From an uncultured Bradyrhizobium sp. (GTDB lineage Bacteria > Pseudomonadota > Alphaproteobacteria > Rhizobiales > Xanthobacteraceae): 64,000 nucleotides of DNA. Within the stretch, counting starts at the first letter, position 1; the number at the start of each line of letters is the position of its first letter. Under the pieces are notes generated by a model. It saw only the letters and a program-made list of their open reading frames with translations. It was not told the DNA's origin and made no database searches. Shown piece by piece: positions 1 through 64,000 of the stretch. The DNA is taken from positions 248,001 to 312,000 of the forward strand of contig NZ_CANSMR010000001.1 of NCBI RefSeq assembly GCF_947648125.1. Direction: 5' to 3'. Both the position numbers and the translations under genes were made by a program.

Positions 1-93
1 GTTGCGGGACCCATGCATCGCATGGCTGAAGAGGTCGGATCGCAGCAGCAGCGCTTGATGGAGATCTGCCGCGAGATCGAGAGGGACTCGTGA
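1..93 (+). CDS. 3' end of an unidentified gene (partial)
   Basis: An open frame enters from the left edge and ends at TGA 91-93, giving a 30-residue tail rich in Glu, Arg and Gln that looks helical. Its stop overlaps the GTG start of the next gene (GTGA), so it is probably the preceding member of the same translationally coupled operon. The tail is too short to assign a family. Confidence 0.6.
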   Translation, partial: VAGPMHRMAEEVGSQQQRLMEICREIERDS

Positions 94-857
94 GCGATCT
101 GGTCGCAACCAGCTTCTCTGACGGCGTCCTGCACGTGACGTTGACGCGTCCCGAAAAACGCAATGCGCTGAGTGATGCTTTGATTGGGACGATTGGGGCG
201 ACGTTTGCGGAGTGGTCGGCGCGCGAGGATGTGTCGCTTGCGGTATTGACCGGCTCGGGCGACAAGGCATTTGCTTCCGGCGGAGACCTCAAGGAGCTCG
301 AGGCGCTGCGCGGCGAGGCGGAGGCCCGCGCATTTGCCGCGCGCACCCGCACAGCGTTTGACTGCGTTCGTCGTTTTCCGGTGCCGGTGATTGCGGTTCT
401 CAACGGCGACGCGCTCGGCGGCGGCGCCGAACTTGCCATGGCTTGCGATCATCGTGTGGCGCTTGCGCATGCGCGCATTGGCTTCCTGCAGGCGAAGCTC
501 AACATCGCAACCGCTTGGGGCGGCGGCACCGACCTGTTTACGCTGGTCGGGCCGAGTCGCGCCGTGCGCATTCTTGCCACCGCTCAAATCTTTGCCGCCG
601 CAGACGCGCAGCGGCTGGGTCTTGTCGACGCGGTTGCGCCGGCGGGCGACCAGGCCAACGGGTTCTTGCAGAGCTATGTCGACGAGATGAAGCAACGTCC
701 GCAAGTCATGCGCGCGATCAAGTCGCTTGCGATCATGCACCGGTTCGGCGGATCGACGGAAGAACGCGCCAGCCGTGAAAGCGCGTGCTTTGCTGCCGCC
801 TGGGTCCACGACGATCATTGGTCGGCCGTCGCGAAGATGGCCATTGGGAGACGCTGA
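90..857 (+). CDS. enoyl-CoA hydratase/isomerase family protein
   Basis: A 255-residue crotonase-fold protein, the usual family length, with a GTG start overlapping the upstream stop. Both oxyanion-hole segments are visible: FASGGDLKEL at about 61-70 and GDALGGGAEL at about 106-115. The first catalytic Glu of hydratases is present (E114). The position of the second (PEI in the rat enzyme) reads AKL, so classical hydratase activity is doubtful; an isomerase, decarboxylase or hydrolase role is possible. It heads an operon with a B12 mutase, a MeaB GTPase and a CoA-transferase. That set resembles the E. coli sbm-argK-scpBC operon, whose crotonase member is a methylmalonyl-CoA decarboxylase. The family is clear; the reaction is not. 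Confidence 0.85.
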   Translation: MSDLVATSFSDGVLHVTLTRPEKRNALSDALIGTIGATFAEWSAREDVSLAVLTGSGDKAFASGGDLKELEALRGEAEARAFAARTRTAFDCVRRFPVPVIAVLNGDALGGGAELAMACDHRVALAHARIGFLQAKLNIATAWGGGTDLFTLVGPSRAVRILATAQIFAAADAQRLGLVDAVAPAGDQANGFLQSYVDEMKQRPQVMRAIKSLAIMHRFGGSTEERASRESACFAAAWVHDDHWSAVAKMAIGRR

Positions 858-869
858 CAGGAGGATTTA

Positions 870-2480
870 TTGACCGCATTGTTCAAGCAGGCCGCTCCTC
901 CGGCAGATCTGGCGCGCACGCCGTCGGGTATCGAGCTTCCGCTCGTTGCCACGGCGAAGGACCATGGCGCCGACGACGGCTTTCCCGGCGAGTATCCTTT
1001 CACCCGGGGAATATTTCCGGACGGTTTCCGCGGGCGGCTCTGGACGATGCGGCAATATGCCGGTTTCGGCAGCGCAGAGGATTCCAACGAGCGATACAAG
1101 TTTCTGCTCAAGCAGGGACAGACCGGTCTCTCGGTCGCGCTCGATCTGCCAACGCAATGCGGCTATGATCCGGATGACGCCATTGCGGGGCCCGAAGTCG
1201 GCAAGGTCGGAGTTTCCTTGTCGAACCTCTCCGAGATGGAAGTCCTGTTCGACGGCATCGATCTGTCGAAGATCTCGACGTCCTTTACGATCAACGGAAC
1301 CGCCGCGATCATCTACGCCATGTATGTGGCGTGTGCGGACAAGAAGGGCGTTCCGCGCGCAAAGCTCACGGGCACGATCCAGAACGATATCCTGAAGGAA
1401 TATGTCGCGCGCGGAACCTGGATTTTCCCGGTCCGCCCGTCGATGCGGCTGATTGCGGATTCCATCCTCTATGCCAATGATGTCACGCCGCGCTTCAACC
1501 CGATTTCGATCGCAGGCGCGCATGTGCGCGACGCCGGCTCGACGGCCGTCGAGGAGATGGCCTATACGCTCGCAAACGGACTTGCCTATGTGGACGAGTT
1601 GATTTCGCGCGGCGGCGATGTCGCCAAATTCGCCAAGCGCCTGAGCTTCTTCTTCTACGTCCACATGGATTTTTTCGAGGAAGTTTGCAAATTCCGCGCA
1701 GGCCGCAGGCTCTGGGCCAGGCTCTTGAAGGAGCGATGCGGCGTCACCGACGACAAGGCTTTGATGTTCCGCTTCGGCGTGGTCTGCGGCGGGTCGTCAC
1801 TGACGGCAGCACAACCCTTCAACAACGTCATGCGGGTTGCGATCGAGACCATGGCGGCCGTTCTCGGTGGCGCGCAATCGATCTTTACAGCGGCTTACGA
1901 CGAAGCTTTCCAGATTCCGACCGAATTTGCGGCCGAGCTTGCGCTGCGCACGCAGCAGGTCGTGGCCTATGAAAGCGGCATCGCCAATTCGGTCGATCCG
2001 CTCGGCGGCAGCCATCTGGTCGAATTCCTGACCGACCGCATGGAACAGGAAATGCGCCGCGTCATGGACGAGATCGACGCTTACGGCGGAGTCATCAAGG
2101 CGATCGAGGACGGCTGGATGCAGTCTCGTATCGCCGAGCGCGCGCTCGAGCGAAAGAGGGGCGTCGATAGCGGTGAGACCGTGATCGTCGGCGTCAATGC
2201 CTTTACGAAAACCGGCGAGACAACTTCAGCGGGCGAAACCTTCAAGCTCGACCCGACCGCGGCGAAACGCGTCATCGACAAGCTCGATGCCCTTCGCGCG
2301 CGCAGGAACAATGCAGCGGCCGAACGCGAGCTCGATCGGCTGGCGCAAGCCGCCGAGAACGACCGCGAAAACCTGATGCCTTATCTGGTCGATTGCGCGC
2401 ATGCCTATGTCACCGTCGGCGAGATGGTCGAACGGCTGAAGCGCCGGTGGGGAAATTTCCAGGAGCCGATCGGGATATGA
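870..2480 (+). CDS. B12-dependent acyl-CoA mutase, large (catalytic) subunit
   Basis: A 536-residue TIM-barrel subunit of the methylmalonyl-CoA mutase family, in the split form where the B12 domain is a separate gene. The start is TTG at 870, behind an AGGAGGA ribosome site. Relative to Propionibacterium MCM (numbering from memory), it keeps the equivalents of Tyr89 (Y63), Gln197 (Q171), the carboxylate-binding Arg207 (R181) and His244 (H218). Tyr243 is replaced by Ala (A217), the TQSLHT loop reads AQSIFT (His to Phe, F339), and RFHTQT reads RFGVVC. These changes point to a different, possibly bulkier, substrate that still carries a carboxylate. It overlaps the B12 subunit gene by ATGA. Calling it methylmalonyl-CoA mutase outright would be unsafe. 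Confidence 0.9.
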   Translation: MTALFKQAAPPADLARTPSGIELPLVATAKDHGADDGFPGEYPFTRGIFPDGFRGRLWTMRQYAGFGSAEDSNERYKFLLKQGQTGLSVALDLPTQCGYDPDDAIAGPEVGKVGVSLSNLSEMEVLFDGIDLSKISTSFTINGTAAIIYAMYVACADKKGVPRAKLTGTIQNDILKEYVARGTWIFPVRPSMRLIADSILYANDVTPRFNPISIAGAHVRDAGSTAVEEMAYTLANGLAYVDELISRGGDVAKFAKRLSFFFYVHMDFFEEVCKFRAGRRLWARLLKERCGVTDDKALMFRFGVVCGGSSLTAAQPFNNVMRVAIETMAAVLGGAQSIFTAAYDEAFQIPTEFAAELALRTQQVVAYESGIANSVDPLGGSHLVEFLTDRMEQEMRRVMDEIDAYGGVIKAIEDGWMQSRIAERALERKRGVDSGETVIVGVNAFTKTGETTSAGETFKLDPTAAKRVIDKLDALRARRNNAAAERELDRLAQAAENDRENLMPYLVDCAHAYVTVGEMVERLKRRWGNFQEPIGI

Positions 2481-2890
2481 CCGGAACATCCGAAGCTGTG
2501 CTGAAGGGCAAGCGGATACTGATCGCCAAGCCCGGACTCGATGGCCATGACGTCGGTGCAAAGGTGATTGCGCTGGCGCTACGCGACGCCGGCGCCGAGG
2601 TGATCTACACGGGCCTGCGCAAGACGCCCGACTACATCGCACGCATTGCGGTGGACGAGGACGTTGACGCGGTGGGCTTGAGCGTGTTGTCGGGCAGCCA
2701 TCGCGATCTCGTCGAGCAGACGCGCGCGAGCCTGGAGGCCGTCGAGGCCGGCGACATTCCGATCTTTCTGGGCGGGACCATTCCGGCCGAGGACTGGCCG
2801 GATCTCTACGCGCTTGGCGTGAAGCGGATCTACACGAGCGAGATGCCGCTTGCAGACGTCATTGCCTCCATCGCCGAGACATTGAAATGA
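2477..2890 (+). CDS. acyl-CoA mutase small subunit, cobalamin-binding
   Basis: A 137-residue stand-alone B12-binding domain, the usual length for small subunits of split mutases. The base-off/His-on motif KPGLDGHDVG is intact near residues 16-25 (Lys, Asp and the cobalt-ligating His). The SVLSGSHRDL segment and a GGTIP loop complete the Rossmann-like cobalamin fold. The ATG at 2477 was chosen over a longer open frame because it overlaps the large-subunit stop (ATGA) and begins just before the conserved domain. It pairs with the preceding gene to form the holoenzyme. Confidence 0.93.
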   Translation: MTGTSEAVLKGKRILIAKPGLDGHDVGAKVIALALRDAGAEVIYTGLRKTPDYIARIAVDEDVDAVGLSVLSGSHRDLVEQTRASLEAVEAGDIPIFLGGTIPAEDWPDLYALGVKRIYTSEMPLADVIASIAETLK

Positions 2891-4014
2891 GCGGACCTCT
2901 GGCCGGCATCAGGATCCTCGAGATCGGCCACATGCTGGCCGGTCCCTATTCGGGATTGTTGCTGGCCGATCTGGGTGCCGATGTCATCAAGATCGAGCCA
3001 CGCGAGGGCGATATCGCCCGCAAGGTCAGTCCGAATTTCATCGGACCGCATAACGAATATTTCGCGAGCCTGAATCGCAACAAGCGAAGTGTCGTGATCG
3101 ATCTGGCCTCGAAAGAGGGGCAGGCGCAATTTCACGCGCTGGCGCGCAGTGCCCGTGCGCTGATCACCAATCTTCGTCCGTCGGCTATCAAGAAGCTGGG
3201 TCTTACCTACGAGGGGTTGCGGTCGGTCAATCCGGGGCTCGTTTGCGTTGCGTTGACCGGCTTTGGCATCGACAGTCCCTATGCCGACAGGCCGGCCTAC
3301 GACTATGTCATCCAGGCGATGACCGGCGTCATGCAGTTGACCGGCGAGCCTGACAGTCCGCCGACCAAGACCGGCTATTCGGCCGTCGACAACTCCGCCG
3401 GCATCATGGGCGCTCTCGGCCTCGTTGCCAAGCTCGTGGAGGGAAAGGGCGGTCAGGTCGACGTCGCGATGTACGACGTCATGCTGTCGCAGCTCAACTA
3501 CATCGCGGCCGGCTGGCTGAACTCGGGCGCCCGGCCGCGCCGTTATGCGCAATCTGCCCATCCTTACGTGGTGCCGGCGCAAGTGTTTCCGACCGGGGAA
3601 GGCTGGCTGACGTTGTTCATCACCCATGACGATTTCTGGCGGAAATTCAGCCTCGAATGCGGCCGGCCGCAATGGTTGGCCGACGAGAGGTTTGCGACGA
3701 TGGAAGCGCGCCGCGCCAACCGCGAGGCTGTCGTCGCCGCCATAGCCGAGGTGCTGCAGACATCGGATGCCCGCGACTGGACTGCGCGACTCGCGCCGCT
3801 CGGTGTGGTCGCGGCCGAAGTGAGCACGTTGGAGAATGCGCTGGCGAGCGAACAGGTCCGGGCGCGCCGGATGGTCGTCGACATCCCCGCAGGCGATGCG
3901 ACCATGCGCGCAATCGGCAATCCCCTGAAGATTGCAGGGTACGCCGAGACGCTGCAGCCGCCGCCGCTGCTCGGCGAACACAACGAACTTGTGACGGAGA
4001 TCGGGCCGTCATGA
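2887..4014 (+). CDS. family III CoA-transferase (CaiB/BaiF type)
   Basis: A 375-residue family III CoA-transferase. The N-terminus has the expected GIRILEIGHMLAGP start and GADVIKIEP strand. The nucleophilic Asp lies in GYSAVDNSAG, aligning with the Asp of formyl-CoA transferase. It presumably moves CoA between succinyl-CoA or a similar donor and a carboxylic acid, supplying or recycling the mutase substrate. Start and stop overlap the neighbouring genes by ATGA, so it is co-translated with the mutase and GTPase. The acid it activates cannot be read from sequence. Confidence 0.92.
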   Translation: MSGPLAGIRILEIGHMLAGPYSGLLLADLGADVIKIEPREGDIARKVSPNFIGPHNEYFASLNRNKRSVVIDLASKEGQAQFHALARSARALITNLRPSAIKKLGLTYEGLRSVNPGLVCVALTGFGIDSPYADRPAYDYVIQAMTGVMQLTGEPDSPPTKTGYSAVDNSAGIMGALGLVAKLVEGKGGQVDVAMYDVMLSQLNYIAAGWLNSGARPRRYAQSAHPYVVPAQVFPTGEGWLTLFITHDDFWRKFSLECGRPQWLADERFATMEARRANREAVVAAIAEVLQTSDARDWTARLAPLGVVAAEVSTLENALASEQVRARRMVVDIPAGDATMRAIGNPLKIAGYAETLQPPPLLGEHNELVTEIGPS

Positions 4015-4976
4015 CCGCAAGCTCGGCCAGGCAACGGCGCCTGATGGCGCGCGCGCTCAGCCGCGCCGCGGATGCGTCCGTGGCCGAGGTGCTCGCGAGC
4101 ACGCGAGGAAGCGCGGGCGTCTGCCGCCGGATCGGCGTGACCGGTCCGCCGGGTGCTGGCAAGAGCAGCCTGATCACGGCGCTCGCCCGCCGTCGTCTTG
4201 CCCGCGATGGCGACATCGCCATTCTGGCGGTCGACCCCACCAGTCCGGTCAGCGGCGGCGCGATCTTGGGCGATCGCATTCGCATGGAGGATCTGGCGCA
4301 CAATCCGCGCATCTACATCCGCTCGCTCGCGAGCAGAAGCAGCCACGACGGTCTTGCCGACAACCTGGCTGATATCCTCGAGATCGTGGAGAGCGCGGGC
4401 TTTGCGGAAGTCATTCTCGAAACGGTCGGCGTAGGCCAGGTCGAATATGCCGTCAGACATGTCGTCGATACCACCTTGCTGGTCTTGATGCCCGGCGCCG
4501 GCGATCAGATCCAGGCGATGAAGAGCGGCATTCTCGAAACCGCCGACGTTTTCGTCGTCAACAAGGCGGACCAGCCCGGCGCGCGACAACTGGCCGCCGA
4601 ACTCGCGTCGGTACTGAAGCTCAAGGCGCCGGACCGCCGAGGCTCAAGCGACGATTGGCAGCCGCCGATTCTTTCCACGTCGATCCAGGATCAGGCGAGC
4701 GTGGCAGCACTCGCTGAAGCCGTCGACCGCCACCAGGCCTGGCTGGTGCGGCATCGCGACGTCGACGAGCGTCTTGAACGGCGCCGCGCGCAGCATGTCG
4801 GCAGCTTAGTCGCACGACGGGTCGCCGAAGTGCTGAAAGAACTGCCGGCGGAGCTTCTGCATCTGCCGCTGACATCGTTATACGAGGCGGTGGTCGAGCG
4901 CTTGACCGAAACGAGGCCATCGAGCGGCGTCGAAAACGACCATCGAAGCAGGGGGCTCCTTTCGAAAGCGCGATAG
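4011..4976 (+). CDS. meaB: MeaB/ArgK-family GTPase, mutase chaperone
   Basis: A 321-residue G3E-class P-loop GTPase that protects and reloads B12-dependent mutases. Visible motifs are Walker A GPPGAGKSS near residue 44, an AVDPTSP segment, ETVGVGQ (switch region) and NKAD for guanine recognition. The ATG at 4011 overlaps the CoA-transferase stop. Its place as last gene of the mutase operon supports the chaperone role. The sequence ends in a basic tail. Some homologues are annotated ArgK or LAO/AO transport kinase, an older misassignment. Confidence 0.93.
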   Translation: MTASSARQRRLMARALSRAADASVAEVLASTRGSAGVCRRIGVTGPPGAGKSSLITALARRRLARDGDIAILAVDPTSPVSGGAILGDRIRMEDLAHNPRIYIRSLASRSSHDGLADNLADILEIVESAGFAEVILETVGVGQVEYAVRHVVDTTLLVLMPGAGDQIQAMKSGILETADVFVVNKADQPGARQLAAELASVLKLKAPDRRGSSDDWQPPILSTSIQDQASVAALAEAVDRHQAWLVRHRDVDERLERRRAQHVGSLVARRVAEVLKELPAELLHLPLTSLYEAVVERLTETRPSSGVENDHRSRGLLSKAR

Positions 4977-5262
4977 TCGGCCAATACAATAAATTCGGCC
5001 AAATCAAAAAGGGAGGAGACGACATCGCTGCAGGAATAGCCCGAAGCGCGACCTTGGCGTATCGCTGACTCTCGTCATCCTCAGCTTGCTGTGCGGACAT
5101 TGAGACGCTGTCTCCGAGCTCCGCGATCGTCTCAGAACCGTGCGCACAAGGGCCTTCGATGCTGGCCAGCGATGGTCAGATCAATGCGATCACCAGCTCG
5201 TCCCTGTTCGAGCGGCGGCAACACTGTCGCGAAGCCGTTCTTCCGATTCAGATTGAGTATAT
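4977..5262. other. intergenic region, no gene seen
   Basis: This stretch between the mutase operon and the transporter contains no convincing reading frame or RNA gene. It probably carries the operon terminator and the upstream part of the transporter promoter, but no clear hairpin with a T-run was found. Confidence 0.5.
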
Positions 5263-5276
5263 TTGTTCGGACAAAT
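5261..5276. promoter_or_regulatory. operator-like palindrome, site 1
   Basis: ATTTGTTCGGACAAAT is a 16-base near-palindrome with one mismatched pair. It matches the TTGTCCGGACAA consensus of three other sites in this window. It lies 157 bases upstream of the transporter start. Confidence 0.6.
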
Positions 5277-5384
5277 CGATAGTCCGATCCGTCTCATTCC
5301 TCCACAGGAATTGACGACGGAGGTTTTTAAGCTACGCTGATCACGTGAGACTGGACCTCGCAAGTCCTGGCTAAATCAGCGGAA

Positions 5385-5396
5385 TTGTCCGGACAA
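5385..5396. promoter_or_regulatory. operator palindrome, site 2
   Basis: TTGTCCGGACAA is a perfect 12-base palindrome placed 22 bases before the transporter ATG and just ahead of its ribosome site. A repressor bound here would block initiation. The form fits GntR-family operators, and a GntR regulator gene lies at 15445-16251. Confidence 0.7.
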
Positions 5397-5417
5397 GAAT
5401 ATCGCATGGGAGGAACC

Positions 5418-6810
5418 ATGAAGACAGTGAATGCCGGTGCTCGGCTCGATCGACTTCCCACGTCTAGTTTCCACGATCGAATGCTGGGTCTCATCGGCGG
5501 CGGCATGTTTCTCGACGCCTTCGAGATCTATCTGCAGGGCGCCGTGCTTGCAGCACTTTTGGGTCTCGGTTGGTCGACGCCGGCCCAGAACGCCAACTTC
5601 ATTTCGATTACGTTCGCCGGCATGGTCGTCGGTGCCTGGTTTGCGGGAATACTGGGGGATCGCCGCGGTCGACGGTTTTCGTATCAGGCCAATTTGTTGA
5701 TCTTCGGGTTGGCATCGCTTGCCGGAGCTGCTGCCCCCTCCATGAACTGGTTGATTGTTGCGCGTTTCGTCATGGGCGTTGGATTGGGAGCTGAGATCGT
5801 CGTCGGCTATGTCACGATCGCCGAATTTGTGCCACCGTCAAGCCGTGGGATGTGGGGTTCTGCGCTGGCCGTCATCACAAACTCGTCGCTATTCTTCTCG
5901 GCGTTGATCGCCCGCCTTGTTATTCCGAACATCGGTTGGCGCTGGATGTTCGTGATCGTCGGTATCGGCGCTCTAATCGTCTGGCAGCTGCGTAAGCGCA
6001 TGCCAGAGTCCCCAAGATGGCTCAGCCCACGGGCAAATGGATGAGGCTGAGCGCGTCCTCAAGGAGATCGAAAGCGAGGTGGAGCGATCTTCGGGCCGAC
6101 AGCTGGAACCGGCGAATTGCCCGGCGCGTGTTCGGGCGAGCAGCACTGCCGATAAACTTAGCGAGTTGTTCTCGATCGGGATGATCCGGCGAACGATCAC
6201 GGGGAGCGTCATCCTCATCACGTTGAATACCGTGATCTACGGCTTCATTGCTTTCTTGCCGAGTTTCATGGTGCGACAGGGCCTGACGATCACGACATCC
6301 CTGAATTACGTCACGCTGATGAGCTTTGGGGGACCCGTGGGCGCACTCATCGGCATGTGGCTGGCAGATAGGATCGGCCGCAGGCCTTGCATGATCATCT
6401 TTTCGTTCGCTGCGATCTGCTTCGGGGCGATCTATCCAAATCTTGTCGATCCAACCTACATCACGCTCGATGGCTTTGCTCTCGTGACGTCGATCTATGT
6501 GCTCGTCGGTGTCGCCTGGAGCCTCTATGTACCCGAGCTGTTCCCGACCGTGATCCGTATGCGAGGGGCAGGTTTTTGCAACACGCTTGGCCGCATGTTC
6601 ACGATCCTGACGCCCCAGATCACGACCCTTCTCTACGGACTTGCCGGCGTTACGGCTGTCGTGAGCTACGTCGTTGCCTTGCTTTTGTTGCAAGTCATCG
6701 TCGTGCTCGCCTTCGGCGTTGAAACCAAACAGGTGCCGCTCGAAATGCTGGAAGATGAACTGGCCGGCGGCCGGCTTATGGAGGCGCCGGTCGTGGCCGA
6801 CCCCAGATAA
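5418..6810 (+). pseudogene. MFS transporter, split by a frameshift
   Basis: A 12-helix major facilitator transporter of about 464 codons, broken into two frames. The first half (5418-6044) has the GDRRGRR loop 2-3 motif and ends after PESPRWLS. The second resumes in another frame at about 6026 with AHGQMDEAERVLKEIE and carries the ADRIGRRP loop 8-9 motif. One missing base near 6023-6027 explains the break. The ATG at 5418 has a GGGAGGA ribosome site. Two operator palindromes sit upstream, so it was probably the uptake system for the acid degraded by neighbouring operons. It may be a true lesion or a base-call error. Confidence 0.85.
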
Positions 6811-6947
6811 GGGCAACGCTCATGGCGTATACATGCTGCGGGAGGCAGCTGCTGCGTGTATACGCCAGGCGTTCAGGGTGAGCTTGATTAGCCTGTCCGC
6901 GCGGTAGCATTATTGATGGTCTGTTTCGTCACCCGGGAGTTCAAGTC

Positions 6948-7188
6948 ATGGCCTTCACGCTGACCAGCCAGAGTTTCCGCGACGGCGACTATCTGAGGGA
7001 CGCGCATATCCTTTCAAAGGATTTCGGTTTCGGTTGTGCCGAGGGCAATCAGTCGCCCCATCTCGCGTGGTCCGGTGCACCTGATGGACCAAGAGCTTAG
7101 CCGTGACTTGCTTTGATCAGGACGCGCCGACAGACAGCGCTTGTGGCATTGGCTCGTCGTCAACATCCCGGCTAACGTGACGGAGCTA
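6948..7188 (+). pseudogene. YbhB/YbcL (PEBP-like) protein, truncated and frameshifted
   Basis: The first 50 codons from ATG 6948 match the start of bacterial PEBP/RKIP-like proteins: DGDYLRDAHILSKDFGFG and GNQSPHLAWSGAP. A TAG stops the frame at 7098. Pieces of the same protein continue in other frames (AVTCFDQDAPTDS, then WHWLVVNIPANVTELV) until the IS630 end at 7187. Two frameshifts plus the insertion leave it non-functional. Confidence 0.75.
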
Positions 7189-8257
7189 GTGTTGTAACTC
7201 TAACACTCGTTTCGCCCGTGCGACTTTTTCGAGGATTTTCGCCGGCGGATTTTGTCCAGCTGAATGGTTTTGGGTCGGCATTATGGTTTTCCAGATATTC
7301 CATGATGGCGCTCTTGAGCTGTGCGACGCTGCTGAAGGCGCCGCGTCGGAAGCGTTTTCGGGTGATCTCGGCGAAGAAGCGCTCGACCATGTTGAGCCAG
7401 GATGCCGAGGTCGGCGTGAAGTGCGGGTGGAAGCGCGGATGCGCCTTGAGCCAGCGCTTCACCGCCGGGGTCTTATGAGTGGCATAGTTGTCGACGATCA
7501 GATGCAGGTCGAGATGCGCCGGGGTTTTCTGATCGATCAGCTTGAAAGCGCAGGAACTCCCGGTGTTGATGGCGCGGCATGCAAGTTCCGACAACTTGGC
7601 CGTCCAGCATGTTGAGCGCCGCGAACAGGGTTGTGGTGCCGTTGCGCTTGTGGTCGTGGGTCATGGTGCCAGCGTGGCCCTTCTTCATTGGCAGGCCGGG
7701 CTGGGCGCGATCGAGGGCTTGAATCTGACTCTTTTCATCGACGCAGAGGACCAGCGCCTTGTCGGGAGGATTGAGATAGAGCCCGACCACGTCCTCCACC
7801 TTGGCGGCAAAGTCGCATCGCGCGAGAGCTTGAAAGTCTCGACCAGATGCGGCGCCCGTGCGCATGCCAGATTCTCTGGACGTCGTTATAGGAAATGCCC
7901 GCTGCCGCCGCCATGCTGCGGACGCTCGAATGCGTCGCATTTTGCGGCTTCTCGTGCAACGTCATGTGCACCACCTGCTTGACCTTCTCAGGCGTCAGCG
8001 GCTTGACCCGCGACGGGTGGGTCGCGTCCTTCAGCAGCCCGTCTACTCCCTTGGCCATATACCGCCGACGCCAGCGCCGGACCGTGAGGGCTCTTGCCGA
8101 CCGCCGCCGCAATCCCCTCCGCCGTCAATCGATCACTGGCCAACAGCACGATCCGCGCCCTCCAAACCACCTTCTGCGGCGTATTGCGGTCCCGGACCAG
8201 CCGCTCCGATCGTTCACAATCAGCCGCGCTGCACGAAATCTGCTCAATCTTCCTCAT
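7187..8257 (-). pseudogene. IS630 transposase, multiple frameshifts
   Basis: Reading leftward from 8257, transposase segments appear in successive frames: N-terminal HTH (RNTPQKVVWRARIVLLAS), a second helical part (RRWRRRYMAKGVDGLL), the first DDE Asp in [14 protein letters not shown], the second Asp in [10 protein letters not shown] and the Glu in NMVERFFAEIT. At least three frame changes are needed, so the enzyme is dead. Confidence 0.85.
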
Positions 8258-8316
8258 CGGCGCAGACTCGCAGCTTCGCGCCGATTTGTGAATCGTTTGT
8301 CAGCGTCAGATCACTA
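7187..8316 (-). mobile_element. IS630-family insertion sequence, decayed
   Basis: Both ends begin with TA then GTG and continue as imperfect terminal inverted repeats matching at most of about 27 positions (from 7187 inward, and from 8316 inward on the other strand). The element body is about 1.13 kb with TA at each boundary, as expected for TA-targeting IS630 elements. It separates a broken PEBP gene from a broken CoA-transferase gene. Confidence 0.8.
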
Positions 8317-8671
8317 GGTGTCTCGTAATGGCTGTGACGGCAGACATTCACCGCGTCCGCGCCCATCCGTTCGCGCAGATAGCCAAGCTTCTGGATGGCA
8401 GGCGCAATTTCGTCAAGGCCACGAAATACCGATCCATAAAGTGCGAGATCGATGCGCTGGCGTTCGGTGCCGAGATTGTTGCGCGTCTCCGAAAGCCAGA
8501 CCAGCGTGTCGCCACATTCGGTATTGGTGCCCAGACGGCGAAGCGAATCGCCGCTCGTACGCGGTTCAACCTTGATCACCTCCGCGCCGCACTTGCCAAG
8601 AATGGTGGCGCAATGCGGCCCGCGATGAACGTGCCGAGATCGAAGACGCGAACACCTCTTAGTGCGCTCAT
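8317..8671 (-). pseudogene. family III CoA-transferase, 5' fragment
   Basis: From the ATG at 8671, which overlaps the stop of the HpcH-like gene (ATGA), the protein begins [18 protein letters not shown] one-base deletion then shifts the frame, which resumes as [18 protein letters not shown]. This is the characteristic start of CaiB/BaiF CoA-transferases. The later part is poorly conserved and runs into the IS630 end at 8316. It was the last gene of the leftward lyase operon before truncation. Confidence 0.75.
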
Positions 8672-9627
8672 ACCTTGTTCCCGAGGCGTTTTGCCCGATC
8701 GATCAGTTTTTGGGCGACCTTGATGTGCATGAGATCGATCATCTCCCCGTTCTTGTCCTTCACCGCGCCTCGGCCTTCGCGCGCGGCCGCTTCCATGGCT
8801 TCCAACACCTCGTTTGCCCATGTGATCTGCGCAGCGGACGGCGTCATCACTTCATGGATGATCTCGATCTGAGACGGATGGATAGCCATCTTGCATTCGA
8901 AGCCAAGCATGCTGGCACGCTTGGTCGCGGCGTGCAGGCCCTCGCTGTCTAGAATGCCTGAGAAGGGTCCGTCGATTGGCATGATGCCAAACGCCCGACA
9001 AGCATTGGCAATGCGCGCGGTGGCAAAATGCCAGAGATCGTTCCAGTGTCGCTCGCGCGCGCCGCGGGCGTCGGCGTCGGTGAGCACGACGTAGTCGGCG
9101 GCGGGGGCGCCCACGGCACGCTGGAAGCTGCCGAGATCAAGCTGATAGTCGCCCCCGCCAAACACCAGCGCGCGCAGCCGCCCTCCAGCTTGCGCGATCG
9201 TCTCGACATTGGCGACGCCGCGCGGCGTCTCGATCAGTCCCATGATCCCGACTTGTCGTTCGCGTGGAGCGATGGCCTCGGCCGATCTGATCATGACGTC
9301 GACCGCATGCATGTCCTCAGGTGATTCGCATTTCGGCAGCAGGATGTAATCCAGCCGTGGACAGGCTTCGACGATCTCGATGATATCGCGGCAACTCCAT
9401 GGCGTACCAAAGCCGTTGACCCGGACGGCGACGCCGCGTGTGCCCCAGTCGAGCTGGTTGATCGCGTTGATAGCATCCTGGCGTGCCTTCGGCTTGAGCG
9501 AGGCGATCACCGCATCTTCCAAGTCGAGAAAGACCGAGTCGGCCGGGCCCTGTGCAGCTTTCTCCATAAAGCGCGGCGAGGAGGCGGGAACAGCGAGTAA
9601 TGACCGGAACGTCGGAGGATGGGTCAT
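8668..9627 (-). CDS. HpcH/CitE-family CoA-ester lyase
   Basis: A 319-residue lyase of the CitE/malyl-CoA lyase group. The N-terminus [17 protein letters not shown] and the [11 protein letters not shown] strand with acidic Mg2+ ligands are typical. [12 protein letters not shown] gives the conserved metal-site Glu, and [16 protein letters not shown] closes the barrel. The ATG at 9627 is preferred because it overlaps the upstream stop (ATGA). The family cleaves 3-hydroxyacyl-CoA esters such as malyl-, methylmalyl- or citramalyl-CoA to acetyl- or propionyl-CoA plus an oxo-acid. With MaoC hydratase and CoA-transferases nearby, it likely performs the final C-C cleavage of this pathway. Confidence 0.9.
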
Positions 9628-10583
9628 GAATATCTCATGTTCGGGTTGGTGACTGCGAGTTCTGTGACGGCCTTGCGCGTCGCGCCGTTCCCGCGATGGC
9701 TTTGCGGCTCGATGCCGAGGGTCGCGGCAATCTCGCGTGAGGTTGCCGCGACCCGTTCCGGATCGACCCCGATCTCGATGCCCATTTCGGCGAGCATGGT
9801 CACGAGATCTTCGGTAGGGAAATTGCCGAGGGAGCCGAGCCTTGTCGGCATCACAATTCCGCCGCCGATGCCGCAGACGGCGCCCTCCAGCCACGCCACG
9901 TTGGCGTTGAGTGCGGTAAGGATGTTGGCGGTCGCCATGCGCGAGCGATTGTGAATGTGGAAGCCGAACGAGGCTGTTGGAAAAAGTTCGCCGAGCCTTC
10001 GGAATAGACGGTTGACATGGGCGGGATCTTCCATCCCCAGCTCGCCTGCGAGATAGAACCGCCGGATGCCGCCGTCATGGAGGCGCCGCACAACCGCTAT
10101 GGCGTTTTCTTCCGGAACCCGGCCTTCATAGGCGCACCATAAGGCCATGCCGAGAGCCATCACGAAGGGGATTGAGCGTGCCTCCGCGATCAGGAACGAC
10201 ACCAGGTTTTGTGCGATCGCCTCGTCGATCGTCATATTCTGGTTCGTGCGGCTATAGGTCGCGCTGATCGTAGTCAGGCCAAGCATTTCGTCGACCCCGG
10301 CCGTTGCACCGCGCTCGGCGCCGAGCGCATTCGGCACAGGAGCCCGATAGATCGTCCCGGGCCTGCGCCTGATGCGCTCGAACACCTCTTCGGCGTCGCG
10401 CAAGTGTGGCACGACTCTTGGGTGGGCAAAGCTCGAGACCTTGATCACGGAAAGGCCGAGATCGGACAGCCGATCAATGATCGCAACCTTGGTGTCAGTA
10501 TCAATCCAGCGAGGAAAGCTCTGCAGACCGTCACGCGGGCCGACTTCGGCAATCGCGACCTTCTTGAGAAGGCTCAGCGTCAT
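9624..10583 (-). CDS. HMG-CoA-lyase-like aldolase (DRE-TIM family)
   Basis: A 319-residue DRE-TIM metallolyase. It has the GPRDGLQ motif (R17, D18), the FHIHNR metal-binding His pair (H209, H211) and a KVSSFAHPRVVPHL strand. The catalytic loop of true HMG-CoA lyases, GLGGCPYA, reads GIGGGIVMP here, so the loop Cys is missing. It may cleave a different 3-hydroxyacyl-CoA or act without that residue. It lies between a nitroreductase (9-base gap) and the HpcH gene (overlap), so the three form one leftward operon. Confidence 0.85.
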   Translation of the reverse strand: MTLSLLKKVAIAEVGPRDGLQSFPRWIDTDTKVAIIDRLSDLGLSVIKVSSFAHPRVVPHLRDAEEVFERIRRRPGTIYRAPVPNALGAERGATAGVDEMLGLTTISATYSRTNQNMTIDEAIAQNLVSFLIAEARSIPFVMALGMALWCAYEGRVPEENAIAVVRRLHDGGIRRFYLAGELGMEDPAHVNRLFRRLGELFPTASFGFHIHNRSRMATANILTALNANVAWLEGAVCGIGGGIVMPTRLGSLGNFPTEDLVTMLAEMGIEIGVDPERVAATSREIAATLGIEPQSHRGNGATRKAVTELAVTNPNMRYS

Positions 10584-10592
10584 CGCATTGCC

Positions 10593-11294
10593 TCAGAGGC
10601 CATCGAAGCCGGCGTAATCGGAGAGCGGCGCGCGCTCGGTGACCAGCTCGTTGACGGGCGCATCTGGGTCGATATGACCGAGTGCCATGCCGCAGATGAC
10701 GACTTCCTTTTCGGGAATGTTGAGCAATGGCCGAATGACCTTGTGGAAATCGGCAAAGGCTGCCTGCGGACGGGTGTGTAGCCCGTGGCCGCGCGCTGCG
10801 ATCGTCAGCGTGCCCAGATAAATGCCGAGATCAAGCCAGCTTCCGATCTCGATATCTTCATCGAGGGTGAAGATCATGCCGACCGGCGCACCGAAGAATT
10901 CATAGTTGCGCATTCGCGCGCGTTGCGTTCCCTCGAAATCGCCCCGGGCGACCTCGAGCAGGCTGTACATGCTCCAGCCGATCTTGCGGCGACGGCCGAG
11001 GAAAGGTTCGCGCCAATTGACAGGGTAGTAGTTCCGTTCGCGCTGGTAGGGCTCAAATCCGTCGCGAGCCACTGCGTCGAAGATCGCCGTGGTCAGACGT
11101 TCGTTGATGTCGCCGGCAATGACGCGAACCCGCCAGGGCTGGATGTTGCTGCCACTGGCGCTGCGGGCTGCCAATTTGAGCAACTGCTCGACCATGCTGC
11201 GCTCGACGGGCGTCGGCAGGAAAGCCCGCACGCACTGACGGGGGTTGATGACGTCATCGACAGCGGCGTTCGGCGACGAGGAAATCTCATGCAT
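10593..11294 (-). CDS. nitroreductase-family flavoprotein
   Basis: A 233-residue FMN-dependent nitroreductase-fold protein. RQCVRAFLPTPVERSMVEQLL followed by AARSASGSNIQPWRV is the family N-terminus with FMN-contact residues, and GYLG-type packing follows in DLGIYLGTLTIAARGHGL. It is the first gene of the leftward operon and faces the acyl-CoA dehydrogenase operon across a shared control region holding two operator palindromes. The family reduces nitro, quinone or enone groups with NAD(P)H; the substrate here is unknown. Confidence 0.85.
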   Translation of the reverse strand: MHEISSSPNAAVDDVINPRQCVRAFLPTPVERSMVEQLLKLAARSASGSNIQPWRVRVIAGDINERLTTAIFDAVARDGFEPYQRERNYYPVNWREPFLGRRRKIGWSMYSLLEVARGDFEGTQRARMRNYEFFGAPVGMIFTLDEDIEIGSWLDLGIYLGTLTIAARGHGLHTRPQAAFADFHKVIRPLLNIPEKEVVICGMALGHIDPDAPVNELVTERAPLSDYAGFDGL

Positions 11295-11381
11295 CTGGAA
11301 GACTCAGCACTCCGCGGAACCTGCTTAGAACATTAGCATCACATCGTGTCCGCCAAGCTTCCGACGGAGAGCGATGCCGAC

Positions 11382-11393
11382 TTGTCCAGACAA
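11382..11393. promoter_or_regulatory. operator palindrome, site 3
   Basis: TTGTCCAGACAA differs at one position from the perfect palindrome at 5385. It lies in the divergent promoter region between the nitroreductase and acyl-CoA dehydrogenase genes. Confidence 0.65.
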
Positions 11394-11459
11394 ATACTAA
11401 TTACTCTACTTGCTTTCAAAGCAAGGAATATATAACTTTTCTAGAAGATCACATGTTAG

Positions 11460-11471
11460 TTATCCGGACAA
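11460..11471. promoter_or_regulatory. operator palindrome, site 4
   Basis: TTATCCGGACAA ends 18 bases before the acyl-CoA dehydrogenase ATG. It is 78 bases from site 3, centre to centre. The pair could allow repression of both divergent operons. Confidence 0.65.
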
Positions 11472-11489
11472 TTCTGGGGAAGGAATGCC

Positions 11490-12665
11490 ATGACGCAAAT
11501 GCCGCGGGAAAACCGCGTGGATGCGGATGAAGACGGTCAGATCCTGGACATGATCGATCGTTGGGTTGCGCGCGAGCTCAAGCCCATTGTGAAAGAATAC
11601 GACCATGAGGATCGCTATCCGCACGGTGTCGTCGAACAGATGAAGGAGCTGGGCCTGTTCGGCTCAACGATCGCGCCGCAATATGGGGGCCTTGGTCTAT
11701 CGTCGGCGACCTACGCCAAGATCGTGATGAGCATCTCTTCGGTATGGATGTCGGTCACGGGCATCATAAACTCTCATCTGATGCTGGCGCTGGCGATCCA
11801 GAAGTTCGGTACGCCGGAGCAGAAGTCGAAATGGCTACCGAAACTTGCCAGCGGCGAGATCCGCGGCGGTCTTGCTCTGACCGAACCTGACGCCGGCACC
11901 GACTTGCAGGGCATCCGGATGACCGCTAGGTGTGAAGGCGATCATTACGTCATCAACGGCACCAAGATGTGGATCACCAACGGGGCGGAAGGTTCGTGTC
12001 TTGCGCTTCTGGTCAAGACCAATCCCGGCGCCCAGCCGCGCTACAACGGTATGAGCCTTTTTATTGCGCCGAAGCAGGAAGGCTTTTCGGTCGGGCGGAA
12101 GCTTCCCAAGCTTGGCTACAAGGCGATCGATACGGCTGAGCTGGTCTTCGAGAACTATCGCCTGCCTGCTGATCATCTGATCGGCGGCGTCGAGGGGCAG
12201 GGCTTCTTTCAGGTTGCGGGCGGTCTCGAGCTCGGGCGCATCAATGTCGCGTCGCGCGGCGTTGGCATTGCGGAGGGCGCGCTGAAGCTGGCGTCGGACT
12301 ATGCGCAAGTTCGCAGGACATTCGGAAAACCGATTTGCGAGCATCAGGCCATTCAGTTGAAGCTCGGCGAGATGGCTACGCGAGCTCGTGCCGCGCGTTT
12401 GCTGACGCTGGACGCAGCGCGAGCTTTCGACCGCGGCGAGCGCTGCGATATGGAGGCGGGTATGGCGAAATATTTCGCCAGCGAGGCTGCGCTCGAGAAT
12501 TCGATCGAGGGCATGCGCATCCACGGCGCCTACGGCTATTCCAAGGAATTCGACATCGAACGGCTTTATCGAGATGCGCCACTGACCTGCATCGGCGAGG
12601 GGACCAACGAGATGCAGCGGATCATCATTTCCAAGCAATTCATCAAGAGGAATCCGGCCGCATGA
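11490..12665 (+). CDS. acyl-CoA dehydrogenase
   Basis: A 391-residue FAD-dependent acyl-CoA dehydrogenase of normal length. Signature segments are GGLALTEPDAGTDLQG (family signature 1), MWITNGAEGSCLALLVKTN, and near the C-terminus the RIHGAYGYSKEFDIERLYRD and GEGTNEMQRIIISKQ segments typical of short-chain and glutaryl-CoA-like members. The start has a GGGGAAGGA ribosome site. It opens an operon with two CoA-transferases, a MaoC hydratase and a GntR regulator. It should introduce the 2,3-double bond that MaoC then hydrates. Chain length and branching specificity are not readable. Confidence 0.93.
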   Translation: MTQMPRENRVDADEDGQILDMIDRWVARELKPIVKEYDHEDRYPHGVVEQMKELGLFGSTIAPQYGGLGLSSATYAKIVMSISSVWMSVTGIINSHLMLALAIQKFGTPEQKSKWLPKLASGEIRGGLALTEPDAGTDLQGIRMTARCEGDHYVINGTKMWITNGAEGSCLALLVKTNPGAQPRYNGMSLFIAPKQEGFSVGRKLPKLGYKAIDTAELVFENYRLPADHLIGGVEGQGFFQVAGGLELGRINVASRGVGIAEGALKLASDYAQVRRTFGKPICEHQAIQLKLGEMATRARAARLLTLDAARAFDRGERCDMEAGMAKYFASEAALENSIEGMRIHGAYGYSKEFDIERLYRDAPLTCIGEGTNEMQRIIISKQFIKRNPAA

Positions 12666-13831
12666 AGCCTCTTCAGGGTGTCCGCATCGTTTCGGTCGAG
12701 CAATTCGGTGCCGCTCCTTACGGCACGATGCTGCTCGCGGATCTGGGCGCCGAAGTCATCAAGATCGAAAATGCCGCAACCGGCGGCGATCCCGCTCGCA
12801 AAACCGGACCTTACTTCCTCGGAACGAATGACAGCGAATATTATCAGGCGTTTAACATAAACAAGAAGAGCGTCGCGCTGGACTTGCGGTCAGCTGAGGG
12901 CAAGGCGGCTCTCACTGCGCTGATCAAGACAGCTGATGCGCTGGTGAACAATTTGCGCGGCGATCTGCCAGCCAAGATGGGCCTCGATTACAAGACGCTC
13001 GCAAGCGTCAATCCCAAGCTGGTTTGCGCGCATGTGTCGGCCTATGGCCGGGACAATGAACGGGCATCGTGGCCGGGCTACGACTATCTGATGCAGGCAG
13101 AATCCGGTCTGATGCATCTCACCGGCGATCCCGACAGGCCGCCGTCGCGGCTCGGCGCGCCCTCGATCATCGATCAGACGACGGGGCTGACGGCGGCTGT
13201 CGGGCTGTTGTCTGCCATTATCCAGGCGCGGTCCACCGGCAAGGGCTGCGATGTCGATACCTGCCTGCTCGACGTCGCGCTCCATCAACTCGGCTATGTG
13301 GCGACCTGGTATCTGAATGAAGGTCATACCACGATGCGGCAGCCGCGCAGCGCACATTATTCAGTGGCGCCCGTGCAGACGTTTCCGACCTCGGACGGCT
13401 GGCTGTTCATCATGTGTATGACGGACAGGTTCTGGAGAAAACTGATCGAGACCATCGGCCGCACCGATCTTGGCTCCGATCCTCGTTTTGCGACGCAGGC
13501 CTTGCGACAAACCAATCGCGGTGTGCTGACCAAAATTATCGACGCTGAACTGAAGCGCGAATCCACGGCGTTCTGGCTCGAGAAGCTGAATGCCGTGCTG
13601 CCTGTCGCTCCAGTGCTCGATCTTGCACAGGCGCTCGATAACCCCTTCTTGCAAGCGAGCGGGATGATCCGCACCATCTCCCATCCGGCGAAGCCCAATA
13701 TGCGAGTATTGGCCAATCCCATCAAGATCAACGGCGAGCGGCTCGCCCAAGCGCCGTGCGCGGCCTATGGCGCAAATACAGCAGCCGATGTCGGTGAGGT
13801 GTGTGCCGCCGAGCGAGCCGAGACGCCATGA
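12662..13831 (+). CDS. family III CoA-transferase (first of a tandem pair)
   Basis: A 389-residue CaiB/BaiF protein. The N-terminus has GVRIVSVEQFGAAPYGTMLL and GAEVIKIEN, and the candidate nucleophile Asp lies in GAPSIIDQTTG. Its ATG overlaps the dehydrogenase stop and its stop overlaps the next CoA-transferase start. Adjacent family III genes in other catabolic operons (for example bbsEF for benzylsuccinate) encode heteromeric transferases, so these two may form one enzyme or act on two acids. Confidence 0.92.
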   Translation: MKPLQGVRIVSVEQFGAAPYGTMLLADLGAEVIKIENAATGGDPARKTGPYFLGTNDSEYYQAFNINKKSVALDLRSAEGKAALTALIKTADALVNNLRGDLPAKMGLDYKTLASVNPKLVCAHVSAYGRDNERASWPGYDYLMQAESGLMHLTGDPDRPPSRLGAPSIIDQTTGLTAAVGLLSAIIQARSTGKGCDVDTCLLDVALHQLGYVATWYLNEGHTTMRQPRSAHYSVAPVQTFPTSDGWLFIMCMTDRFWRKLIETIGRTDLGSDPRFATQALRQTNRGVLTKIIDAELKRESTAFWLEKLNAVLPVAPVLDLAQALDNPFLQASGMIRTISHPAKPNMRVLANPIKINGERLAQAPCAAYGANTAADVGEVCAAERAETP

Positions 13832-14958
13832 AGCTCGAGGGTATCCGCGTCATCGATCTCTCGGTCTTCCTGCCGGGGCCGTATTTGACGTTGGCGATGG
13901 CCGACCATGGCGCCGAGGTGGTCAAGATCGAGCCGCCGGGCGAGGGCGATCCGGGACGCCATATCGGACTCTCCGACGGACCCAGCACCGTGTTCTTCCG
14001 CAATCTCAATCGCGGCAAGAAAAGCGTCGTGCTCAACCTGAAGGATCCGGTACAGCGCGATGATCTGCTCGCCTTGTGCGAGACGGCCGACGTGTTCGTG
14101 GAATCCTTTCGTCCCGGCGCCGTCGATCGCCTTGGTGTCGGATACGAGGCGGTGCGCGCGCGCAATCCGCGCATCGTCTATTGCTCGATCAGCGCATTCG
14201 GACAGGACAGCGCATTGCGCGAACGGCCAGCGCATGATCTTGCGCTGGAAGCCGAGAGCGGATTGGTCGGCATGACGCTCGGCAATGACGGAAAGCCCGC
14301 GATTTCGGGCATTCCGGCTGCCGATGTCCTGGCGGGGCTGCAGGGGCTCTCGGGCGTCCTGATGGCGCTGCTCCGCAGGGAAAACACCGGGCTCGGTGAC
14401 TACATCGATATCAGCATGCATGATGTCACCATCGGCGGCATGCTCAATATTATGGGGCCGACCTTTGCTGAGGGACGGCAGCCAATTCCGGCCCACGAAC
14501 GCACCACAGGGGGAGCCGCCTTCTACCGTCCCTATGAGACGCAAGATGGCCGCTTTCTGGTCCTGGCCGGGCAGGAGCCGAAATTCATCCATAACCTGCT
14601 GGGTGCGCTGGGTCGGCCCGAACTGGTTGAACTCTGCCTGCGGGGGCCCGGTCCGCATCAACAGCCGGTCGTCGATTTCCTTGCCGCCGAATTCCGCAAG
14701 AAGCCGCTGGCGGAATGGCACGGCTATCTCGCTACGCTCGATGTCTGCTATGGCCGCGTCAACACGCTGCCCGAAGCCGTTGCGCATCCGAACCTGACGG
14801 AGCGCGGGATGATCCGCCGCGATGACGCCAATCGGCTTCACGTCGGTCCCCCGATCCGTTTCCGCCATGAACCGGCGCAGCCGGTGCTGCGCGAGCCGGC
14901 TCTCGGCGAACACACGACAGAAATCCTCAACAAAACGCACGAATTCGGGGGGAGATGA
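13828..14958 (+). CDS. family III CoA-transferase (second of a tandem pair)
   Basis: A 376-residue CaiB/BaiF protein. GIRVIDLSVFLPGPYLTLAM and GAEVVKIEPPGEGDPGR mark the CoA-binding N-terminus, and the nucleophile Asp is in GIPAADVLAG. It is clearly diverged from the preceding gene, so this is not a recent duplication. The start ATG at 13828 overlaps the upstream stop (ATGA), and its own stop overlaps the MaoC gene. Confidence 0.92.
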   Translation: MKLEGIRVIDLSVFLPGPYLTLAMADHGAEVVKIEPPGEGDPGRHIGLSDGPSTVFFRNLNRGKKSVVLNLKDPVQRDDLLALCETADVFVESFRPGAVDRLGVGYEAVRARNPRIVYCSISAFGQDSALRERPAHDLALEAESGLVGMTLGNDGKPAISGIPAADVLAGLQGLSGVLMALLRRENTGLGDYIDISMHDVTIGGMLNIMGPTFAEGRQPIPAHERTTGGAAFYRPYETQDGRFLVLAGQEPKFIHNLLGALGRPELVELCLRGPGPHQQPVVDFLAAEFRKKPLAEWHGYLATLDVCYGRVNTLPEAVAHPNLTERGMIRRDDANRLHVGPPIRFRHEPAQPVLREPALGEHTTEILNKTHEFGGR

Positions 14959-15461
14959 TGCAAAGCCACGATCGGATCGGTCCTCAACGCTACCGTGAAA
15001 GCTTCGGTAGATACTATGACGATTTCGTCGTCGGAGACGTCTACGAACATCGCCCGGGTCGCACCATTACCGAGAGCGACAACACCTGGTTCACCTTGAT
15101 CACGATGAACACCCACCCATTGCACTTCGACAAAGCCTATGCCGCCAAGTCGGAGTTCAAGCGGCCGCTGGTCAATAGCTGCCTGACCCTGTCGATGGTG
15201 GTGGGGATGAGCGTGAGTGATATCAGTCAGAAGGCCATTGGCAACCTGGGCTGGAACGACATCAAGTTGACCGCGCCCGTGTTCGTCGGCGATACAATTT
15301 ACGCCGAATCGGAGGTCTTGGCGAAGCGGGAATCGGCGTCCCGGCCTGGACAGGGCCTCGTGACTGTTCGCACGATCGGCAAAAAGGACGATGGCACGCA
15401 GTTCATGAGCTTTGAGCGAACTGCGCTGATCGCCAAGAGAGGCTATGGCATCGAAGACTGA
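14955..15461 (+). CDS. MaoC-like acyl-CoA hydratase
   Basis: A 168-residue single hot-dog-domain hydratase. The motif NTHPLHFDKAYA near residues 50-61 resembles the hydratase-2 catalytic segment (Asx...His). The protein is close in size to MaoC-like mesaconyl/enoyl-CoA hydratases. Two ATGs (14955, 14958) lie behind a GGGGGGAG ribosome site; the first overlaps the upstream stop. In context it hydrates the enoyl-CoA made by the dehydrogenase to a 3-hydroxyacyl-CoA for the lyases encoded leftward. Confidence 0.9.
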   Translation: MMQSHDRIGPQRYRESFGRYYDDFVVGDVYEHRPGRTITESDNTWFTLITMNTHPLHFDKAYAAKSEFKRPLVNSCLTLSMVVGMSVSDISQKAIGNLGWNDIKLTAPVFVGDTIYAESEVLAKRESASRPGQGLVTVRTIGKKDDGTQFMSFERTALIAKRGYGIED

Positions 15462-16251
15462 CACGAAGTCGCCGCTGGCGGGCTCGAAGGCGCGGAAACC
15501 CGCGACGCCTGCGCTCGCGCGGTCCGGTGAGCCGCTCTATCTTCAGCTCGTGCGCGCGCTTAAGGAGGAGATCGTCAGCGGCGTGTATCCGATCGGTTCG
15601 CAACTGCCGACGGAAGAGGAATTGTGCGAACGCTTTTCGGTCAGCCGCTACACCGTGCGTGAGGCGTTGCGGCGGCTGCGTGAGGACAGTCTGGTTTCGT
15701 CACGTCAGGGCGCCGGCACGACGGTGGTTCCGCCGCGGCCCACCGACTCATTCGTTCATGAGGTCATGTCCATCAACGATCTCGTGGCTTTCGCAACCGA
15801 TGTGCGCTTTGCGATCGATACCATCGAAATGATTGAGATCGACAACAAGCTGGCGTCACGAACCGGGATTGCGCAGGGAGAGGAATGGCTCGCGGTTCGA
15901 GGATTGCGCCACGCTAGCAAGAGCGCTGAGTTGCCGGTGTGTTGGACCGAGGTGTACATCAATCGCGAGTTTGCGGCGATAGGCCGACTGCTCCAGCGCC
16001 ATCGGGGCCCGATCTTCCATCTGATCGAAGATTTGTTTGGTCAGAGCATTGTGGAAGTTCACCAAGAGATTGCCGCCGCATTGATCTCGCCGGATCTTGC
16101 GCCCGGTTTGAAAGTCAAGGCCGGGTCCACGGCGCTCGAGGTGCAGCGAACCTACAAGCTCGCAACAGGGAAGATCGTGCAAGTTGCGATCAACACTCAT
16201 GCTGCTTCCCGCTTTCGCCATGCCATGACCATGCGGCGCGTTAAGGGCTGA
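15445..16251 (+). CDS. GntR-family regulator with UTRA domain
   Basis: A 268-residue HutC-subfamily regulator. The winged helix occupies about residues 28-95, with PLYLQLVRALKEEIVSG, GSQLPTEEELCERFSVSR and the recognition helix VREALRRLREDSLV. The remaining 165 residues fit a UTRA effector-binding domain. The gene overlaps the MaoC gene by 17 bases, so it is produced with the operon it probably controls. The four TTGTCCGGACAA-type sites at 5261, 5385, 11382 and 11460 are the likely targets. The effector would be a pathway acid or its CoA ester. Confidence 0.9.
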   Translation: MASKTDTKSPLAGSKARKPATPALARSGEPLYLQLVRALKEEIVSGVYPIGSQLPTEEELCERFSVSRYTVREALRRLREDSLVSSRQGAGTTVVPPRPTDSFVHEVMSINDLVAFATDVRFAIDTIEMIEIDNKLASRTGIAQGEEWLAVRGLRHASKSAELPVCWTEVYINREFAAIGRLLQRHRGPIFHLIEDLFGQSIVEVHQEIAAALISPDLAPGLKVKAGSTALEVQRTYKLATGKIVQVAINTHAASRFRHAMTMRRVKG

Positions 16252-16399
16252 TCGGATCCGACCTGTCGCGCGGGGTGTAGTGCGATTGTTCGCTGCCGTG
16301 CTTTCGTATTTTGTTCAGGTCACGCCAACGTGCAGGCGGGGCCTATCCAAGCGCCCGACTTGGGTTACGGCAAGCTCGACCAGAGCATCATCGACAAAC

Positions 16400-16720
16400 A
16401 CGGTCGGGAAGGTGATGGCCGTTCGGCTGAACGGTGGTGTCCACCGTCACCCGCTCCAGATCGCGCGTCCGCAACGCGCCAGTGTCGTGTGCCAAGCTCT
16501 CGACCAGCAAAAGCTCCAGTTTGTTGCCAAGCCGCTTGCGCCAATAGCCTTAGATCGGAGCACTCGTGCGGGAAATCGTGCTGGAAAAACTGAAAGCCGG
16601 TGAAGGGCTAGAAATACGGGTCATAAACCCTGCGCTCATGGACGTCCTCGTCGGACAGGCTATAGATGTGCTTGCGCAACAGTAGTCCGATGACAAAACG
16701 GCTCTCGGCCGACTCTTCTC
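16400..16720 (-). pseudogene. IS5-like transposase remnant
   Basis: Reading leftward, decayed transposase segments can be followed: SRFVIGLLLRKHIYSLSDEDV, FQFFQHDFPHECSDLR and WRKRLGNKLELLLVESL, then LERVTVDTTVQP. The last is the DDE Asp segment of IS5/IS1182-type transposases. Stops and frame changes interrupt it, and no complete ends were identified. The rest of the 16252-16785 gap shows no gene. Confidence 0.65.
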
Positions 16721-16785
16721 GTTGTAGTTGACCGCTGAATTTTCCCGAGCTCAAATAACGCAGTTACACCGTAGTCCCACATGCA

Positions 16786-17766
16786 TCACAATAGTGACGA
16801 ATCAGGAACTGCCATCGACCCGGGCGTCAGCGACGAGACAGCTGCCTCGGCAACTGGAAGTCGCGCCATGCGAACGTAATCCCGTGGCGTCAATCCGAAT
16901 CGCGCTCGGAATGCTCGGTTGAAGTTCGACAGGTCCCGGAATCCAGAGGCGAAGGCTATGTCGGTAATACGTGCTTCACTGCCGCCCCGTTTGGCCAGCT
17001 CGACGAGGTTGCAGGCCAACTTGAGCCGCTGCTCGCGCATAACTTGCACGAAACTCGTATCATGCGCCTGAAAATCGCGTTCAAGCTGCCGCGCGGAAAT
17101 CCCGATACGATCGGCAAGCCACGTCAGCGACAGCTCCGGTTTGGTCACGAAGGCTTCCATCTCGCGTACCGCGAGTTCGAAACGCGACCCTTGCGACAGC
17201 GTCCTGCTTACGAGGTTCTCGGAGTCGTCCGCGCCGAAAGCCAATCGGGTCAGATCGAGCAGATATTCCGGTTTCGCCTGCGGGGTGCTCTTCCGATTAT
17301 GCGCCGCATCGAGAATATAGCTGTGGAGGCGCCGGGCGGCCGGTGCCGTCACATTGAGGACCTCGCCCACGCGTAGTGGCGCGACGGACTCGGCCAACGA
17401 AGCGGCACGCGGCAAGTGCAGCGACAAACAATGCGTCCACGCACGGTCAAAGACAAGCTGCACAGGCCTCGTCGAATCCAGCAAATACAGTGTGCCTGGC
17501 AGGAGATTCGAACTGCAGTCCAACTGTTCAACTCTAGTGGATCCCGAGAGCTGGACAAGCAGATACAGGTGTTCATAGTCATCCAAGCGAACGCCTCGGC
17601 GAGTTCGGTCTATTCTTCGGAGGTTGCCAGCGAAATTTGCTATGTCTAGCCCGCACAGCCGTTGCGCGAGGAAATGTCCATTGACCGAATTCTGACGATC
17701 GTGCGGGACCGCGTAGTAGTGCCCGCAGGTAGATCTCAAGGCATCGTCCCATGCTTCGAAAAGCAT
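16786..17766 (-). CDS. AraC-family transcriptional regulator
   Basis: A 326-residue regulator. An N-terminal AraC-binding-like domain (about 1-200) precedes a double HTH domain: first helix pair around LSLTWLADRIGISARQLERDF, second around ITDIAFASGFRDLSNFNRAFRARFGLTPRDY. It diverges from the aldehyde dehydrogenase gene, like feaR next to feaB, so it probably senses a substrate or aldehyde of the monooxygenase pathway and activates 17920 onward. Confidence 0.88.
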   Translation of the reverse strand: MLFEAWDDALRSTCGHYYAVPHDRQNSVNGHFLAQRLCGLDIANFAGNLRRIDRTRRGVRLDDYEHLYLLVQLSGSTRVEQLDCSSNLLPGTLYLLDSTRPVQLVFDRAWTHCLSLHLPRAASLAESVAPLRVGEVLNVTAPAARRLHSYILDAAHNRKSTPQAKPEYLLDLTRLAFGADDSENLVSRTLSQGSRFELAVREMEAFVTKPELSLTWLADRIGISARQLERDFQAHDTSFVQVMREQRLKLACNLVELAKRGGSEARITDIAFASGFRDLSNFNRAFRARFGLTPRDYVRMARLPVAEAAVSSLTPGSMAVPDSSLL

Positions 17767-17919
17767 GACCTCGTTCTCCCTCGCACGCTTCCTCCGGCAC
17801 CGTGTTTGATCATGGCGTCCACACTTTTTAAGCTATCTTAGTTGGCGGAAAAGTCCAAGTAAAGGGGAATGGCCCGTTCCAATATGAACAAAAATGGTCA
17901 CTACTGGGAGGGGTCATAC

Positions 17920-19323
17920 ATGACTGAGTACAAACTGTTGATCGGCGGAAAGCTTGTGGATGGCGATTCCAGCATGGACGTCATCGATCCGGCAACTGAG
18001 GAGGTTCTTGCAGTTTGCCCGCGCGGTTCGATCGCACAGATGGATGCCGCGGTAGCCGCTGCCAAGACAGCATTTCCCGCGTGGGCGCGCCGTCCGATAG
18101 CCGAGCGTCGCGCGATGCTGATTGCGTTGGCCGACGCGGTCGAGGCGCGTCAGACAGACCTTGCGCGCTTGTTGACCCAGGAGCAAGGCAAGCCGCTTGC
18201 CGAAGCCACGGCTGAAATAATCTACACGTGCGCTTTCATTCGCTACCTCTCGAATCTGGACTTGCCGGTCAAGGTGATCGAGGACAACGAAACGCGCCGT
18301 GTCGAACAGCACCGCCTTCCGCTCGGCGTTGTCGGAGCGATCACTCCCTGGAACTTCCCTGTGCTGATCACGGGGTTCAAGATTCCGCCGGCACTGCTGG
18401 CCGGAAATACCGTGGTGATCAAACCGGCCCCGACGACGCCGCTGACCACGTTGAAGCTGGGCGAGATCATCGCCGAAATTTTCCCACCCGGGGTCGTCAA
18501 TATCGTCACGGACCTGAACGATCTCGGCGGGCACCTCACTCAGCATCCCGACGTCGCCAAGATTTCGTTCACCGGTTCTACGGATACGGGTCACAAGGTC
18601 ATGGCCAGTGCGGCAAGCACGCTCAAGCGCCTCACGCTCGAGTTGGGCGGCAACGATGCTGCCATCGTGTTACCGAGCGCCGATCCGGCGACGGTCGCGC
18701 CCGGTATTTTCGCGGGTGCCTTCATGAACGCGGGGCAAGTCTGTTTGGCCATCAAGCGCGCCTACGTGCATGAGTCGATCTACGACGACATGGTGACGCG
18801 CCTCGCCGAATTGGCCGATTCCGCGGTCGTAGACAACGGGTTGCAGCAGGGTGCAACCATTGGCCCGCTCCAGAACAAGATGCAGTACGAAAAGGTCAAG
18901 GGCTTTTTGGCCGATGCGCGCGCCGATGGCCGTATCGTTACCGGCGGCGAGACTCTGGATCGTGCGGGCTATTTTATTCGCCCCACGATCGTAGCCGACA
19001 TCGACGATAGCTCGCGGTTGGTGCGTGAGGAACAATTCGGCCCGATCCTGCCGGTGCTAAAGTATTCGGACCCGGAAGACGCGCTCAGGCGCGCCAATAA
19101 CTCACCTTGGGGGTTAGGCGGGTCGGTCTGGGGCACGGATCGCGAGCAGACGCGCGACATCGCGATGCGGATGCAAGCCGGCACCGCCTGGATCAACAAG
19201 CATCTTGATTTCGGCCCGAACATTCCGTTTGGCGGTGCCAAAAAATCGGGCGTCGGGGTCGAACTCGCCGAAGAGGGGCTGGCCGAGTTTACCCAGATTC
19301 ACATCGTGAACGAGGCGCGTTGA
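17920..19323 (+). CDS. NAD(P)-dependent aldehyde dehydrogenase
   Basis: A 467-residue aldehyde dehydrogenase. Cofactor segment FTGSTDTG, general-base Glu in LELGGND and nucleophile Cys in NAGQVCLAI are all present, as is the GAITPWNFP segment. The ATG at 17920 is favoured over one 51 bases upstream because it follows a GGGAGGGG ribosome site. It should oxidise the aldehyde made by the PQQ alcohol dehydrogenase to an acid. A large hairpin separates it from the next gene, so expression may be partly uncoupled. Confidence 0.93.
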   Translation: MTEYKLLIGGKLVDGDSSMDVIDPATEEVLAVCPRGSIAQMDAAVAAAKTAFPAWARRPIAERRAMLIALADAVEARQTDLARLLTQEQGKPLAEATAEIIYTCAFIRYLSNLDLPVKVIEDNETRRVEQHRLPLGVVGAITPWNFPVLITGFKIPPALLAGNTVVIKPAPTTPLTTLKLGEIIAEIFPPGVVNIVTDLNDLGGHLTQHPDVAKISFTGSTDTGHKVMASAASTLKRLTLELGGNDAAIVLPSADPATVAPGIFAGAFMNAGQVCLAIKRAYVHESIYDDMVTRLAELADSAVVDNGLQQGATIGPLQNKMQYEKVKGFLADARADGRIVTGGETLDRAGYFIRPTIVADIDDSSRLVREEQFGPILPVLKYSDPEDALRRANNSPWGLGGSVWGTDREQTRDIAMRMQAGTAWINKHLDFGPNIPFGGAKKSGVGVELAEEGLAEFTQIHIVNEAR

Positions 19324-19373
19324 GCCGGCGTGCATTGCACCAGGAACATCCGGGGCCAACCGTTTTCCGACTT

Positions 19374-19410
19374 GGGCGTGCGTGAGCCCGTGTGGTTTAT
19401 ACGCACGCCC
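19374..19410. terminator. inverted repeat after the aldehyde dehydrogenase
   Basis: Perfect 10-base arms GGGCGTGCGT (19374-19383) and ACGCACGCCC (19401-19410) with a 17-base loop. There is no T-run, so it could be an attenuating hairpin, a messenger-stabilising structure or a protein-binding site. Confidence 0.5.
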
Positions 19411-19457
19411 CGTCGGAAGTTGGACGATCGGAGATAAATAGAATTGGGAGGAGCGGG

Positions 19458-21623
19458 ATGACACGACCAGAGCACGAGGGCAAACGATCAGCGGGAATAA
19501 CGCCATTCCGGCGGTTACCGAGAGCTTTCGTTATCGCAGCAGTGCTTGTTGCGTTTGCGACGGCGGAGACGTTGCAAGCGGAGACGCCGTCGAAAGGAGG
19601 GCCGGAATTCGTAAAGAAAGTTACGTCGGCCGTCGACGATGCTGCGATCCGAACAAACGGAGCAACGACGAAAGACTGGTTATCCTATGGCCTCGATAAC
19701 GCGGGAACGCGCTATAGCAAGCTCGATCAGATTAATGCCGAGAACGTCAAGAAGCTGGGCCTGAAATGGTCGTACAATCTTGAATCCATCCGCGGCGTCG
19801 AGGCCACCCCGATCGTCGTCGACGGCATCATGTATGTCACCGCGTCGTGGAGCGTCGTGCACGCGATCGACGTCCGCACCGGCAAGCGGCTGTGGATGTT
19901 CGATCCGGAAGTGCCTCGCTCGATCGGATACAAGGGCTGTTGCGACGTCGTGAACCGCGGCGTGGCGCTTTATAAGGGGAAGGTCTATGTGGGTGCCTAT
20001 GACGGACGCCTGATCGCGCTCGATGCCGCGACTGGGAAGAAGCTCTGGGAAAAGGACACCGTCATCGACCACAGCCGCTCATACACTATTACTGGCGCAC
20101 CGCGCATCGTGAAAGGTCGGGTTCTGATCGGCAACGGCGGCGCCGAATATGGCGTGCGCGGCTACATCACGGCTTACGATGCCGAGAGTGGCGCGCAGGC
20201 CTGGCGCTGGTTCGTCGTTCCCGGCGATCCTAGCAAGCCTTACGAAGACGACTCGATGGAGAAGGCCGCCAAGACCTGGGATCCGGCGGGCAAATATTGG
20301 GTGAGCGGCGGCGGAGGCACGCCGTGGGACAGCATTGTGTATGACCCCGAACTGAATCTGGTCTACATCGGCACCGGCAACGGCTCGCCGTGGAATCGCA
20401 AGTTTCGCAGCCCGGCCGGCGGCGACAATCTCTATCTCGCATCCGTAGTCGCGCTGAACGCGGACACCGGAAAATATGTTTGGCACTACCAGGAAACGCC
20501 CGGCGATAGTTGGGACTATACATCGACCCAACCGATGATCCTCGCCGACATCAGGATCGACGGCGCGCCGCGCAAGGTGGTGATGCATGCGCCGAAGAAC
20601 GGTTTCTTTTTCGTCATTGACCGAACCAACGGCAAGTTCATCTCGGCGAAGAACTTCGTTGATGTAAACTGGGCAACCGGCTACGATAAGAACGGCCGGC
20701 CGATGGAGGTTGCCGAAGCGCGCGGTGAGGCGCCGTTCGATGCGATCCCTGGTCCCTACGGTGCCCATAACTGGCATCCGATGTCCTACAATCCGCAGAC
20801 CGGGCTCGTGTATCTGCCGGCGCAGAACGTCCCGATCAATCTGACGTCGGAGAAGGAGTTCAAGTTCAACGAGGTCGCACCTGGCAAGCCACAGAGCGGA
20901 ACGGGATGGAATCTTGGCTACTCAGTCAACGCTGTGCCGCCAAAGAGCAAGCCCTTCGGGCGACTGATCGCTTGGGATCCCGTGATGCAGCGGCAGGTCT
21001 GGAAGCAGGATTACGACTCACCATGGAACGGCGGTACGACTACGACGGCCGGCAATCTCGTGTTTCAAGGCACCGCTGACGGTCGTTTCGTGGCCTATGA
21101 CGCCAAGACGGGCGAGAAGCTCTGGGAGACGCCGACTGGAACAGGCGTTGTGGCGGGGGCTGCGACGTACATGGTCGACGGCACGCAATACGTGTCGGTT
21201 GCGGCTGGGTGGGGCGGCATATATGGTGAGGCTGCACGCGCGACCGATGTCGAGATGCCCGGCACAGTGTATACTTTTGCACTAGGCGGTGACGCCAAGC
21301 CGCCCGTGTTCGCGAAGATGAAGCCGCTGAAGCTGATAGAGGGCATAGAGTACAAGCCGGAGGACGTTGGTCCCGGTACGCTGCTCTATGTCGCCAACTG
21401 CGCCTTCTGCCATGCTGTTCCCGGCGTGGACAAAGGCGGAAACATCCGAAACCTAGGCTACTCCTCTCCCGAGGTCATTGGCAACCTCAAGGATGCTTTG
21501 TTCAAGGGGCCGTACATGGATCGCGGCATGCCGGACTTCACCGGCAAGCTGTCGGAGGATGACGTGACGAAGATCGCTGCCTTCATCCAGGGCACCGCCG
21601 ACGCCATCAGGCCGAAGAAGTAG
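19458..21623 (+). CDS. PQQ-dependent quinohaemoprotein alcohol dehydrogenase
   Basis: A 721-residue periplasmic eight-bladed propeller enzyme with a C-terminal haem c domain. A signal peptide (RAFVIAAVLVAFATAETLQA) fits export. The vicinal Cys pair appears in KGCCDVV, the catalytic Asp in GDSWDYTSTQP and the haem site in CAFCH. The residue two after the catalytic Asp is Thr, not Asp, so a calcium rather than lanthanide cofactor is predicted. The ATG at 19458 follows GGGAGGAG. It sits between the aldehyde dehydrogenase and the monooxygenase genes, so it should oxidise the alcohol produced by the monooxygenase. Confidence 0.93.
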   Translation: MTRPEHEGKRSAGITPFRRLPRAFVIAAVLVAFATAETLQAETPSKGGPEFVKKVTSAVDDAAIRTNGATTKDWLSYGLDNAGTRYSKLDQINAENVKKLGLKWSYNLESIRGVEATPIVVDGIMYVTASWSVVHAIDVRTGKRLWMFDPEVPRSIGYKGCCDVVNRGVALYKGKVYVGAYDGRLIALDAATGKKLWEKDTVIDHSRSYTITGAPRIVKGRVLIGNGGAEYGVRGYITAYDAESGAQAWRWFVVPGDPSKPYEDDSMEKAAKTWDPAGKYWVSGGGGTPWDSIVYDPELNLVYIGTGNGSPWNRKFRSPAGGDNLYLASVVALNADTGKYVWHYQETPGDSWDYTSTQPMILADIRIDGAPRKVVMHAPKNGFFFVIDRTNGKFISAKNFVDVNWATGYDKNGRPMEVAEARGEAPFDAIPGPYGAHNWHPMSYNPQTGLVYLPAQNVPINLTSEKEFKFNEVAPGKPQSGTGWNLGYSVNAVPPKSKPFGRLIAWDPVMQRQVWKQDYDSPWNGGTTTTAGNLVFQGTADGRFVAYDAKTGEKLWETPTGTGVVAGAATYMVDGTQYVSVAAGWGGIYGEAARATDVEMPGTVYTFALGGDAKPPVFAKMKPLKLIEGIEYKPEDVGPGTLLYVANCAFCHAVPGVDKGGNIRNLGYSSPEVIGNLKDALFKGPYMDRGMPDFTGKLSEDDVTKIAAFIQGTADAIRPKK

Positions 21624-21746
21624 GTAGGAACGGCTCGCCCGCGTGAACAGGCCTAGCGGGCAAAATGCGCATGATACTGCCGAAGTATCGGACCGCGCCG
21701 AAAAGTTGCAGAACCGTAGACTGTAACCTAAAGGAGGTATCGCTTC

Positions 21747-22562
21747 ATGTCTATCTCTCGCGAATATAGCAGGTCGACAGCAGAGCCGATCAGGGGGTCT
21801 GTCGATGCAAACACCAAGGTGTATAACCTTATCCCGGTCGTGCTTGCTTGGGGCTTTCTGCTGGCGGTTTATGTGGGCCTGCGCCTCTACCAGCAGGCTT
21901 TCGCGTTCAAATACGGCCTCGACTCGACGGCCCCTGTTTTCGAGACCTACTGGATGTCTCTCTTCAAAACAGAGATACCGCTGATCTTCGGGGCCGGCTT
22001 CGTCATTTGGGCGTATTTGTGGGTGACGCGCGATCGTAATATGGATGCCCTGACGCCGGAAGTAGAGCTAAAGCGCTACTTCTACCTCGTCGGCTGGTTT
22101 CTGATCTATATTTTCGCCTTCGTGTGGATCGCCGTCTTTTTCGGCGAGGGCGATGCGACTTGGCACCAGACCGTCGTCCGCGACACGGCTTTGACGCCGA
22201 GTCATATCGTCACCTTCTACGCATGCGTGCCGCTCTATATGGTCTGTGGCGTCTCCAGTCTCATGTATGCAACGACGCGCCTGCCTGCTTTCGCCAAGTC
22301 CTATTCGGTGCCGCTGCTCATGGTGGTCATCGGGCCGGGCCTGATCCTGCCTAACCTCGGCTTTAACGAATGGGGCCACGCGTACTGGTTCACCGAGGAG
22401 ATTTTCTCCCATCCGCTGCATTGGGGCTTCCCGGTGCTGGGTTGGACTGGCTTGGCGCTCGGCGGCCTGCTCGTTCAGGTGATGTCGCGCATGGCGCAGC
22501 TGTTCAAGCAGCTGAGCCCCGCGGATAAGGCGCGCGTCGTGCGGTCGCAGCCTGCAGAATAG
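21747..22562 (+). CDS. copper membrane monooxygenase subunit C (PmoC/AmoC family)
   Basis: A 271-residue integral membrane subunit. DATWHQTVVRDTALTPSH carries the CuC-site ligands (D136, H140, H153; Asp156/His160/His173 in Methylococcus PmoC). GFNEWGHAYW and SHPLHWGF give Asn207, His211 and His225, matching the CuD ligands Asn227/His231/His245. All are intact. The ribosome site AAAGGAGGT is strong. It is the first gene of the usual C-A-B order. The substrate could be methane, ammonia or a short hydrocarbon; the alcohol and aldehyde dehydrogenases next door favour a hydrocarbon. Confidence 0.93.
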   Translation: MSISREYSRSTAEPIRGSVDANTKVYNLIPVVLAWGFLLAVYVGLRLYQQAFAFKYGLDSTAPVFETYWMSLFKTEIPLIFGAGFVIWAYLWVTRDRNMDALTPEVELKRYFYLVGWFLIYIFAFVWIAVFFGEGDATWHQTVVRDTALTPSHIVTFYACVPLYMVCGVSSLMYATTRLPAFAKSYSVPLLMVVIGPGLILPNLGFNEWGHAYWFTEEIFSHPLHWGFPVLGWTGLALGGLLVQVMSRMAQLFKQLSPADKARVVRSQPAE

Positions 22563-22583
22563 CAAAAGCACATGGGCTTGTAA

Positions 22584-22607
22584 CTCTGGGGCGGTCTCGC
22601 CCCAGAG
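22584..22607. terminator. strong hairpin between subunit C and A genes
   Basis: Perfect 10-base arms CTCTGGGGCG and CGCCCCAGAG with a GTCT loop. No T-run follows. Its position in the pmoC-pmoA spacer suggests RNA processing or differential messenger stability rather than full termination. Confidence 0.65.
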
Positions 22608-22669
22608 GTGTTGGACCCTGATAATGCTAACAATAATAATGCCAACAAATAACTCGGGAGGGTGATCTG

Positions 22670-23518
22670 GTGACGAAGAATGACGCAGCCGTGCTGACCG
22701 CTGCAGAGCTATCGCCGCAGGCGGCAAAATGGTCGAGGACGTTCGACTATATGATTATCGTAATTGCCGCATTCCTCGTAATGTCGGTGACTTATCTTAA
22801 CTTTCTGCTTTTGGCAGGCGACTGGGACTTTTTCATCGATTTCAAAGATCGCGAATATTGGGTGCTGATCTACCCCATCGTGCAAATAATGATGGCGGCC
22901 GCATTCCAAGCGATCTTCTGGAACCTGTTCCGGCTTCCGATTGGCGCCACTGCGGCGGCTTTGCTGTTCACTTTGGGTGTATGGATTGAGCGCTATCAAA
23001 GCTGGGGAGGTCTATCCTATTTCCCCATCACGCTGGTTGTGCCGGGAACCTTCTTCGCGGGCGCGCTGATCCTAGATGGGATGCTTTGCATCACGCGCAG
23101 CTTTGTCGTGACGGGGCTCTTCGGCGGTGTCTTGTTCGGCTTGACGTTCTATCCGAGCAATTGGGCCTTTCTCGCCCCGTATTTCCAGCCGGTGAAGCTC
23201 ATGGACAGCGTCACGTCGCTCGCCAGCCTAATGGGCTACACCTTCGCTCGAACCGGCACTCCCGAGTATGTCCGTCTGATTGAACGCGGCACTTTGAGGA
23301 CGTTCGGTAGCCCGGTCTGGGTTTCGGTCTTCTTTTCCGCTTTCGTCTGCATCTTCCAGTACTTCTTCTGGTGGCTTGTCGGCACCCTCGCCACCAAGGC
23401 GACCTTTATCCCTGTCGGGTACCGGTTCAAACAGCTTTATGGGATGAAAGACAAGGTTCAGTCAGGGGGCGCCAAGCCTGTCGGCGCGGAAATCAAGACG
23501 ACGGGAGTCGTGGCATGA
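22670..23518 (+). CDS. copper membrane monooxygenase subunit A (PmoA/AmoA family)
   Basis: A 282-residue multi-spanning membrane protein. GDWDFFIDFKDREYW near residues 50-64 and MGYTFARTGTPEYVRLIERGTLRTFG near 188-213 are the segments used to recognise PmoA/AmoA. The start is GTG at 22670 behind GGGAGGGTG. The stop overlaps the subunit B start (ATGA). Hydrophobic segments alternate with short loops over the whole length. Confidence 0.93.
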   Translation: MTKNDAAVLTAAELSPQAAKWSRTFDYMIIVIAAFLVMSVTYLNFLLLAGDWDFFIDFKDREYWVLIYPIVQIMMAAAFQAIFWNLFRLPIGATAAALLFTLGVWIERYQSWGGLSYFPITLVVPGTFFAGALILDGMLCITRSFVVTGLFGGVLFGLTFYPSNWAFLAPYFQPVKLMDSVTSLASLMGYTFARTGTPEYVRLIERGTLRTFGSPVWVSVFFSAFVCIFQYFFWWLVGTLATKATFIPVGYRFKQLYGMKDKVQSGGAKPVGAEIKTTGVVA

Positions 23519-24783
23519 AGTTCGGATTCTGGCGTTACCGCTGCCTCTTGCTGCTCCTATTGGTGATTTCTGCGCTTTTGCCGAACTATGCAATGGCATT
23601 GGGCGAAAAGGCGACCGAACCATATATCCGCACGCGAACCGTCCTCTGGTACGATGTGCAGTGGAGCGCTGACAAAATCGCCGTGAACGATACGATTACG
23701 GTGACTGGGAAGTTCCACCTCTACACTGACTGGCCAGACGCGGCGGCTCGACCCGAATTGACCTTCCTGGGTGAAACCGCGCCAGGCGGGAGCTTGACCC
23801 GTGTGGAAAGCTACATCGACGGTATGCCAGCCCAACAATCTATACGCGGAATGGAACTGGGCCGCGACTATGAGTTCAAATTGGTCTTGAAGGGCCGTGT
23901 GCCGGGAACTTGGCACATTCAGCCGGAACTCAGCGTCAAGGGAGCGGGGCCAATCATCGGTCCGGGCAAGTGGGTCGAGATCACCGGCAGCCAAGCTGAC
24001 TACAAAATCTCCGTAACCACGCTCACCGGGATCCATATCTCGGACCTGCAGACATACAACATCAATCGAGTCCAAGCATGGCACCTGTTCTGGTTCCTGA
24101 TTGGAGCCGTTTGGCTGCTCTGGTGGCTCCGCAGGCCTCTTATCATCCCGCGTTGGCTCGCGGCGCAGAAGGGGCGCGACGAAATCCTGGTGACGGACAC
24201 GGACGACGTTGTCGCCGCGAGTGTGATCGTGATTGCTCTCGTGGCAACGGTTGCCGGCTATTGGTACATAACGGAGGCATTCCCCTACACGGTTCCGCTG
24301 ACTGGCGGATCGAACAAGGTCGAGGCGCTTGTCGAAGCTCCCCACCCGGTGATGATCAAAGACGCGAGGGCCGAATATGATGTGCCGGGTCGTACGTTGC
24401 GTCTTTTTGCAACGGTCACGAATTCCGGAACGCATCCCGTGCGGATCGGCGAGTTCACGACCGCGCAGCTTCGCTTTGTAAACCGCGACTTGCCTGCGGA
24501 ATTAAAAAACATCGATCCTGGCTACCCGAAAGACTTGATCGCGCCGACTGGCCTGAAGATCGACCCTGATACGCCGATCCAGCCCGGTGAGACGCGAAAG
24601 GTCTATATGGAAGCAACCGATGCCGCCTGGGAGACGGAGCGTCTGATGAGCTTCCTCAACGACATCGACAGCAGAATCGGTGGCCTCGTCTTTTTCTTTG
24701 ACGAGACGGGTACGCGACATATGGCCGAAATAGGCGGTCCGATTGTGCCCGTCTTCACCGAACAACAGATGACCAAACGTTAA
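23515..24783 (+). CDS. copper membrane monooxygenase subunit B (PmoB/AmoB family), atypical copper site
   Basis: A 422-residue subunit: signal peptide (1-28), N-terminal cupredoxin domain, two membrane helices (about 185-210 and 235-260) and a second cupredoxin domain. TWHIQPELSVKGAGPIIGPGKW and TASDAAWE-like segments identify PmoB. Against Methylococcus PmoB, His33 is Leu29, His48 is Leu44 and His139 is Gln136; only His72 (H68) and His137 (H134) remain. The CuB site of classical enzymes is therefore absent, as reported for verrucomicrobial PmoB. The gene is otherwise intact and translationally coupled to subunit A. Confidence 0.92.
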   Translation: MKFGFWRYRCLLLLLLVISALLPNYAMALGEKATEPYIRTRTVLWYDVQWSADKIAVNDTITVTGKFHLYTDWPDAAARPELTFLGETAPGGSLTRVESYIDGMPAQQSIRGMELGRDYEFKLVLKGRVPGTWHIQPELSVKGAGPIIGPGKWVEITGSQADYKISVTTLTGIHISDLQTYNINRVQAWHLFWFLIGAVWLLWWLRRPLIIPRWLAAQKGRDEILVTDTDDVVAASVIVIALVATVAGYWYITEAFPYTVPLTGGSNKVEALVEAPHPVMIKDARAEYDVPGRTLRLFATVTNSGTHPVRIGEFTTAQLRFVNRDLPAELKNIDPGYPKDLIAPTGLKIDPDTPIQPGETRKVYMEATDAAWETERLMSFLNDIDSRIGGLVFFFDETGTRHMAEIGGPIVPVFTEQQMTKR

Positions 24784-24828
24784 GGTCGTGGCAGCCATGG
24801 CGGCGCCTTCGCTTGGATACAATCACGA

Positions 24829-25467
24829 ATGAAGAACGAATGTATTCAGCCCTATCTCGGCAGGGAGCAGAAGAAATCTGCTCCCCGCTACGGGAGAAGA
24901 TACAGCAAGAGCGTCCGCGCTCTTGCCACATTGGGGCTGTTATCCGCCGATCCAGCGTTAGGCCATGGCGGGGTCGCCATGGAAAAGGACGTGTGCAAAC
25001 TGCGGCTCGGGCCTTATTTGATGCACTTTACGGGCTATCAAATTCGCAACTACGCAGGGAACACCGAATTCTGCGAGGATATTCCGCAGGTAGGTAAGAC
25101 GGTCATCGTAATGGACGCGATCGATCCAATCTTACGTGAGATCCCGATAACCGTGCGCATCGCTCGCGATACAGGAAACACCAACGAGGCGGGAACAGAA
25201 ATCGAAAAGAGCACCATCATCAATCTTCCGAAGAAGATATATCCGACTGGAAGCGTGTCCCTCGAATATGATTTCCAAGAGCCGGGTCAATTTGTTGGGA
25301 TCGTAACTGCAGGCGAGCATGGGGAGTACGTGTCGAGATTTCCCTTCAGCGTCGGCATTAATCACAGTGCGCATATGTTCTACGTGCTACTCGGGGCAAT
25401 TCCGATTTTTGTCTTTGGCCTTTACGCCTATGCGATTCGGAAGCGACGGGCCGCGAGGGGAGGCTGA
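24829..25467 (+). CDS. conserved periplasmic membrane-anchored protein, copper-cluster associated
   Basis: A 212-residue protein with an N-terminal export segment (ALATLGLLSADPALG) followed by HGGVAMEKDVCKLRLGPY, a soluble domain of about 130 residues with one further Cys (TEFCEDIP) and a C-terminal helix (FYVLLGAIPIFVFGLYAYAI) ending in basic residues. That topology places the domain in the periplasm. I do not know its function. Its place between subunit B and copC suggests a role in copper delivery or assembly of the monooxygenase. Confidence 0.8.
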   Translation: MKNECIQPYLGREQKKSAPRYGRRYSKSVRALATLGLLSADPALGHGGVAMEKDVCKLRLGPYLMHFTGYQIRNYAGNTEFCEDIPQVGKTVIVMDAIDPILREIPITVRIARDTGNTNEAGTEIEKSTIINLPKKIYPTGSVSLEYDFQEPGQFVGIVTAGEHGEYVSRFPFSVGINHSAHMFYVLLGAIPIFVFGLYAYAIRKRRAARGG

Positions 25468-25509
25468 AACAATGATTTGGACATCTCAAACAAAAACAGA
25501 GGTTTGACA

Positions 25510-25899
25510 ATGGTTTGCCGCAGTTGGGCGATCGCGGGACCGTTCTGTTGCGCTCTGTTTTGCGCGGTCGGCTCCGGCTCTGCTCTGGCACATGCCGGCT
25601 TGGTGAAGTCGGTGCCTGGCAGCCGCGCCAAACTTGACCACCCACCGAGCCAGATCGAGTTGTGCTTCAACGAACCGATCGAACTCAAGTTCTCCACGGT
25701 TCGCCTGACGGCTCCCAACGGCGCGAAAATCCCACTCGGCGCGCTCTCAGTCGACGAGCATGATCCGAAATGCCTGCGGGCGGCTGCGCCGGAATTGAAA
25801 GACGCCGGGGCCTACACCGTGAATTATCGCGTGCTTTCTAGCGATGGGCATGTTGTCGATTACGGCTTCACGTTCAGTTACCAGCCGAGTTCGAGATGA
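25510..25899 (+). CDS. copC: CopC-type periplasmic copper-binding protein
   Basis: A protein of about 129 residues. The signal peptide ends SGSALA before His-Ala-Gly, so the mature N-terminus begins with the copper-ligating His of CopC. DGHVVDYGFTF near the C-terminus supplies further ligand positions. The ATG at 25510 is chosen over an upstream ATG because it places the signal peptide correctly. Its stop overlaps the CopD-like gene (ATGA), the common copCD arrangement. Confidence 0.9.
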   Translation: MVCRSWAIAGPFCCALFCAVGSGSALAHAGLVKSVPGSRAKLDHPPSQIELCFNEPIELKFSTVRLTAPNGAKIPLGALSVDEHDPKCLRAAAPELKDAGAYTVNYRVLSSDGHVVDYGFTFSYQPSSR

Positions 25900-27890
25900 C
25901 GCCAACGATGTGGCTTGCCTTGCTGCGAGGCCTTGGCCACGTCAGCTTGGCGCTGCTTGCTGGCGGGTCATTGTTTCTTCTGATGGCGAGGCGGACGAGT
26001 GATCCCGCGGTTGTCGGATGGAGTCGCCGCTGGCAAAGCCAATTTCTCGGGATCGCCGTTGTCTATCTGGCCTGCAGCGCCGCCGCAATTCTTTTCCAGG
26101 CTTCGATTACGGTCGAAGAGCAGCTGACTCAGCTGTTCCACAACGTTGAGTTGCTTCGGGCTTACGTCCTCGATACGTGGCACGGAAGGACGGCGTTGGC
26201 TGGCCTGGTCACCGGTTCCACCATGCTGTTTCCGGCGCTACTTCTGGCGTTCAAGCTAGGCAGCAATGGAGGCGACCAATACTTTCTAGCCGCTTTGTCG
26301 GCGATAGCGACACTGACGGCCGGCATTGGCCCGCTCTCGGGTCATGCGGCGGCGGACGAAGCGACGCACTGGCTCGTTCCATTACATGTCAGCCATCTCG
26401 TTGGGATGTTGTTGTGGATCGGTGGTTTGCCCCTTTGGATCGCCTTCGCGCTATGGTCGGCGCAACATTCCGCATCAGCATCGCCAGCCGCAGCGCGCCT
26501 GCTGCACGGGTTTTCGATTCTGGCGACTGTCTTTGTGGCGGTCATTGTTGTTTCTGGCTTGCTCCTCACCAGCACGTTTGTCGAATCAATCGGTGATCTG
26601 CTCGGCACCGAGTACGGTCAGCTGATTTGCGGCAAAGTGACGTTGCTTGCGGGAGTGCTGCTGATCGCCAATCACCTCCGCCGATGCTTCCTGCCACAAC
26701 TATTTGCAGTTCACGACCCCGGTTACGCGCGCGCGGCGCGATCAGTGGGCGTCGAGTTTCTGCTGGCTTTACTCATTTTGGCGCTCGCGTCCGTATTGGG
26801 TCAGACGACGCCAGCCGTCCATGATCGGCCTATCTGGCCTCTACCTTTCCGATTCTCCCTGGCCGCAACGTGGCCGGCCTGGCCGACGCCGTTAGTCACA
26901 ACAATTGCCGCGGTTGTGACAGTCGCCGCCATCGGTCTTTTCCTTGCGGCACGCGGACGACGCGCGGCCTGGGTACGAGCCGCGTGTGTTTTCGCGGCGG
27001 CAATTGGACTGTCCGTTATCGGCAGGGAACTGTCAGTCCAGGCATTCCCGGACACTTATCGCCAGTCAAACGTCGCCTACCAGACCGTCTCAATCGTCGC
27101 TGGGATGCACAATTTCAGAAAGCTGTGCGCTGACTGCCACGGCGTTGGAGGACTTGGCGACGGCCCCTTGCGGAGCTCGCTGGTGCGACCACCCGCCAAT
27201 TTCAGCGAGCCGCACACTGCGCTGCACACCGCGGGCGATATGTACTGGTGGATCGGCCACGGCATTCCAGCAAGCGGCATGCCTTCGTTCGGGGACGTGC
27301 TAAATGAGCAGGCACGGTGGGACACAATAAACTTCCTCCGCGCTTTCTCGGAAGGTTTCCAGGCGCGCATCCTGCAGCCGTCTGTGGTTCCGAGCCGGCC
27401 TTGGCTCGGCGCGCCTGATTTCTACTTCGAGGACAAGGACGGCGTGCAGCGCGAGCTTAAGGATTATCGCGAACACGCCAACGTGCTTTTGGTCTTCCCA
27501 TCACGCAATGGCGCCGACGCAACACAGCGTGCCCGACAACTTGCGAGCGCTTCAGAGACGCTGCGTTCCGCCCGCTGCGACATACTCTTCGTCTCCGACA
27601 AGGTTCCCGATCAGATGGGCGTCGAAGTGCTTCGGGATCAGGCGGATGAGATACGCACCGCCTACGATTTATTATCGCGAACCATCGTCGACCGCGGCGA
27701 CGGACGCCAGCTCGGCATGGGACGCGACCGAATGGAATTTCTCATTGATCGCTTCGGCTTCATCCGCGCGCGATGGATTCCAGCCGAAGACCCTGGGCGT
27801 TGGACGCTGCCTGAAACACTGTTATCCGATCTGCGCATCCTAAACGACGAACCGCAAATCTTGGCGTTTCCGGACAACCATGTCCACTGA
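25896..27890 (+). CDS. CopD-like membrane protein fused to cytochrome c and a redoxin-like domain
   Basis: A 664-residue fusion. Residues 1 to about 390 form a polytopic CopD-type domain with conserved His in GPLSGHAAADEATHW and LHVSHLVGMLLW. A cytochrome c domain follows with haem site CADCH near residue 412 and an axial Met candidate in SGMPSFG. The C-terminal 190 residues resemble a thioredoxin-fold redoxin (ANVLLVFPS; MEFLIDRFGFIRARWI) but lack a CxxC pair. CopD usually stops near 300 residues, so the fusion is unusual. It may couple copper import to electron transfer for the monooxygenase. Confidence 0.85.
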   Translation: MTPTMWLALLRGLGHVSLALLAGGSLFLLMARRTSDPAVVGWSRRWQSQFLGIAVVYLACSAAAILFQASITVEEQLTQLFHNVELLRAYVLDTWHGRTALAGLVTGSTMLFPALLLAFKLGSNGGDQYFLAALSAIATLTAGIGPLSGHAAADEATHWLVPLHVSHLVGMLLWIGGLPLWIAFALWSAQHSASASPAAARLLHGFSILATVFVAVIVVSGLLLTSTFVESIGDLLGTEYGQLICGKVTLLAGVLLIANHLRRCFLPQLFAVHDPGYARAARSVGVEFLLALLILALASVLGQTTPAVHDRPIWPLPFRFSLAATWPAWPTPLVTTIAAVVTVAAIGLFLAARGRRAAWVRAACVFAAAIGLSVIGRELSVQAFPDTYRQSNVAYQTVSIVAGMHNFRKLCADCHGVGGLGDGPLRSSLVRPPANFSEPHTALHTAGDMYWWIGHGIPASGMPSFGDVLNEQARWDTINFLRAFSEGFQARILQPSVVPSRPWLGAPDFYFEDKDGVQRELKDYREHANVLLVFPSRNGADATQRARQLASASETLRSARCDILFVSDKVPDQMGVEVLRDQADEIRTAYDLLSRTIVDRGDGRQLGMGRDRMEFLIDRFGFIRARWIPAEDPGRWTLPETLLSDLRILNDEPQILAFPDNHVH

Positions 27891-27915
27891 CAGAAAGACG
27901 AAGAGGAGAATTAGA

Positions 27916-28368
27916 ATGAAACGATACAAAGCCATTGCGGTCTTGACCGTTGGTCTGCTGGCGGCAATCGCGGCGCGGGCTCAGACTCCTGAGCATCACC
28001 ACCATGACGAGGTCGCGCCTTCGGCCGCTTCTTCCTCAGTTGAAACGCCGTCGTTGAAAATTCTGATGCCGCAAAATGGCGACGCAGTGGGCACGACAGT
28101 GGGCGTAATCTTCGAGACGCCCGCCGATCTAGCGGGCATGACGATGGGAGGCCCCCATACCGGCGTGCATCTCCATGCCGAACTTGCGGACAAAGTCGTG
28201 ATGCCGACGCGTCAGCAGATCATTGGCCTCGGTGCAAACCGCTATCTGTTCCTGTTCGACTTGCCGGCCAAGCCGGGACCGAATGAGATCAAACTTTACT
28301 GGGCGGACGAGCAACATCGGACGATCACCTCTAGCATCCAGGCAGTGCATGTCAACGTGAAGCCGTGA
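27916..28368 (+). CDS. His-rich periplasmic protein, possible copper binder
   Basis: A 150-residue exported protein: signal peptide (AIAVLTVGLLAAIAARA), then PEHHHHDE just after cleavage, a low-complexity linker and a beta-rich domain containing HTGVHLHAEL and HRTI. The ATG at 27916 follows AGGAG. The His clusters suggest metal binding, fitting the copper genes upstream. It is the last gene before a strong hairpin. Family unknown to me. Confidence 0.75.
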   Translation: MKRYKAIAVLTVGLLAAIAARAQTPEHHHHDEVAPSAASSSVETPSLKILMPQNGDAVGTTVGVIFETPADLAGMTMGGPHTGVHLHAELADKVVMPTRQQIIGLGANRYLFLFDLPAKPGPNEIKLYWADEQHRTITSSIQAVHVNVKP

Positions 28369-28369
28369 C

Positions 28370-28397
28370 GCTGCCGCGCCGAACTCGGCGCGGCAGC
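28370..28397. terminator. hairpin ending the monooxygenase cluster
   Basis: Perfect 11-base GC arms GCTGCCGCGCC and GGCGCGGCAGC with a GAACTC loop, starting just after the stop at 28368 and facing the convergent esterase gene. It probably terminates from the left despite lacking a T-run. Confidence 0.7.
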
Positions 28398-28439
28398 TGT
28401 CGAACGTCAAAACAGATCAGCCCGGCATGCGGGTTTATG

Positions 28440-29375
28440 TCAACGAGACTGCTCCCGAACCTGCGTGCTGGGCGCACCAGCTTTGGCCTGACGAGCGAGG
28501 AAGCCTATGATTTCAGGCGGATCGCCGGCCCAGCGCCAATGGCTGCGCTCAGGTTCGCAATAAATCGTCTCCGCTGCGCAGTCCATGAATGTGTAGCAAA
28601 TCCGATTCGATTGCATTTGGGGTTTTCGACTGTCTTTGCAGCGGTTGCAGGCGGACCAATACGCAGCCGCGTCGCGACCAAAGCCTGGAAAATGCCCATC
28701 GTTTGCGCCATGCATGATGAGGACCGGCAGCGGCGAAACACAGCTGGCGGAGTCGAAATCGGCTTTCTCCCAGCCGGCGCCGCTAACGGCGATACCGCGA
28801 AGAAGTCGGTTGAATCTAGGCAATACGGATAGCGCGGTAGCAACTGTGCCGCCATCCGAGTGGCCAGAGGCATAAACTCTGGCGGGATCGATACACCAAT
28901 GTTCTTCGACCTCGTGCACCACCCCCGCAAACCGGTCCATCGTCACCAAGCTCATTTGGATGCTGCCGACATAAGTCACGACGAAGCCGGCGCGGGTCGC
29001 CTCGGCGGTCAGGCCCGCGTAACGTTCGGAGAGTCCCGGGCCGAATCCGGCGGGCGCAAACACGACCAGCAGAGGATGGGTGACACCGGATCGAAAGTTG
29101 CGGGGTGTTATTACGGTAAAGGGCACGCCGTTGGCGCTCCGCAGTTCATGTCGTCCCGAAGTCCCGTCGCGCGACCCGAGCGGACAGGCGCCCATCGCCG
29201 CGCTGGTATACGAGGCATCGACCGCTTCGATCTCCTCTACCCCATGAAGCAGCGTCTTCGTGGCGAGAAAAGCCGCGACGCCCAGGACAATGACGCTGAG
29301 TGCGAAGATGCGTGCGCTTACAGGGACCGAGCGCAACCACTTCAAGAGGCCCCGTGGACGAATGTGGTCAGTCAT
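28440..29375 (-). CDS. membrane-anchored or exported esterase (PHB depolymerase/LpqC-like)
   Basis: A 311-residue alpha/beta hydrolase. One hydrophobic segment near residues 20-42 looks like a signal anchor. The nucleophile Ser is in ASGHSDGGTVA, VLIMHGANDGHFPG carries the acid, and HWRW near the C-terminus is a plausible His. Cys-rich stretches (CNRCKD, CYTFMDCAAETIYC) suggest disulfides and a periplasmic location. Convergent with the copper cluster; no functional link is evident. Confidence 0.8.
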   Translation of the reverse strand: MTDHIRPRGLLKWLRSVPVSARIFALSVIVLGVAAFLATKTLLHGVEEIEAVDASYTSAAMGACPLGSRDGTSGRHELRSANGVPFTVITPRNFRSGVTHPLLVVFAPAGFGPGLSERYAGLTAEATRAGFVVTYVGSIQMSLVTMDRFAGVVHEVEEHWCIDPARVYASGHSDGGTVATALSVLPRFNRLLRGIAVSGAGWEKADFDSASCVSPLPVLIMHGANDGHFPGFGRDAAAYWSACNRCKDSRKPQMQSNRICYTFMDCAAETIYCEPERSHWRWAGDPPEIIGFLARQAKAGAPSTQVREQSR

Positions 29376-29607
29376 GATTCTGCTGGGGCGGATTTCGGCT
29401 GAGCATAGTATTGATCTCCCGGAAGCGCGGCGCTCTTTCTTTCCCGTTTGCCTCAGCCATTTTGAACTTAATTCGGCAGCTCAAGTGTTGGCTTGATCCG
29501 GATGATTGCTCATCCCGGGGAAGTGGTCTAGTGAAGACGACGAGAGGCCGGCGCGGACATTACCGAATTCCTGCGATGCCCGATGTACTTACTCTATTGT
29601 CGGAAAA
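29376..29607. other. intergenic region upstream of IS21
   Basis: No gene, RNA or repeat recognised. It holds the promoter side of the leftward esterase gene and then runs into the IS21 end. Confidence 0.5.
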
Positions 29608-29753
29608 TGCGCCCCGTGGGTCGGTCAAAATCCCCCGGGTATGGTCGCCTGAAACTCCCCCACCTGATGATCCCCGTCAACGCCGCTGAACAGCGGTAGC
29701 GGGTCAGACAGGACGTTTATGTTCGGCCCTTTAGCCAGCAAGGGGCCGGGGAG

Positions 29754-31506
29754 TTGAACGTCTTGAAGCCACACCTGCAAAGCACGGTATTTACGCTACT
29801 CGGTCGCAACGCCAGCCAGCGCGAGATCCACAGGCTGACGGGGGTCGATCGCAAGACGATCCGCCGCTACCGGGCGCTGCTGCTCGCGGGGGGCGGGGGC
29901 AAATTCCCCCGGGGAGGTGACCACCGGCTCGGCGAGCGTGGACAGCCAAATTCCCCCACCCCGACCACCGGCTGCTGAGGCGTCGGAGACGCCGGCCATC
30001 GGCAATTTTGTCCGCTCGTCCTGCGAACCGCATCGGGCGTGGATTGAAGAACAGGTTCGGCTGAAGCGGAACGCGCAGGCGATTTACCAGGACCTGGTTG
30101 ATCAATTTGGCTTTCTGTCCAGCTACCAGAGCGTCAAGCGGTTTGTGCGCCGGTTACGGCACGTTGATCCTGAGCAGTTTGATCGTCTTGAGTTCCTGCC
30201 TGGCGAGGAAGCTCAGGTCGACTATGGCGAGGGCGCGCCGACGGTTGATCCGAAGAGCGGCCGGTACCGCCGTCCCCGCCTGTTCGTCATGACGCTGCGC
30301 TACTCGCGGCGCAGCTTTCGCCGGGTGGTCTGGAAGTCCAGTCAGCAAATCTGGGCGCAACTCCACGAGGAGGCGTTCCGGTATTTTGGCGGGGTACCCA
30401 ACTATGTCGTGCTCGACAACCTGAAGGAAGGCGCCCTCAAGCCCGACCTGCACGAGCCCGAGCTCAATCCGATTTACAGCGCGATGCTGGCTCATTACGC
30501 CGTGGTCGCCGATCCCGCGCGCGTGGCCGATCCCAATCGGAAAGGATGCGTCGAGAATGCGATTCAACATACCCAGAGCACTGCGCTGGCCGGCCGGCGC
30601 TTCGAGACGTTGGAGGCCCAGAACGAGTTCCTGAGGCACTGGGAGGAGACCTGGGCTTCCAAGCGCATCCACGGCAGCACGCGCCGTCAGGTCGAGGCCA
30701 TGTTCCAGGAGGAGAAACCGCACCTGCGGCCTCTGCCTGTCGCGGCCTTCCGTATCTTCACCGAGGTCATTCGGACCGTCTGCGACGATACCACCGTTCG
30801 CGTCGACAGCAGCTATTACGCGCCGCGGCCTGCGCCCATCGGCAGCCAGGTCGTGGTGCGGATCTACGTCTCCACGATCGAGATCCGCGACCGCCACACC
30901 CAGGCGCTGCTGCGCATACACCCCCGGATGGCGCATGCCGGCTCTGTCGTCCTGCCGACCAACGAGCGGCCGTTCAATCCGTCGCGGCAAACAGCCTTGC
31001 TGCTGTCGAGCGCCGATCGCGTCGGGCCGCAGACCAGGGCGCTGTGCCAGCAGATGTTCGACACCGAAGGACGGGTTGGACAACGCGCGATGTGGGGCAT
31101 TGTCGGACTGAGCCGGAAGTATCCGGCACGGCTGGTCGAACAGGCCTGTGCGCACGCCGTCGAGAACCGCATCTACCGTTACAGGCACGTGCGTGCGACC
31201 GTCGAGCGGTTGTTTGAACAGGCGCTCGAGCAGGTTAACGCGGCACCGCAGCTGACGTTGCCGCTCACGCAGGATCATCCGCTGATCCGTCCCCCCGCGG
31301 AATACGGCGATCTCTTCAGCCGTGCTGTGCGGCACGACGCCGGCAACAATGCTCAGCGGACCGTGATCCACGACGACCGCGCCCCTGCAATCCGCGCTCG
31401 TGGCGCCTGCGCAACCCCGACCAGCTCCGGCGCCACGAGCGCTCCCGCTGTGCCTTCTCATCTCAAACTGGAGACCCAACCACATGATGACCATGCCGGA
31501 AATTGA
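29754..31506 (+). pseudogene. istA: IS21 transposase IstA, one frame change near the start
   Basis: The N-terminal HTH (TLLGRNASQREIHRLTGVDRKTIRRY) is read from a TTG at 29754. The catalytic core follows in another frame from about 29905 (EEQVRLKRNAQAIYQDL, QVDYGEGAP, VVLDNLKEGALK). The switch falls in a G/C homopolymer stretch at 29886-29915 (GGGGGGCGGGGGC then CCCCCGGGG). This could be a base-call slip, a real mutation or ribosomal frameshifting. Otherwise full length at about 580 residues. Confidence 0.8.
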
Positions 31507-32251
31507 GCGTTGTCTGCGACAGCTGCGCCTGTCGGGCGTCCGCGACACGCTGCAGACGCGCGTGCTGCAGGCGCAGGGCGCAAACCAATCCTTCCTCGAG
31601 ACCTTCTCCTTGATCTTGCAGGACGAATTGGATCGCCGCCAATCCCGTCTTATCGAGCGGCGATACCAGCAATCCGGGCTCGATGAAAAACTGACGCTCA
31701 CCGAGTTCGACTGGTCCTTCAATCCCAAATTGCCGCGCCAAACCTGCTTCCAGCTCCACACCCTGGCGTTCATTGCCGCCGGCGAGAACGCGCTGCTCGT
31801 CGGCAAACCCGGCACCGGGAAATCCCACATCGCCAAGGCGATTGCCAATCAGGCGATCCTGCAAAACCACAAGGTCCGGTATCTTGAGACCGACGACTTC
31901 TTCCACCGCTACGCCCTGAACTCCCCGGCGCAACGTGAGGTCCGGCTGCGAACCATCATCGACTGCGATCTCCTCGTGCTGGACGATCTGTTCCTCGCTC
32001 GCGCCATCACCGACGACGCCGGCGCCTTGCTGCAGACCTTGATCCATCAGCGCTACAAACTGCGCCGCAGCGTCATCGTCACCTCTAATCGTGTCGTGCA
32101 GGACTGGGGGGCGTATCTGGGGGACAACACCATGAGCACCACCATCCTCGATCGCCTGATGCACCACTGCCATCTGCTTGAGTTCGACGGGCGCAGCTAT
32201 CGGCTCAAAGAAGCCGCTGAAACTCTTGCCCGTGAAGCAAAGTCAAACTAA
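31484..32251 (+). CDS. istB: IS21 helper ATPase IstB
   Basis: A 255-residue DnaC-like AAA+ ATPase. Walker A is GKPGTGKSH near residues 108-116 and Walker B is LLVLDDLF. It overlaps the istA end by 23 bases, the usual coupling. It directs target choice for IstA. Confidence 0.92.
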   Translation: MMTMPEIERCLRQLRLSGVRDTLQTRVLQAQGANQSFLETFSLILQDELDRRQSRLIERRYQQSGLDEKLTLTEFDWSFNPKLPRQTCFQLHTLAFIAAGENALLVGKPGTGKSHIAKAIANQAILQNHKVRYLETDDFFHRYALNSPAQREVRLRTIIDCDLLVLDDLFLARAITDDAGALLQTLIHQRYKLRRSVIVTSNRVVQDWGAYLGDNTMSTTILDRLMHHCHLLEFDGRSYRLKEAAETLAREAKSN

Positions 32252-32476
32252 CAATCATCGTGTCCTGCTTCACCGGTGGGGGAGTTTGACTGACCGCACC
32301 TGGAGGAATTTGAAGTGACCCGCGGGGTGCGTAATGTTATAAATTGAAAAAAAGGCACCGAGTGCTGGCTTGGATTTGCTCGGAGAAGACCTGTTAAGGG
32401 TCGCGCGCCGATTGAGGGAGGAAGGGATGACAGCACTTGTGCCGCCGGATCTCATCCTAATTGAATTGATGCCGGC

Positions 32477-32643
32477 GTGGAGTTTCGGCTGCCCAACCTG
32501 GGCTCGCTCAGTCCTCGCTTGCGGCGAATGATGACCGATTTCATCGACCGTAATCTAACGGAAAAAATTACGCTCGATGATCTGGCAGGTCTTGCCGAGC
32601 TGAGCTACCACTTCTCGCGTAAGTTCAAGGCTGGTCTCGAAGA
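32477..32643 (+). pseudogene. AraC-family regulator fragment (first HTH)
   Basis: SPRLRRMMTDFIDRNLTEKITLDDLAGLAELSYHFSRKFKAGL is a run of the first helix-turn-helix of an AraC regulator, seen here in two short pieces. It stops at the IS256 end at about 32643, and its upstream part is missing next to the IS21 end. Another AraC fragment, the second HTH, lies at 35367. Confidence 0.65.
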
Positions 32644-34026
32644 GCTATGCGGGATTTTGGGTGACGAGGCGATCAGGCGGCGTGGTTTGCCGGCACTTGG
32701 ATGATCTCGATGCCGTCTCGGAAACTGACACCTGCGATGATCTTCGGCAACTGATTTGTGCCCTTGAGCCGCCGCCAGGTCTTGGATGCGGCGATCACCA
32801 GCTTGAACACCATCAGCCTTGGCGGTGGTCGGCGACAACGCGCCCTTGGTGCGCACCGTCCTGTGTCGCACGGTGGCGAATACGCTTTCGATGGGATCCG
32901 TCGTGCGCAAGTGATCCCAATGTTCGGCAGGGAAGTCGTAGAAGGCCAGCAGTGCGTCGCGGTCCTTGGCGAGGCATTCGACCGCCCGGCCGTACTTGGC
33001 GCGGTATTTCTCGGCGAAGACGTCGATCGCCGCTTCGGCGGCCGCCCGGCTCGGCGCCCAATAGACCTCGCGCAGGTCCTTCTTCATGTTGGCCTGCACC
33101 GAGAGCAGGACCTTGTCCAGGACGTTGACGGTCTTGTGCACCCAGCAGCGCTGGTGTCGCGTGCCGGGAAAGACCTCGTCTACCGCCTTCCAGAAGCCGA
33201 GCGCGCCGTCACCAACGGCAATTTCCGGGGCGATTTGCAACCCGCGCTGCTTCACGTCGATCAGGAACTCACGCCAGCTCTGCGCGCTCTCCCGGACGCC
33301 GACCTGAAAGCCAATCAGTTCCTTCTTGCCTTCCGGCGTCGCGCCGATCAGCACCAGCATGCATTCGCCGTGGTGTTCCATGCGCGCCTGTAGGAAGACG
33401 CCATCGGCCCACACATACACGTAGCGTCGCGCCGACAGATCGCGCTTCTGCCAACGCTCGTACTCGCCCTGCCACTCGGCCGTCAGCCGGGAGATGACCG
33501 CCGGCGACAGGTTCGGCGCGTCCTTGCCCAGCAGGGCCGTCAGCGCCTCCTGGAAATCGCCGGTCGAGATGCCGCGCAGATACAGCACCGGCAACAGCGC
33601 ATCCAGGCTTCGGGTGCGCCGCGCCCACAGCGGCAGGATCGCCGAGCTGAACCGGATCCGCTCGCCATCGCCGGCCGCCCCGCGGTCGCGAATCTTCGCT
33701 CGTGCGACCTCGACCGGCCGACCCCGGTCGCAATCGTTCGCGCCGGGCCGTAACCATGCCGCACGACACGGGCGCGCCCGTCGGCCAGCTTCAAATCCTT
33801 CACCATGGCAAGAAACGTCTCGACTTCGATCTCCACGGCTTGCGCCAGAAGCTGCCGCAGAATATTGGTCAGTGGATCATCCACATAGTCGGGCTGACGA
33901 AGGGCAACAATATTGCTAGTCTCATTCATGGCGTATCGCTCTCCTTGAGAGGTTCTGGCAGGCTCGACACCCGCCTCGATACGCCGCCTATCTCATTCCG
34001 TCATCACCCACTTTCCCGCATAGCTC
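32643..34026 (-). mobile_element. IS256-family element, type A copy 1 (decayed)
   Basis: Bounded by inverted AGAGCTATGCGGGA sequences at about 32641-32654 and 34014-34027. The same ends and a closely related transposase occur in copy 2 at 36401-37797. The flanks are unrelated gene fragments, so the locus may result from recombination between copies rather than simple insertion. Confidence 0.8.
32673..33929 (-). pseudogene. IS256 type A transposase, two frameshifts
   Basis: From ATG 33929 the protein matches copy 2 (MNETSNIVALRQPDYVDDPL), loses frame near 33715, continues through the core (VLIGATPEGKKELIGFQ, FPGTRHQRCWVHKTVNVL) and changes frame again near 32815 before ending FRDGIEIIQVP at 32673. 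It is inactive unless complemented by copy 2. Confidence 0.85.
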
Positions 34027-34095
34027 TCGAGCGTTCCTCAGCTTGGTGGCTTCACGCTCCAGCAGCGCGATACGGCCAATTTGCTCTTCACTCAT
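34027..34095 (-). pseudogene. 5' fragment of a gene downstream of the FIST gene (probable sensor kinase)
   Basis: The ATG at 34095 overlaps the FIST stop (ATGA). Only about 23 codons (EEQIGRIALLEREATKLRNAR) remain before the IS256 end. A short coiled-coil start after a FIST gene resembles histidine kinases paired with FIST/NosP proteins. The identity is an inference. Confidence 0.5.
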
Positions 34096-35258
34096 CGTGG
34101 GGCCCTCGTTCCGATAGCGACGCCGGTAAGGGTCTGGTTGATGTGCACAGAGCGGTACTGCTCTCCATAGGTATGGAAGCCGATAACGTTGTTGAGGCGG
34201 TACAGATCGGACATCCCGCGAGATAACTGACGCCGTTCGACGTCGAGCCGGCGAAACAGGCATTCGAAGCCGAGAAAGATCGACACTTTGCCCATCTCGT
34301 CCTTCATCTTGTTTAGGAATTCCCGTGTCGACTCGACCGGGTCGCGGGCACGGGCAACTGTCAGCACCATGCCTTCGTCGACCGCGCAGAAGAAACGGAG
34401 CGACGCGTCCGAGTCCATGCGCTGGATCGAGCGGGCGTAGAAGGAGCCTCCGACACGAACCAAAACCGGGTGGGCCGCAAATGCGAACGCATCGAGTTGA
34501 GTGACATCGACGCCGACCGCTTTGGAGTATTCCAGGGCTGCGGGCTCCGCATTGATTTCCTTGACGACTCGGCACTCTATGTCGGCCTCGGTCACGACCA
34601 TTTTGTTGGACGTTGGTTCGAAATTGTCGCATTTAAACAGCCGGAACGGCAGACTAGTCCGGATGAGAATCAGAACCGCGGCATTGGTGTAGGCGTTGCC
34701 ATCGTAGAAGACCCACGACCTTTCGAACTGCAGGCGGTCGCCGGCAGAGCCGCCAACGACGGGAACATCCTCCAGTGAAGCGTAGATCGCGGACATCACG
34801 GCTTCCTCGCGTTGGCACATGCCATCGATGAAGATCAAGCCAAAGGAACCATGTGCGGCATCGCAATGTTCGGTCCGGCGGGCGAATTCCCGGTATAACT
34901 CCCGGCAAAGCGATATTCCGCCATCGATCCTGAACGAAGAAAGATCGGGCAAGACGCAGGCTGAAACGATGAAATCCTCCGCGGCGAACCCCAGCGCGAC
35001 CACACTGTCCTCTTCCCAGCCATGCGGGGCGATTTCACCGGCGGTTGTGCACCCAAACACCGGCGTATCGGGCATTTGCTGAGAGATTTCCTTAATGAAC
35101 GAAGAGGGGTCGTAAAACGGTGACACGAACACCAAGACCATGGCAAGTTCGGCCGACGCCAGCTGGCGTACGATGTCCTCTGCCGCCTCAAGTGAGCCGG
35201 CAGCTTTGGCCCCGGTCACAACAATACTGTGGGGCACCGTACCGTGCACACCCGCCAA
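34092..35258 (-). CDS. FIST-domain sensory protein
   Basis: A 388-residue protein with FIST_N (about 35-230: LVFVSPFYDP, VFGCTTAGEIAPHG, GLIFIDGM, VPVVGGSAGD) and FIST_C (about 235-375, ending VIGFHTYGEQYRSVHINQTLTGVAIG). Homologues such as NosP are sensors that regulate a partner kinase. The coupled downstream gene is truncated by IS256, so the pathway is probably broken. Start not confirmed by a strong ribosome site. Confidence 0.85.
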   Translation of the reverse strand: MAGVHGTVPHSIVVTGAKAAGSLEAAEDIVRQLASAELAMVLVFVSPFYDPSSFIKEISQQMPDTPVFGCTTAGEIAPHGWEEDSVVALGFAAEDFIVSACVLPDLSSFRIDGGISLCRELYREFARRTEHCDAAHGSFGLIFIDGMCQREEAVMSAIYASLEDVPVVGGSAGDRLQFERSWVFYDGNAYTNAAVLILIRTSLPFRLFKCDNFEPTSNKMVVTEADIECRVVKEINAEPAALEYSKAVGVDVTQLDAFAFAAHPVLVRVGGSFYARSIQRMDSDASLRFFCAVDEGMVLTVARARDPVESTREFLNKMKDEMGKVSIFLGFECLFRRLDVERRQLSRGMSDLYRLNNVIGFHTYGEQYRSVHINQTLTGVAIGTRAPR

Positions 35259-35366
35259 TGGCGTTCTCCCGAAATTCAGACCTCATTGTGAGGCCGTGCT
35301 TTTGAGTAATGTTACTCCTTCGTGCATGCTTGATGCAACGGTTGAGCAGGGGCTACGAAGGGGGTG

Positions 35367-35522
35367 TCGGAATGGTATGTTCTTTTGCGGCACATCGAAA
35401 AGGCGAAGCGCCTGCTGGAAGGCAGGCGTCTTCCCTTGAAGTGGGTCGCGGCGGAATGTGGGTTCACCGATCAGAGCCACCTTAGCCGCGCATTCCGTCA
35501 CTCCAAACGATTTCCGCAATAG
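35367..35522 (+). pseudogene. AraC-family regulator fragment (second HTH)
   Basis: An open stretch ending at TAG 35520 encodes EKAKRLLEGRRLPLKWVAA and CGFTDQSHLSRAFR, the second helix-turn-helix of an AraC regulator. No N-terminal part adjoins. It could be the other half of the fragment at 32477, separated by rearrangement. Confidence 0.6.
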
Positions 35523-36400
35523 CTGACCTGCTCCCCTGAAAGACCTCGGCTTTAGGTTAGGGGTCTGCTCTCGATCGATGCGAGTGGCGGACCAGAGGTT
35601 GACGAGCTTCGTTAGCACGTCGGTGAAATAAGCCAGCCGTCGGTATGCGCGTCGGTATAGATGCCCGGGAATGTCCCGATCGATGTTGAAATAGACAGAG
35701 CGGCGTTGCTCGCCTTGAGCCCGTAGGCTCCGGGTGTCGATTCCCTTGAAGGAAGGCAACGCCATGAACAAAACTGCCCTATCTCGCGCACATCGCGTCA
35801 CGCCGCGCATGGAAGAAGCGTGGCAAGCTGTGGATGCCTGCTTCGGACGCTTCTGTCTGACCGCCGGCATCGAAGCGCTGCACGCGATGATGGCCGCCGA
35901 TGTCGAGGATCTGTGCGGTCGCCGGCAAGCCCGGAGCCCATAGCGACGTGGTCACCGCTGGGGCAGCACGCGCGGCAAGATTGGCTATCAGGGCGGCAAG
36001 GTCGATATCATCGGCCCCCGGGTGCGCGGACCCGACGGCGAGGGGATGCCATTGCCGAGCTGGACAACAGCGGCAGCCGAGGACTGGCTCGGCAAGACGG
36101 CCATGAACCTGATGCTGATCGGGGTCGCCACCCGCAAGATCGGGCGCGCCGTCCGGCTGCCGGAAGGGCCACTTCCGCGCGTCGACGGTGAGGGGACGTC
36201 GAAGTCGGCCGTCTCGCGCCGGTTCGTGCCGCTGTCGCAGCAGCGATTGGAGGAAGGGCGCGCCAGCGACATCTCCAAGCTCGATCTGCTCGTCATTCAG
36301 ATCGACGGCCTGCACGTGGCCGAGGACATCGTGCTCATCGCCGCCATCGGCATCGACGGTAACGGCGACAAGCACATTCTCGGGCTGGTCGAGGGCGCCA

Positions 36401-37797
36401 GGGAGCTATGCCTGAATCTAGGTGATGGGGCCGATCAGGCGGCGTGGCTTTTCTGGGTCGGAATGACCTCGATGCCGTCGGCAAATCTGACACCGGCGAT
36501 GATCTTCGGCAACTGATTTGTGCCTTTCAATCGACGCCAGGTTTTCGAGGCTGCTTCGATCAGCTTGAACACCATGAGCTTGGCAGTCTGTGGCGACAAC
36601 GCTCCCTTGGTCCGAACTGTTCTGTGTCGCACCGTGGCGAATACGCTTTCGATCGGATTGGTGGTTCGCAAGTGGACCCAGTGCTCGGCAGGAAAGTCGT
36701 AGAATGCCAGCAGATCGTCGCGATCCTTGATCAGGCAATCAACAGCATGTGCATATTTGGCGCCGTATTTTTCGGCGAAGGTTTCGAGTGCAAGCTCCGC
36801 GACGGCCCGGCTCGGCGCCATCGAGATGCCCTGCAGGGCTTTCTTCATGCCGCCCTGCACGGAGCTCGGAACCTTGTTGAGCACGTTGACGGTCTTGTGC
36901 TGCCAGCAGCGCTGTCGTCGCGTGCCAGGGAAGAGCTCGTCGAGCGCCTTCCAGAAGCCGAGCGCGCCGTCGCCGACCGCCAGTTCAGGCGCGATCTGCA
37001 GTCCGCGCCGCCGGATATCGATCAGAAGTTCGCGCCAGCTCTGGGTACTCTCGCGCACGCCGACCTGGAAGCCGATAAGTTCCTTCTTGCCTTCGGGTGT
37101 CGCACCGATCAGCACCAGCATGCACTCGCTGTGATCCTCCATCCGGGCCTGCAGGAAGACGCCGTCGGCCCAGACGTAGACATAGCGCCGCGTCGACAGA
37201 TCGCGCGTCTGCCAGCGCTCGTACTCGCCCTGCCATTGCCCCTTCAGGCTTGAAATCACCGATGGCGACAGGTTCGGCGCATCCTTGCCGAGCAGCGCCG
37301 AGAGCGCTTCCTGGAAATCGCCGGTCGAGATGCCGCGCAGATAGAGGATCGGCAGCAGGGCATCCAGGCTCTTCGTCCGCCGCGCCCACAGCGGCAGGAT
37401 CGCCGAGGTGAAGCGGATCCGATCAGCTCCGGTCGCACCGCGGTCTCTGACCTTGGGTCGGGCGACCTCGATCGCGCCGATCCCCGCGGCAATCTTACGC
37501 GCAGGGCCAAAGCCGTGCCGAACCACCCTGGCGCGGCCATCCGGCAGCTTCAGCTCCGCCGTCGTCTCCAGAAAGGCCTGCAGCTCGATCTCGACGGCCC
37601 GCGCCAGCAACTCACGGGCTCCATTTCGCAGAATTTCTGTCAGTGGATCGTCAACCGCAGACGGCTGACGGAAAGCTAGAATGTTGGTAGTCTCGTTCAT
37701 GGCGTATCGCTCTCCTTGAGAGGTTCTGGCAGGCTCGACACCCGCCTCGATACGCCGCCTCTCTCAATCCGTCATGACCCACTTTCCCGCATAGCTC
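36401..37797 (-). mobile_element. IS256-family element, type A copy 2 (intact, nested)
   Basis: 1397 bp, flanked by the 9-base direct repeat AGGGCGCCA at 36392-36400 and 37798-37806, a target duplication of the expected size. The ends carry inverted GAGCTATGC. It lies inside the type B transposase gene. An intact transposase suggests recent activity. Confidence 0.88.
36435..37700 (-). CDS. IS256-family transposase (intact)
   Basis: A 421-residue mutator-type transposase. DDE candidates are the Asp in YVYVWADGVFLQ, the Asp in ELAVGDGALGFWKA and the Glu in TTNPIESVFATVRHRT. CWQHKTVNVLNK and the C-terminal KTWRRLKG are typical of the family. Full length and uninterrupted, unlike copy 1. Confidence 0.93.
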   Translation of the reverse strand: MNETTNILAFRQPSAVDDPLTEILRNGARELLARAVEIELQAFLETTAELKLPDGRARVVRHGFGPARKIAAGIGAIEVARPKVRDRGATGADRIRFTSAILPLWARRTKSLDALLPILYLRGISTGDFQEALSALLGKDAPNLSPSVISSLKGQWQGEYERWQTRDLSTRRYVYVWADGVFLQARMEDHSECMLVLIGATPEGKKELIGFQVGVRESTQSWRELLIDIRRRGLQIAPELAVGDGALGFWKALDELFPGTRRQRCWQHKTVNVLNKVPSSVQGGMKKALQGISMAPSRAVAELALETFAEKYGAKYAHAVDCLIKDRDDLLAFYDFPAEHWVHLRTTNPIESVFATVRHRTVRTKGALSPQTAKLMVFKLIEAASKTWRRLKGTNQLPKIIAGVRFADGIEVIPTQKSHAA

Positions 37798-38184
37798 AGG
37801 GCGCCACCGAGAATGCCGCAGCGGTGCAGGCCCTACTCGACAACCTCGTGGCGTGCGGGCTCGATCCCAAGCAGCCGCGCCTGTTCGTTCTCGATGGCGC
37901 CAAGGCGCTGTCCAAGGCCGTCAAGGCGACGTTCGGTCGGACGACGCCGATCCACGCTGTCAGGTGCACAAGGCGCGCAATATCGCCGAGCGCTCCCCGA
38001 AGAAGCATGTTGCCAGCGTCCGCCGAACACCGCGCAAGGCGTGGGAGCTGGATGATGCCAATGAAGCGGAGCGCTGCGTCGCTTTCTGCTGCACACCCAG
38101 CCGGACGGCTGCGCCAAATCCTCTCCGCTCTCACCGCCGCGCTTCAGGCCGCTCCAGCCTGAAGCCAGAGTTCTACAGAGTTCT

Positions 38185-38410
38185 TCACGGACGACTCGTT
38201 ACATGTACGATCACTCGATAATCGTGCCCAAGCGCCGACCACGTTTCGGGCGGGTCGACGAAATCGATCTCGATGTGAACACGCTGCTCCTCGATCCCGA
38301 GCGTCGAGACCTTGAGGAAGCCGGCTGGGTCGACACGTGTCACTGTTCCACGAAGCGCCGGACATCCTTCGGCCCTGGGGTCACAGCAGCCGATATGATC
38401 GGCTCCCGAC
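38185..38410 (-). pseudogene. RND efflux periplasmic adaptor, C-terminal fragment
   Basis: RGTVTRVDPAGFLKVSTLG and IEEQRVHIEIDFVDPPETW resemble the C-terminal beta-barrel and membrane-proximal domains of HlyD/MFP adaptors. The frame ends at 38185, and nothing upstream matches, so only the tail remains. Confidence 0.55.
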
Positions 38411-38449
38411 AGCAGTGCCCAAGTACTGCTTGACGGGGCGAGAACGGGA

Positions 38450-39331
38450 TCATACAGCTTTCTGGTAATCGGTCGGCGAGATGCCGACGATCTTCCGGAA
38501 AGTGTTGCAGAAGTGGCTTTGATCCGCAAACCCGCATTCGAGCGCGATGACCTTTTGGGCGACCTTGCGACGGCGCAACATTTCCTGTGCCTTGGTCACC
38601 CGCGCGTGGATGACATAGGAATAGGGGGGTATCCCGAAAGCGATCTTGAACCTGCGAGAAAAATGGAAGGGGCTCATGCCGACGGCGTTTGCGAGCTCGT
38701 CCAAGCTAATATTCTCGGCCAGGCGGGCCTCTATCAATTCGATAATCCGTTTCCTCTGTGCCGCCGTAAGGGCCGCGCCGGAGTCGTCGGTCAAACGGAC
38801 CATGGCGTAGTGGCGCAGAAGATGCACGGAAAGTTGGCTACGCACGGCGTCAACCATCAGGCGCTGCCCTAACCTGCCGCATTTCAGCTCGGCCTCGAGC
38901 ATGTTGAAACAGTTCAAGATAAAGGGGTCTTCCCCCGAAACTCGATCTGCGATCTCGATAGATTGCGGGTCGCGGTCGAATACACCTTCGGCGGCGGATA
39001 CGATCCCTTCGTGGCCGAGATAAATGTGACGGACCTCGATCGGATCACGCCAAGTCCAGGTGGATCGTTCTGCACGGGTGAGCAGGGAAATCCGTCCCCG
39101 GCCCACGATCGCTTCCTCCCATAATCTGCCGGTGGATCGTCGCATTGATGTCGACGAGCCACCATAAGCGACGATCATGTAATCACGCATCGGCGGGATC
39201 GCTGCCGCCTGACTTTCGTAGTGATAACCCTTCAGGGTAACGCCCTTCCAGTTCTGGTGCGAAGAATCCAGTGTCTCTACCCCCGGAATCCATTGAGGTA
39301 TTCTATCAGGTGGCACAAGAAACTTACTCAT
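38450..39331 (-). CDS. AraC-family transcriptional regulator
   Basis: A 293-residue regulator. The double HTH lies at the C-terminus: ISLDELANAVGMSPFHFSRRFKIAFGIPPYSY and KVIALECGFADQSHFCNTFRKIVGISPTDYQ in two parts. The ATG at 39331 is preferred over one 51 bases upstream because a GGGAGAAG ribosome site precedes it. It stands between IS debris and a broken IclR gene; the target is unknown. Confidence 0.85.
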   Translation of the reverse strand: MSKFLVPPDRIPQWIPGVETLDSSHQNWKGVTLKGYHYESQAAAIPPMRDYMIVAYGGSSTSMRRSTGRLWEEAIVGRGRISLLTRAERSTWTWRDPIEVRHIYLGHEGIVSAAEGVFDRDPQSIEIADRVSGEDPFILNCFNMLEAELKCGRLGQRLMVDAVRSQLSVHLLRHYAMVRLTDDSGAALTAAQRKRIIELIEARLAENISLDELANAVGMSPFHFSRRFKIAFGIPPYSYVIHARVTKAQEMLRRRKVAQKVIALECGFADQSHFCNTFRKIVGISPTDYQKAV

Positions 39332-39599
39332 CGCTTCTCCCTGTCCTGCATCTTCCGGGCTCAGGAAGCAGTTCTGCGGCAAATCATCGCGTCTTGGACC
39401 GCCGTTCCGTTCTTAAAGATGTCAGTGCATTCGGGCATTTTTTTCCGATCCCTTAGATGCCGGCCTTGCTGCGCTACGCGGCAGACACCGGTGAAGACAG
39501 CAGCCCGCTCTGACTTGCGCGCCAAGCTCCTTGCCGAACTCCGCTCTCGTGGCCGCGAGGACCATGCTGCGATTCCCGCTCCGCTAAGAGGATAACGCG

Positions 39600-40292
39600 A
39601 TGGTCGCGGCGTCGACGATCACTGCGATAACGCCTTCCCGCATCGGGCAGGTCGTGCGATCCTGCGACCCGAGGCCTAGCGGTCCGCCAGACCGGTTCGA
39701 ACAAGAACATGCCAAGTGGAGCGGTCGCACGGTGTCACATAAGGTTGCGCGGCATGGTGTCACAGGGCAATCTCCGAAACAGACGTCGCTCTCGATCCAT
39801 TCGCGCGTCAAAGAATGTGATGGGCCGCCGCAGTTAAAGACTAGGATGGGCGAGCCGTCGCGGGGAACAAGGGGCGCGGCGACTGCATTCACGTCGTTTC
39901 GCCATTCGCCAAAGGAACTGCAATAGCCACGCGTGACGTAGCTTTCGATGGCGGCTTCGATGCCCGGCTGGACCAAGCTCCAATTTTCACCCTCGTGATC
40001 TCGGAGTTCATCGATGATCTCAGGGTGGCCATTCGATAGCGTGCCGCATCGGGGGCGTGGCTGAGGTATCCCAGCTTGTGTAACCTATAGGTTAGGCGCG
40101 ATATGCTGGACTTGGAAATTCCCGTCCGAGCGGCGAAATCCCTGTTGCCGAGCGCCTCGCCCTCGCGGCCACGGCCCGCAGGATTTCCAGACCGCGCCAA
40201 AGGTGACCACGGAATTTCCGGTCTGCCCCGCATCGGGGTTGCGTTCCTTCCTTGGCCTCATCCGGCTCTTCACCTGAAGCGTAGCCGGCCAA
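39600..40292 (-). pseudogene. IclR-family regulator, frameshifted
   Basis: Pieces of one IclR protein occur in three frames, leftward: GLEILRAVAARAR (40260-40200), EALGNRDFAARTGISKSSIS and RLTYRLHKLGYLSHAPDAARY (HTH), then VQPGIEAAIESYVTRGYCSS, NDVNAVAAPLVPRDGSPIL and FNCGGPSHSLTREWIE from the effector domain. At least two indels separate them. It lies divergent from the ketone-degradation cluster and may have been its regulator. Confidence 0.75.
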
Positions 40293-40335
40293 GAATTAGG
40301 CTGAAACAGCTCCCTCGGTCAAGTTGCAAAATAAT

Positions 40336-40354
40336 ATTCCGCCTGTCGGAATAA
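40336..40354. promoter_or_regulatory. inverted repeat upstream of the broken IclR gene
   Basis: TATTCCG and CGGAATA flank a 5-base spacer (CCTGT), a perfect 7-5-7 inverted repeat. The form resembles IclR-type operators. It lies in the divergent region between the broken regulator and the hydrolase-led operon. Confidence 0.55.
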
Positions 40355-40844
40355 ATACCTCTCCGCTCGCGCGGCACAGGCGCGGCACAGGTCGGGACTT
40401 CGTAACGACTGAAGAAATGAGTTCTCCTGCAGCTCGACGCATTAAAGGCCAAGGCGGTGAAGCAGCCGTGACGAGGACAAATGGCACCGGGTGCGCGGCC
40501 GCACCAGCTCGGAAGGAAGAGACCGCTTGATTAAGGTCACAGTATCTCGCGCGTCTCTTCCGCACTTACGAGCACGTTCGGCACGCTTCGCGTGCCGAAC
40601 GGATTGCATCCTGCTGCAAGGCCCGGCTTGGCGGCGTTCCAGCCCATGCTACGCGGGATGCGCGCGCCTCGCCCGGGCAGCAAGAAAATACAGTGTATCG
40701 AGCAAGAGCATCCAATACAGGCCACTTCAACGCTTTCTAGAATCGAAAACTGGTAGGAGGACGCACGACCCGCGTGTGCCGAGTTGGATACCGACTGGGC
40801 AGACGAGGCATCTGCAAGACAAACCGATCTCTGGGAGGAGAAAT
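40355..40844. other. leader region of the cyclic-ketone cluster
   Basis: About 490 bases with no convincing gene. A GGGAGGAG ribosome site at its end serves the hydrolase. A frame open through part of it is in line with the hydrolase but lacks family similarity, so I treat it as untranslated. Confidence 0.45.
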
Positions 40845-41747
40845 ATGGCAATCAACAAGGAAGCCGGCGCGCTGCGCGCGCTTTATCAGAGTTGGACCGA
40901 CCAGATGGTCGCAAATCCGAATCTCACCATCCTGAATCTGCGCAGCATGTTCGACGAATGGGGCCAGCCCGCGCTGGAGCCCGAAAACGTCAGCTACAAG
41001 AGCGATCACGCTGGCGGGGTCGAGGCGATCTGGGCGCTGCCCGCGGGCGCTGACACGTCACGCGTCATCGTCTACACCCATGGCGGCGGATTTGCCGTGG
41101 GCTCCGCCGACAGCCACCGCAAGATGGCCGGGCATCTGGCCAAGGCGCTGGGTGTGACTTCGGTCGTGCTGCACTATCGCCGCGCGCCAGAACACCCATT
41201 CCCCGCGCAGATCGAGGACGCGATCACGGCCTACAAGGCGTTGCTGGCCCAAGGGTTTGAGCCCAAGAACATCCTTACTGCTGGTGACAGTGCGGGTGGC
41301 AACCTGGCCATCGCCAGCGTCCTGAAGTGCCGTGACCTTGGACTGCCGCTGCCGGGCGCGGTGATCGTCTATTCGCCTTGGCTAGACATGGCGCTACGCG
41401 GCGCCACGCTGCAAACGAACGCCGCCACCGATGCGCTGGTCAGCCGCAGCATTCTTGAGGCGATGCGGGGCATGTTCCTTGGCAGTCAGACCGACCCACT
41501 GGACAAGCTGGCGAACCCGCTGGAGAACGATTTCACGGGCTTCCCGCCGCTCTATATCACCTGCGGTGGAGCAGAGACGCTTCAGAGCGATTCCAAGACG
41601 CTTTTTGACAAGGCCAAGGCGCAAGGTGTGAAGGCGACGCTTTCGGTCGTGCCGGGCATGCAGCACGTCTTCCCGGCCCTGTCGGGCCGCGCCCCCGAGG
41701 CGGATCAGGAACTGGCGCGCATCGCCGCTTGGTATCGCTCGCTCTAA
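40845..41747 (+). CDS. alpha/beta hydrolase, HSL/lactone-hydrolase type
   Basis: A 300-residue hormone-sensitive-lipase-family hydrolase. Oxyanion motif HGGGF near residues 70-74, nucleophile in GDSAGG near 146-151, acid in the DPL region and His in GMQHVFP. It leads a cluster with a Baeyer-Villiger monooxygenase, and homologues hydrolyse lactones made by such enzymes (MlhB, ChnC types). It should open the lactone to a hydroxy acid. Confidence 0.88.
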   Translation: MAINKEAGALRALYQSWTDQMVANPNLTILNLRSMFDEWGQPALEPENVSYKSDHAGGVEAIWALPAGADTSRVIVYTHGGGFAVGSADSHRKMAGHLAKALGVTSVVLHYRRAPEHPFPAQIEDAITAYKALLAQGFEPKNILTAGDSAGGNLAIASVLKCRDLGLPLPGAVIVYSPWLDMALRGATLQTNAATDALVSRSILEAMRGMFLGSQTDPLDKLANPLENDFTGFPPLYITCGGAETLQSDSKTLFDKAKAQGVKATLSVVPGMQHVFPALSGRAPEADQELARIAAWYRSL

Positions 41748-41862
41748 TCGAGTGGCCCTGCGTCCCGGGCGGGCGTAGTGCCATCCTTCATCCATCACAA
41801 TCGAATGGTCCGTTAACCGCGTCTTCGGCGCGACGGCGGAGCCATATCCAAGGAGGAAGACC

Positions 41863-43503
41863 ATGCACAAGACACTTGAAAAGACCCGGACCAAAGGCGC
41901 GGATTATGACGCCGTCGTCGTCGGCGCCGGGTTCGGTGGCTTATATTCCGTCCACAAGCTGCGCAACGAACAGGGCATGAACGTCAAGGCCTATGACAGT
42001 GCGGGCGATGTCGGCGGGACGTGGTACTGGAACCGCTATCCCGGCGCGCTGTCGGATACCGAAAGCTTCGTCTACCGCTTTTCCTTTGACAAGAAGTTGC
42101 TGCAGCGGGGCCGCTGGAAGACTCGCTATCTGACCCAGCCCGAGATCCTCGAATACATGAACGAGGTCGCCGACCATCTCGATCTGCGCCGCAGTTACGA
42201 ATTTAACACCAAGGTCACGGCCGCCCACTTCGATGAAGCAACCGGGTTGTGGAAGGTGACGACCGACAAGGGCCAGAGCGTCACGGCAAAGTATCTGATC
42301 ACTGGTCTCGGGCTCTTGTCGGCCACGAACCTTCCGAAGTTCAAGGGAATCGAAACCTTCAGGGGCAAGATCCTGCATACCGGCGCTTGGCCCGAAGGCG
42401 TGGATCTGACCGGCAAGCGTGTTGGTGTCATTGGCACCGGTTCGACCGGCGTTCAGGTGATTACTGCCACCGCACCGATCGCCAAGCACCTGACTGTGTT
42501 CCAGCGTTCGGCGCAATATGTCGTTCCGATCGGCAATACGCCGCAGGATGCCGAGACGATCGCAAGCCAGAAGGCCAGCTACGACGAGATCTGGAAGCAG
42601 GTGAAATCGTCGGTCGTGGCCTTCGGCTTCGAGGAAAGCACCGTTCCGGCCGAGACCGCCACGCCCGAGGAACTTGAGCGCGTGTTCGAGGCGGCGTGGC
42701 GACGCGGCGGCGGCTTCTATTTCATGTTTGGCACCTTCTGCGACATCGCGACCAGCCAGGTCGCCAATGACGCGGCGGCGAATTTCATCAAGAAGAAGAT
42801 CACCCAGATCGTCAAAGACCCCGAAATAGCTAAGAAGCTGACGCCCAAGGACATCTATGCCAAGCGTCCGCTCTGCGGGAACGACTACTACGACGTCTAC
42901 AATCGCGACAATGTTACACTGGCCGATGTGAAGGCCGACCCGATCGCCGAGTTCACCCCAACGGGCATTCGGCTTGCCAGCGGGGCAGAGCACGAGCTGG
43001 ACGTTGTCATCTTCGCCACCGGGTTCGATGCCGTTGACGGCAACTACACCCGGATCGACATGCGCGGCAGGAACGGCGTGACCTTGCGCGATAAGTGGAA
43101 GGACGGCCCACTTGGCTATCTGGGCATGATGGAGACGGACTTCCCGAACTTCTTCATGATCCTCGGCCCCAACGGTCCCTTCACCAACCTCCCGCCCAGC
43201 ATCGAGACGCAGGTGGAATGGATCTCCGATGTGATCGAGATGATGGAGGTCAAGGGCCTGAATTCCATCGAGCCGACCGCGGCGGCGCGCGACGAATGGG
43301 TGGGCCAGTGCCGCACGATCGCCGACGCGACCCTTTTCCCGAAAGCCGAATCCTGGATCTTCGGCGCAAACATCCCCGGCAAGAAGAACGCAGTGATGTT
43401 CTACATGGCGGGCCTCGGCAACTATCGTAACGCGATCAACACGGTGAAGGATGGCGGTTATCAGACTTTGATCTTCGATCAAGCGACGGAAGAAGTGGCC
43501 TGA
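41863..43503 (+). CDS. Baeyer-Villiger monooxygenase (cyclohexanone monooxygenase-like)
   Basis: A 546-residue class I BVMO. FAD Rossmann motif GAGFGG at 21-26, NADPH Rossmann motif GTGSTG at 191-196, and the fingerprint FRGKILHTGAW (F166 to W176) before it. Length matches cyclohexanone monooxygenase. The ribosome site AAGGAGG is strong. It would insert oxygen next to a ketone to give a lactone or ester, using FAD, NADPH and O2. Confidence 0.93.
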   Translation: MHKTLEKTRTKGADYDAVVVGAGFGGLYSVHKLRNEQGMNVKAYDSAGDVGGTWYWNRYPGALSDTESFVYRFSFDKKLLQRGRWKTRYLTQPEILEYMNEVADHLDLRRSYEFNTKVTAAHFDEATGLWKVTTDKGQSVTAKYLITGLGLLSATNLPKFKGIETFRGKILHTGAWPEGVDLTGKRVGVIGTGSTGVQVITATAPIAKHLTVFQRSAQYVVPIGNTPQDAETIASQKASYDEIWKQVKSSVVAFGFEESTVPAETATPEELERVFEAAWRRGGGFYFMFGTFCDIATSQVANDAAANFIKKKITQIVKDPEIAKKLTPKDIYAKRPLCGNDYYDVYNRDNVTLADVKADPIAEFTPTGIRLASGAEHELDVVIFATGFDAVDGNYTRIDMRGRNGVTLRDKWKDGPLGYLGMMETDFPNFFMILGPNGPFTNLPPSIETQVEWISDVIEMMEVKGLNSIEPTAAARDEWVGQCRTIADATLFPKAESWIFGANIPGKKNAVMFYMAGLGNYRNAINTVKDGGYQTLIFDQATEEVA

Positions 43504-43577
43504 GTTCGCCCACCTCGCCGAAAGCCAACTAATGGCTTTCGGCATGAATGACTGTGCAGATCAAGGGAGGAAAACCA

Positions 43578-44330
43578 ATGAAACGAATTCAAGACAAGGT
43601 GGCGCTTGTCACAGGCGCCGCCATGGGCATGGGCAAGGCCCATGCCGAGGTTCTGGCTGCCGAAGGGGCCTATGTCTTCGTCTGCGACCGCGACGCGGCT
43701 GCGGGCAAGGCGGTAGCCGACGGCATCGTTGCGAAAGGTGGCAAGGCCGAGTTCCTGGCACTGGACGTCACGAAGGAAGGCGATTGGGCGGTCGCCGTCG
43801 ATACCGTCAAGGCGAAAGCCGGGAAGCTGAATATCCTGGTCAACAACGCGGGCATTCTCATCCTGAAACCCGCGCATGAAACCACGAACGAGGAGTGGGA
43901 CAGCGTCTTCAACGTGAACGTGCGCGGTGTATGGCTTGGCATTCGGGCCTTCGTCCCGCTGATGAAAGGTAACGGCGGGTCGGTGATCAACATTTCGTCG
44001 ATATATGGCATCGTTGGCGCGCCCTCAGCAGGGGCCTACATCGCCTCAAAAGGGGCTGTCAGGCTTCTGACGAAATCCTGCGCGGTCGATCTGATCCAGT
44101 TCGGTATTCGTGTGAACTCGGTCCATCCCGGTGTCATCGACACGCCCATGACCAAGGATCTGCTCCACGGTGACCCCGAGACCCGCAAGGCGATCATGGG
44201 CGCTACGCTCTACGACCGGCCGTGCCAGCCGATTGAGGTGTCGAAGGTAGTTCTGTTCCTTGCTTCGGACGAATCCTCGTTCGTGCACGGTGCGGAACTG
44301 GTGGTCGACGGTGGCTACACCGCCAACTGA
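43578..44330 (+). CDS. SDR-family alcohol dehydrogenase (cyclohexanol dehydrogenase-like)
   Basis: A 250-residue classical SDR. Cofactor motif TGAAMGMG, NNAG, catalytic Ser in INISS and the YxxxK pair in AYIASKGA are all present. Asp in VCDRD suggests NAD preference. The ATG at 43578 follows GGGAGGAAAA. Next to the BVMO it should convert a cyclic alcohol to the ketone substrate. Confidence 0.92.
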   Translation: MKRIQDKVALVTGAAMGMGKAHAEVLAAEGAYVFVCDRDAAAGKAVADGIVAKGGKAEFLALDVTKEGDWAVAVDTVKAKAGKLNILVNNAGILILKPAHETTNEEWDSVFNVNVRGVWLGIRAFVPLMKGNGGSVINISSIYGIVGAPSAGAYIASKGAVRLLTKSCAVDLIQFGIRVNSVHPGVIDTPMTKDLLHGDPETRKAIMGATLYDRPCQPIEVSKVVLFLASDESSFVHGAELVVDGGYTAN

Positions 44331-44633
44331 CGCCATCTTTGCCGGTTGCGGATCCGCTACTGCTGGCAGTTTGCCTGTCGGCAGTCAGCAATCGGGGCGG
44401 TCGGAAAGCGCGCTAGTTGTGGTGTGATAGGTCAAGTTGCGAAATTGGACATCAAAACGGAGGGAAACCGGATCGCGAAGTTCTTCTAACGCTGCAGAAG
44501 CGAGGGTTGGAGAACCCCCTTCGGCAAGGCGGAAGCGTCGATCGTCCGAAAAAGAGCGATGGTTTCCTGCCGGATTCCAATGACCGCGCATCCACACGGC
44601 AACAATCGTGGATGCGCTCTGAGAGAGAGGAAT
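44331..44633. other. intergenic region before the zinc alcohol dehydrogenase
   Basis: About 300 bases with no recognised gene or RNA. A GAGAGAGG ribosome site ends it. Confidence 0.45.
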
Positions 44634-45695
44634 ATGATCATGCATTGTCAGTGCGTTCATGAATTTGGCCAGCCCCTGCGCGCGGATCACAGGCCGGATC
44701 TGACCCCTCAGGGAACCGAAGTCGTCCTCTCCGTGACCGCCGCCGGTGTCTGTCACACCGACCTGCATATCCGCGACGGCGGTTACGATCTTGGTCACGG
44801 CCGCCGACTGGAATTCGCGAAGCGCGGGATTGAACTGCCGCGGGTGATGGGGCACGAAACCGTAGGTGAAGTGGTCGCCAAGGGTCCGGATGCGGGCAAG
44901 TTCGACACCGGAAAGATCTATGTGGTCTATCCCTGGATCGGTTGCGGCACCTGCGCGACCTGTGTCTCGGGGGAAGAGCAACTGTGCCTGACGCCAAAGT
45001 TTCTCGGCATTCACGTTGACGGCGGCTATGCCACGCAGATCCGCGTGCCTCATCCGAAATATCTCTATGACATCGGAAGCATCCCTCCCGAAACCGCCGC
45101 ACCGCTGGCCTGTTCGGGGCTTACGGCCTATGGCGCGCTCAAGAAGGTCGAGAGTACGCTGAAGGATCACGCTCTTCTGGTCATCGGCGCCGGCGGGCTG
45201 GGGCTGATGTGCGCACAGCTGCTGCAAGCGCTGGATGCCAAGGCTCCCGTGTTCGTTGACATCGATCCTGTCAAACGGGCGTCGGCCCTCGCCGCGGGGG
45301 CGTGCGCGGCAATTGACCCCAGCGCCTCGGATGCCGTGGCGCAAATTCATGCTGCGGCTGGCGAGGCGCCTGTGGCGGCGATCGATTTCGTCGGCGCCGA
45401 GGCGACTGCCGAACTCGGGTTCAACGCCCTGGGCAAGAGCGGAACATACGTCATCGTCGGGCTTTTCGGCGGTGCTGCCCCTTGGGCGCTTCCCCTCATT
45501 GCCCTGCGCTCTCTCACGATCCGCGGCAGCTATGCCGGTTCACCCGGAGAGTTCTCGGAACTGATGGAGCTTGCCCGAAATCGCGCGATCAATCCAATTC
45601 CCACGACCTGCTACAAGCTGGACGAGGCAGAAACCGTGCTGAACAGCCTCGCCGCAGGCAAGATCGTTGGTCGGGCAATTCTGGCCGATGCGTAA
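44634..45695 (+). CDS. zinc-dependent alcohol dehydrogenase
   Basis: A 353-residue MDR-family dehydrogenase. Catalytic zinc ligands are Cys in AAGVCHTDLH and His/Glu in VMGHETVGEV; structural zinc Cys cluster in GCGTCATCVSGEEQLC; cofactor motif GAGGLG. In this cluster it may oxidise the omega-hydroxy acid from lactone cleavage, as ChnD does for 6-hydroxyhexanoate. ATG 44634 or the in-frame ATG six bases later are both possible. Confidence 0.92.
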   Translation: MIMHCQCVHEFGQPLRADHRPDLTPQGTEVVLSVTAAGVCHTDLHIRDGGYDLGHGRRLEFAKRGIELPRVMGHETVGEVVAKGPDAGKFDTGKIYVVYPWIGCGTCATCVSGEEQLCLTPKFLGIHVDGGYATQIRVPHPKYLYDIGSIPPETAAPLACSGLTAYGALKKVESTLKDHALLVIGAGGLGLMCAQLLQALDAKAPVFVDIDPVKRASALAAGACAAIDPSASDAVAQIHAAAGEAPVAAIDFVGAEATAELGFNALGKSGTYVIVGLFGGAAPWALPLIALRSLTIRGSYAGSPGEFSELMELARNRAINPIPTTCYKLDEAETVLNSLAAGKIVGRAILADA

Positions 45696-46186
45696 CCGGC
45701 GCGCAGTTGGCTTCGGCGAAGACCCAACGAAAGCTGCACCTCTGGTGGTTTGATGAAGATAATTTACTCTGACACTTGACTCCTGATCGATGGAAGATGG
45801 CGCGATCGCGCCTTGGAACAGCGCACGGCCGTTTACAATCCAGCGACGGCGGCGCCGACATCGCTGTTGAATGGCTCATCGGCGCCCCCGCCGGCATGAG
45901 CATAACCCCGGAAAATTCCAGCACAGCCTGGCCTAGTTTCGGGGAGCACTTCAGGAGTGCAGAACCCTAACTTAAACCGGGGGCCTCTCAGGGGAGCAGG
46001 TCACTTCGCGATACTTTGTCTGGCTGGCCGCTATTGATCCTCGGCAAAGTGCATGCCGCATTCACACCGCAGGGCGCTAGAGCTTCCGACTGCAGGAGCC
46101 AAGCCCAAGAGTTTTGGCGCTTGCTCAGAAAAGCGCCTCTGTGCAAGACAATTGGTTCTCGGAACCGCAATAATGGGAATCGCAAT
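45696..46186. other. intergenic region, nothing recognised
   Basis: About 490 bases with no frame showing family features. A segment near 45890-45970 has an open tail resembling IS-type sequence but could not be assigned. Confidence 0.45.
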
Positions 46187-46630
46187 GTGACAGCCTCTCT
46201 TGACGGCGAAATTCGCGACGGACGCCATCAGATGCAGGTCCGCGTCTATTTTGAAGATACTGACTCCGGTCAGATTGTTTATCACGCGAATTTTTTGCGC
46301 TTCATGGAACGCGGCAGAACGAATTACTTGCGCCTGCTCGGAACCAATCAGCACGCGCTGCTCCAAGAAGCGCGGAACGATGCGCCCGGCTTTACCTTTG
46401 TTGTCCGTTCGATGACAATCGATTTTCTAAAGCCGGCGGTCTTGGACGACGTGCTTGACGTCGTCACGCTACCGCAAGAGGTGAGAGGCGCGTCCATTAC
46501 CTTGCTGCAGGAATGCAGGCGCGCAGACGATCTCTTAGTCACGGCGCGTGTACGCGTGGCCTTTATCTCAGGCGGAAAAGCACAGCGCATCCCGAAGGCG
46601 CTGCGGCTTGTTATGGAAGACCATAGGTAA
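46187..46630 (+). CDS. YbgC-like acyl-CoA thioesterase
   Basis: A 147-residue hot-dog thioesterase. VYFEDTDSGQIVYHANFLRFMERGRTNYLR includes the catalytic Asp segment of 4-hydroxybenzoyl-CoA/YbgC thioesterases (shown in the first 20 residues: YFEDTDSGQIVYHANFLRFM). A GTG at 46187 gives a length close to the family norm; a longer frame upstream lacks similarity. No tol-pal genes adjoin, so this may be a catabolic or housekeeping stray. Confidence 0.8.
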   Translation: MTASLDGEIRDGRHQMQVRVYFEDTDSGQIVYHANFLRFMERGRTNYLRLLGTNQHALLQEARNDAPGFTFVVRSMTIDFLKPAVLDDVLDVVTLPQEVRGASITLLQECRRADDLLVTARVRVAFISGGKAQRIPKALRLVMEDHR

Positions 46631-46699
46631 ACCTGCTCGCCATTCACGCCTTAGCCGTCCAGCGACCCAATGAAAGCAACCCGTTAGGTTTCTGTTGCG

Positions 46700-46921
46700 A
46701 CATGGTCTCGGCTGACCGCGAGTTCGCCTCGCTGGGTATGAGCTCTACCGTTTCGGCGGGAACGAGTTGGTCGGCGATGGCGCCGAATCGAGGATCACCG
46801 ATTTCTTCGCGAAGCTCTTCCGACTGCACCGCGCGGGGGCGCTGACGGTGCCCTCGACCGAAGGCAAGAAATACCGCTTGAATGTCGGAAAATCAGACAT
46901 TATATTGGCTACGGGTCCTAG
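46700..46921 (+). pseudogene. C-terminal remnant of an unidentified, nuclease-like protein
   Basis: ADREFASLG, then after a one-base shift YELYRFGGNELVGDGAESR and ITDFFAKLFRLH. The pattern of a strand 'G-Y-x-V/L-Y-R-F' followed by a helix resembles the end of restriction-endonuclease-fold domains. It ends at TAG 46919. Assignment is weak. Confidence 0.35.
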
Positions 46922-46933
46922 ATAGACACAACG

Positions 46934-47278
46934 ATGGTAACCGTTACACTCGCGCCTCCGCCCGTCAAGATTGCGCCGTTTCCCTTGGCCGCCGTCGAGG
47001 CAAAACTGCGCGATGAGTTGGTTGAGGCCGTCAAGATTGAGGCTTCGATTAGAGGCTTGGCCCTGCCGGCGGCACCGGCAGATATCGCCAAAGCATCCGT
47101 TCACGTGGACTCGTTGGTGGTCGTTTCAATCCTATGCGCAGTTGAACCGATTGTCGGGTTTGAGCTGCCTGAAAGCGTTGTCCGGGCAGGCGGATACACT
47201 TCAGTCGACAGCGCACTCGGCCAGCTACTACCCCGTTTGGAGAAAGAGTGGACGAAGAAGAAAGGAACGAAGTCATGA
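46934..47278 (+). CDS. small ACP-like protein
   Basis: A 114-residue protein. Residues 55-100 (VHVDSLVVVSILCAVEPIVG, FELPESVVRAGGYTSVDSAL) have the pattern of an acyl-carrier protein: the DSL motif with Ser60 as possible phosphopantetheine site, an acidic turn and a final helix. The first 30 residues are Pro/Ala-rich. It overlaps the XRE regulator start (ATGA), making it the first gene of the module. Whether it is pantetheinylated is unknown. Confidence 0.7.
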   Translation: MVTVTLAPPPVKIAPFPLAAVEAKLRDELVEAVKIEASIRGLALPAAPADIAKASVHVDSLVVVSILCAVEPIVGFELPESVVRAGGYTSVDSALGQLLPRLEKEWTKKKGTKS

Positions 47279-47646
47279 CCGAGCTCGCAGTTCATCAAGA
47301 CAACGATGACGAAGCGCGCCGACTCTTGGGCGATCGGTTACGTGAAGCGCGCAAGTATCTCGGTCTTAAGCAGGAAGAAGTCGCAAGCTATTTAAAAATC
47401 CCACGAACGGCGCTCACGGATATCGAAAACGGTCAGCGCCGCGTCGAGGCGATCGAACTCGCCCGGCTTGCTAAGCTGTACCGTCAGCCGGTGGGCTATT
47501 TCACCGGGGAGGACGCTGCAGCGAGCCTGCCAATCGATGTGGCCCACCTGGCGCGCAAGGCGGCCGACTTATCGGAGCAGGACCGCACCGAGCTCGGGCG
47601 TTTCGCCGAATACCTGCGCGCACGCTCGCGCGCCGCGCAAGGCTGA
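47275..47646 (+). CDS. XRE-family HTH regulator
   Basis: A 123-residue protein with a Cro/CI HTH at about residues 20-75 (LREARKYLGLKQEEVASYLK, IPRTALTDIENGQRR) and a helical tail. It precedes an ImmA/IrrE peptidase by three bases. In known pairs (ImmR-ImmA) the peptidase cleaves the regulator on a damage or phage signal. It likely represses this operon. Confidence 0.9.
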   Translation: MTELAVHQDNDDEARRLLGDRLREARKYLGLKQEEVASYLKIPRTALTDIENGQRRVEAIELARLAKLYRQPVGYFTGEDAAASLPIDVAHLARKAADLSEQDRTELGRFAEYLRARSRAAQG

Positions 47647-47649
47647 TCG

Positions 47650-48663
47650 ATGGTGGCCGCGGATTATCCGAGCGCGGTACGTGCCGGCACGATGGCCGCG
47701 GCCCGGCTACATCAGCAACTTGACCTGCGTAAGCAGATCGAGGCGGCCGGCGGCAACGTCGATGTCTTCGCGGCCATCCATGCCTTAAATTTGCCCCTGC
47801 TCGTGCGGCCCCTGCAAGGACTCCTTGGTGCCTATCTGAGCGAACCTGAGCCCGGCGTCCTCGTTACGACGCAGCGTCCGATGAGCATTCAACGGTTCAC
47901 GGCGGCTCATGAGCTCGGTCACTTCCGGCTACAGCATCAGCCCAGTCTCGATGACGAAAGCATTCTGCGACGGATGCTGCTGCAGGCGCAGCCGACGGGC
48001 GACTTTCAGGAGGTTGAGGCCGACGCATTCGCGGTCGAGTTCATGATGCCGCGCTGGCTCGTCGCTTGGCATGCGGCCCGTCAGGGCTGGACCGCTCCCA
48101 ACTTTCGGCGACCGAGTGCAGTCTATCAGCTCTCGTTGCGGATCGGCGCGAGTTATGAGGCGACTTGCTGGACGCTCGCCCGCCACAGATTCATCCAAGC
48201 GGCGCAGGCCCGGGAGCTTCTTCAGACTCAACCGCGTGAGATGAAAGTCGCCCTGCTTGAGGCGTATCAGCCGCAAGACTACCGCGGCGACGTCTGGCTG
48301 CTCACCGAGCGCGACGCAGGAGCGCGCATCGATGGGAGCCGCAACGATCTGTTTGTTCTCAGGCTCGAAGAACACAGCGGCGGAGGCTATCTCTGGGACA
48401 TCGATCAGCTCAAGGAGAGCGGTTTCGCCATTGTTCGCGATGACCTGCAGGCGATTGACGCCGACGGCGTCGGCGGGCCTGTCATCAGGCGCGTGACGGC
48501 GGCGCCACCGGACACCTATCGCGGACGGCTCGCGATCGACGAACGTCGACCATGGGATCCTGATCCGCCGCTTGCCACCCTTGCCATGGACATCGATCTC
48601 ACCGGTCCTGAGCAAGAGGGGCTTTCGCGCGCCGAACGGCGGAGGCTGCTTGAGGCGGCATGA
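47650..48663 (+). CDS. ImmA/IrrE metallopeptidase with C-terminal chagasin-like domain
   Basis: A 337-residue protein. Zinc motif HELGH (H87-H91) with a later ligand candidate in EVEADAFAVEFMMP marks the ImmA/IrrE domain (about 20-190). Residues 213-318 look like a chagasin/I42 cysteine-protease inhibitor: SGGGYLW (243-249) for NPTTGYxW, DGVGG (272-276) for the GxGG loop, and RRPW (299-302) for the RPW loop. The next gene is a papain-family protease, overlapping by ATGA. So inhibitor and target enzyme may be made together. The inhibitor call rests on motif spacing, not on a search. Confidence 0.85.
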   Translation: MVAADYPSAVRAGTMAAARLHQQLDLRKQIEAAGGNVDVFAAIHALNLPLLVRPLQGLLGAYLSEPEPGVLVTTQRPMSIQRFTAAHELGHFRLQHQPSLDDESILRRMLLQAQPTGDFQEVEADAFAVEFMMPRWLVAWHAARQGWTAPNFRRPSAVYQLSLRIGASYEATCWTLARHRFIQAAQARELLQTQPREMKVALLEAYQPQDYRGDVWLLTERDAGARIDGSRNDLFVLRLEEHSGGGYLWDIDQLKESGFAIVRDDLQAIDADGVGGPVIRRVTAAPPDTYRGRLAIDERRPWDPDPPLATLAMDIDLTGPEQEGLSRAERRRLLEAA

Positions 48664-49346
48664 GCGACATTACGATTTCGGTCGATCTGCGGGCTTCTTT
48701 CGGCGCTGCCCGCAATCAAGGGGCACGCCCTACCTGCCTTGCCTTCGCGGCGAGCGATGCACACGCCGCTCTACGTGAGGGCTGGGTACCGTTGTCCTGC
48801 GAATATGCCTTCTATCAGGCGCAACGGCGCGCCGGCCGAATGCCGAACACCGGCGCAGTCCTGTCCTCAATGCTGGAGGCGCTCCGCAAGGATGGGCAAC
48901 CCGAAGAGAGCGGCTGGCCCTATCTATCGGCAACACCCGCAGATGCAGCGTCATGGGCGCCGCCGCGCGAGGTCGGCAAGCTGTTCGGCCGCAACGGCGC
49001 GATCGCTACACACTCGATCGATCGCGTCATCCGGGAATTAGATCAGGGGCGCCCGGTGATCGTCCTCACGATGCTGTCGCGCGCCTTCTATCAGCGCACT
49101 CCACAAGGTGTCGTCGATCCAGCGCCCGGCGAGCAACCCGAGCCGGACCGACGCCATGCCGTCATCGCCGTCGGCCACGGTAAGGTCGACGGCCAGCGCG
49201 CCGTCTTGGTGCGCAACAGTTGGGGGCCGAGTTGGGGCGATGCCGGCTACGGCTGGCTTACGGAGCGGTTCCTTGGCACACGCATCTATGCGGCCGCAAC
49301 CTTGTTGGAGGAGGTCGATGTACCTGCCGATCCCATCGCAGCCTGA
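48660..49346 (+). CDS. papain-family (C1) cysteine protease, cytosolic
   Basis: A 228-residue protein with a full papain active site: Gln20 and Cys26 in NQGARPTCLAFA, His166 in RRHAVIAVGHG and Asn186 in VRNSWGPSWG. There is no signal peptide or long propeptide, so it should act in the cytoplasm and need another form of control. The chagasin-like domain encoded just upstream is a natural candidate. It overlaps its neighbours on both sides (ATGA; 29 bases with the next gene). Confidence 0.9.
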   Translation: MSDITISVDLRASFGAARNQGARPTCLAFAASDAHAALREGWVPLSCEYAFYQAQRRAGRMPNTGAVLSSMLEALRKDGQPEESGWPYLSATPADAASWAPPREVGKLFGRNGAIATHSIDRVIRELDQGRPVIVLTMLSRAFYQRTPQGVVDPAPGEQPEPDRRHAVIAVGHGKVDGQRAVLVRNSWGPSWGDAGYGWLTERFLGTRIYAAATLLEEVDVPADPIAA

Positions 49347-50100
49347 CTGCGCGAGCGCCTGGCGCGAAGCCGTGCGCGCCGTCGATAATCGACCGGGCCA
49401 CTCGGCCTATAATGTGATCATCGATATTGCAGATCCGATCGCCAATGCAACGTCGGCGGATACCCGAGTCGCGGTCGTTGACGAGTTCCTGTCTGACTGC
49501 GACAAGTCGGTGGAGACGGTGGCGAACACCATTTTTCCAGCAGGCCTTTATCGCCGCTTTGGCGCACCTGCCTTCTTCGATATTTTCCGCGACAATGTTC
49601 TGAAGAAGGTTCGGCGAAGCGAACGCTGGTCCGGTTACTATTTCGAGCGCATGATCCAATATCCGGTGGCCGAGGGTGACGCGCCCAATCAGCTCTGGGA
49701 TATCGTAGAACGCCTGAAAAACGAGGATGTGCGGGCCCTCAACAAGTTCGAGCTGTCGCTGTTCGATCCGGTCAGGGATGTCGATAATTCGCCTTATGGC
49801 GGACAGTGCCTCAGTTTCATGAGCTTCAAGGTCATACCTGGCACGGAAAAGACGCTGACCCTGACGGCGATGTATCGCAATCACTTCTACATCGAAAAGC
49901 TGCTGGGCAACCTGATCGGCCTTGGTCGCCTAATGGACTTTGTCGCTCACGAGGCGGGCCTCAAGGTCGGCGCGCTCACCGTCATTTCCACCCATGCCGA
50001 AATCGACCAGCCCCGCCGCAACGGAAAGCCTGCCAGCCGGTCCGACATTACTGCGATGATCGCAAAGTTCGATCAGGCGGCAGCCCCTCTCGCGGCTTGA
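49318..50100 (+). CDS. thymidylate-synthase-like protein
   Basis: A 260-residue protein with a TS-like core: TIFPAGLYRR near 71-80, candidate nucleophile Cys164 in GGQCLSFMSFKV, Arg187 in TAMYRNHFY, Asn198 in LLGNLIGL and His226 in ISTHAEID. The Asp of the RSCD motif of ThyA reads Phe, so dUMP methylation is uncertain; it may handle another pyrimidine nucleotide. The start at 49318 follows GGAGGAGG inside the end of the protease gene. Ends 28 bases into the convergent UDG-like gene. Confidence 0.8.
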   Translation: MYLPIPSQPDCASAWREAVRAVDNRPGHSAYNVIIDIADPIANATSADTRVAVVDEFLSDCDKSVETVANTIFPAGLYRRFGAPAFFDIFRDNVLKKVRRSERWSGYYFERMIQYPVAEGDAPNQLWDIVERLKNEDVRALNKFELSLFDPVRDVDNSPYGGQCLSFMSFKVIPGTEKTLTLTAMYRNHFYIEKLLGNLIGLGRLMDFVAHEAGLKVGALTVISTHAEIDQPRRNGKPASRSDITAMIAKFDQAAAPLAA

Positions 50101-50780
50101 GTGCCGGAGAAGGGAAGCTCGAGCGTCTGTCGGTCGTCATCGTCGGCTGCGAGACCGTAGATGTGATTGACGCCCGAGATGAACCCGGCTTGGCCACCGT
50201 AACTTGGATGGCGGACGATCTCGACCGTTATATCGAGGCCGTTTAGCGCCATACCGGCATCGCGGCCGATTGCCACGATCCGGCGGGGCTTGATCATCGC
50301 AACGAGAGCCATGAGCAATGGCCACGTGGCTTCGCGCTCGACCCTTGTGTGGCAGCGATTCGAGAAGGGGTCATCCGCCTCATGCGGATGAAGAGGAAAT
50401 ATATTCCACAACACTGCGGGCTCGCCGATTCGAGTGAGCACGCTCCAGACGATGGCGGCGGTCCGCTCCGCGACCGCCGGACCTCTTGTCGCGCGATCCA
50501 GCGCTATGCCGCCCATCAGCGCCGCCGCCTGGCCCAAATGGACCTCGTCCGTCAGCGGCACGCCTGTTCTGCGGCCGCCGCGATAGCCCAGATCGCGGGC
50601 GATCCAGATCGTGTCGACATGCGCGGTTAGGGCTGCGTCCAGGCAGCGCACAAGATTCCGCCGCCGGACGCGCGCCGCATCTGCTCGATCATAAGTCGCA
50701 CAACAATCGGCATAAGGGTTGAACACCGAAGGCAGGTGGGTTTCGGCGAGGGCTTGGGTAAAGGACTTCGGCGTTTTCAA
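50073..50780 (-). CDS. uracil-DNA-glycosylase superfamily-like protein
   Basis: A 235-residue protein with the order of UDG/TDG motifs: FNPYADCCATYD near 20-31, DLGYRGGRRTGVPLTDE near 63-79, LWNIFPLHPHE near 122-132, and a C-terminal HPSYGGQAGF segment. The TTG start at 50780 overlaps the MazG stop (TTGA). Base specificity is unclear. Coupled to a MazG-like gene and convergent with a TS-like gene, it suggests action on unusual pyrimidines. Confidence 0.75.
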   Translation of the reverse strand: MKTPKSFTQALAETHLPSVFNPYADCCATYDRADAARVRRRNLVRCLDAALTAHVDTIWIARDLGYRGGRRTGVPLTDEVHLGQAAALMGGIALDRATRGPAVAERTAAIVWSVLTRIGEPAVLWNIFPLHPHEADDPFSNRCHTRVEREATWPLLMALVAMIKPRRIVAIGRDAGMALNGLDITVEIVRHPSYGGQAGFISGVNHIYGLAADDDDRQTLELPFSGTQAARGAAA

Positions 50781-51952
50781 GGTAGTGTCTCGATTGTCAA
50801 ACGACGGTTATTCGTATCGATGTGGAGACGTCCGCGCCGATGCTCGCGCAGAAAGCGGAAAGCGGCATAGCCCTGCAAGATCGCCTCTTCCCAAAGCCAC
50901 AACGGAATTTGCTCCGCCTCATACCCGGCGACGAACTGGCGGACATGCTTGAGCATGTCGAACGGCAACTCACCAACTCTAACGTCAGCGATGAAATTCA
51001 GGGCCACGGCTTGCCCAAATATCCATGTCGCCACGCCTTCTTCGATCAGCGTGGCGCGGGCTCCATCCTGTGCCTCGTCGATCTTGGGATCGCTCTTGCG
51101 CTTGAGTCGGAAAAGACTGCGGATGACAGGTGACCAAGTCAAGACCGCCACGTAGGCGTAGTGAAAAACGTCGTGAAAGCGGTAGTCATCGGCCGTCATG
51201 GCGTTGTCGGTCAGACGATCGCCAATGTTCAGGCCGTTGCAGCGCTGAAACACGTAGGTCTGGCCGCGAACTTTGCGTTCGAACACGTCGACGTAGAGGT
51301 CGCGGGGCAACTGCTCCTCAGCTTCCGCGGACTCGTCAAGCGGCGCCGGGTAGATACGTTCGCGAGGCCAGCGATCGAAGATCTTGCTCAGATTCTTGAC
51401 CGCCGCCGCCTCAAGCGTCACGCCCGCCTCGTTCGCGGCCTGAATCACAGTTCTCATGATCGCAACCAGGCGGCCCGCCAAAGCTGCTTGGTTATTGGTC
51501 AGGCGGCCGGCCTCGTGGTCGGTCATCAGTAGGCCGACTTCGCCCGCGAGCTGGAGCAGCGTCTTCTCGAACGCCAGCGTCGGCTCCGATCGTCGAGTCA
51601 TTATCGCGGGTTGGAGGGAAGCGAATGAAAGTAGGTCATCAGGCGCACGCTGCCAGTCCGCATATCCTCGATTTAGATTTCCTGCGATATCGCCGAGGGA
51701 CAGCCCGCCACGCGCGGCAACCGCCGTGAGATACCAAAGTACGTCGCCCAATTCCTCGACGACGGCACCAGCGTAGCCGAGATACGAGGCTCGATCTCGC
51801 TGCTTCTTTTTGACCTCGCTGAGCAGGCTGCCGGTTTCGCCAAACAGGCCGAGCAGCGGAAACGTGAGCGAACCGCTGTCGCTTCGCTGATCGGTGGTCA
51901 ACGCCTGCGAGACATAGTCCTGAATGCTGAGCGGGGTGAACTCGTCCGTCAC
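50777..51952 (-). CDS. MazG-like nucleotide pyrophosphohydrolase with C-terminal extension
   Basis: A 391-residue protein. The all-alpha NTP-PPase signature is present: GLFGETGSLLSE with EELGDVLWYL about 25 residues later, giving the ExxxxxxE...ExxD metal set. A second helical region (FEKTLLQLAGEVGLLMTDHE) looks like a degenerate repeat. The last 190 residues (FHDVFHYAYVAVLTW, IEEGVATWIFGQAVALNF) are unassigned. It would cleave NTPs or modified dNTPs to monophosphates. First gene of the leftward arm of the module. Confidence 0.85.
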   Translation of the reverse strand: MTDEFTPLSIQDYVSQALTTDQRSDSGSLTFPLLGLFGETGSLLSEVKKKQRDRASYLGYAGAVVEELGDVLWYLTAVAARGGLSLGDIAGNLNRGYADWQRAPDDLLSFASLQPAIMTRRSEPTLAFEKTLLQLAGEVGLLMTDHEAGRLTNNQAALAGRLVAIMRTVIQAANEAGVTLEAAAVKNLSKIFDRWPRERIYPAPLDESAEAEEQLPRDLYVDVFERKVRGQTYVFQRCNGLNIGDRLTDNAMTADDYRFHDVFHYAYVAVLTWSPVIRSLFRLKRKSDPKIDEAQDGARATLIEEGVATWIFGQAVALNFIADVRVGELPFDMLKHVRQFVAGYEAEQIPLWLWEEAILQGYAAFRFLREHRRGRLHIDTNNRRLTIETLP

Positions 51953-52005
51953 TATGGCCGCCTCTTTCGACGATCGGAGATTGCTTCGTCGGGAACGGTC
52001 ACGCC

Positions 52006-52155
52006 TTAGGCCTTCAGTGCACGCAGAACCACGACCCGGATCGGCTCGCGCGCTTCCGCAGCTCGAATGCCGAGGTGGTGCTTCGTGACCGACGGTACCT
52101 GAATCTGCAGGTACTCATCGACCCCATTGAGTGATTGCGAAGTAACCGTCTTCAT
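52006..52155 (-). CDS. small ribbon-helix-helix-like protein
   Basis: A 49-residue frame from ATG 52155. DEYLQIQVPSVTKHHLGIRA and AEAREPIRVVVLRALKA fit a beta strand and two helices of an RHH/Arc-type antitoxin or regulator. Upstream, TCACTATATCGTGA at 52185-52198 is a near-palindrome that could be its operator. No toxin partner is adjacent. Could be a remnant. Confidence 0.5.
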   Translation of the reverse strand: MKTVTSQSLNGVDEYLQIQVPSVTKHHLGIRAAEAREPIRVVVLRALKA

Positions 52156-52408
52156 GACGTCACAATATCATATGTTTCATGAAATCACTATATCGTGAGC
52201 TGTGGAATTTTGGCATGTTGGCGATCAACATCGCGCAGCTTCGAGGTCCTGTGTCTGGAAGGTCTGTCATGATGAGGTGGGCGGGAAGCCGTTGGGTCCT
52301 TGGCGCCTGACGCCGTGATCCGGCTCGGTCTCCCGCCCGTTCCATCTTTCAACCTGAACAGTTGCACGAGGCTGCGCCAACAGACCTCGCATCACAGGGA
52401 CAGGCACC

Positions 52409-53354
52409 GTGATCATACCTCTCCGTTGCGTCGGAATCGACGTCTCCAAACAATATCTTGATGTGTTCGATGAAGCCGTCGGTGCGTCCGAGCGCATCGC
52501 CAACGCGCCACAGGCCATTACGCAGCTGGTGGCGCGTTGGCGATGCGCTGCGCTGGTCGTCTTTGAGGCCACGGGTGTCTATGACCTCGAGCTTCGCCAG
52601 GCTCTGCGTCAGGCCGGCATCCGCTTTGCCCGGATCAATCCGGCCCGTGCCCGCGACTTTGCCCGCGCCAGCGGCCAGCTCGCCAAGACCGATCCGATCG
52701 ACGCGCGGATGCTGGCGGCCTTTGCGCGCGCTATGAAGCCCGCCACCGATCAGGCCGCCACACCCGCCCGCGACGCCTTGGCGAGGTTGGCAAAACGGCG
52801 CGATCAACTGGTCCACATGCGAGCCCAGGAGAAGAACCGCCGCAGCGAAGCCGATGACCGCGCCATGGCCGAACGCATCACTCGCCTCATCGAGGTCCTC
52901 GATCACGAGATTACCGCGATCGAGGCCGAGATCAGCGTACTCATCAAAGCCGAGCCGGCGCTTGCTGACGATGCGCAATTGATGCGCTCCCTGCCCGGCG
53001 TGGGACCCGTCGCCTGCATGCAGCTCATCACCCAAATGCCGGAGCTCGGCTATGTCGGGCCGAAGGAGGTGGCGGCTCTTGCCGGCCTGGCTCCCATCAA
53101 CGTCGATAGTGGTGTTTACCGTGGCAAGCGCAAGATCAGCGGCGGCCGAAAGCGCGTCCGTGACGCCCTCTACATGGCCGCCCTCAACGCTGTTCGCCGC
53201 GCCGGCACCTTCAAAGTCTTCTACGAAAGGCTGCGAAAGGCCGGCAAACCCGCCAAACTCGCCCTCATTGCCTTCGCTAGCTAGAAAGCTGCTAGCAATC
53301 CTCAACGCAATGATGCGCGATCGCAAACCCTACCTCCCGGCACAATCAACATAA
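52409..53354 (+). pseudogene. IS110-family transposase, C-terminal frameshift
   Basis: DEDD-type transposase: GIDVSKQYLDVFDE, LVVFEATGVYDLEL, LAKTDPIDARMLA, and the C-terminal SLPGVGPVACMQLI and YRGKRKISGGRKRVR. The frame stops at 53284, after AFAS. A CTAG duplication (GCTAGCTAGAAAG) shifts it; the normal ending ARKLLAILNAMMRDRKPY continues in another frame to 53354. Element ends not mapped. Confidence 0.85.
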
Positions 53355-53576
53355 CAGTTGCCGCTTCCTCTTGCCGCAGGGCTGCGGCGACTGGGTCAGG
53401 CATGCGGGCGGTCCGGCCCGGCCGTAGCGAGGTGCGACCCCGGGGACTGCACACGCGCGACTGCGGCGCGGCATTCACTGACGAAGTAAAGGCATGGGCC
53501 ATTCAGCGTCGCGTAGCGTTTATCTCAGGCGGATCAAACTTGTTGTTTGGACAAAGTAGAATGGTTGCTGAATTTC

Positions 53577-54136
53577 ATGGCGAAAGCGAAAGACCCTCTT
53601 TTTCGATATCCCGCGATTCACGCTCATAAAGTGGACGAATTCGCGGACCGATTGAAAGAGGTCTATGGTGCAATCGGTTTCGACCTGCGCGACCCGGCCA
53701 ACTTAAATGCGCGCGGAAACTTCGTTCAGCTTCAAGACATCGCCTTGGGCTTCGGAGCATGTGGGACAGAGTGCGGTTGCGTTGACCCGTACGAAAACCT
53801 GCTCAAAGTCCGAGCCGTATTCCAGCTGCACTGGGCGACCCGCCGATGTGATGCAGGGACTGCTGGGGGTAACCTCGGCAGACATTTCGCCGCTCCTCGT
53901 CATCCCAATACCGCGTAAAGGCAGCTGTAGCCGGGCGTAGTCGCTTGCTCCAAAGTGAATCGAGGTGAATGCTAGGGGGCGCCGGTTCGCCAACAGCTTG
54001 AGTTTGAACCAACGGAATTTACTAGCCCCGCGATGTTGTCAGGGTTGCGGCGGATGGTTGAGCAACTAACACTGCATCTCGACGATGAGAGCTCGACGAT
54101 TGCCCCGCCCGCTGTCTCGGAATTGGAGGAATGAGC
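53577..54136 (+). pseudogene. AraC-family regulator, N-terminal remnant
   Basis: RYPAIHAHKVDEFADRLKEV and NARGNFVQLQDIALGFGACG are the start of an AraC-binding-like domain. Later pieces in other frames (RRMVEQLTLHLDDESSTIAP) continue toward the middle of such a protein, up to the IS3 end near 54137. The HTH part is gone. Confidence 0.6.
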
Positions 54137-54161
54137 TGCTGCTGGTTTGATGGACACCGGG

Positions 54162-55028
54162 TTAAGCTAATCCCACCTTGCGCTCGAACTCAACCGGGCT
54201 GAGGTAGCCGATGGTCGAGTGCCTGCGGGTCGTGTTGTAGAATCGTTCGATGTAGTCGAACACAGCGGCGCGTGCCTCGTCTCTGGTCCTGTAGGTTTTA
54301 CCTTCCGTCCTTTCGGTCTTGAGCGAGGAGAAGAAGCTCTCCATCGCCGCGTTGTCCCAGACGTTGCCGGAACGGCTCATGCTGCAGACGATGCCGTGGT
54401 CGGCCATCAGGCGCTGGAACTGCTCGCTGGTGTACTGACTGCCCTGGCCCGAGTGGTGTAACAGCGCATCCGGCTTGCCGCGGCGCCAGACGGCCATCAG
54501 CAAGGCATCGGTCACCAACTGAGCCGTCATGGCGGCGCTCATCGACCAACCCACCACGCGGCGTGAGAACAGGTCGATCACCGCCGCCACATAGAGCCAG
54601 CCCTCGGCGGTCCAGAGATAGGTGAAGTCGGCGATCCACTTCTGGTTCGGTCGCTCGGCAGCGAACTGCCGGTCCAGCAGGTTCGCCGGCACCGTCTCGA
54701 GCTGCCGATCGCCGCTGTCCTTCGGCAGGCGCCGCCGGCGCGGCCGTGCCCGCAACCCCTGCAGGCGCATCAGCCGTTCGATCTGGTGGAGGCCACAGTC
54801 CACTCCGTCGGCGAGCAGATCACGCCACACCCGGCGCGCGCCATAGGTGCGGTCGCTGGCCATGAAGCTGGCCTTGACCTTGCCGCCGAGCTCTTCGTCG
54901 CTGCGAGATCTGGCGCTGGGCGAGCGGTTCAGCCAGGCATGGAAGCCCGACCGCGACACCCCCAGCGCATCGCATAGCCATGCCACCGGCCAGATCGCCC
55001 GGTGCTTCGCGATGAAGACGAACTTCAT
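54162..55028 (-). CDS. IS3 transposase OrfB
   Basis: A 288-residue rve integrase-type transposase. HTH_21-like N-terminus (YGARRVWRDLLADGVDCG), DDE residues in WIADFTYLWTAEGWLYVAAV, LHHSGQGSQYTS and WDNAAMESFFSSLKTE, and C-terminal YNTTRRHSTIGYLSPVEFE. The DHGSQY motif reads HSGQGSQY: the usual Asp is Ser/Gly, so the second catalytic Asp appears lost. Confidence 0.88.
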   Translation of the reverse strand: MKFVFIAKHRAIWPVAWLCDALGVSRSGFHAWLNRSPSARSRSDEELGGKVKASFMASDRTYGARRVWRDLLADGVDCGLHQIERLMRLQGLRARPRRRRLPKDSGDRQLETVPANLLDRQFAAERPNQKWIADFTYLWTAEGWLYVAAVIDLFSRRVVGWSMSAAMTAQLVTDALLMAVWRRGKPDALLHHSGQGSQYTSEQFQRLMADHGIVCSMSRSGNVWDNAAMESFFSSLKTERTEGKTYRTRDEARAAVFDYIERFYNTTRRHSTIGYLSPVEFERKVGLA

Positions 55029-55061
55029 GTCGCTTCCTTCGCGAAGAAGGCTGCGGCCTTC

Positions 55062-56444
55062 CTAAGAAACAGCCGGATTGGCGTCCCCCGGAATGGCCTG
55101 CAACAGGAAGCCTAGCGATTTGGCCCTCCGCTGAAGGTTGGCGACGACGCGGCTGCGATATTGTTGCTCATATTGGTTGGCACCCGGATCCCTGTAGCTC
55201 AGGCCGTGCCGGAGCGTGTTGTAGAATAAGACCGCAATCTTGCGGGCGGTCGCCGTTACGGCCTTCGACTTACCTGCCCGTGAGGACAGCCGACGATAGA
55301 ATGCTCCCAGCGCTGTATCACTTCGACCGACCGTTGTGGCCGCCAACCGCAACAGCGCGGCTGCCCGACTGGAGGATCGTCGCGTACGCGAAGACAGCAC
55401 CTTGCCGCCGGAGATCTTGTTGCCCGGTGCGAGACAGAGCCAGGAGGTGAAGTGCTTGGCGGTCGGCCATGCCCTCAGATCTGTGCCGCACTCGCCGATG
55501 AGCTTCAAGGCGAGCGACGGACCCAACCCATGGATCTCGGTCAGATCGACGCCGAGCACACCATACAGCGCGGTCCTGACATCGAACGTGGGTGTGTTGA
55601 CCTGCTTGGTCTTTACGCGTGGCCTGGGTAACTTTCTGCCCGGTTTTGTCCCTCTGTCGCCCAACGCAGCGATCAAGACTTCGAGCTTGCGATCGCAGTC
55701 CAGCATCTTCGCCTGGTAGACGTCGTAGAGTTCCAGCGATTGGGTCAGGGCGAAGATATGTTCATGTCGGTTGTTGCCCACCAGTGCGGCGCGGATCGTC
55801 TCTATGGAAGAATGGCAGCGTGCATCCCGGTAGGTCGCCAACACGTCGGGATTGCGTTCGCCCGCAACAATAGCTCGGATGATCCGCATGCCAGTCGCAC
55901 CCGTGATATCCGAGACCACGTGATGGAGCTGCAGGTTCATCTCCATCAGGGCCTTCTGCATATGCTGGATATGCGCAGCGGCATATTCCACCAACCGCTC
56001 CCGCTGGCGCAAATAGGCGCGCAGGGTTGCAATCTCGGCATCAGGTCTGAAGCTGCCGCGTAACAGGCCATAGGAATGAAGCTGGCGCAACCATGCGGCA
56101 TCGCTGACATCGCTTTTGCGCCCGGGCACGTTCTTTGCGTAGCGAGCGTTGACCAGAATGACCTCAAACCCGCGCTGCTCCAGGATCTCGTAAACCGGGA
56201 TCCAATAGACCCCGGTGGATTCCATCGCGACACTCGTCACGCCGCAGGCCTTAAACCAGTCTGCCAGATGATGCAGGTCTTCTGTGAATGTGCCGAACGT
56301 GCGCACCGGCATATCAGTGCAGGCTGGGTTCACCGCAGCCATGTGCATCTTTGATCCGATGTCGATGGCGGCCGCGCCGACATTGACCGGCTTCAGCTCC
56401 GGGCGGTTACTAGTCGTCCTCTTGGGCATAAGCGGGTCCTCCAT
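55062..56444 (-). CDS. IS1111/IS110-family transposase (intact)
   Basis: A 460-residue DEDD transposase: GAAAIDIGSKMHMAAV, VAMESTGVYWIPVYEIL, KNVPGRKSDVSDAAWLRQLH and the C-terminal Transposase_20 domain (IHGLGPSLALKLIGECGTDL, CLAPGNKISGGKVLSS). An in-frame ATG 15 bases downstream is also possible. It sits between OrfA and OrfB of an IS3 element. Confidence 0.92.
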   Translation of the reverse strand: MEDPLMPKRTTSNRPELKPVNVGAAAIDIGSKMHMAAVNPACTDMPVRTFGTFTEDLHHLADWFKACGVTSVAMESTGVYWIPVYEILEQRGFEVILVNARYAKNVPGRKSDVSDAAWLRQLHSYGLLRGSFRPDAEIATLRAYLRQRERLVEYAAAHIQHMQKALMEMNLQLHHVVSDITGATGMRIIRAIVAGERNPDVLATYRDARCHSSIETIRAALVGNNRHEHIFALTQSLELYDVYQAKMLDCDRKLEVLIAALGDRGTKPGRKLPRPRVKTKQVNTPTFDVRTALYGVLGVDLTEIHGLGPSLALKLIGECGTDLRAWPTAKHFTSWLCLAPGNKISGGKVLSSRTRRSSSRAAALLRLAATTVGRSDTALGAFYRRLSSRAGKSKAVTATARKIAVLFYNTLRHGLSYRDPGANQYEQQYRSRVVANLQRRAKSLGFLLQAIPGDANPAVS

Positions 56445-56648
56445 TTAATGATGGGCAGGAGGGTCTGGGTTATGCCAATCGTCATCTTCCTAATCGGGAT
56501 CGCCGCCGGAGCAGCGTCACCACTCCCAAGTCCGCATGCACCCATGGACCACGTTTTTTAACGGGGATTCTGCCTCCAATAAGCTGACGGCCGCTACCCT
56601 CCCAGCCAAGAAGATAGCACAAGGCTGTTTCTACCCCGCGCAGGTGCG

Positions 56649-56921
56649 TCACAACGCTGGACAGTTTTTTAGGATATCCCGCTCGGCCTTTAACTTGGCG
56701 ACCTCACGGCGCAACCGCTCGATCTCCTGCTGCTCCGGCTTCATCTGGCCATGACCGGGAAAGGCCTGTACCGGGTCGGAGCCGAACTCCTTGACCCACT
56801 TGCGCAGCACGTTCTCATGAACGTCCAGGTCGCGGCCGGCTTGCGCCACCGATACCCCGCGTTCCCTGACCAGCTTGACCGCCTCGACCTTGAACTCGCG
56901 ACTGAACTTCCGTCTCTTCAT
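56649..56921 (-). pseudogene. IS3 OrfA, cut at its 3' end
   Basis: A 90-residue HTH_8-type Orf[21 protein letters not shown] and a leucine-zipper-like tail (QQEIERLRREVAKLKAERDI). It ends ILKNCPAL: after AAAAAA the sequence switches to the inserted element, removing the A-rich frameshift site that normally links OrfA to OrfB. Confidence 0.85.
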
Positions 56922-56978
56922 CGCCCACCTCCGGCTTCATGAAACACCTAATCTCGGTGTCCATCAAACCGGCAGCAG

Positions 56979-57810
56979 TGAACCGCCCCGGGTTTGCCGG
57001 AGGCTCCAACTCCTGAGAGGATGGAGCCATGACAAGCAAGACGACGAACAAGTTTTCACCCGAGGTCCGGGCCCGTGCGGTTCGGATGGTTCTGGATCAG
57101 GCGAGCGAGCATCCGTCGCGCTGGGCGGCGGTGACCTCGATTGCGGCCAAGATTGGCTGCACGCCGCAGACGCTGCATGACTGGGTCAAGAAGGCCGAGG
57201 TCGACAGCGGGCAGCGAGCCGGTGTTCCGACCGACATGGCCGAGAAGCTGAAGGCCCTGGAACGGGAGAACCGCGAGCTTCGGCAGGCCAACGAGATCCT
57301 GCGCAAGGCAAGCGCCTATTTTGCGACGGGACCGCCGGTCCAAGCCATGATCGCCTTCATCGACGATCATCGTGGGGCGTATGGGGTCGAGCCGATCTGC
57401 AAGGTCTTGCCGATCGCCCCCTCGACCTACCACGCCCATGTGGCTAGGCGGCGCGATCCGACCAAGCTGTCGGCGCGCGCCAGGCAGGACGCTGCCCTGA
57501 AGATCGAGGTTCGGCGCGTGTTCGATCAGAACTTCTCTGTCTACGGCGTGCGCAAGATCTGGCGACAGCTCAAGCGCGAAGGCTTCGATGTTGCCCGTTG
57601 CACAGTGTCGCGACTGATGGGGGACATGGGTTTGCAAGGGGTCATCCGCGGCAAGCCCGTCAAGACCACGATCAGCGACAAGGCCGCGCCATGCCCGCTG
57701 GATCACGTCAACCGCCAGTTCAAGGTCCCCAGACCGAACGTTCTCTGGCTTTCCGACTTCACCTATGTCGCGACCTGGACCGGCTTCGTCTACGTCGCGT
57801 TTGTCATCGA
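56979..57810 (+). mobile_element. IS3-family element, truncated
   Basis: The left end TGAACCGCCCCGGG begins at 56979, right beside the previous element. The gene from ATG 57029 encodes OrfA ([20 protein letters not shown]) and OrfB joined in one frame, with [20 protein letters not shown] containing the first catalytic Asp. Similarity stops at VAFVID near 57800; the frame then runs into unrelated sequence to 57976. The other catalytic residues and the right end are missing. Confidence 0.8.
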
Positions 57811-58318
57811 TGGCCTCGATGTAGGCCACCTCGTCGTCGGTCATTCCGACGAGGGCTTTTGCTTTGGAATCAAAGATGGAATCAAACGGGCGGGCCGGAA
57901 TGGAAAAATCCTTGTGTGGCAACGGATTATTGCGGGGTTCGATCCCTCCCGCCCCAGCCAGCGCTTAAGCTGCTGAGTTCGTTGTCGAAACAAACTCCAT
58001 TCCCACCGAATACTTCGAGCGCGTTTGGAAATAGATTTTAAGGCTCGGTTGAGTATCGAGTTAAACGAGCATTGCGTTGGCCATATTGGCTTATCTCCAT
58101 CGGTCTCATCACCAACATATACCGTGGAGACCACTTGGATAGGCTGGCCATGCTCTCATCGTAGAATAGAGGGCTGCGGCGAACAAATCGGACAACCCGT
58201 CGAATAATGCACCTGGGTGCCTCTCATAAGTCTTCATTCGAACGAGAAGCAAAGGACGCGGGTCTGAACAGTGCGCGAGACTGCTGCGAAAAAATGAGCG
58301 TACGCGCGCGCGGTTTGG
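57811..58318. other. unassigned region between IS3 remnant and Argonaute operon
   Basis: No gene recognised. Positions 57931-57960 contain GGGGTTCGATCCCTCCCGCC, which resembles the T-arm and acceptor end of a tRNA, but no complete cloverleaf can be built. It could be a relic attachment site at the edge of the defence island. The remainder is lower in GC than its surroundings and shows no open frame with family features. Confidence 0.4.
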
Positions 58319-59749
58319 CTACATGAACAAACGCACCGGATATGAGTGCGGTTGAAGTCTGGGCATGCGCTTGACGATCGTGGCGAGCGTCCCAGCAAAA
58401 TTAAGTGTCACGGGCAGGCGGTCGTAAGGCCCGTCATTGTTCCAGTCCATTTTGGTCAGCGCGAGGGTCTCGCGGCAGAGATCATCAATGCCACCCAGGC
58501 CAGCGTGACGAACCAGAAGCAGCGGCTCCGGCGTGCCCTTGCCCTCCTTGTAGTAGTCCTTGCCCTTGGCCACGGCCGGAAGGTTACCCTGCGTCCAAAG
58601 CAAAGCCTCGTGCGGACCAAGCTGGAACGTGCTGCCGCGCTGGCATGGATAGCCGTGCGGGCGCTGTGGTCCGGCGATGAGCACTCCGCGCCAGCCGCAG
58701 CTCTGCTGCACATGAACCAGTTCGATCGAATCCGCGTTCGGGAGGGCATCGAAAACCCCCTCGATCTCGTCGGACCGAAACTCGGTGTTCTTGTGAACAA
58801 CGATGCGCCGTGGCGGATCGCCCGAGTGCTTGCGCTGATAGATGCCCAGGCTGCGGGCCATCACCTTCAGCATCTGATCGCGGCGAAGATACGGGTTCTT
58901 GCCAAACATCTGGACGCCATCGGCCTCATAGGCCACGAACTCGAGACCCGATCCCTCAGCGTCAAAGACCTGACTACAACAGATCGCAAAGCGTTGCGTG
59001 GACTCGCCGCCGGCGCGCAGCGCATAGTCGATGCCGATGAACGCCGTGCCGGGCTCGACATCGGCAAGCACCCAAGGCGTGCCGCCGGCTTTGGTATAAA
59101 GCGCGATGCCCAGGCGCCAGGCAACGCTGCAGCGGCAATAATAGTTCAGCGCGCTGTCCTCGCGCAGGAATTGCACGCAAATCCCCTCGGACGCGGCATA
59201 AGCCTTCACATAGTCGTGGAGATCGAAATCGTCGCCTGCCGGTCCCCGAAAGGCCGGCGACCAGCTCTCCTTGAGCAAAATGACAACGATATCGAAACTG
59301 TCACGCGCGTTACGCAACGCAAAAAGTGCTCGCGTCAGGGCTTCAGCCAACACCACGTGGGGTTTCGCAGCAGCTTCGATCTCTCCGTCGAGGTCTTGCG
59401 ACAAAAGGATCCGGCTCGCCGCGGCCCCGCGCGCCATTCGCACTCCGAACACCTTCTCAAAGCCGGGGAAGGGCGGCAGATACTGCTTTCGCTCCCGCGG
59501 CTGATGCACCTGTTCGAGTTCGCGCATTTGGCGTACCAGCGCTTCCTCGAGCTCGGCCGGCACGATCATCCCGACCCGGATCGGGTTCGGGACCGGCGAC
59601 AACTTGCCAAGGCTATAGGGCCCGAAACGGATGAGTCCTTCCATCGGATGGAGATCGGTGGCCTGCGGATCGTTGGAGCCAAAGCGAAGCTTCGGTTCTG
59701 GCAGCACGACATGGCCGGGCAGGCGGAAAGGCTGGGTGGCGGTGCTCAT
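58319..59749 (-). CDS. short prokaryotic Argonaute (MID-PIWI)
   Basis: A 476-residue short pAgo, the normal size for MID-PIWI proteins without N and PAZ domains. GGTPWVLADVEPGTAFIGID near 225-244 and RRIVVHKNTEF near 315-325 fit the PIWI RNase H fold, and the C-terminus ends with the hydrophobic PVRLFM expected for guide 5'-end and PIWI contacts. Short pAgos lack the catalytic tetrad and act as guide-directed sensors. The gene overlaps the SIR2-APAZ gene by ATGA, defining a SPARSA-type two-gene system. Confidence 0.88.
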   Translation of the reverse strand: MSTATQPFRLPGHVVLPEPKLRFGSNDPQATDLHPMEGLIRFGPYSLGKLSPVPNPIRVGMIVPAELEEALVRQMRELEQVHQPRERKQYLPPFPGFEKVFGVRMARGAAASRILLSQDLDGEIEAAAKPHVVLAEALTRALFALRNARDSFDIVVILLKESWSPAFRGPAGDDFDLHDYVKAYAASEGICVQFLREDSALNYYCRCSVAWRLGIALYTKAGGTPWVLADVEPGTAFIGIDYALRAGGESTQRFAICCSQVFDAEGSGLEFVAYEADGVQMFGKNPYLRRDQMLKVMARSLGIYQRKHSGDPPRRIVVHKNTEFRSDEIEGVFDALPNADSIELVHVQQSCGWRGVLIAGPQRPHGYPCQRGSTFQLGPHEALLWTQGNLPAVAKGKDYYKEGKGTPEPLLLVRHAGLGGIDDLCRETLALTKMDWNNDGPYDRLPVTLNFAGTLATIVKRMPRLQPHSYPVRLFM

Positions 59750-61431
59750 CTCTTTCCAATCCCGCTGAACGCAGAGATCCGCAGAATCTCGAATTCTGCG
59801 TCGATGCCGTCCGCGATGCCGAACGCCTTGAGACGCACGGTCGGCTCTCGACCCACAATCAAGCTGATCCAGCCGTCCAGCATGGCGTTGGCGAGGCGAT
59901 TGTGTCGACGCGCGCGCCGCTCGCGTACAAACTCGCGTGTTAGTTCGACCGTTTCGTCAGATGCGTCTGCGGCAAGCTCAGTGACGACGATAGGCTCAAC
60001 CAGAAGCCAGAGCTGTTCAAGACGGAAATCGACGCGCAGGCCACAAGCTTCGCTCCAGACGACGTCGGTGTTGGGTACAGTGCCCGATACGATATCCACG
60101 GGCTTGGCAGTCGCGGTGTTGAAAATCGACGGCTTTACCTGCTCCGGCACCGGTCGAAGGCGCACTCGATTGCCCCGACGTTCCAGGGTTAAGCCGGGCC
60201 GGCCTGCAATTGCGCGGAATAGTGCATCGCGGACAAGGGCGCGTTCACCTCCCTCCTTGACCAGCCTCTTCGAGGACAGGGGATGGTGGTCGAAGACCTT
60301 GATGCCAAAAGGCTCGAACGCTTTGCGAATATCGTTGTCCCGTCCGAAGGCCAGAACACCGTCACGGGTGCGATGCGCGATGATGTCGACACCGATCTTC
60401 GCAATGGCTTCCTCGATCTCCTTGTCGCCGCCGATCGTGCAGTCGACGATACGGCAAAGCGCTGGCCCCGAGCTGACCGCGAGCGCGTTCATGCGTATGG
60501 CCGGCACCGCCGCAGTGCTCGGCCGGAGCTTGGCGGTCGCGAGCCGCGGCCGAGGGGCGCCGGTAAGGCTGGCGAGCTTGTCAGCGGTCTGCGGCAGGAA
60601 CCGGAGGAGATCAGAAAAAAGCTCGTCGAAAGACTCCGCCTCCACAATATGGGCGTCAATCCCCACCGTGCGGGCGCGGGCGATCAGTTCGGTGACCGCG
60701 CGGTAGGGCGTGTCCTGGCCGCGCTTGAACCAGAAGAGGCCGCCCGGGAAGCCACGCCCCTCGTCGAGGGCCTCGTTCAACCCGTCCATGATCGAAGCGT
60801 CGCGGCCGCTATAGCCAATGACGGCAAGCCCTTGCCGGCGGCAGGCGTCAACGAGGTTGCGCCGCATCTCGGCATCCTGTTGGCGGAGCTCCGCGTCAGT
60901 ATTCTTGAGCGAGTCGGAATGGTAGTCGCCATGCAACTTGCCATAGACAGGCCAGCGGTTTTCATCGACAGCTCGTCGAATTTTCTCGGGCTCCTTCAAG
61001 TCGGCGACGACCAGCCGTCCTGTGCCACCTAGATGCTCTGCCGCGGCATCCTCCACCGAGCGGTCGAAATTGGTGGTCCAGACGATCCGGCAGAGATCCT
61101 GCGCCATCAGAAGCGCGAGCGCATGATGACCGAAGGACGGCTTTCCGCGCGCGATCAGCTCATCGAGATAGGCGCGACGGTCTTTCGGCGAGTGATAGGT
61201 CGCCTCGAAATAGGCGGAATATTCAGTCTCCGACCCCGCACCCGGAAAGCCGCCGATGGCATCGAAATGCGCCTGCAGCTTGCGTTGGACGGCGGGCTCC
61301 CCGATGTCGGTGATCGCCGAGGGCGGCAGCTTCTTTTGCGAGCGATAGAGCCGCTGCTTGAAGTCCCAGATCATGTCGCCGGCAGTCTTGATCCCGGCAG
61401 CCCGGGACGCGCCGGCGCCGAGAAACCACAT
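59746..61431 (-). CDS. SIR2-APAZ effector of a short-Argonaute system
   Basis: At least 561 residues. SIR2 domain (1 to about 270): GAGAS at 5-9, Asn121 in WTTNFDRS and His167 in GKLHGDYH, the NADase residues. The rest is the APAZ region that binds the pAgo. On recognition of invader nucleic acid such complexes deplete NAD+ and stop growth. The ATG at 61431 places GAGAS only four residues from the start; the same frame stays open for about 50 codons upstream (encoding DIPAFLRLFQLRGAQI) but contains no ATG, GTG or TTG. The true start is uncertain. Confidence 0.88.
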   Translation of the reverse strand: MWFLGAGASRAAGIKTAGDMIWDFKQRLYRSQKKLPPSAITDIGEPAVQRKLQAHFDAIGGFPGAGSETEYSAYFEATYHSPKDRRAYLDELIARGKPSFGHHALALLMAQDLCRIVWTTNFDRSVEDAAAEHLGGTGRLVVADLKEPEKIRRAVDENRWPVYGKLHGDYHSDSLKNTDAELRQQDAEMRRNLVDACRRQGLAVIGYSGRDASIMDGLNEALDEGRGFPGGLFWFKRGQDTPYRAVTELIARARTVGIDAHIVEAESFDELFSDLLRFLPQTADKLASLTGAPRPRLATAKLRPSTAAVPAIRMNALAVSSGPALCRIVDCTIGGDKEIEEAIAKIGVDIIAHRTRDGVLAFGRDNDIRKAFEPFGIKVFDHHPLSSKRLVKEGGERALVRDALFRAIAGRPGLTLERRGNRVRLRPVPEQVKPSIFNTATAKPVDIVSGTVPNTDVVWSEACGLRVDFRLEQLWLLVEPIVVTELAADASDETVELTREFVRERRARRHNRLANAMLDGWISLIVGREPTVRLKAFGIADGIDAEFEILRISAFSGIGKR

Positions 61432-61714
61432 GATCTGCGCTCCGCGAAGCTGGAAGAGACGAAGGAACGCCGGAATGTCGAGCGGCCGAATGGCCTCGTC
61501 GTCCGTCCCGGGCGCAACGGCGGATGTGTCCTCTGAGGGAACGGGGCGGACAAAACCTGACGGCTTTATGGAACGGGCGGAGCTTATGGCGGTGACCTCA
61601 ACTCAAATGGCAATGAAATCTTGTGGTATCTGAAGACGATCTCGGTGAAACTGCAACCAGGACGTGAGTCCGTCCCGCTAGCGCTGAGTTGTCCGGCACC
61701 GAGCGCTCGGTCGA
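61432..61714. other. divergent spacer between SIR2-APAZ and GHKL genes
   Basis: About 280 bases. The half next to the SIR2 gene looks like coding sequence for its N-terminus (see that entry). The remainder should hold promoters for both directions. No operator-like repeat was found. Confidence 0.45.
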
Positions 61715-62581
61715 GTGACCATGAGGGAAAAGGTGGGGGGCGTTTTGGACGAGCCACGGCGCGTCAGCGCGCACTTCGACGTTGTTGACGATCTCCTGTG
61801 GCAGGCAGTTGCGGGCCGATTGCCGGAGCTCGGATCGATTGCGCTCGCCCGGTCGGGGCGGATCGGGCCGCTCATCGAGCTCGCGATGGCGGCGGTCGCC
61901 GCGCCAGAGGCCTATCAGGCCGTCACGGTCGAGCCTCCGGTATTTGACCAGGTGACGCGAGCGCTTCGCGACAGCGTAATCAGCGGCGCCGCAGCGCACG
62001 ATCGCGCCGGCGTGTTTCCCCTGTCGCGCCTCAAGTCCGGGAGAGACGGTGCGGACGAGATCGCCTGGGAGCAATGGGCCATGCACGCGGAAAACGCTGC
62101 GGTGGCGGCGGGCCTGGCGAAGGGCCTTGTCGCCGGCCTGATGGGAGCCCTCGGCGAGCTTCAGGACAATGTGTTCGAGCACAGCGGCCGTCCTGAAACT
62201 GGCGTCATCGCCTATGCCGCCGGCGATGGCACATTCGAATTTGTCGTCGCCGACGCCGGCCGGGGTGTGCTTGCAAGCCTGCGGGAAAATCCGGAGTTTG
62301 CCGGCCTCGAAGACTCTGGTGCGGCGTTGCGGGTCGCGGCGTCCGACGGCGCCTCGCGGTACGCGCGCAGCACGGGCCACGGTTACGGCATTGGTCAGTT
62401 GTTTCGCGCCCTTGCCCATGATGCCGCCGAGCTAAGGTTTCGCAGTGGCGATCACGCACTGCGGCTCTGGGGCGACGCCCCGAGCCTCACCGGGCAGGTG
62501 GACTTGATGCAAAAGGCCTGGCTGGACGGCCTCTCCATTTCCGTTCGCTGCGCGCCGGATGCGGCGCGACGTCGGACGTAG
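61715..62581 (+). CDS. GHKL-type ATPase domain protein
   Basis: A 288-residue protein; the C-terminal half is a HATPase_c fold: N box ELQDNVFEHSG near 150-160, G1 box VADAGRGV near 177-184 and G2 box GHGYGIGQLF near 222-231. The N-terminal half is helical and unassigned. No histidine phosphoacceptor or receiver is present. ATG 61715 and 61721 are both possible. It diverges from the Argonaute operon and overlaps the tail of the convergent Cys-rich gene by 150 bases. Role unknown. Confidence 0.75.
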   Translation: MTMREKVGGVLDEPRRVSAHFDVVDDLLWQAVAGRLPELGSIALARSGRIGPLIELAMAAVAAPEAYQAVTVEPPVFDQVTRALRDSVISGAAAHDRAGVFPLSRLKSGRDGADEIAWEQWAMHAENAAVAAGLAKGLVAGLMGALGELQDNVFEHSGRPETGVIAYAAGDGTFEFVVADAGRGVLASLRENPEFAGLEDSGAALRVAASDGASRYARSTGHGYGIGQLFRALAHDAAELRFRSGDHALRLWGDAPSLTGQVDLMQKAWLDGLSISVRCAPDAARRRT

Positions 62582-63700
62582 TCGCACCGGGGGGCTTTCC
62601 GCCTCATAGGAAGCCCGGACGAGCGCGACGTTGTGCGCTAGAAGGTCGTCGATCGGCGCGCCGTTCAGGGTCGGGAATTTCGCCCATTTGAGACGCCCGG
62701 ACTCGGTCAAATAGGCGCGTCGCCGCCGCATGGTGCGGGAAAACGCTTCAGTCTCGATCAGAGAAACCTTGTCGAAATGGCACCGCAGCACGCCGAGTCT
62801 GCGGCCACCGCCCCGGATGACCAGCGCGAGCGGACGATTGACGCGGTCAGCGAGCGCAGAGAGCTGGGCGACATGCCAGTCGAACCGCTCGCCGCGGCCG
62901 CAGCCCGTCGCGAACTCGAAGGCGAGAATCTCGATCTCGGGACGTTCGGCGATGAGGTTGCCCCAGCGGACGTAATCATGCCGCGTGCGGGCGTTGATGT
63001 GCAGCGCAGCCGGCAGGCCTGCCGCAGCCATCTCCGTCCAAGCCAGCAGGATCCGCTTCATGCCGTGGAGATTGTCGGTACGCGGCACGTCGGTCAGCAC
63101 GCTGTAATTCGGCGTGCTGATGAGCGCGACACCGAGCGCCTTCAGCGCGGCGAGAATCGCGCCGCGTTCCTTCAGCTCCCACCAGCGTTCGATCGGGCTA
63201 TCCTTGTCGACACCCGACACGACGATCGTCGCGCCTTCGGTGAAGCGGAAGCGATCGGCGAGTTCGGCACGGGAGGTAACATGCGGCTTGCCGGTTGCGA
63301 GATTGATAAGCTCGTACAGCGACAGCGCGACCACCGGCTCGTCAAGGGCCGCCACACGCCGGTAGCCGTGGTCAACGAAGGGCACGATCATCGGCAGGTC
63401 GGGAACGCCGTTCGCCGGAACGCGCGGCGCGTTCTCGAAGCCCAAGCCACGCACTTCGCGCATGCGGGCGACGAAAAGGCTTGGATTGAACCGGCAGACC
63501 ATGTCGCACTTGCTCTTGTCCTTGCAGGAGCAGAGGTCGCGGCAATCGACGATGCCGGCGTCGGTATGGACGCCGCCACAACGGTCACGCTCGAGGCAGG
63601 TCGGGCAGCCCAGCGACTGTGTGTGCTGCGTCGCATCATCCCAAAGCCGCTGCGGTTGCGGGAAACGGCGTGACGGTTCGTGGGGCGGCCGGTCGTTCAT
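62432..63700 (-). CDS. Cys-rich protein of unknown function (DUF4417-like core)
   Basis: A 422-residue protein. The N-terminus has eight Cys in 40 residues (CPTCLERDRC...CRDLCSCKDKSKCDMVC), suggesting a metal or Fe-S centre. The middle (LGVALISTPNYSVLTDVPRT, AAALHINARTRHDYVRWGNL, AFEFATGCGRGERFDWHVAQ) reads like a TIM-barrel-like domain similar to DUF4417 proteins. The last 60 residues overlap the opposite GHKL gene and are of low complexity. Its ATG overlaps the stop of the gene at its right (ATGA). Confidence 0.7.
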   Translation of the reverse strand: MNDRPPHEPSRRFPQPQRLWDDATQHTQSLGCPTCLERDRCGGVHTDAGIVDCRDLCSCKDKSKCDMVCRFNPSLFVARMREVRGLGFENAPRVPANGVPDLPMIVPFVDHGYRRVAALDEPVVALSLYELINLATGKPHVTSRAELADRFRFTEGATIVVSGVDKDSPIERWWELKERGAILAALKALGVALISTPNYSVLTDVPRTDNLHGMKRILLAWTEMAAAGLPAALHINARTRHDYVRWGNLIAERPEIEILAFEFATGCGRGERFDWHVAQLSALADRVNRPLALVIRGGGRRLGVLRCHFDKVSLIETEAFSRTMRRRRAYLTESGRLKWAKFPTLNGAPIDDLLAHNVALVRASYEAESPPVRLRPTSRRIRRAANGNGEAVQPGLLHQVHLPGEARGVAPEPQCVIATAKP

Positions 63701-64000
63701 TTCACGCTGATCTCCGCGGTATCGCCGAACAGTCCGACGCGCTGGACCACGCCTTCGGCATAGCCGCCGCCGTCTGCGATGGCCGCGGTCATTTCGGACG
63801 CGGGATTTGCGATGTGTCCGACCGCGCGAAGGCCGTCACTGACGGTGAGGCCGTCGGGCGCTGTTTGGACGATCAATGTGTCACCCGCTTTGAGACGGCA
63901 ACTGGCATCGAGCTGGGCGGTCACCGTGCGCGCTGTCTCGGACATGGTGAGTTCGAACAACGTCGGCAATTTCAGGCGGTCGAGACCACCGTTCCAGCGC
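63697..64000 (-). CDS. unidentified gene, 3' part only
   Basis: The frame is open from the window edge to TGA at 63697-63699, with no need for a start inside; a TTG at 63969 and ATG at 63945 are in frame. The visible 100 residues are beta-rich (QLDASCRLKAGDTLIVQTAP) with AIADGGGYAEGVVQRVGLFG near the end. It is coupled to the Cys-rich gene. No family recognised. Confidence 0.6.
   Translation of the reverse strand, partial: RWNGGLDRLKLPTLFELTMSETARTVTAQLDASCRLKAGDTLIVQTAPDGLTVSDGLRAVGHIANPASEMTAAIADGGGYAEGVVQRVGLFGDTAEISVK

Follow-up and report, generated by a model that had tools for sequence, protein, structure and literature searches.

An ImmA/IrrE peptidase with a chagasin-like domain is encoded beside a papain-family protease in a putative nucleotide-modification conflict operon

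How is a cytosolic papain-type protease kept safe within a bacterial cell, and what would such an enzyme do among genes for nucleotide chemistry? The safe-keeping of these proteases is rarely visible from the genome. C1 papain peptidases usually carry a signal peptide and a propeptide, although neither is required. In the window (the whole stretch of 64,000 nucleotides analysed here, from an uncultured Bradyrhizobium sp.), an inhibitor domain and a C1 protease form one genetic unit within a cluster of seven genes, in which a five-gene core is followed by two convergent genes and which extends to position 51952. The features of this cluster are as follows.

46878..46906, + strand: sigma70-like promoter TTGAAT-17-TATATT (promoter scan, 9/12 consensus positions)
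46882-46900, + strand: imperfect inverted repeat ATGTCGGAaaaTCAGACAT, filling the promoter spacer; predicted XRE operator
46934..47278, + strand: ACP-like protein, with Asp-Ser-Leu at residues 59-61 as predicted phosphopantetheine site
47275..47646, + strand: XRE/HTH repressor (Pfam HTH_31, 4.4e-11)
47650..48663, + strand: ImmA/IrrE (M78) metallopeptidase with a C-terminal chagasin (I42) domain (Pfam M78, 1.8e-8)
48286..48603, + strand: I42 domain, residues 213-318 of the preceding protein, with loops SGGGYLW, GVGG and RRPW
48660..49346, + strand: C1 papain-family protease (Pfam, 2.1e-12; Gln20/Cys26/His166/Asn186)
49318..50100, + strand: thymidylate-synthase (TS)-like enzyme (Cys164, Asn198)
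50073..50780, - strand: uracil-DNA-glycosylase (UDG)-like protein, convergent (Pfam UDG 0.0044, under the cut-off)
50777..51952, - strand: MazG nucleotide pyrophosphohydrolase with MazG_C, convergent (Pfam MazG_C 8.5e-78, MazG 1.1e-5)

The initial annotation had described five coupled genes at 46934-50100, and all five open reading frames are present and tightly coupled, with ATGA overlaps at the ACP-like/XRE and M78::I42/C1 junctions and a 29-bp overlap between the C1 and TS-like genes. Its gene set was right for this core and missed the UDG-like and MazG-MazG_C genes, which are conserved along with the core, as well as the predicted promoter and operator at 46878-46906. GC content shows no large anomaly at the locus.

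The C-terminal part of the ImmA protein can be assigned firmly to the I42 family by profile comparison. The family profile matches the inhibitors amoebiasin-2 (1.9e-11), amoebiasin-1 (7.5e-6), ICP (8.1e-5) and chagasin (0.026). Taken alone, the window protein scores 1.4e-4 and 22.5 bits against Pfam I42, under the cut-off of 27.2, and an archaeal homologue from Haloarcula lies over it at 43.5 bits; family profile and archaeal score together rule out a chance resemblance. The domain had been placed at residues 213-318 on the strength of three loop signatures, which fits the profile match at 214-314, and the chagasin motifs GYxW, GxGG and RPW are all intact in the window. In known complexes, these loops fill the cleft of the C1 protease. 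Among 31 C1-bearing loci, the BC loop G[YF]xW is kept in all, the DE-loop glycine in 30 and the RPW loop in 27, being altered in the other four. The AlphaFold model of ImmA-I42 has a mean pLDDT of 41.9, too low for judging an Ig-like beta fold. This I42 domain is the sole one detected in its own genome, and some family members already bear the NCBI labels 'protease inhibitor I42' and 'C1 family peptidase'.

The neighbouring protease has a complete active site. Its family profile matches C1A allergens and cathepsins (5.1e-15), and the Gln/Cys/His/Asn residues are found in 31/31 C1-bearing loci; the C1A site includes the oxyanion Gln and RNSWG. In the window the open frame begins at the mature catalytic domain, so that a propeptide is absent; the catalytic Cys is residue 26 of 228, and the protein has only two cysteines. 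The N-terminus, judged by eye, is not hydrophobic and shows no signal peptide, as had been reported. Annotated C1 lengths are 202-241 aa in 12 plasmid loci. This is not an ordinary C1 neighbourhood: 39 distant C1 loci (L017-L055, some on short contigs) lack M78, ACP or TS-like profile matches, with only two nearby I42 open frames among them.

The arrangement also recurs outside this genome. An inhibitor fused to ImmA and encoded directly before C1, as first proposed from this one locus, is found in every one of the 31 C1-bearing loci, each with M78 and I42 in one open frame and with an M78 HExxH motif. The order of the five-gene core is kept in 30 of them; ACP is present in 30 and TS-like in all, some copies being partial. 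Loops and catalytic residues are jointly kept down to 32% ImmA identity, on an archaeal plasmid. In Alphaproteobacteria the loci lie on chromosomes as well as plasmids; one plasmid from Burkholderia and one from a haloarchaeon also carry the unit. The core thus recurs in relatives and on plasmids, which rules out a gene order unique to the strain.

These counts depend on how the loci were collected. An initial count of 38 loci left out L060 and L061 (on the same contigs as L010 and L009) and L093 (a lone TS-like gene); L107 was added later, giving 31 loci with C1 and eight without. The set includes near relatives (ImmA and C1 being 92-96% alike among the window, L009, L010 and L059), and 'present' means a profile match, broken copies included: TS lies in two open frames in L071 and L078, MazG in two frames in L082, and the UDG of L087 is broken into two parts separated by about 1.4 kb. 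L012 holds 40 residues of TS, with no UDG or MazG in its remaining 6 kb, and L013 ends inside TS. The ACP profile missed L086, at a contig start, and five of the seven C1-less loci of the 38-locus count, of which L089 and L092 are annotated as acyl carrier protein and L090, L094 and L095 have open frames read by eye. The plasmid survey comprised 16 records, and the regions of 13 were analysed.

At the head of the operon, an HTH repressor stands with an M78 peptidase bearing HExxH, as in an XRE/ImmA derepression module. The palindrome within the promoter is the predicted XRE operator. The promoter match is weak alone, because the scan of the region gave four such sites where 1.7 are expected. 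The palindrome could be aligned in 13 loci, 51-62 bases upstream of the ACP gene, and its core TGTCNGANNNTCNGACA is exact in nine, with one mismatch in three and two mismatches in one; the extended form has a single exact match in the whole genome. Palindromes before C1-less operons are individually weak, with equally good repeats in 87/500 (L090), 3/500 (L092), 49/500 (L094) and 16/500 (L095) shuffles; in L092 the longest palindrome is a different, overlapping repeat.

The inhibitor-protease unit recognized by the initial annotation is there, but its account overlooked the nucleotide-modification half of the system, with TS-like, MazG_C, UDG or 5-hmdU kinase (HMUDK), phosphopantetheinyl transferase (PPTase) and dCTP deaminase. 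Across the loci, the nucleotide genes comprise MazG_C, UDG, HMUDK, dCTP deaminase, dTMP kinase, TS paralogues and PPTases. The window ACP-like protein has no Pfam match and an NCBIfam score of only 0.08; its family profile matches solved ACPs (5.3e-4), and a Streptomyces homologue is over the cut-off for PP-binding (9.1e-8). Residues D59, S60 and L61 are invariant in 10 alignment rows, and Asp-Ser is kept in Haloarcula, Streptomyces, cyanobacteria and L107. Carrier function is doubtful in L094 and L095, the two Rhizobiaceae C1-less operons, because Asn-Ser replaces it there. PPTase genes adjoin 7/31 C1-bearing loci. The TS-like protein scores only 0.26 against Pfam TS and 1.2e-10 against NCBIfam TIGR03283, far under that model's cut-off, and its profile found no TS match by sequence among solved structures, the likeness being by fold only. 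It has the fold, catalytic Cys and pyrimidine-binding Asn characteristic of the TS superfamily, the latter two being Cys164 and Asn198. UDG-like homologues are over the Pfam cut-off in L070 (6.6e-10) and L073 (8.8e-8), that of L068 has no Pfam match, and the family profile is weak against solved structures (0.1). UDG occurs in 23/38 loci and 5-hmdU kinase in 13/38, never both in one locus, an alternation that hints at chemistry on uracil or hydroxymethyluracil.

We consider it probable, if far from certain, that the locus is a mobile nucleotide-modification conflict system, presumably directed against phage and controlled by XRE and ImmA, that has gained a 'split zymogen'. XRE would repress the operon by binding the palindrome inside the promoter. 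A stress signal, possibly ssDNA by analogy with PprI/IrrE, for which repressor cleavage triggered by ssDNA is described in PMC10904395, would lead M78 to cleave XRE and induce the operon. The TS-like enzyme, the phosphopantetheinylated carrier and MazG_C, with a 5-hmdU-DNA-kinase-like or UDG-like enzyme, would then make, spend or remove a modified pyrimidine nucleotide or base. In the C1 branch, the chagasin domain of ImmA would keep the propeptide-less protease inactive, as a zymogen whose two halves are separate, co-translated proteins, until ImmA is engaged, destroyed or outnumbered and C1 is freed to act on a target. A tentative extension, which we regard as possible, is a two-protease immune switch in which the derepressing metallopeptidase carries the inhibitor of the next gene's cysteine protease while carrier and TS-like enzyme make the modified nucleotide; with the inhibitor built into the derepressing peptidase, operon induction and arming of the effector protease would be one event.

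Is an immune role warranted? A regulated metabolic or plasmid-maintenance operon, serving for example nucleotide salvage or hygiene under SOS-like control, is a rather unlikely alternative. UDG, MazG and dCTP deaminase also serve house-cleaning, scans of two upstream neighbours in the window show metabolic enzymes, one an alcohol dehydrogenase and the other a thioesterase, and residence on plasmids could mean maintenance. However, the distribution is patchy (6/197 relatives and 6/385 in the class, the window's genome counted in both), a full thymidylate synthase is encoded elsewhere in the genome, and the regulators resemble CapH and CapP. In PADLOC, XRE matches RmrA (7.8e-15) and capH (9.5e-12) and ImmA matches capP (3.8e-14); against the PDB, M78 matches an IrrE orthologue (1.1e-4) and CapP (0.09). 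The window ACP, C1, TS, UDG and MazG have no PADLOC match. Of 10 neighbour proteins scanned, five have PADLOC matches (Shedu, E1-E2, caspase, DUF499, LmuB) and five none, and an MPP-TS accessory protein in L079 scores 57 bits against NCBIfam DS9_1_antiphage, well under the cut-off of 420. A phage origin was rejected, there being no match to the system in viral contigs or phage records; this absence weighs neither for nor against the defence reading.

Sister operons lacking both C1 and I42 offer a natural with/without comparison. Eight such operons (ACP-like, XRE, ImmA, TS-like, HMUDK, MazG_C), in Streptomyces, cyanobacteria and Alphaproteobacteria, have the same core genes and order as the C1-bearing loci; unlike the window, they have no C1 and an ImmA without I42. 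The nucleotide-modification core therefore exists also without the inhibitor-protease pair. I42 is present in 31/31 loci with C1 and 0/8 without, as an I42-C1 pairing predicts (Fisher p=7.9e-8 on 38 loci, relatedness ignored). The collection is biased towards joint occurrence, since ImmA or C1 served as query for most of the C1 loci; all eight C1-less operons answer to TS-like queries. In the least biased sample, a TS-like query on plasmids, 16 of 22 records match both the ImmA::I42 and the C1 query, five are C1-less operons and one is a lone TS-like gene. The 31-versus-8 association may represent one event, because on the M78 tree a single branch accounts for the C1/I42 split, with weak support (93/45) and long branches; the C1-plus-UDG label requires five changes on the M78 tree and three on the TS tree.

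This comparison also bears on the direction of control. I42 could be a docking or sensor domain to which C1, or a cysteine protease from an invader, binds and thereby gates XRE cleavage by ImmA, so that the protease lies upstream of the regulator. I42 does follow the M78 core where C1-less relatives have a different C-terminal stretch, with no remote homology detected between the two (hhalign probability 1.4 and 0.2), and the co-conservation of C1 and I42 fits either direction; we nevertheless judge this unlikely, inhibition being the simplest explanation for chagasin loops kept in nearly all loci. Some papain folds have transferase activity, and the near-constant ACP and TS-like genes and nearby PPTases might suggest that C1 passes an acyl or aminoacyl group from ACP to a nucleotide from the TS-like enzyme, with I42 as tether or regulator, but this is quite improbable given eight loci with the TS-like core and ACP-like gene and no C1, the complete C1A active site and an I42 partner that points to a peptidase cleft.

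How does the inhibitor-protease reading place the locus among known systems? The nucleotide-modification systems of DefensePredictor (PMC13092281) share several of its enzymes: in the sections available, TS, 5-hmdU kinase and metallophosphatase occur in validated systems, MazG and MazG-C systems are predicted, UDG is named in the Fig. 6F legend, and Burroughs et al. 2015 is cited on nucleotide-modification defence systems. C1 protease, I42 and ACP, all present in the window, receive no mention in those sections. The system described here ties carrier-protein chemistry to these poorly understood conflict systems.

The likeness to chagasin/ICP (MEROPS I42; amoebiasin-2, Trypanosoma cruzi chagasin) comprises a whole-domain profile match together with the loop motifs. 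To our knowledge, however, the known inhibitors are stand-alone proteins, whereas here I42 is fused to a metallopeptidase, and no ImmA::I42 and C1 layout is described among the literature matches listed. Two Methylococcales loci (L044 and L053) have an I42 open frame directly upstream of C1 (9.7e-17 and 3.2e-16), with the inhibitor before the protease as in the window, but the I42 is unfused to M78, the C1 match starts about 70-85 residues inside the open frame, and the profiles find no ACP, M78 or TS-like match. CapH-CapP is the HTH and M78 regulator pair of CBASS, and no cyclic-nucleotide synthase or CBASS effector was found among eight window proteins scanned. As in CapH-CapP and PprI/IrrE-DdrO, an XRE protein adjoins an M78 peptidase at the operon head; in contrast to both, the peptidase here carries a C-terminal chagasin domain and is followed by genes for a C1 protease and for nucleotide enzymes.

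The five ORFs at 46934-50100 are present in the window as the initial annotation described them, an observation that we confirm and extend here. ATGA overlaps join the ACP and XRE ORFs and the ImmA and C1 ORFs, and the cluster reads like a single transcript. Scans of the window proteins against Pfam, PADLOC and NCBIfam named HTH, M78 and C1 domains and, weakly, I42 and thymidylate synthase (TS); on the opposite strand they named a UDG-like protein (weak) and a MazG-MazG_C protein. An IS110-family transposase (52409-53284) lies directly outside the system. The host genome measures 8.57 Mb, and the closest named homologues belong to Bradyrhizobium.

The layout is conserved beyond this strain. 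A genome scan with the C1 query returned 47 loci; the system is present in eight of these, L009-L016, at a C1 identity of at least 57%. The ImmA protein was found in 6/197 genomes of relatives, 6/385 of a class sample and 2/398 of a phylum sample, each count including the window's own genome, and 16 of 72,556 plasmid records match, Haloarcula and Burkholderia among them (11 of the 16 typed conjugative). The 13 annotated regions fetched share one gene order: the ACP-like gene, annotated as a small "hypothetical", then XRE, ImmA and C1, and finally the TS-like gene, also annotated "hypothetical" and consisting of two ORFs in L071 and L078. By profile matrix there are 31 non-duplicate C1-bearing loci: M78 and I42 share one ORF in all of them, and core order is kept in 30, the exception (L086, at a contig start) having a TS piece ahead of XRE and no ACP match. 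TS, UDG or MazG genes are split or shortened in some copies (L071, L078, L082, L087, L012), suggesting decay or assembly errors. The C1 form occurs twice in genome G055 (L058, L059), and genome G380 has it together with a C1-less form (L083, L107).

The chagasin identity of the ImmA C-terminal domain is upheld by family profiles. Taken alone, the window protein scores under the Pfam cut-off for I42, as does its L071 homologue. The full ImmA-I42 family profile matches IrrE with its N-terminal part and amoebiasin-2 with residues 214-314 (3.9e-8). An I42-only profile built from 14 diverse members reached amoebiasin-2 at 1.9e-11, also matching amoebiasin-1 and ICPs, with chagasin itself at 0.026; its ten matches include one unrelated chain (complex I subunit, 0.014). 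The Haloarcula homologue exceeds the Pfam cut-off (M78 6e-14, I42 4.1e-11). The AlphaFold model of ImmA-I42, built with nine close sequences, reached a mean pLDDT of 41.9 and counts as failed, so the fold assignment rests on sequence.

In C1A proteases, a propeptide usually takes part in folding and keeps the enzyme in check. The window C1 begins at the mature domain, with its catalytic Cys at residue 26; across 31 loci this Cys falls between positions 20 and 26 of the domain match, and annotated lengths are 202-241 aa in 12 plasmid loci. Gln/Cys/His/Asn are kept in 31/31 C1 proteins, and the inhibitor loops of the adjoining I42 domain are retained. ImmA and C1 ORFs overlap or abut in 12 of 13 loci checked (gap -4 to +5); the gap is +80 in L075, where the C1 start is probably annotated late. 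The simplest reading is a zymogen divided over two proteins, with a predicted lock on the regulator: the I42 domain on ImmA would restrain the propeptide-less C1. The inhibitor-protease switch proposed in the initial annotation is partly supported, as a plausible and testable model. Two Methylococcales loci (L044:5042-6741; L053:4013-5688) represent an unfused version of the same idea: a chagasin-like ORF of its own immediately precedes a C1 ORF, in which the C1 match starts ~70-85 residues into the frame.

TS-like queries also retrieved same-core operons lacking C1 (three in Streptomyces, two cyanobacterial, two on Rhizobiaceae plasmids and one in G380). Their ImmA proteins retain HExxH. No I42 match was found in the ImmA proteins of these eight operons, whose C-terminus differs and has no detectable relation to I42. 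A 5-hmdU-DNA-kinase helical-domain protein and MazG_C are present in 8/8. On the M78 tree, a single weakly supported branch (93/45) sets apart the seven C1-less loci included in the profile matrix: C1 and I42 were gained or lost jointly, possibly just once. On the TS tree, rows without C1 require two changes because Burkholderia arboris has an isolated TS-like gene (L093:6992-7534). This locus has no ACP, XRE or ImmA match, and the gene lies ~0.65 kb from a convergent gene resembling, by eye, an Rhs repeat protein.

A putative promoter precedes the window operon.

46878-46906: sigma70-like promoter TTGAAT-17-TATATT; an inverted repeat fills the spacer, aligned in 13 loci

The core TGTCNGANNNTCNGACA, allowing up to 2 mismatches, lies no farther than 120 bases from the ACP gene in 22/28 loci tested, and in 22/28 loci at most 4 of 300 shuffles were as good. 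Haloarcula is without such a repeat (5 mismatches; 215/300 shuffles as good). Four C1-less operons, cyanobacterial and Rhizobiaceae, have instead GTAAGA-NNN-TCTTAC 39-41 bases ahead of the gene (by eye; each weak against shuffles). A genome-wide search for the extended motif gave a single match, the one ahead of the window operon.

An anti-phage defence role is suggested circumstantially by genomic context and regulator likeness: the regulators resemble CapH/CapP (PADLOC), and the mobile, patchy occurrence also counts toward defence. Five of ten neighbour proteins scanned had PADLOC matches.

PADLOC matches among neighbours of the system
L074: Shedu and DUF499
L057: E1-E2
L071: caspase
L094 (C1-less): LmuB

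An E1-like gene and a second XRE-M78 pair lie near the C1 system at L057:14036-17705. A metallophosphoesterase-TS fusion protein stands beside the system in L076 (12556-15811), L078 and L079, and a further thymidylate synthase gene adjoins its gene in L076 and L078. In L079 this protein shows a distant relationship to NCBIfam DS9_1_antiphage, which, judging from the name, corresponds to the DS-9A that PMC13092281 validated. The fusion protein and the prediction in that paper that MazG and MazG_C systems are defensive add to the circumstantial case.

Among known systems, the promoter repeat fits a switch in which XRE and ImmA would control their own operon in the manner of PprI-DdrO; there, according to PMC10904395, ssDNA enhances cleavage. 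To our knowledge the plausible inhibitor-protease switch is undescribed, the main doubt on novelty coming from Burroughs et al. 2015, and the system would be a new variant of the nucleotide-modification conflict systems that carries this switch.
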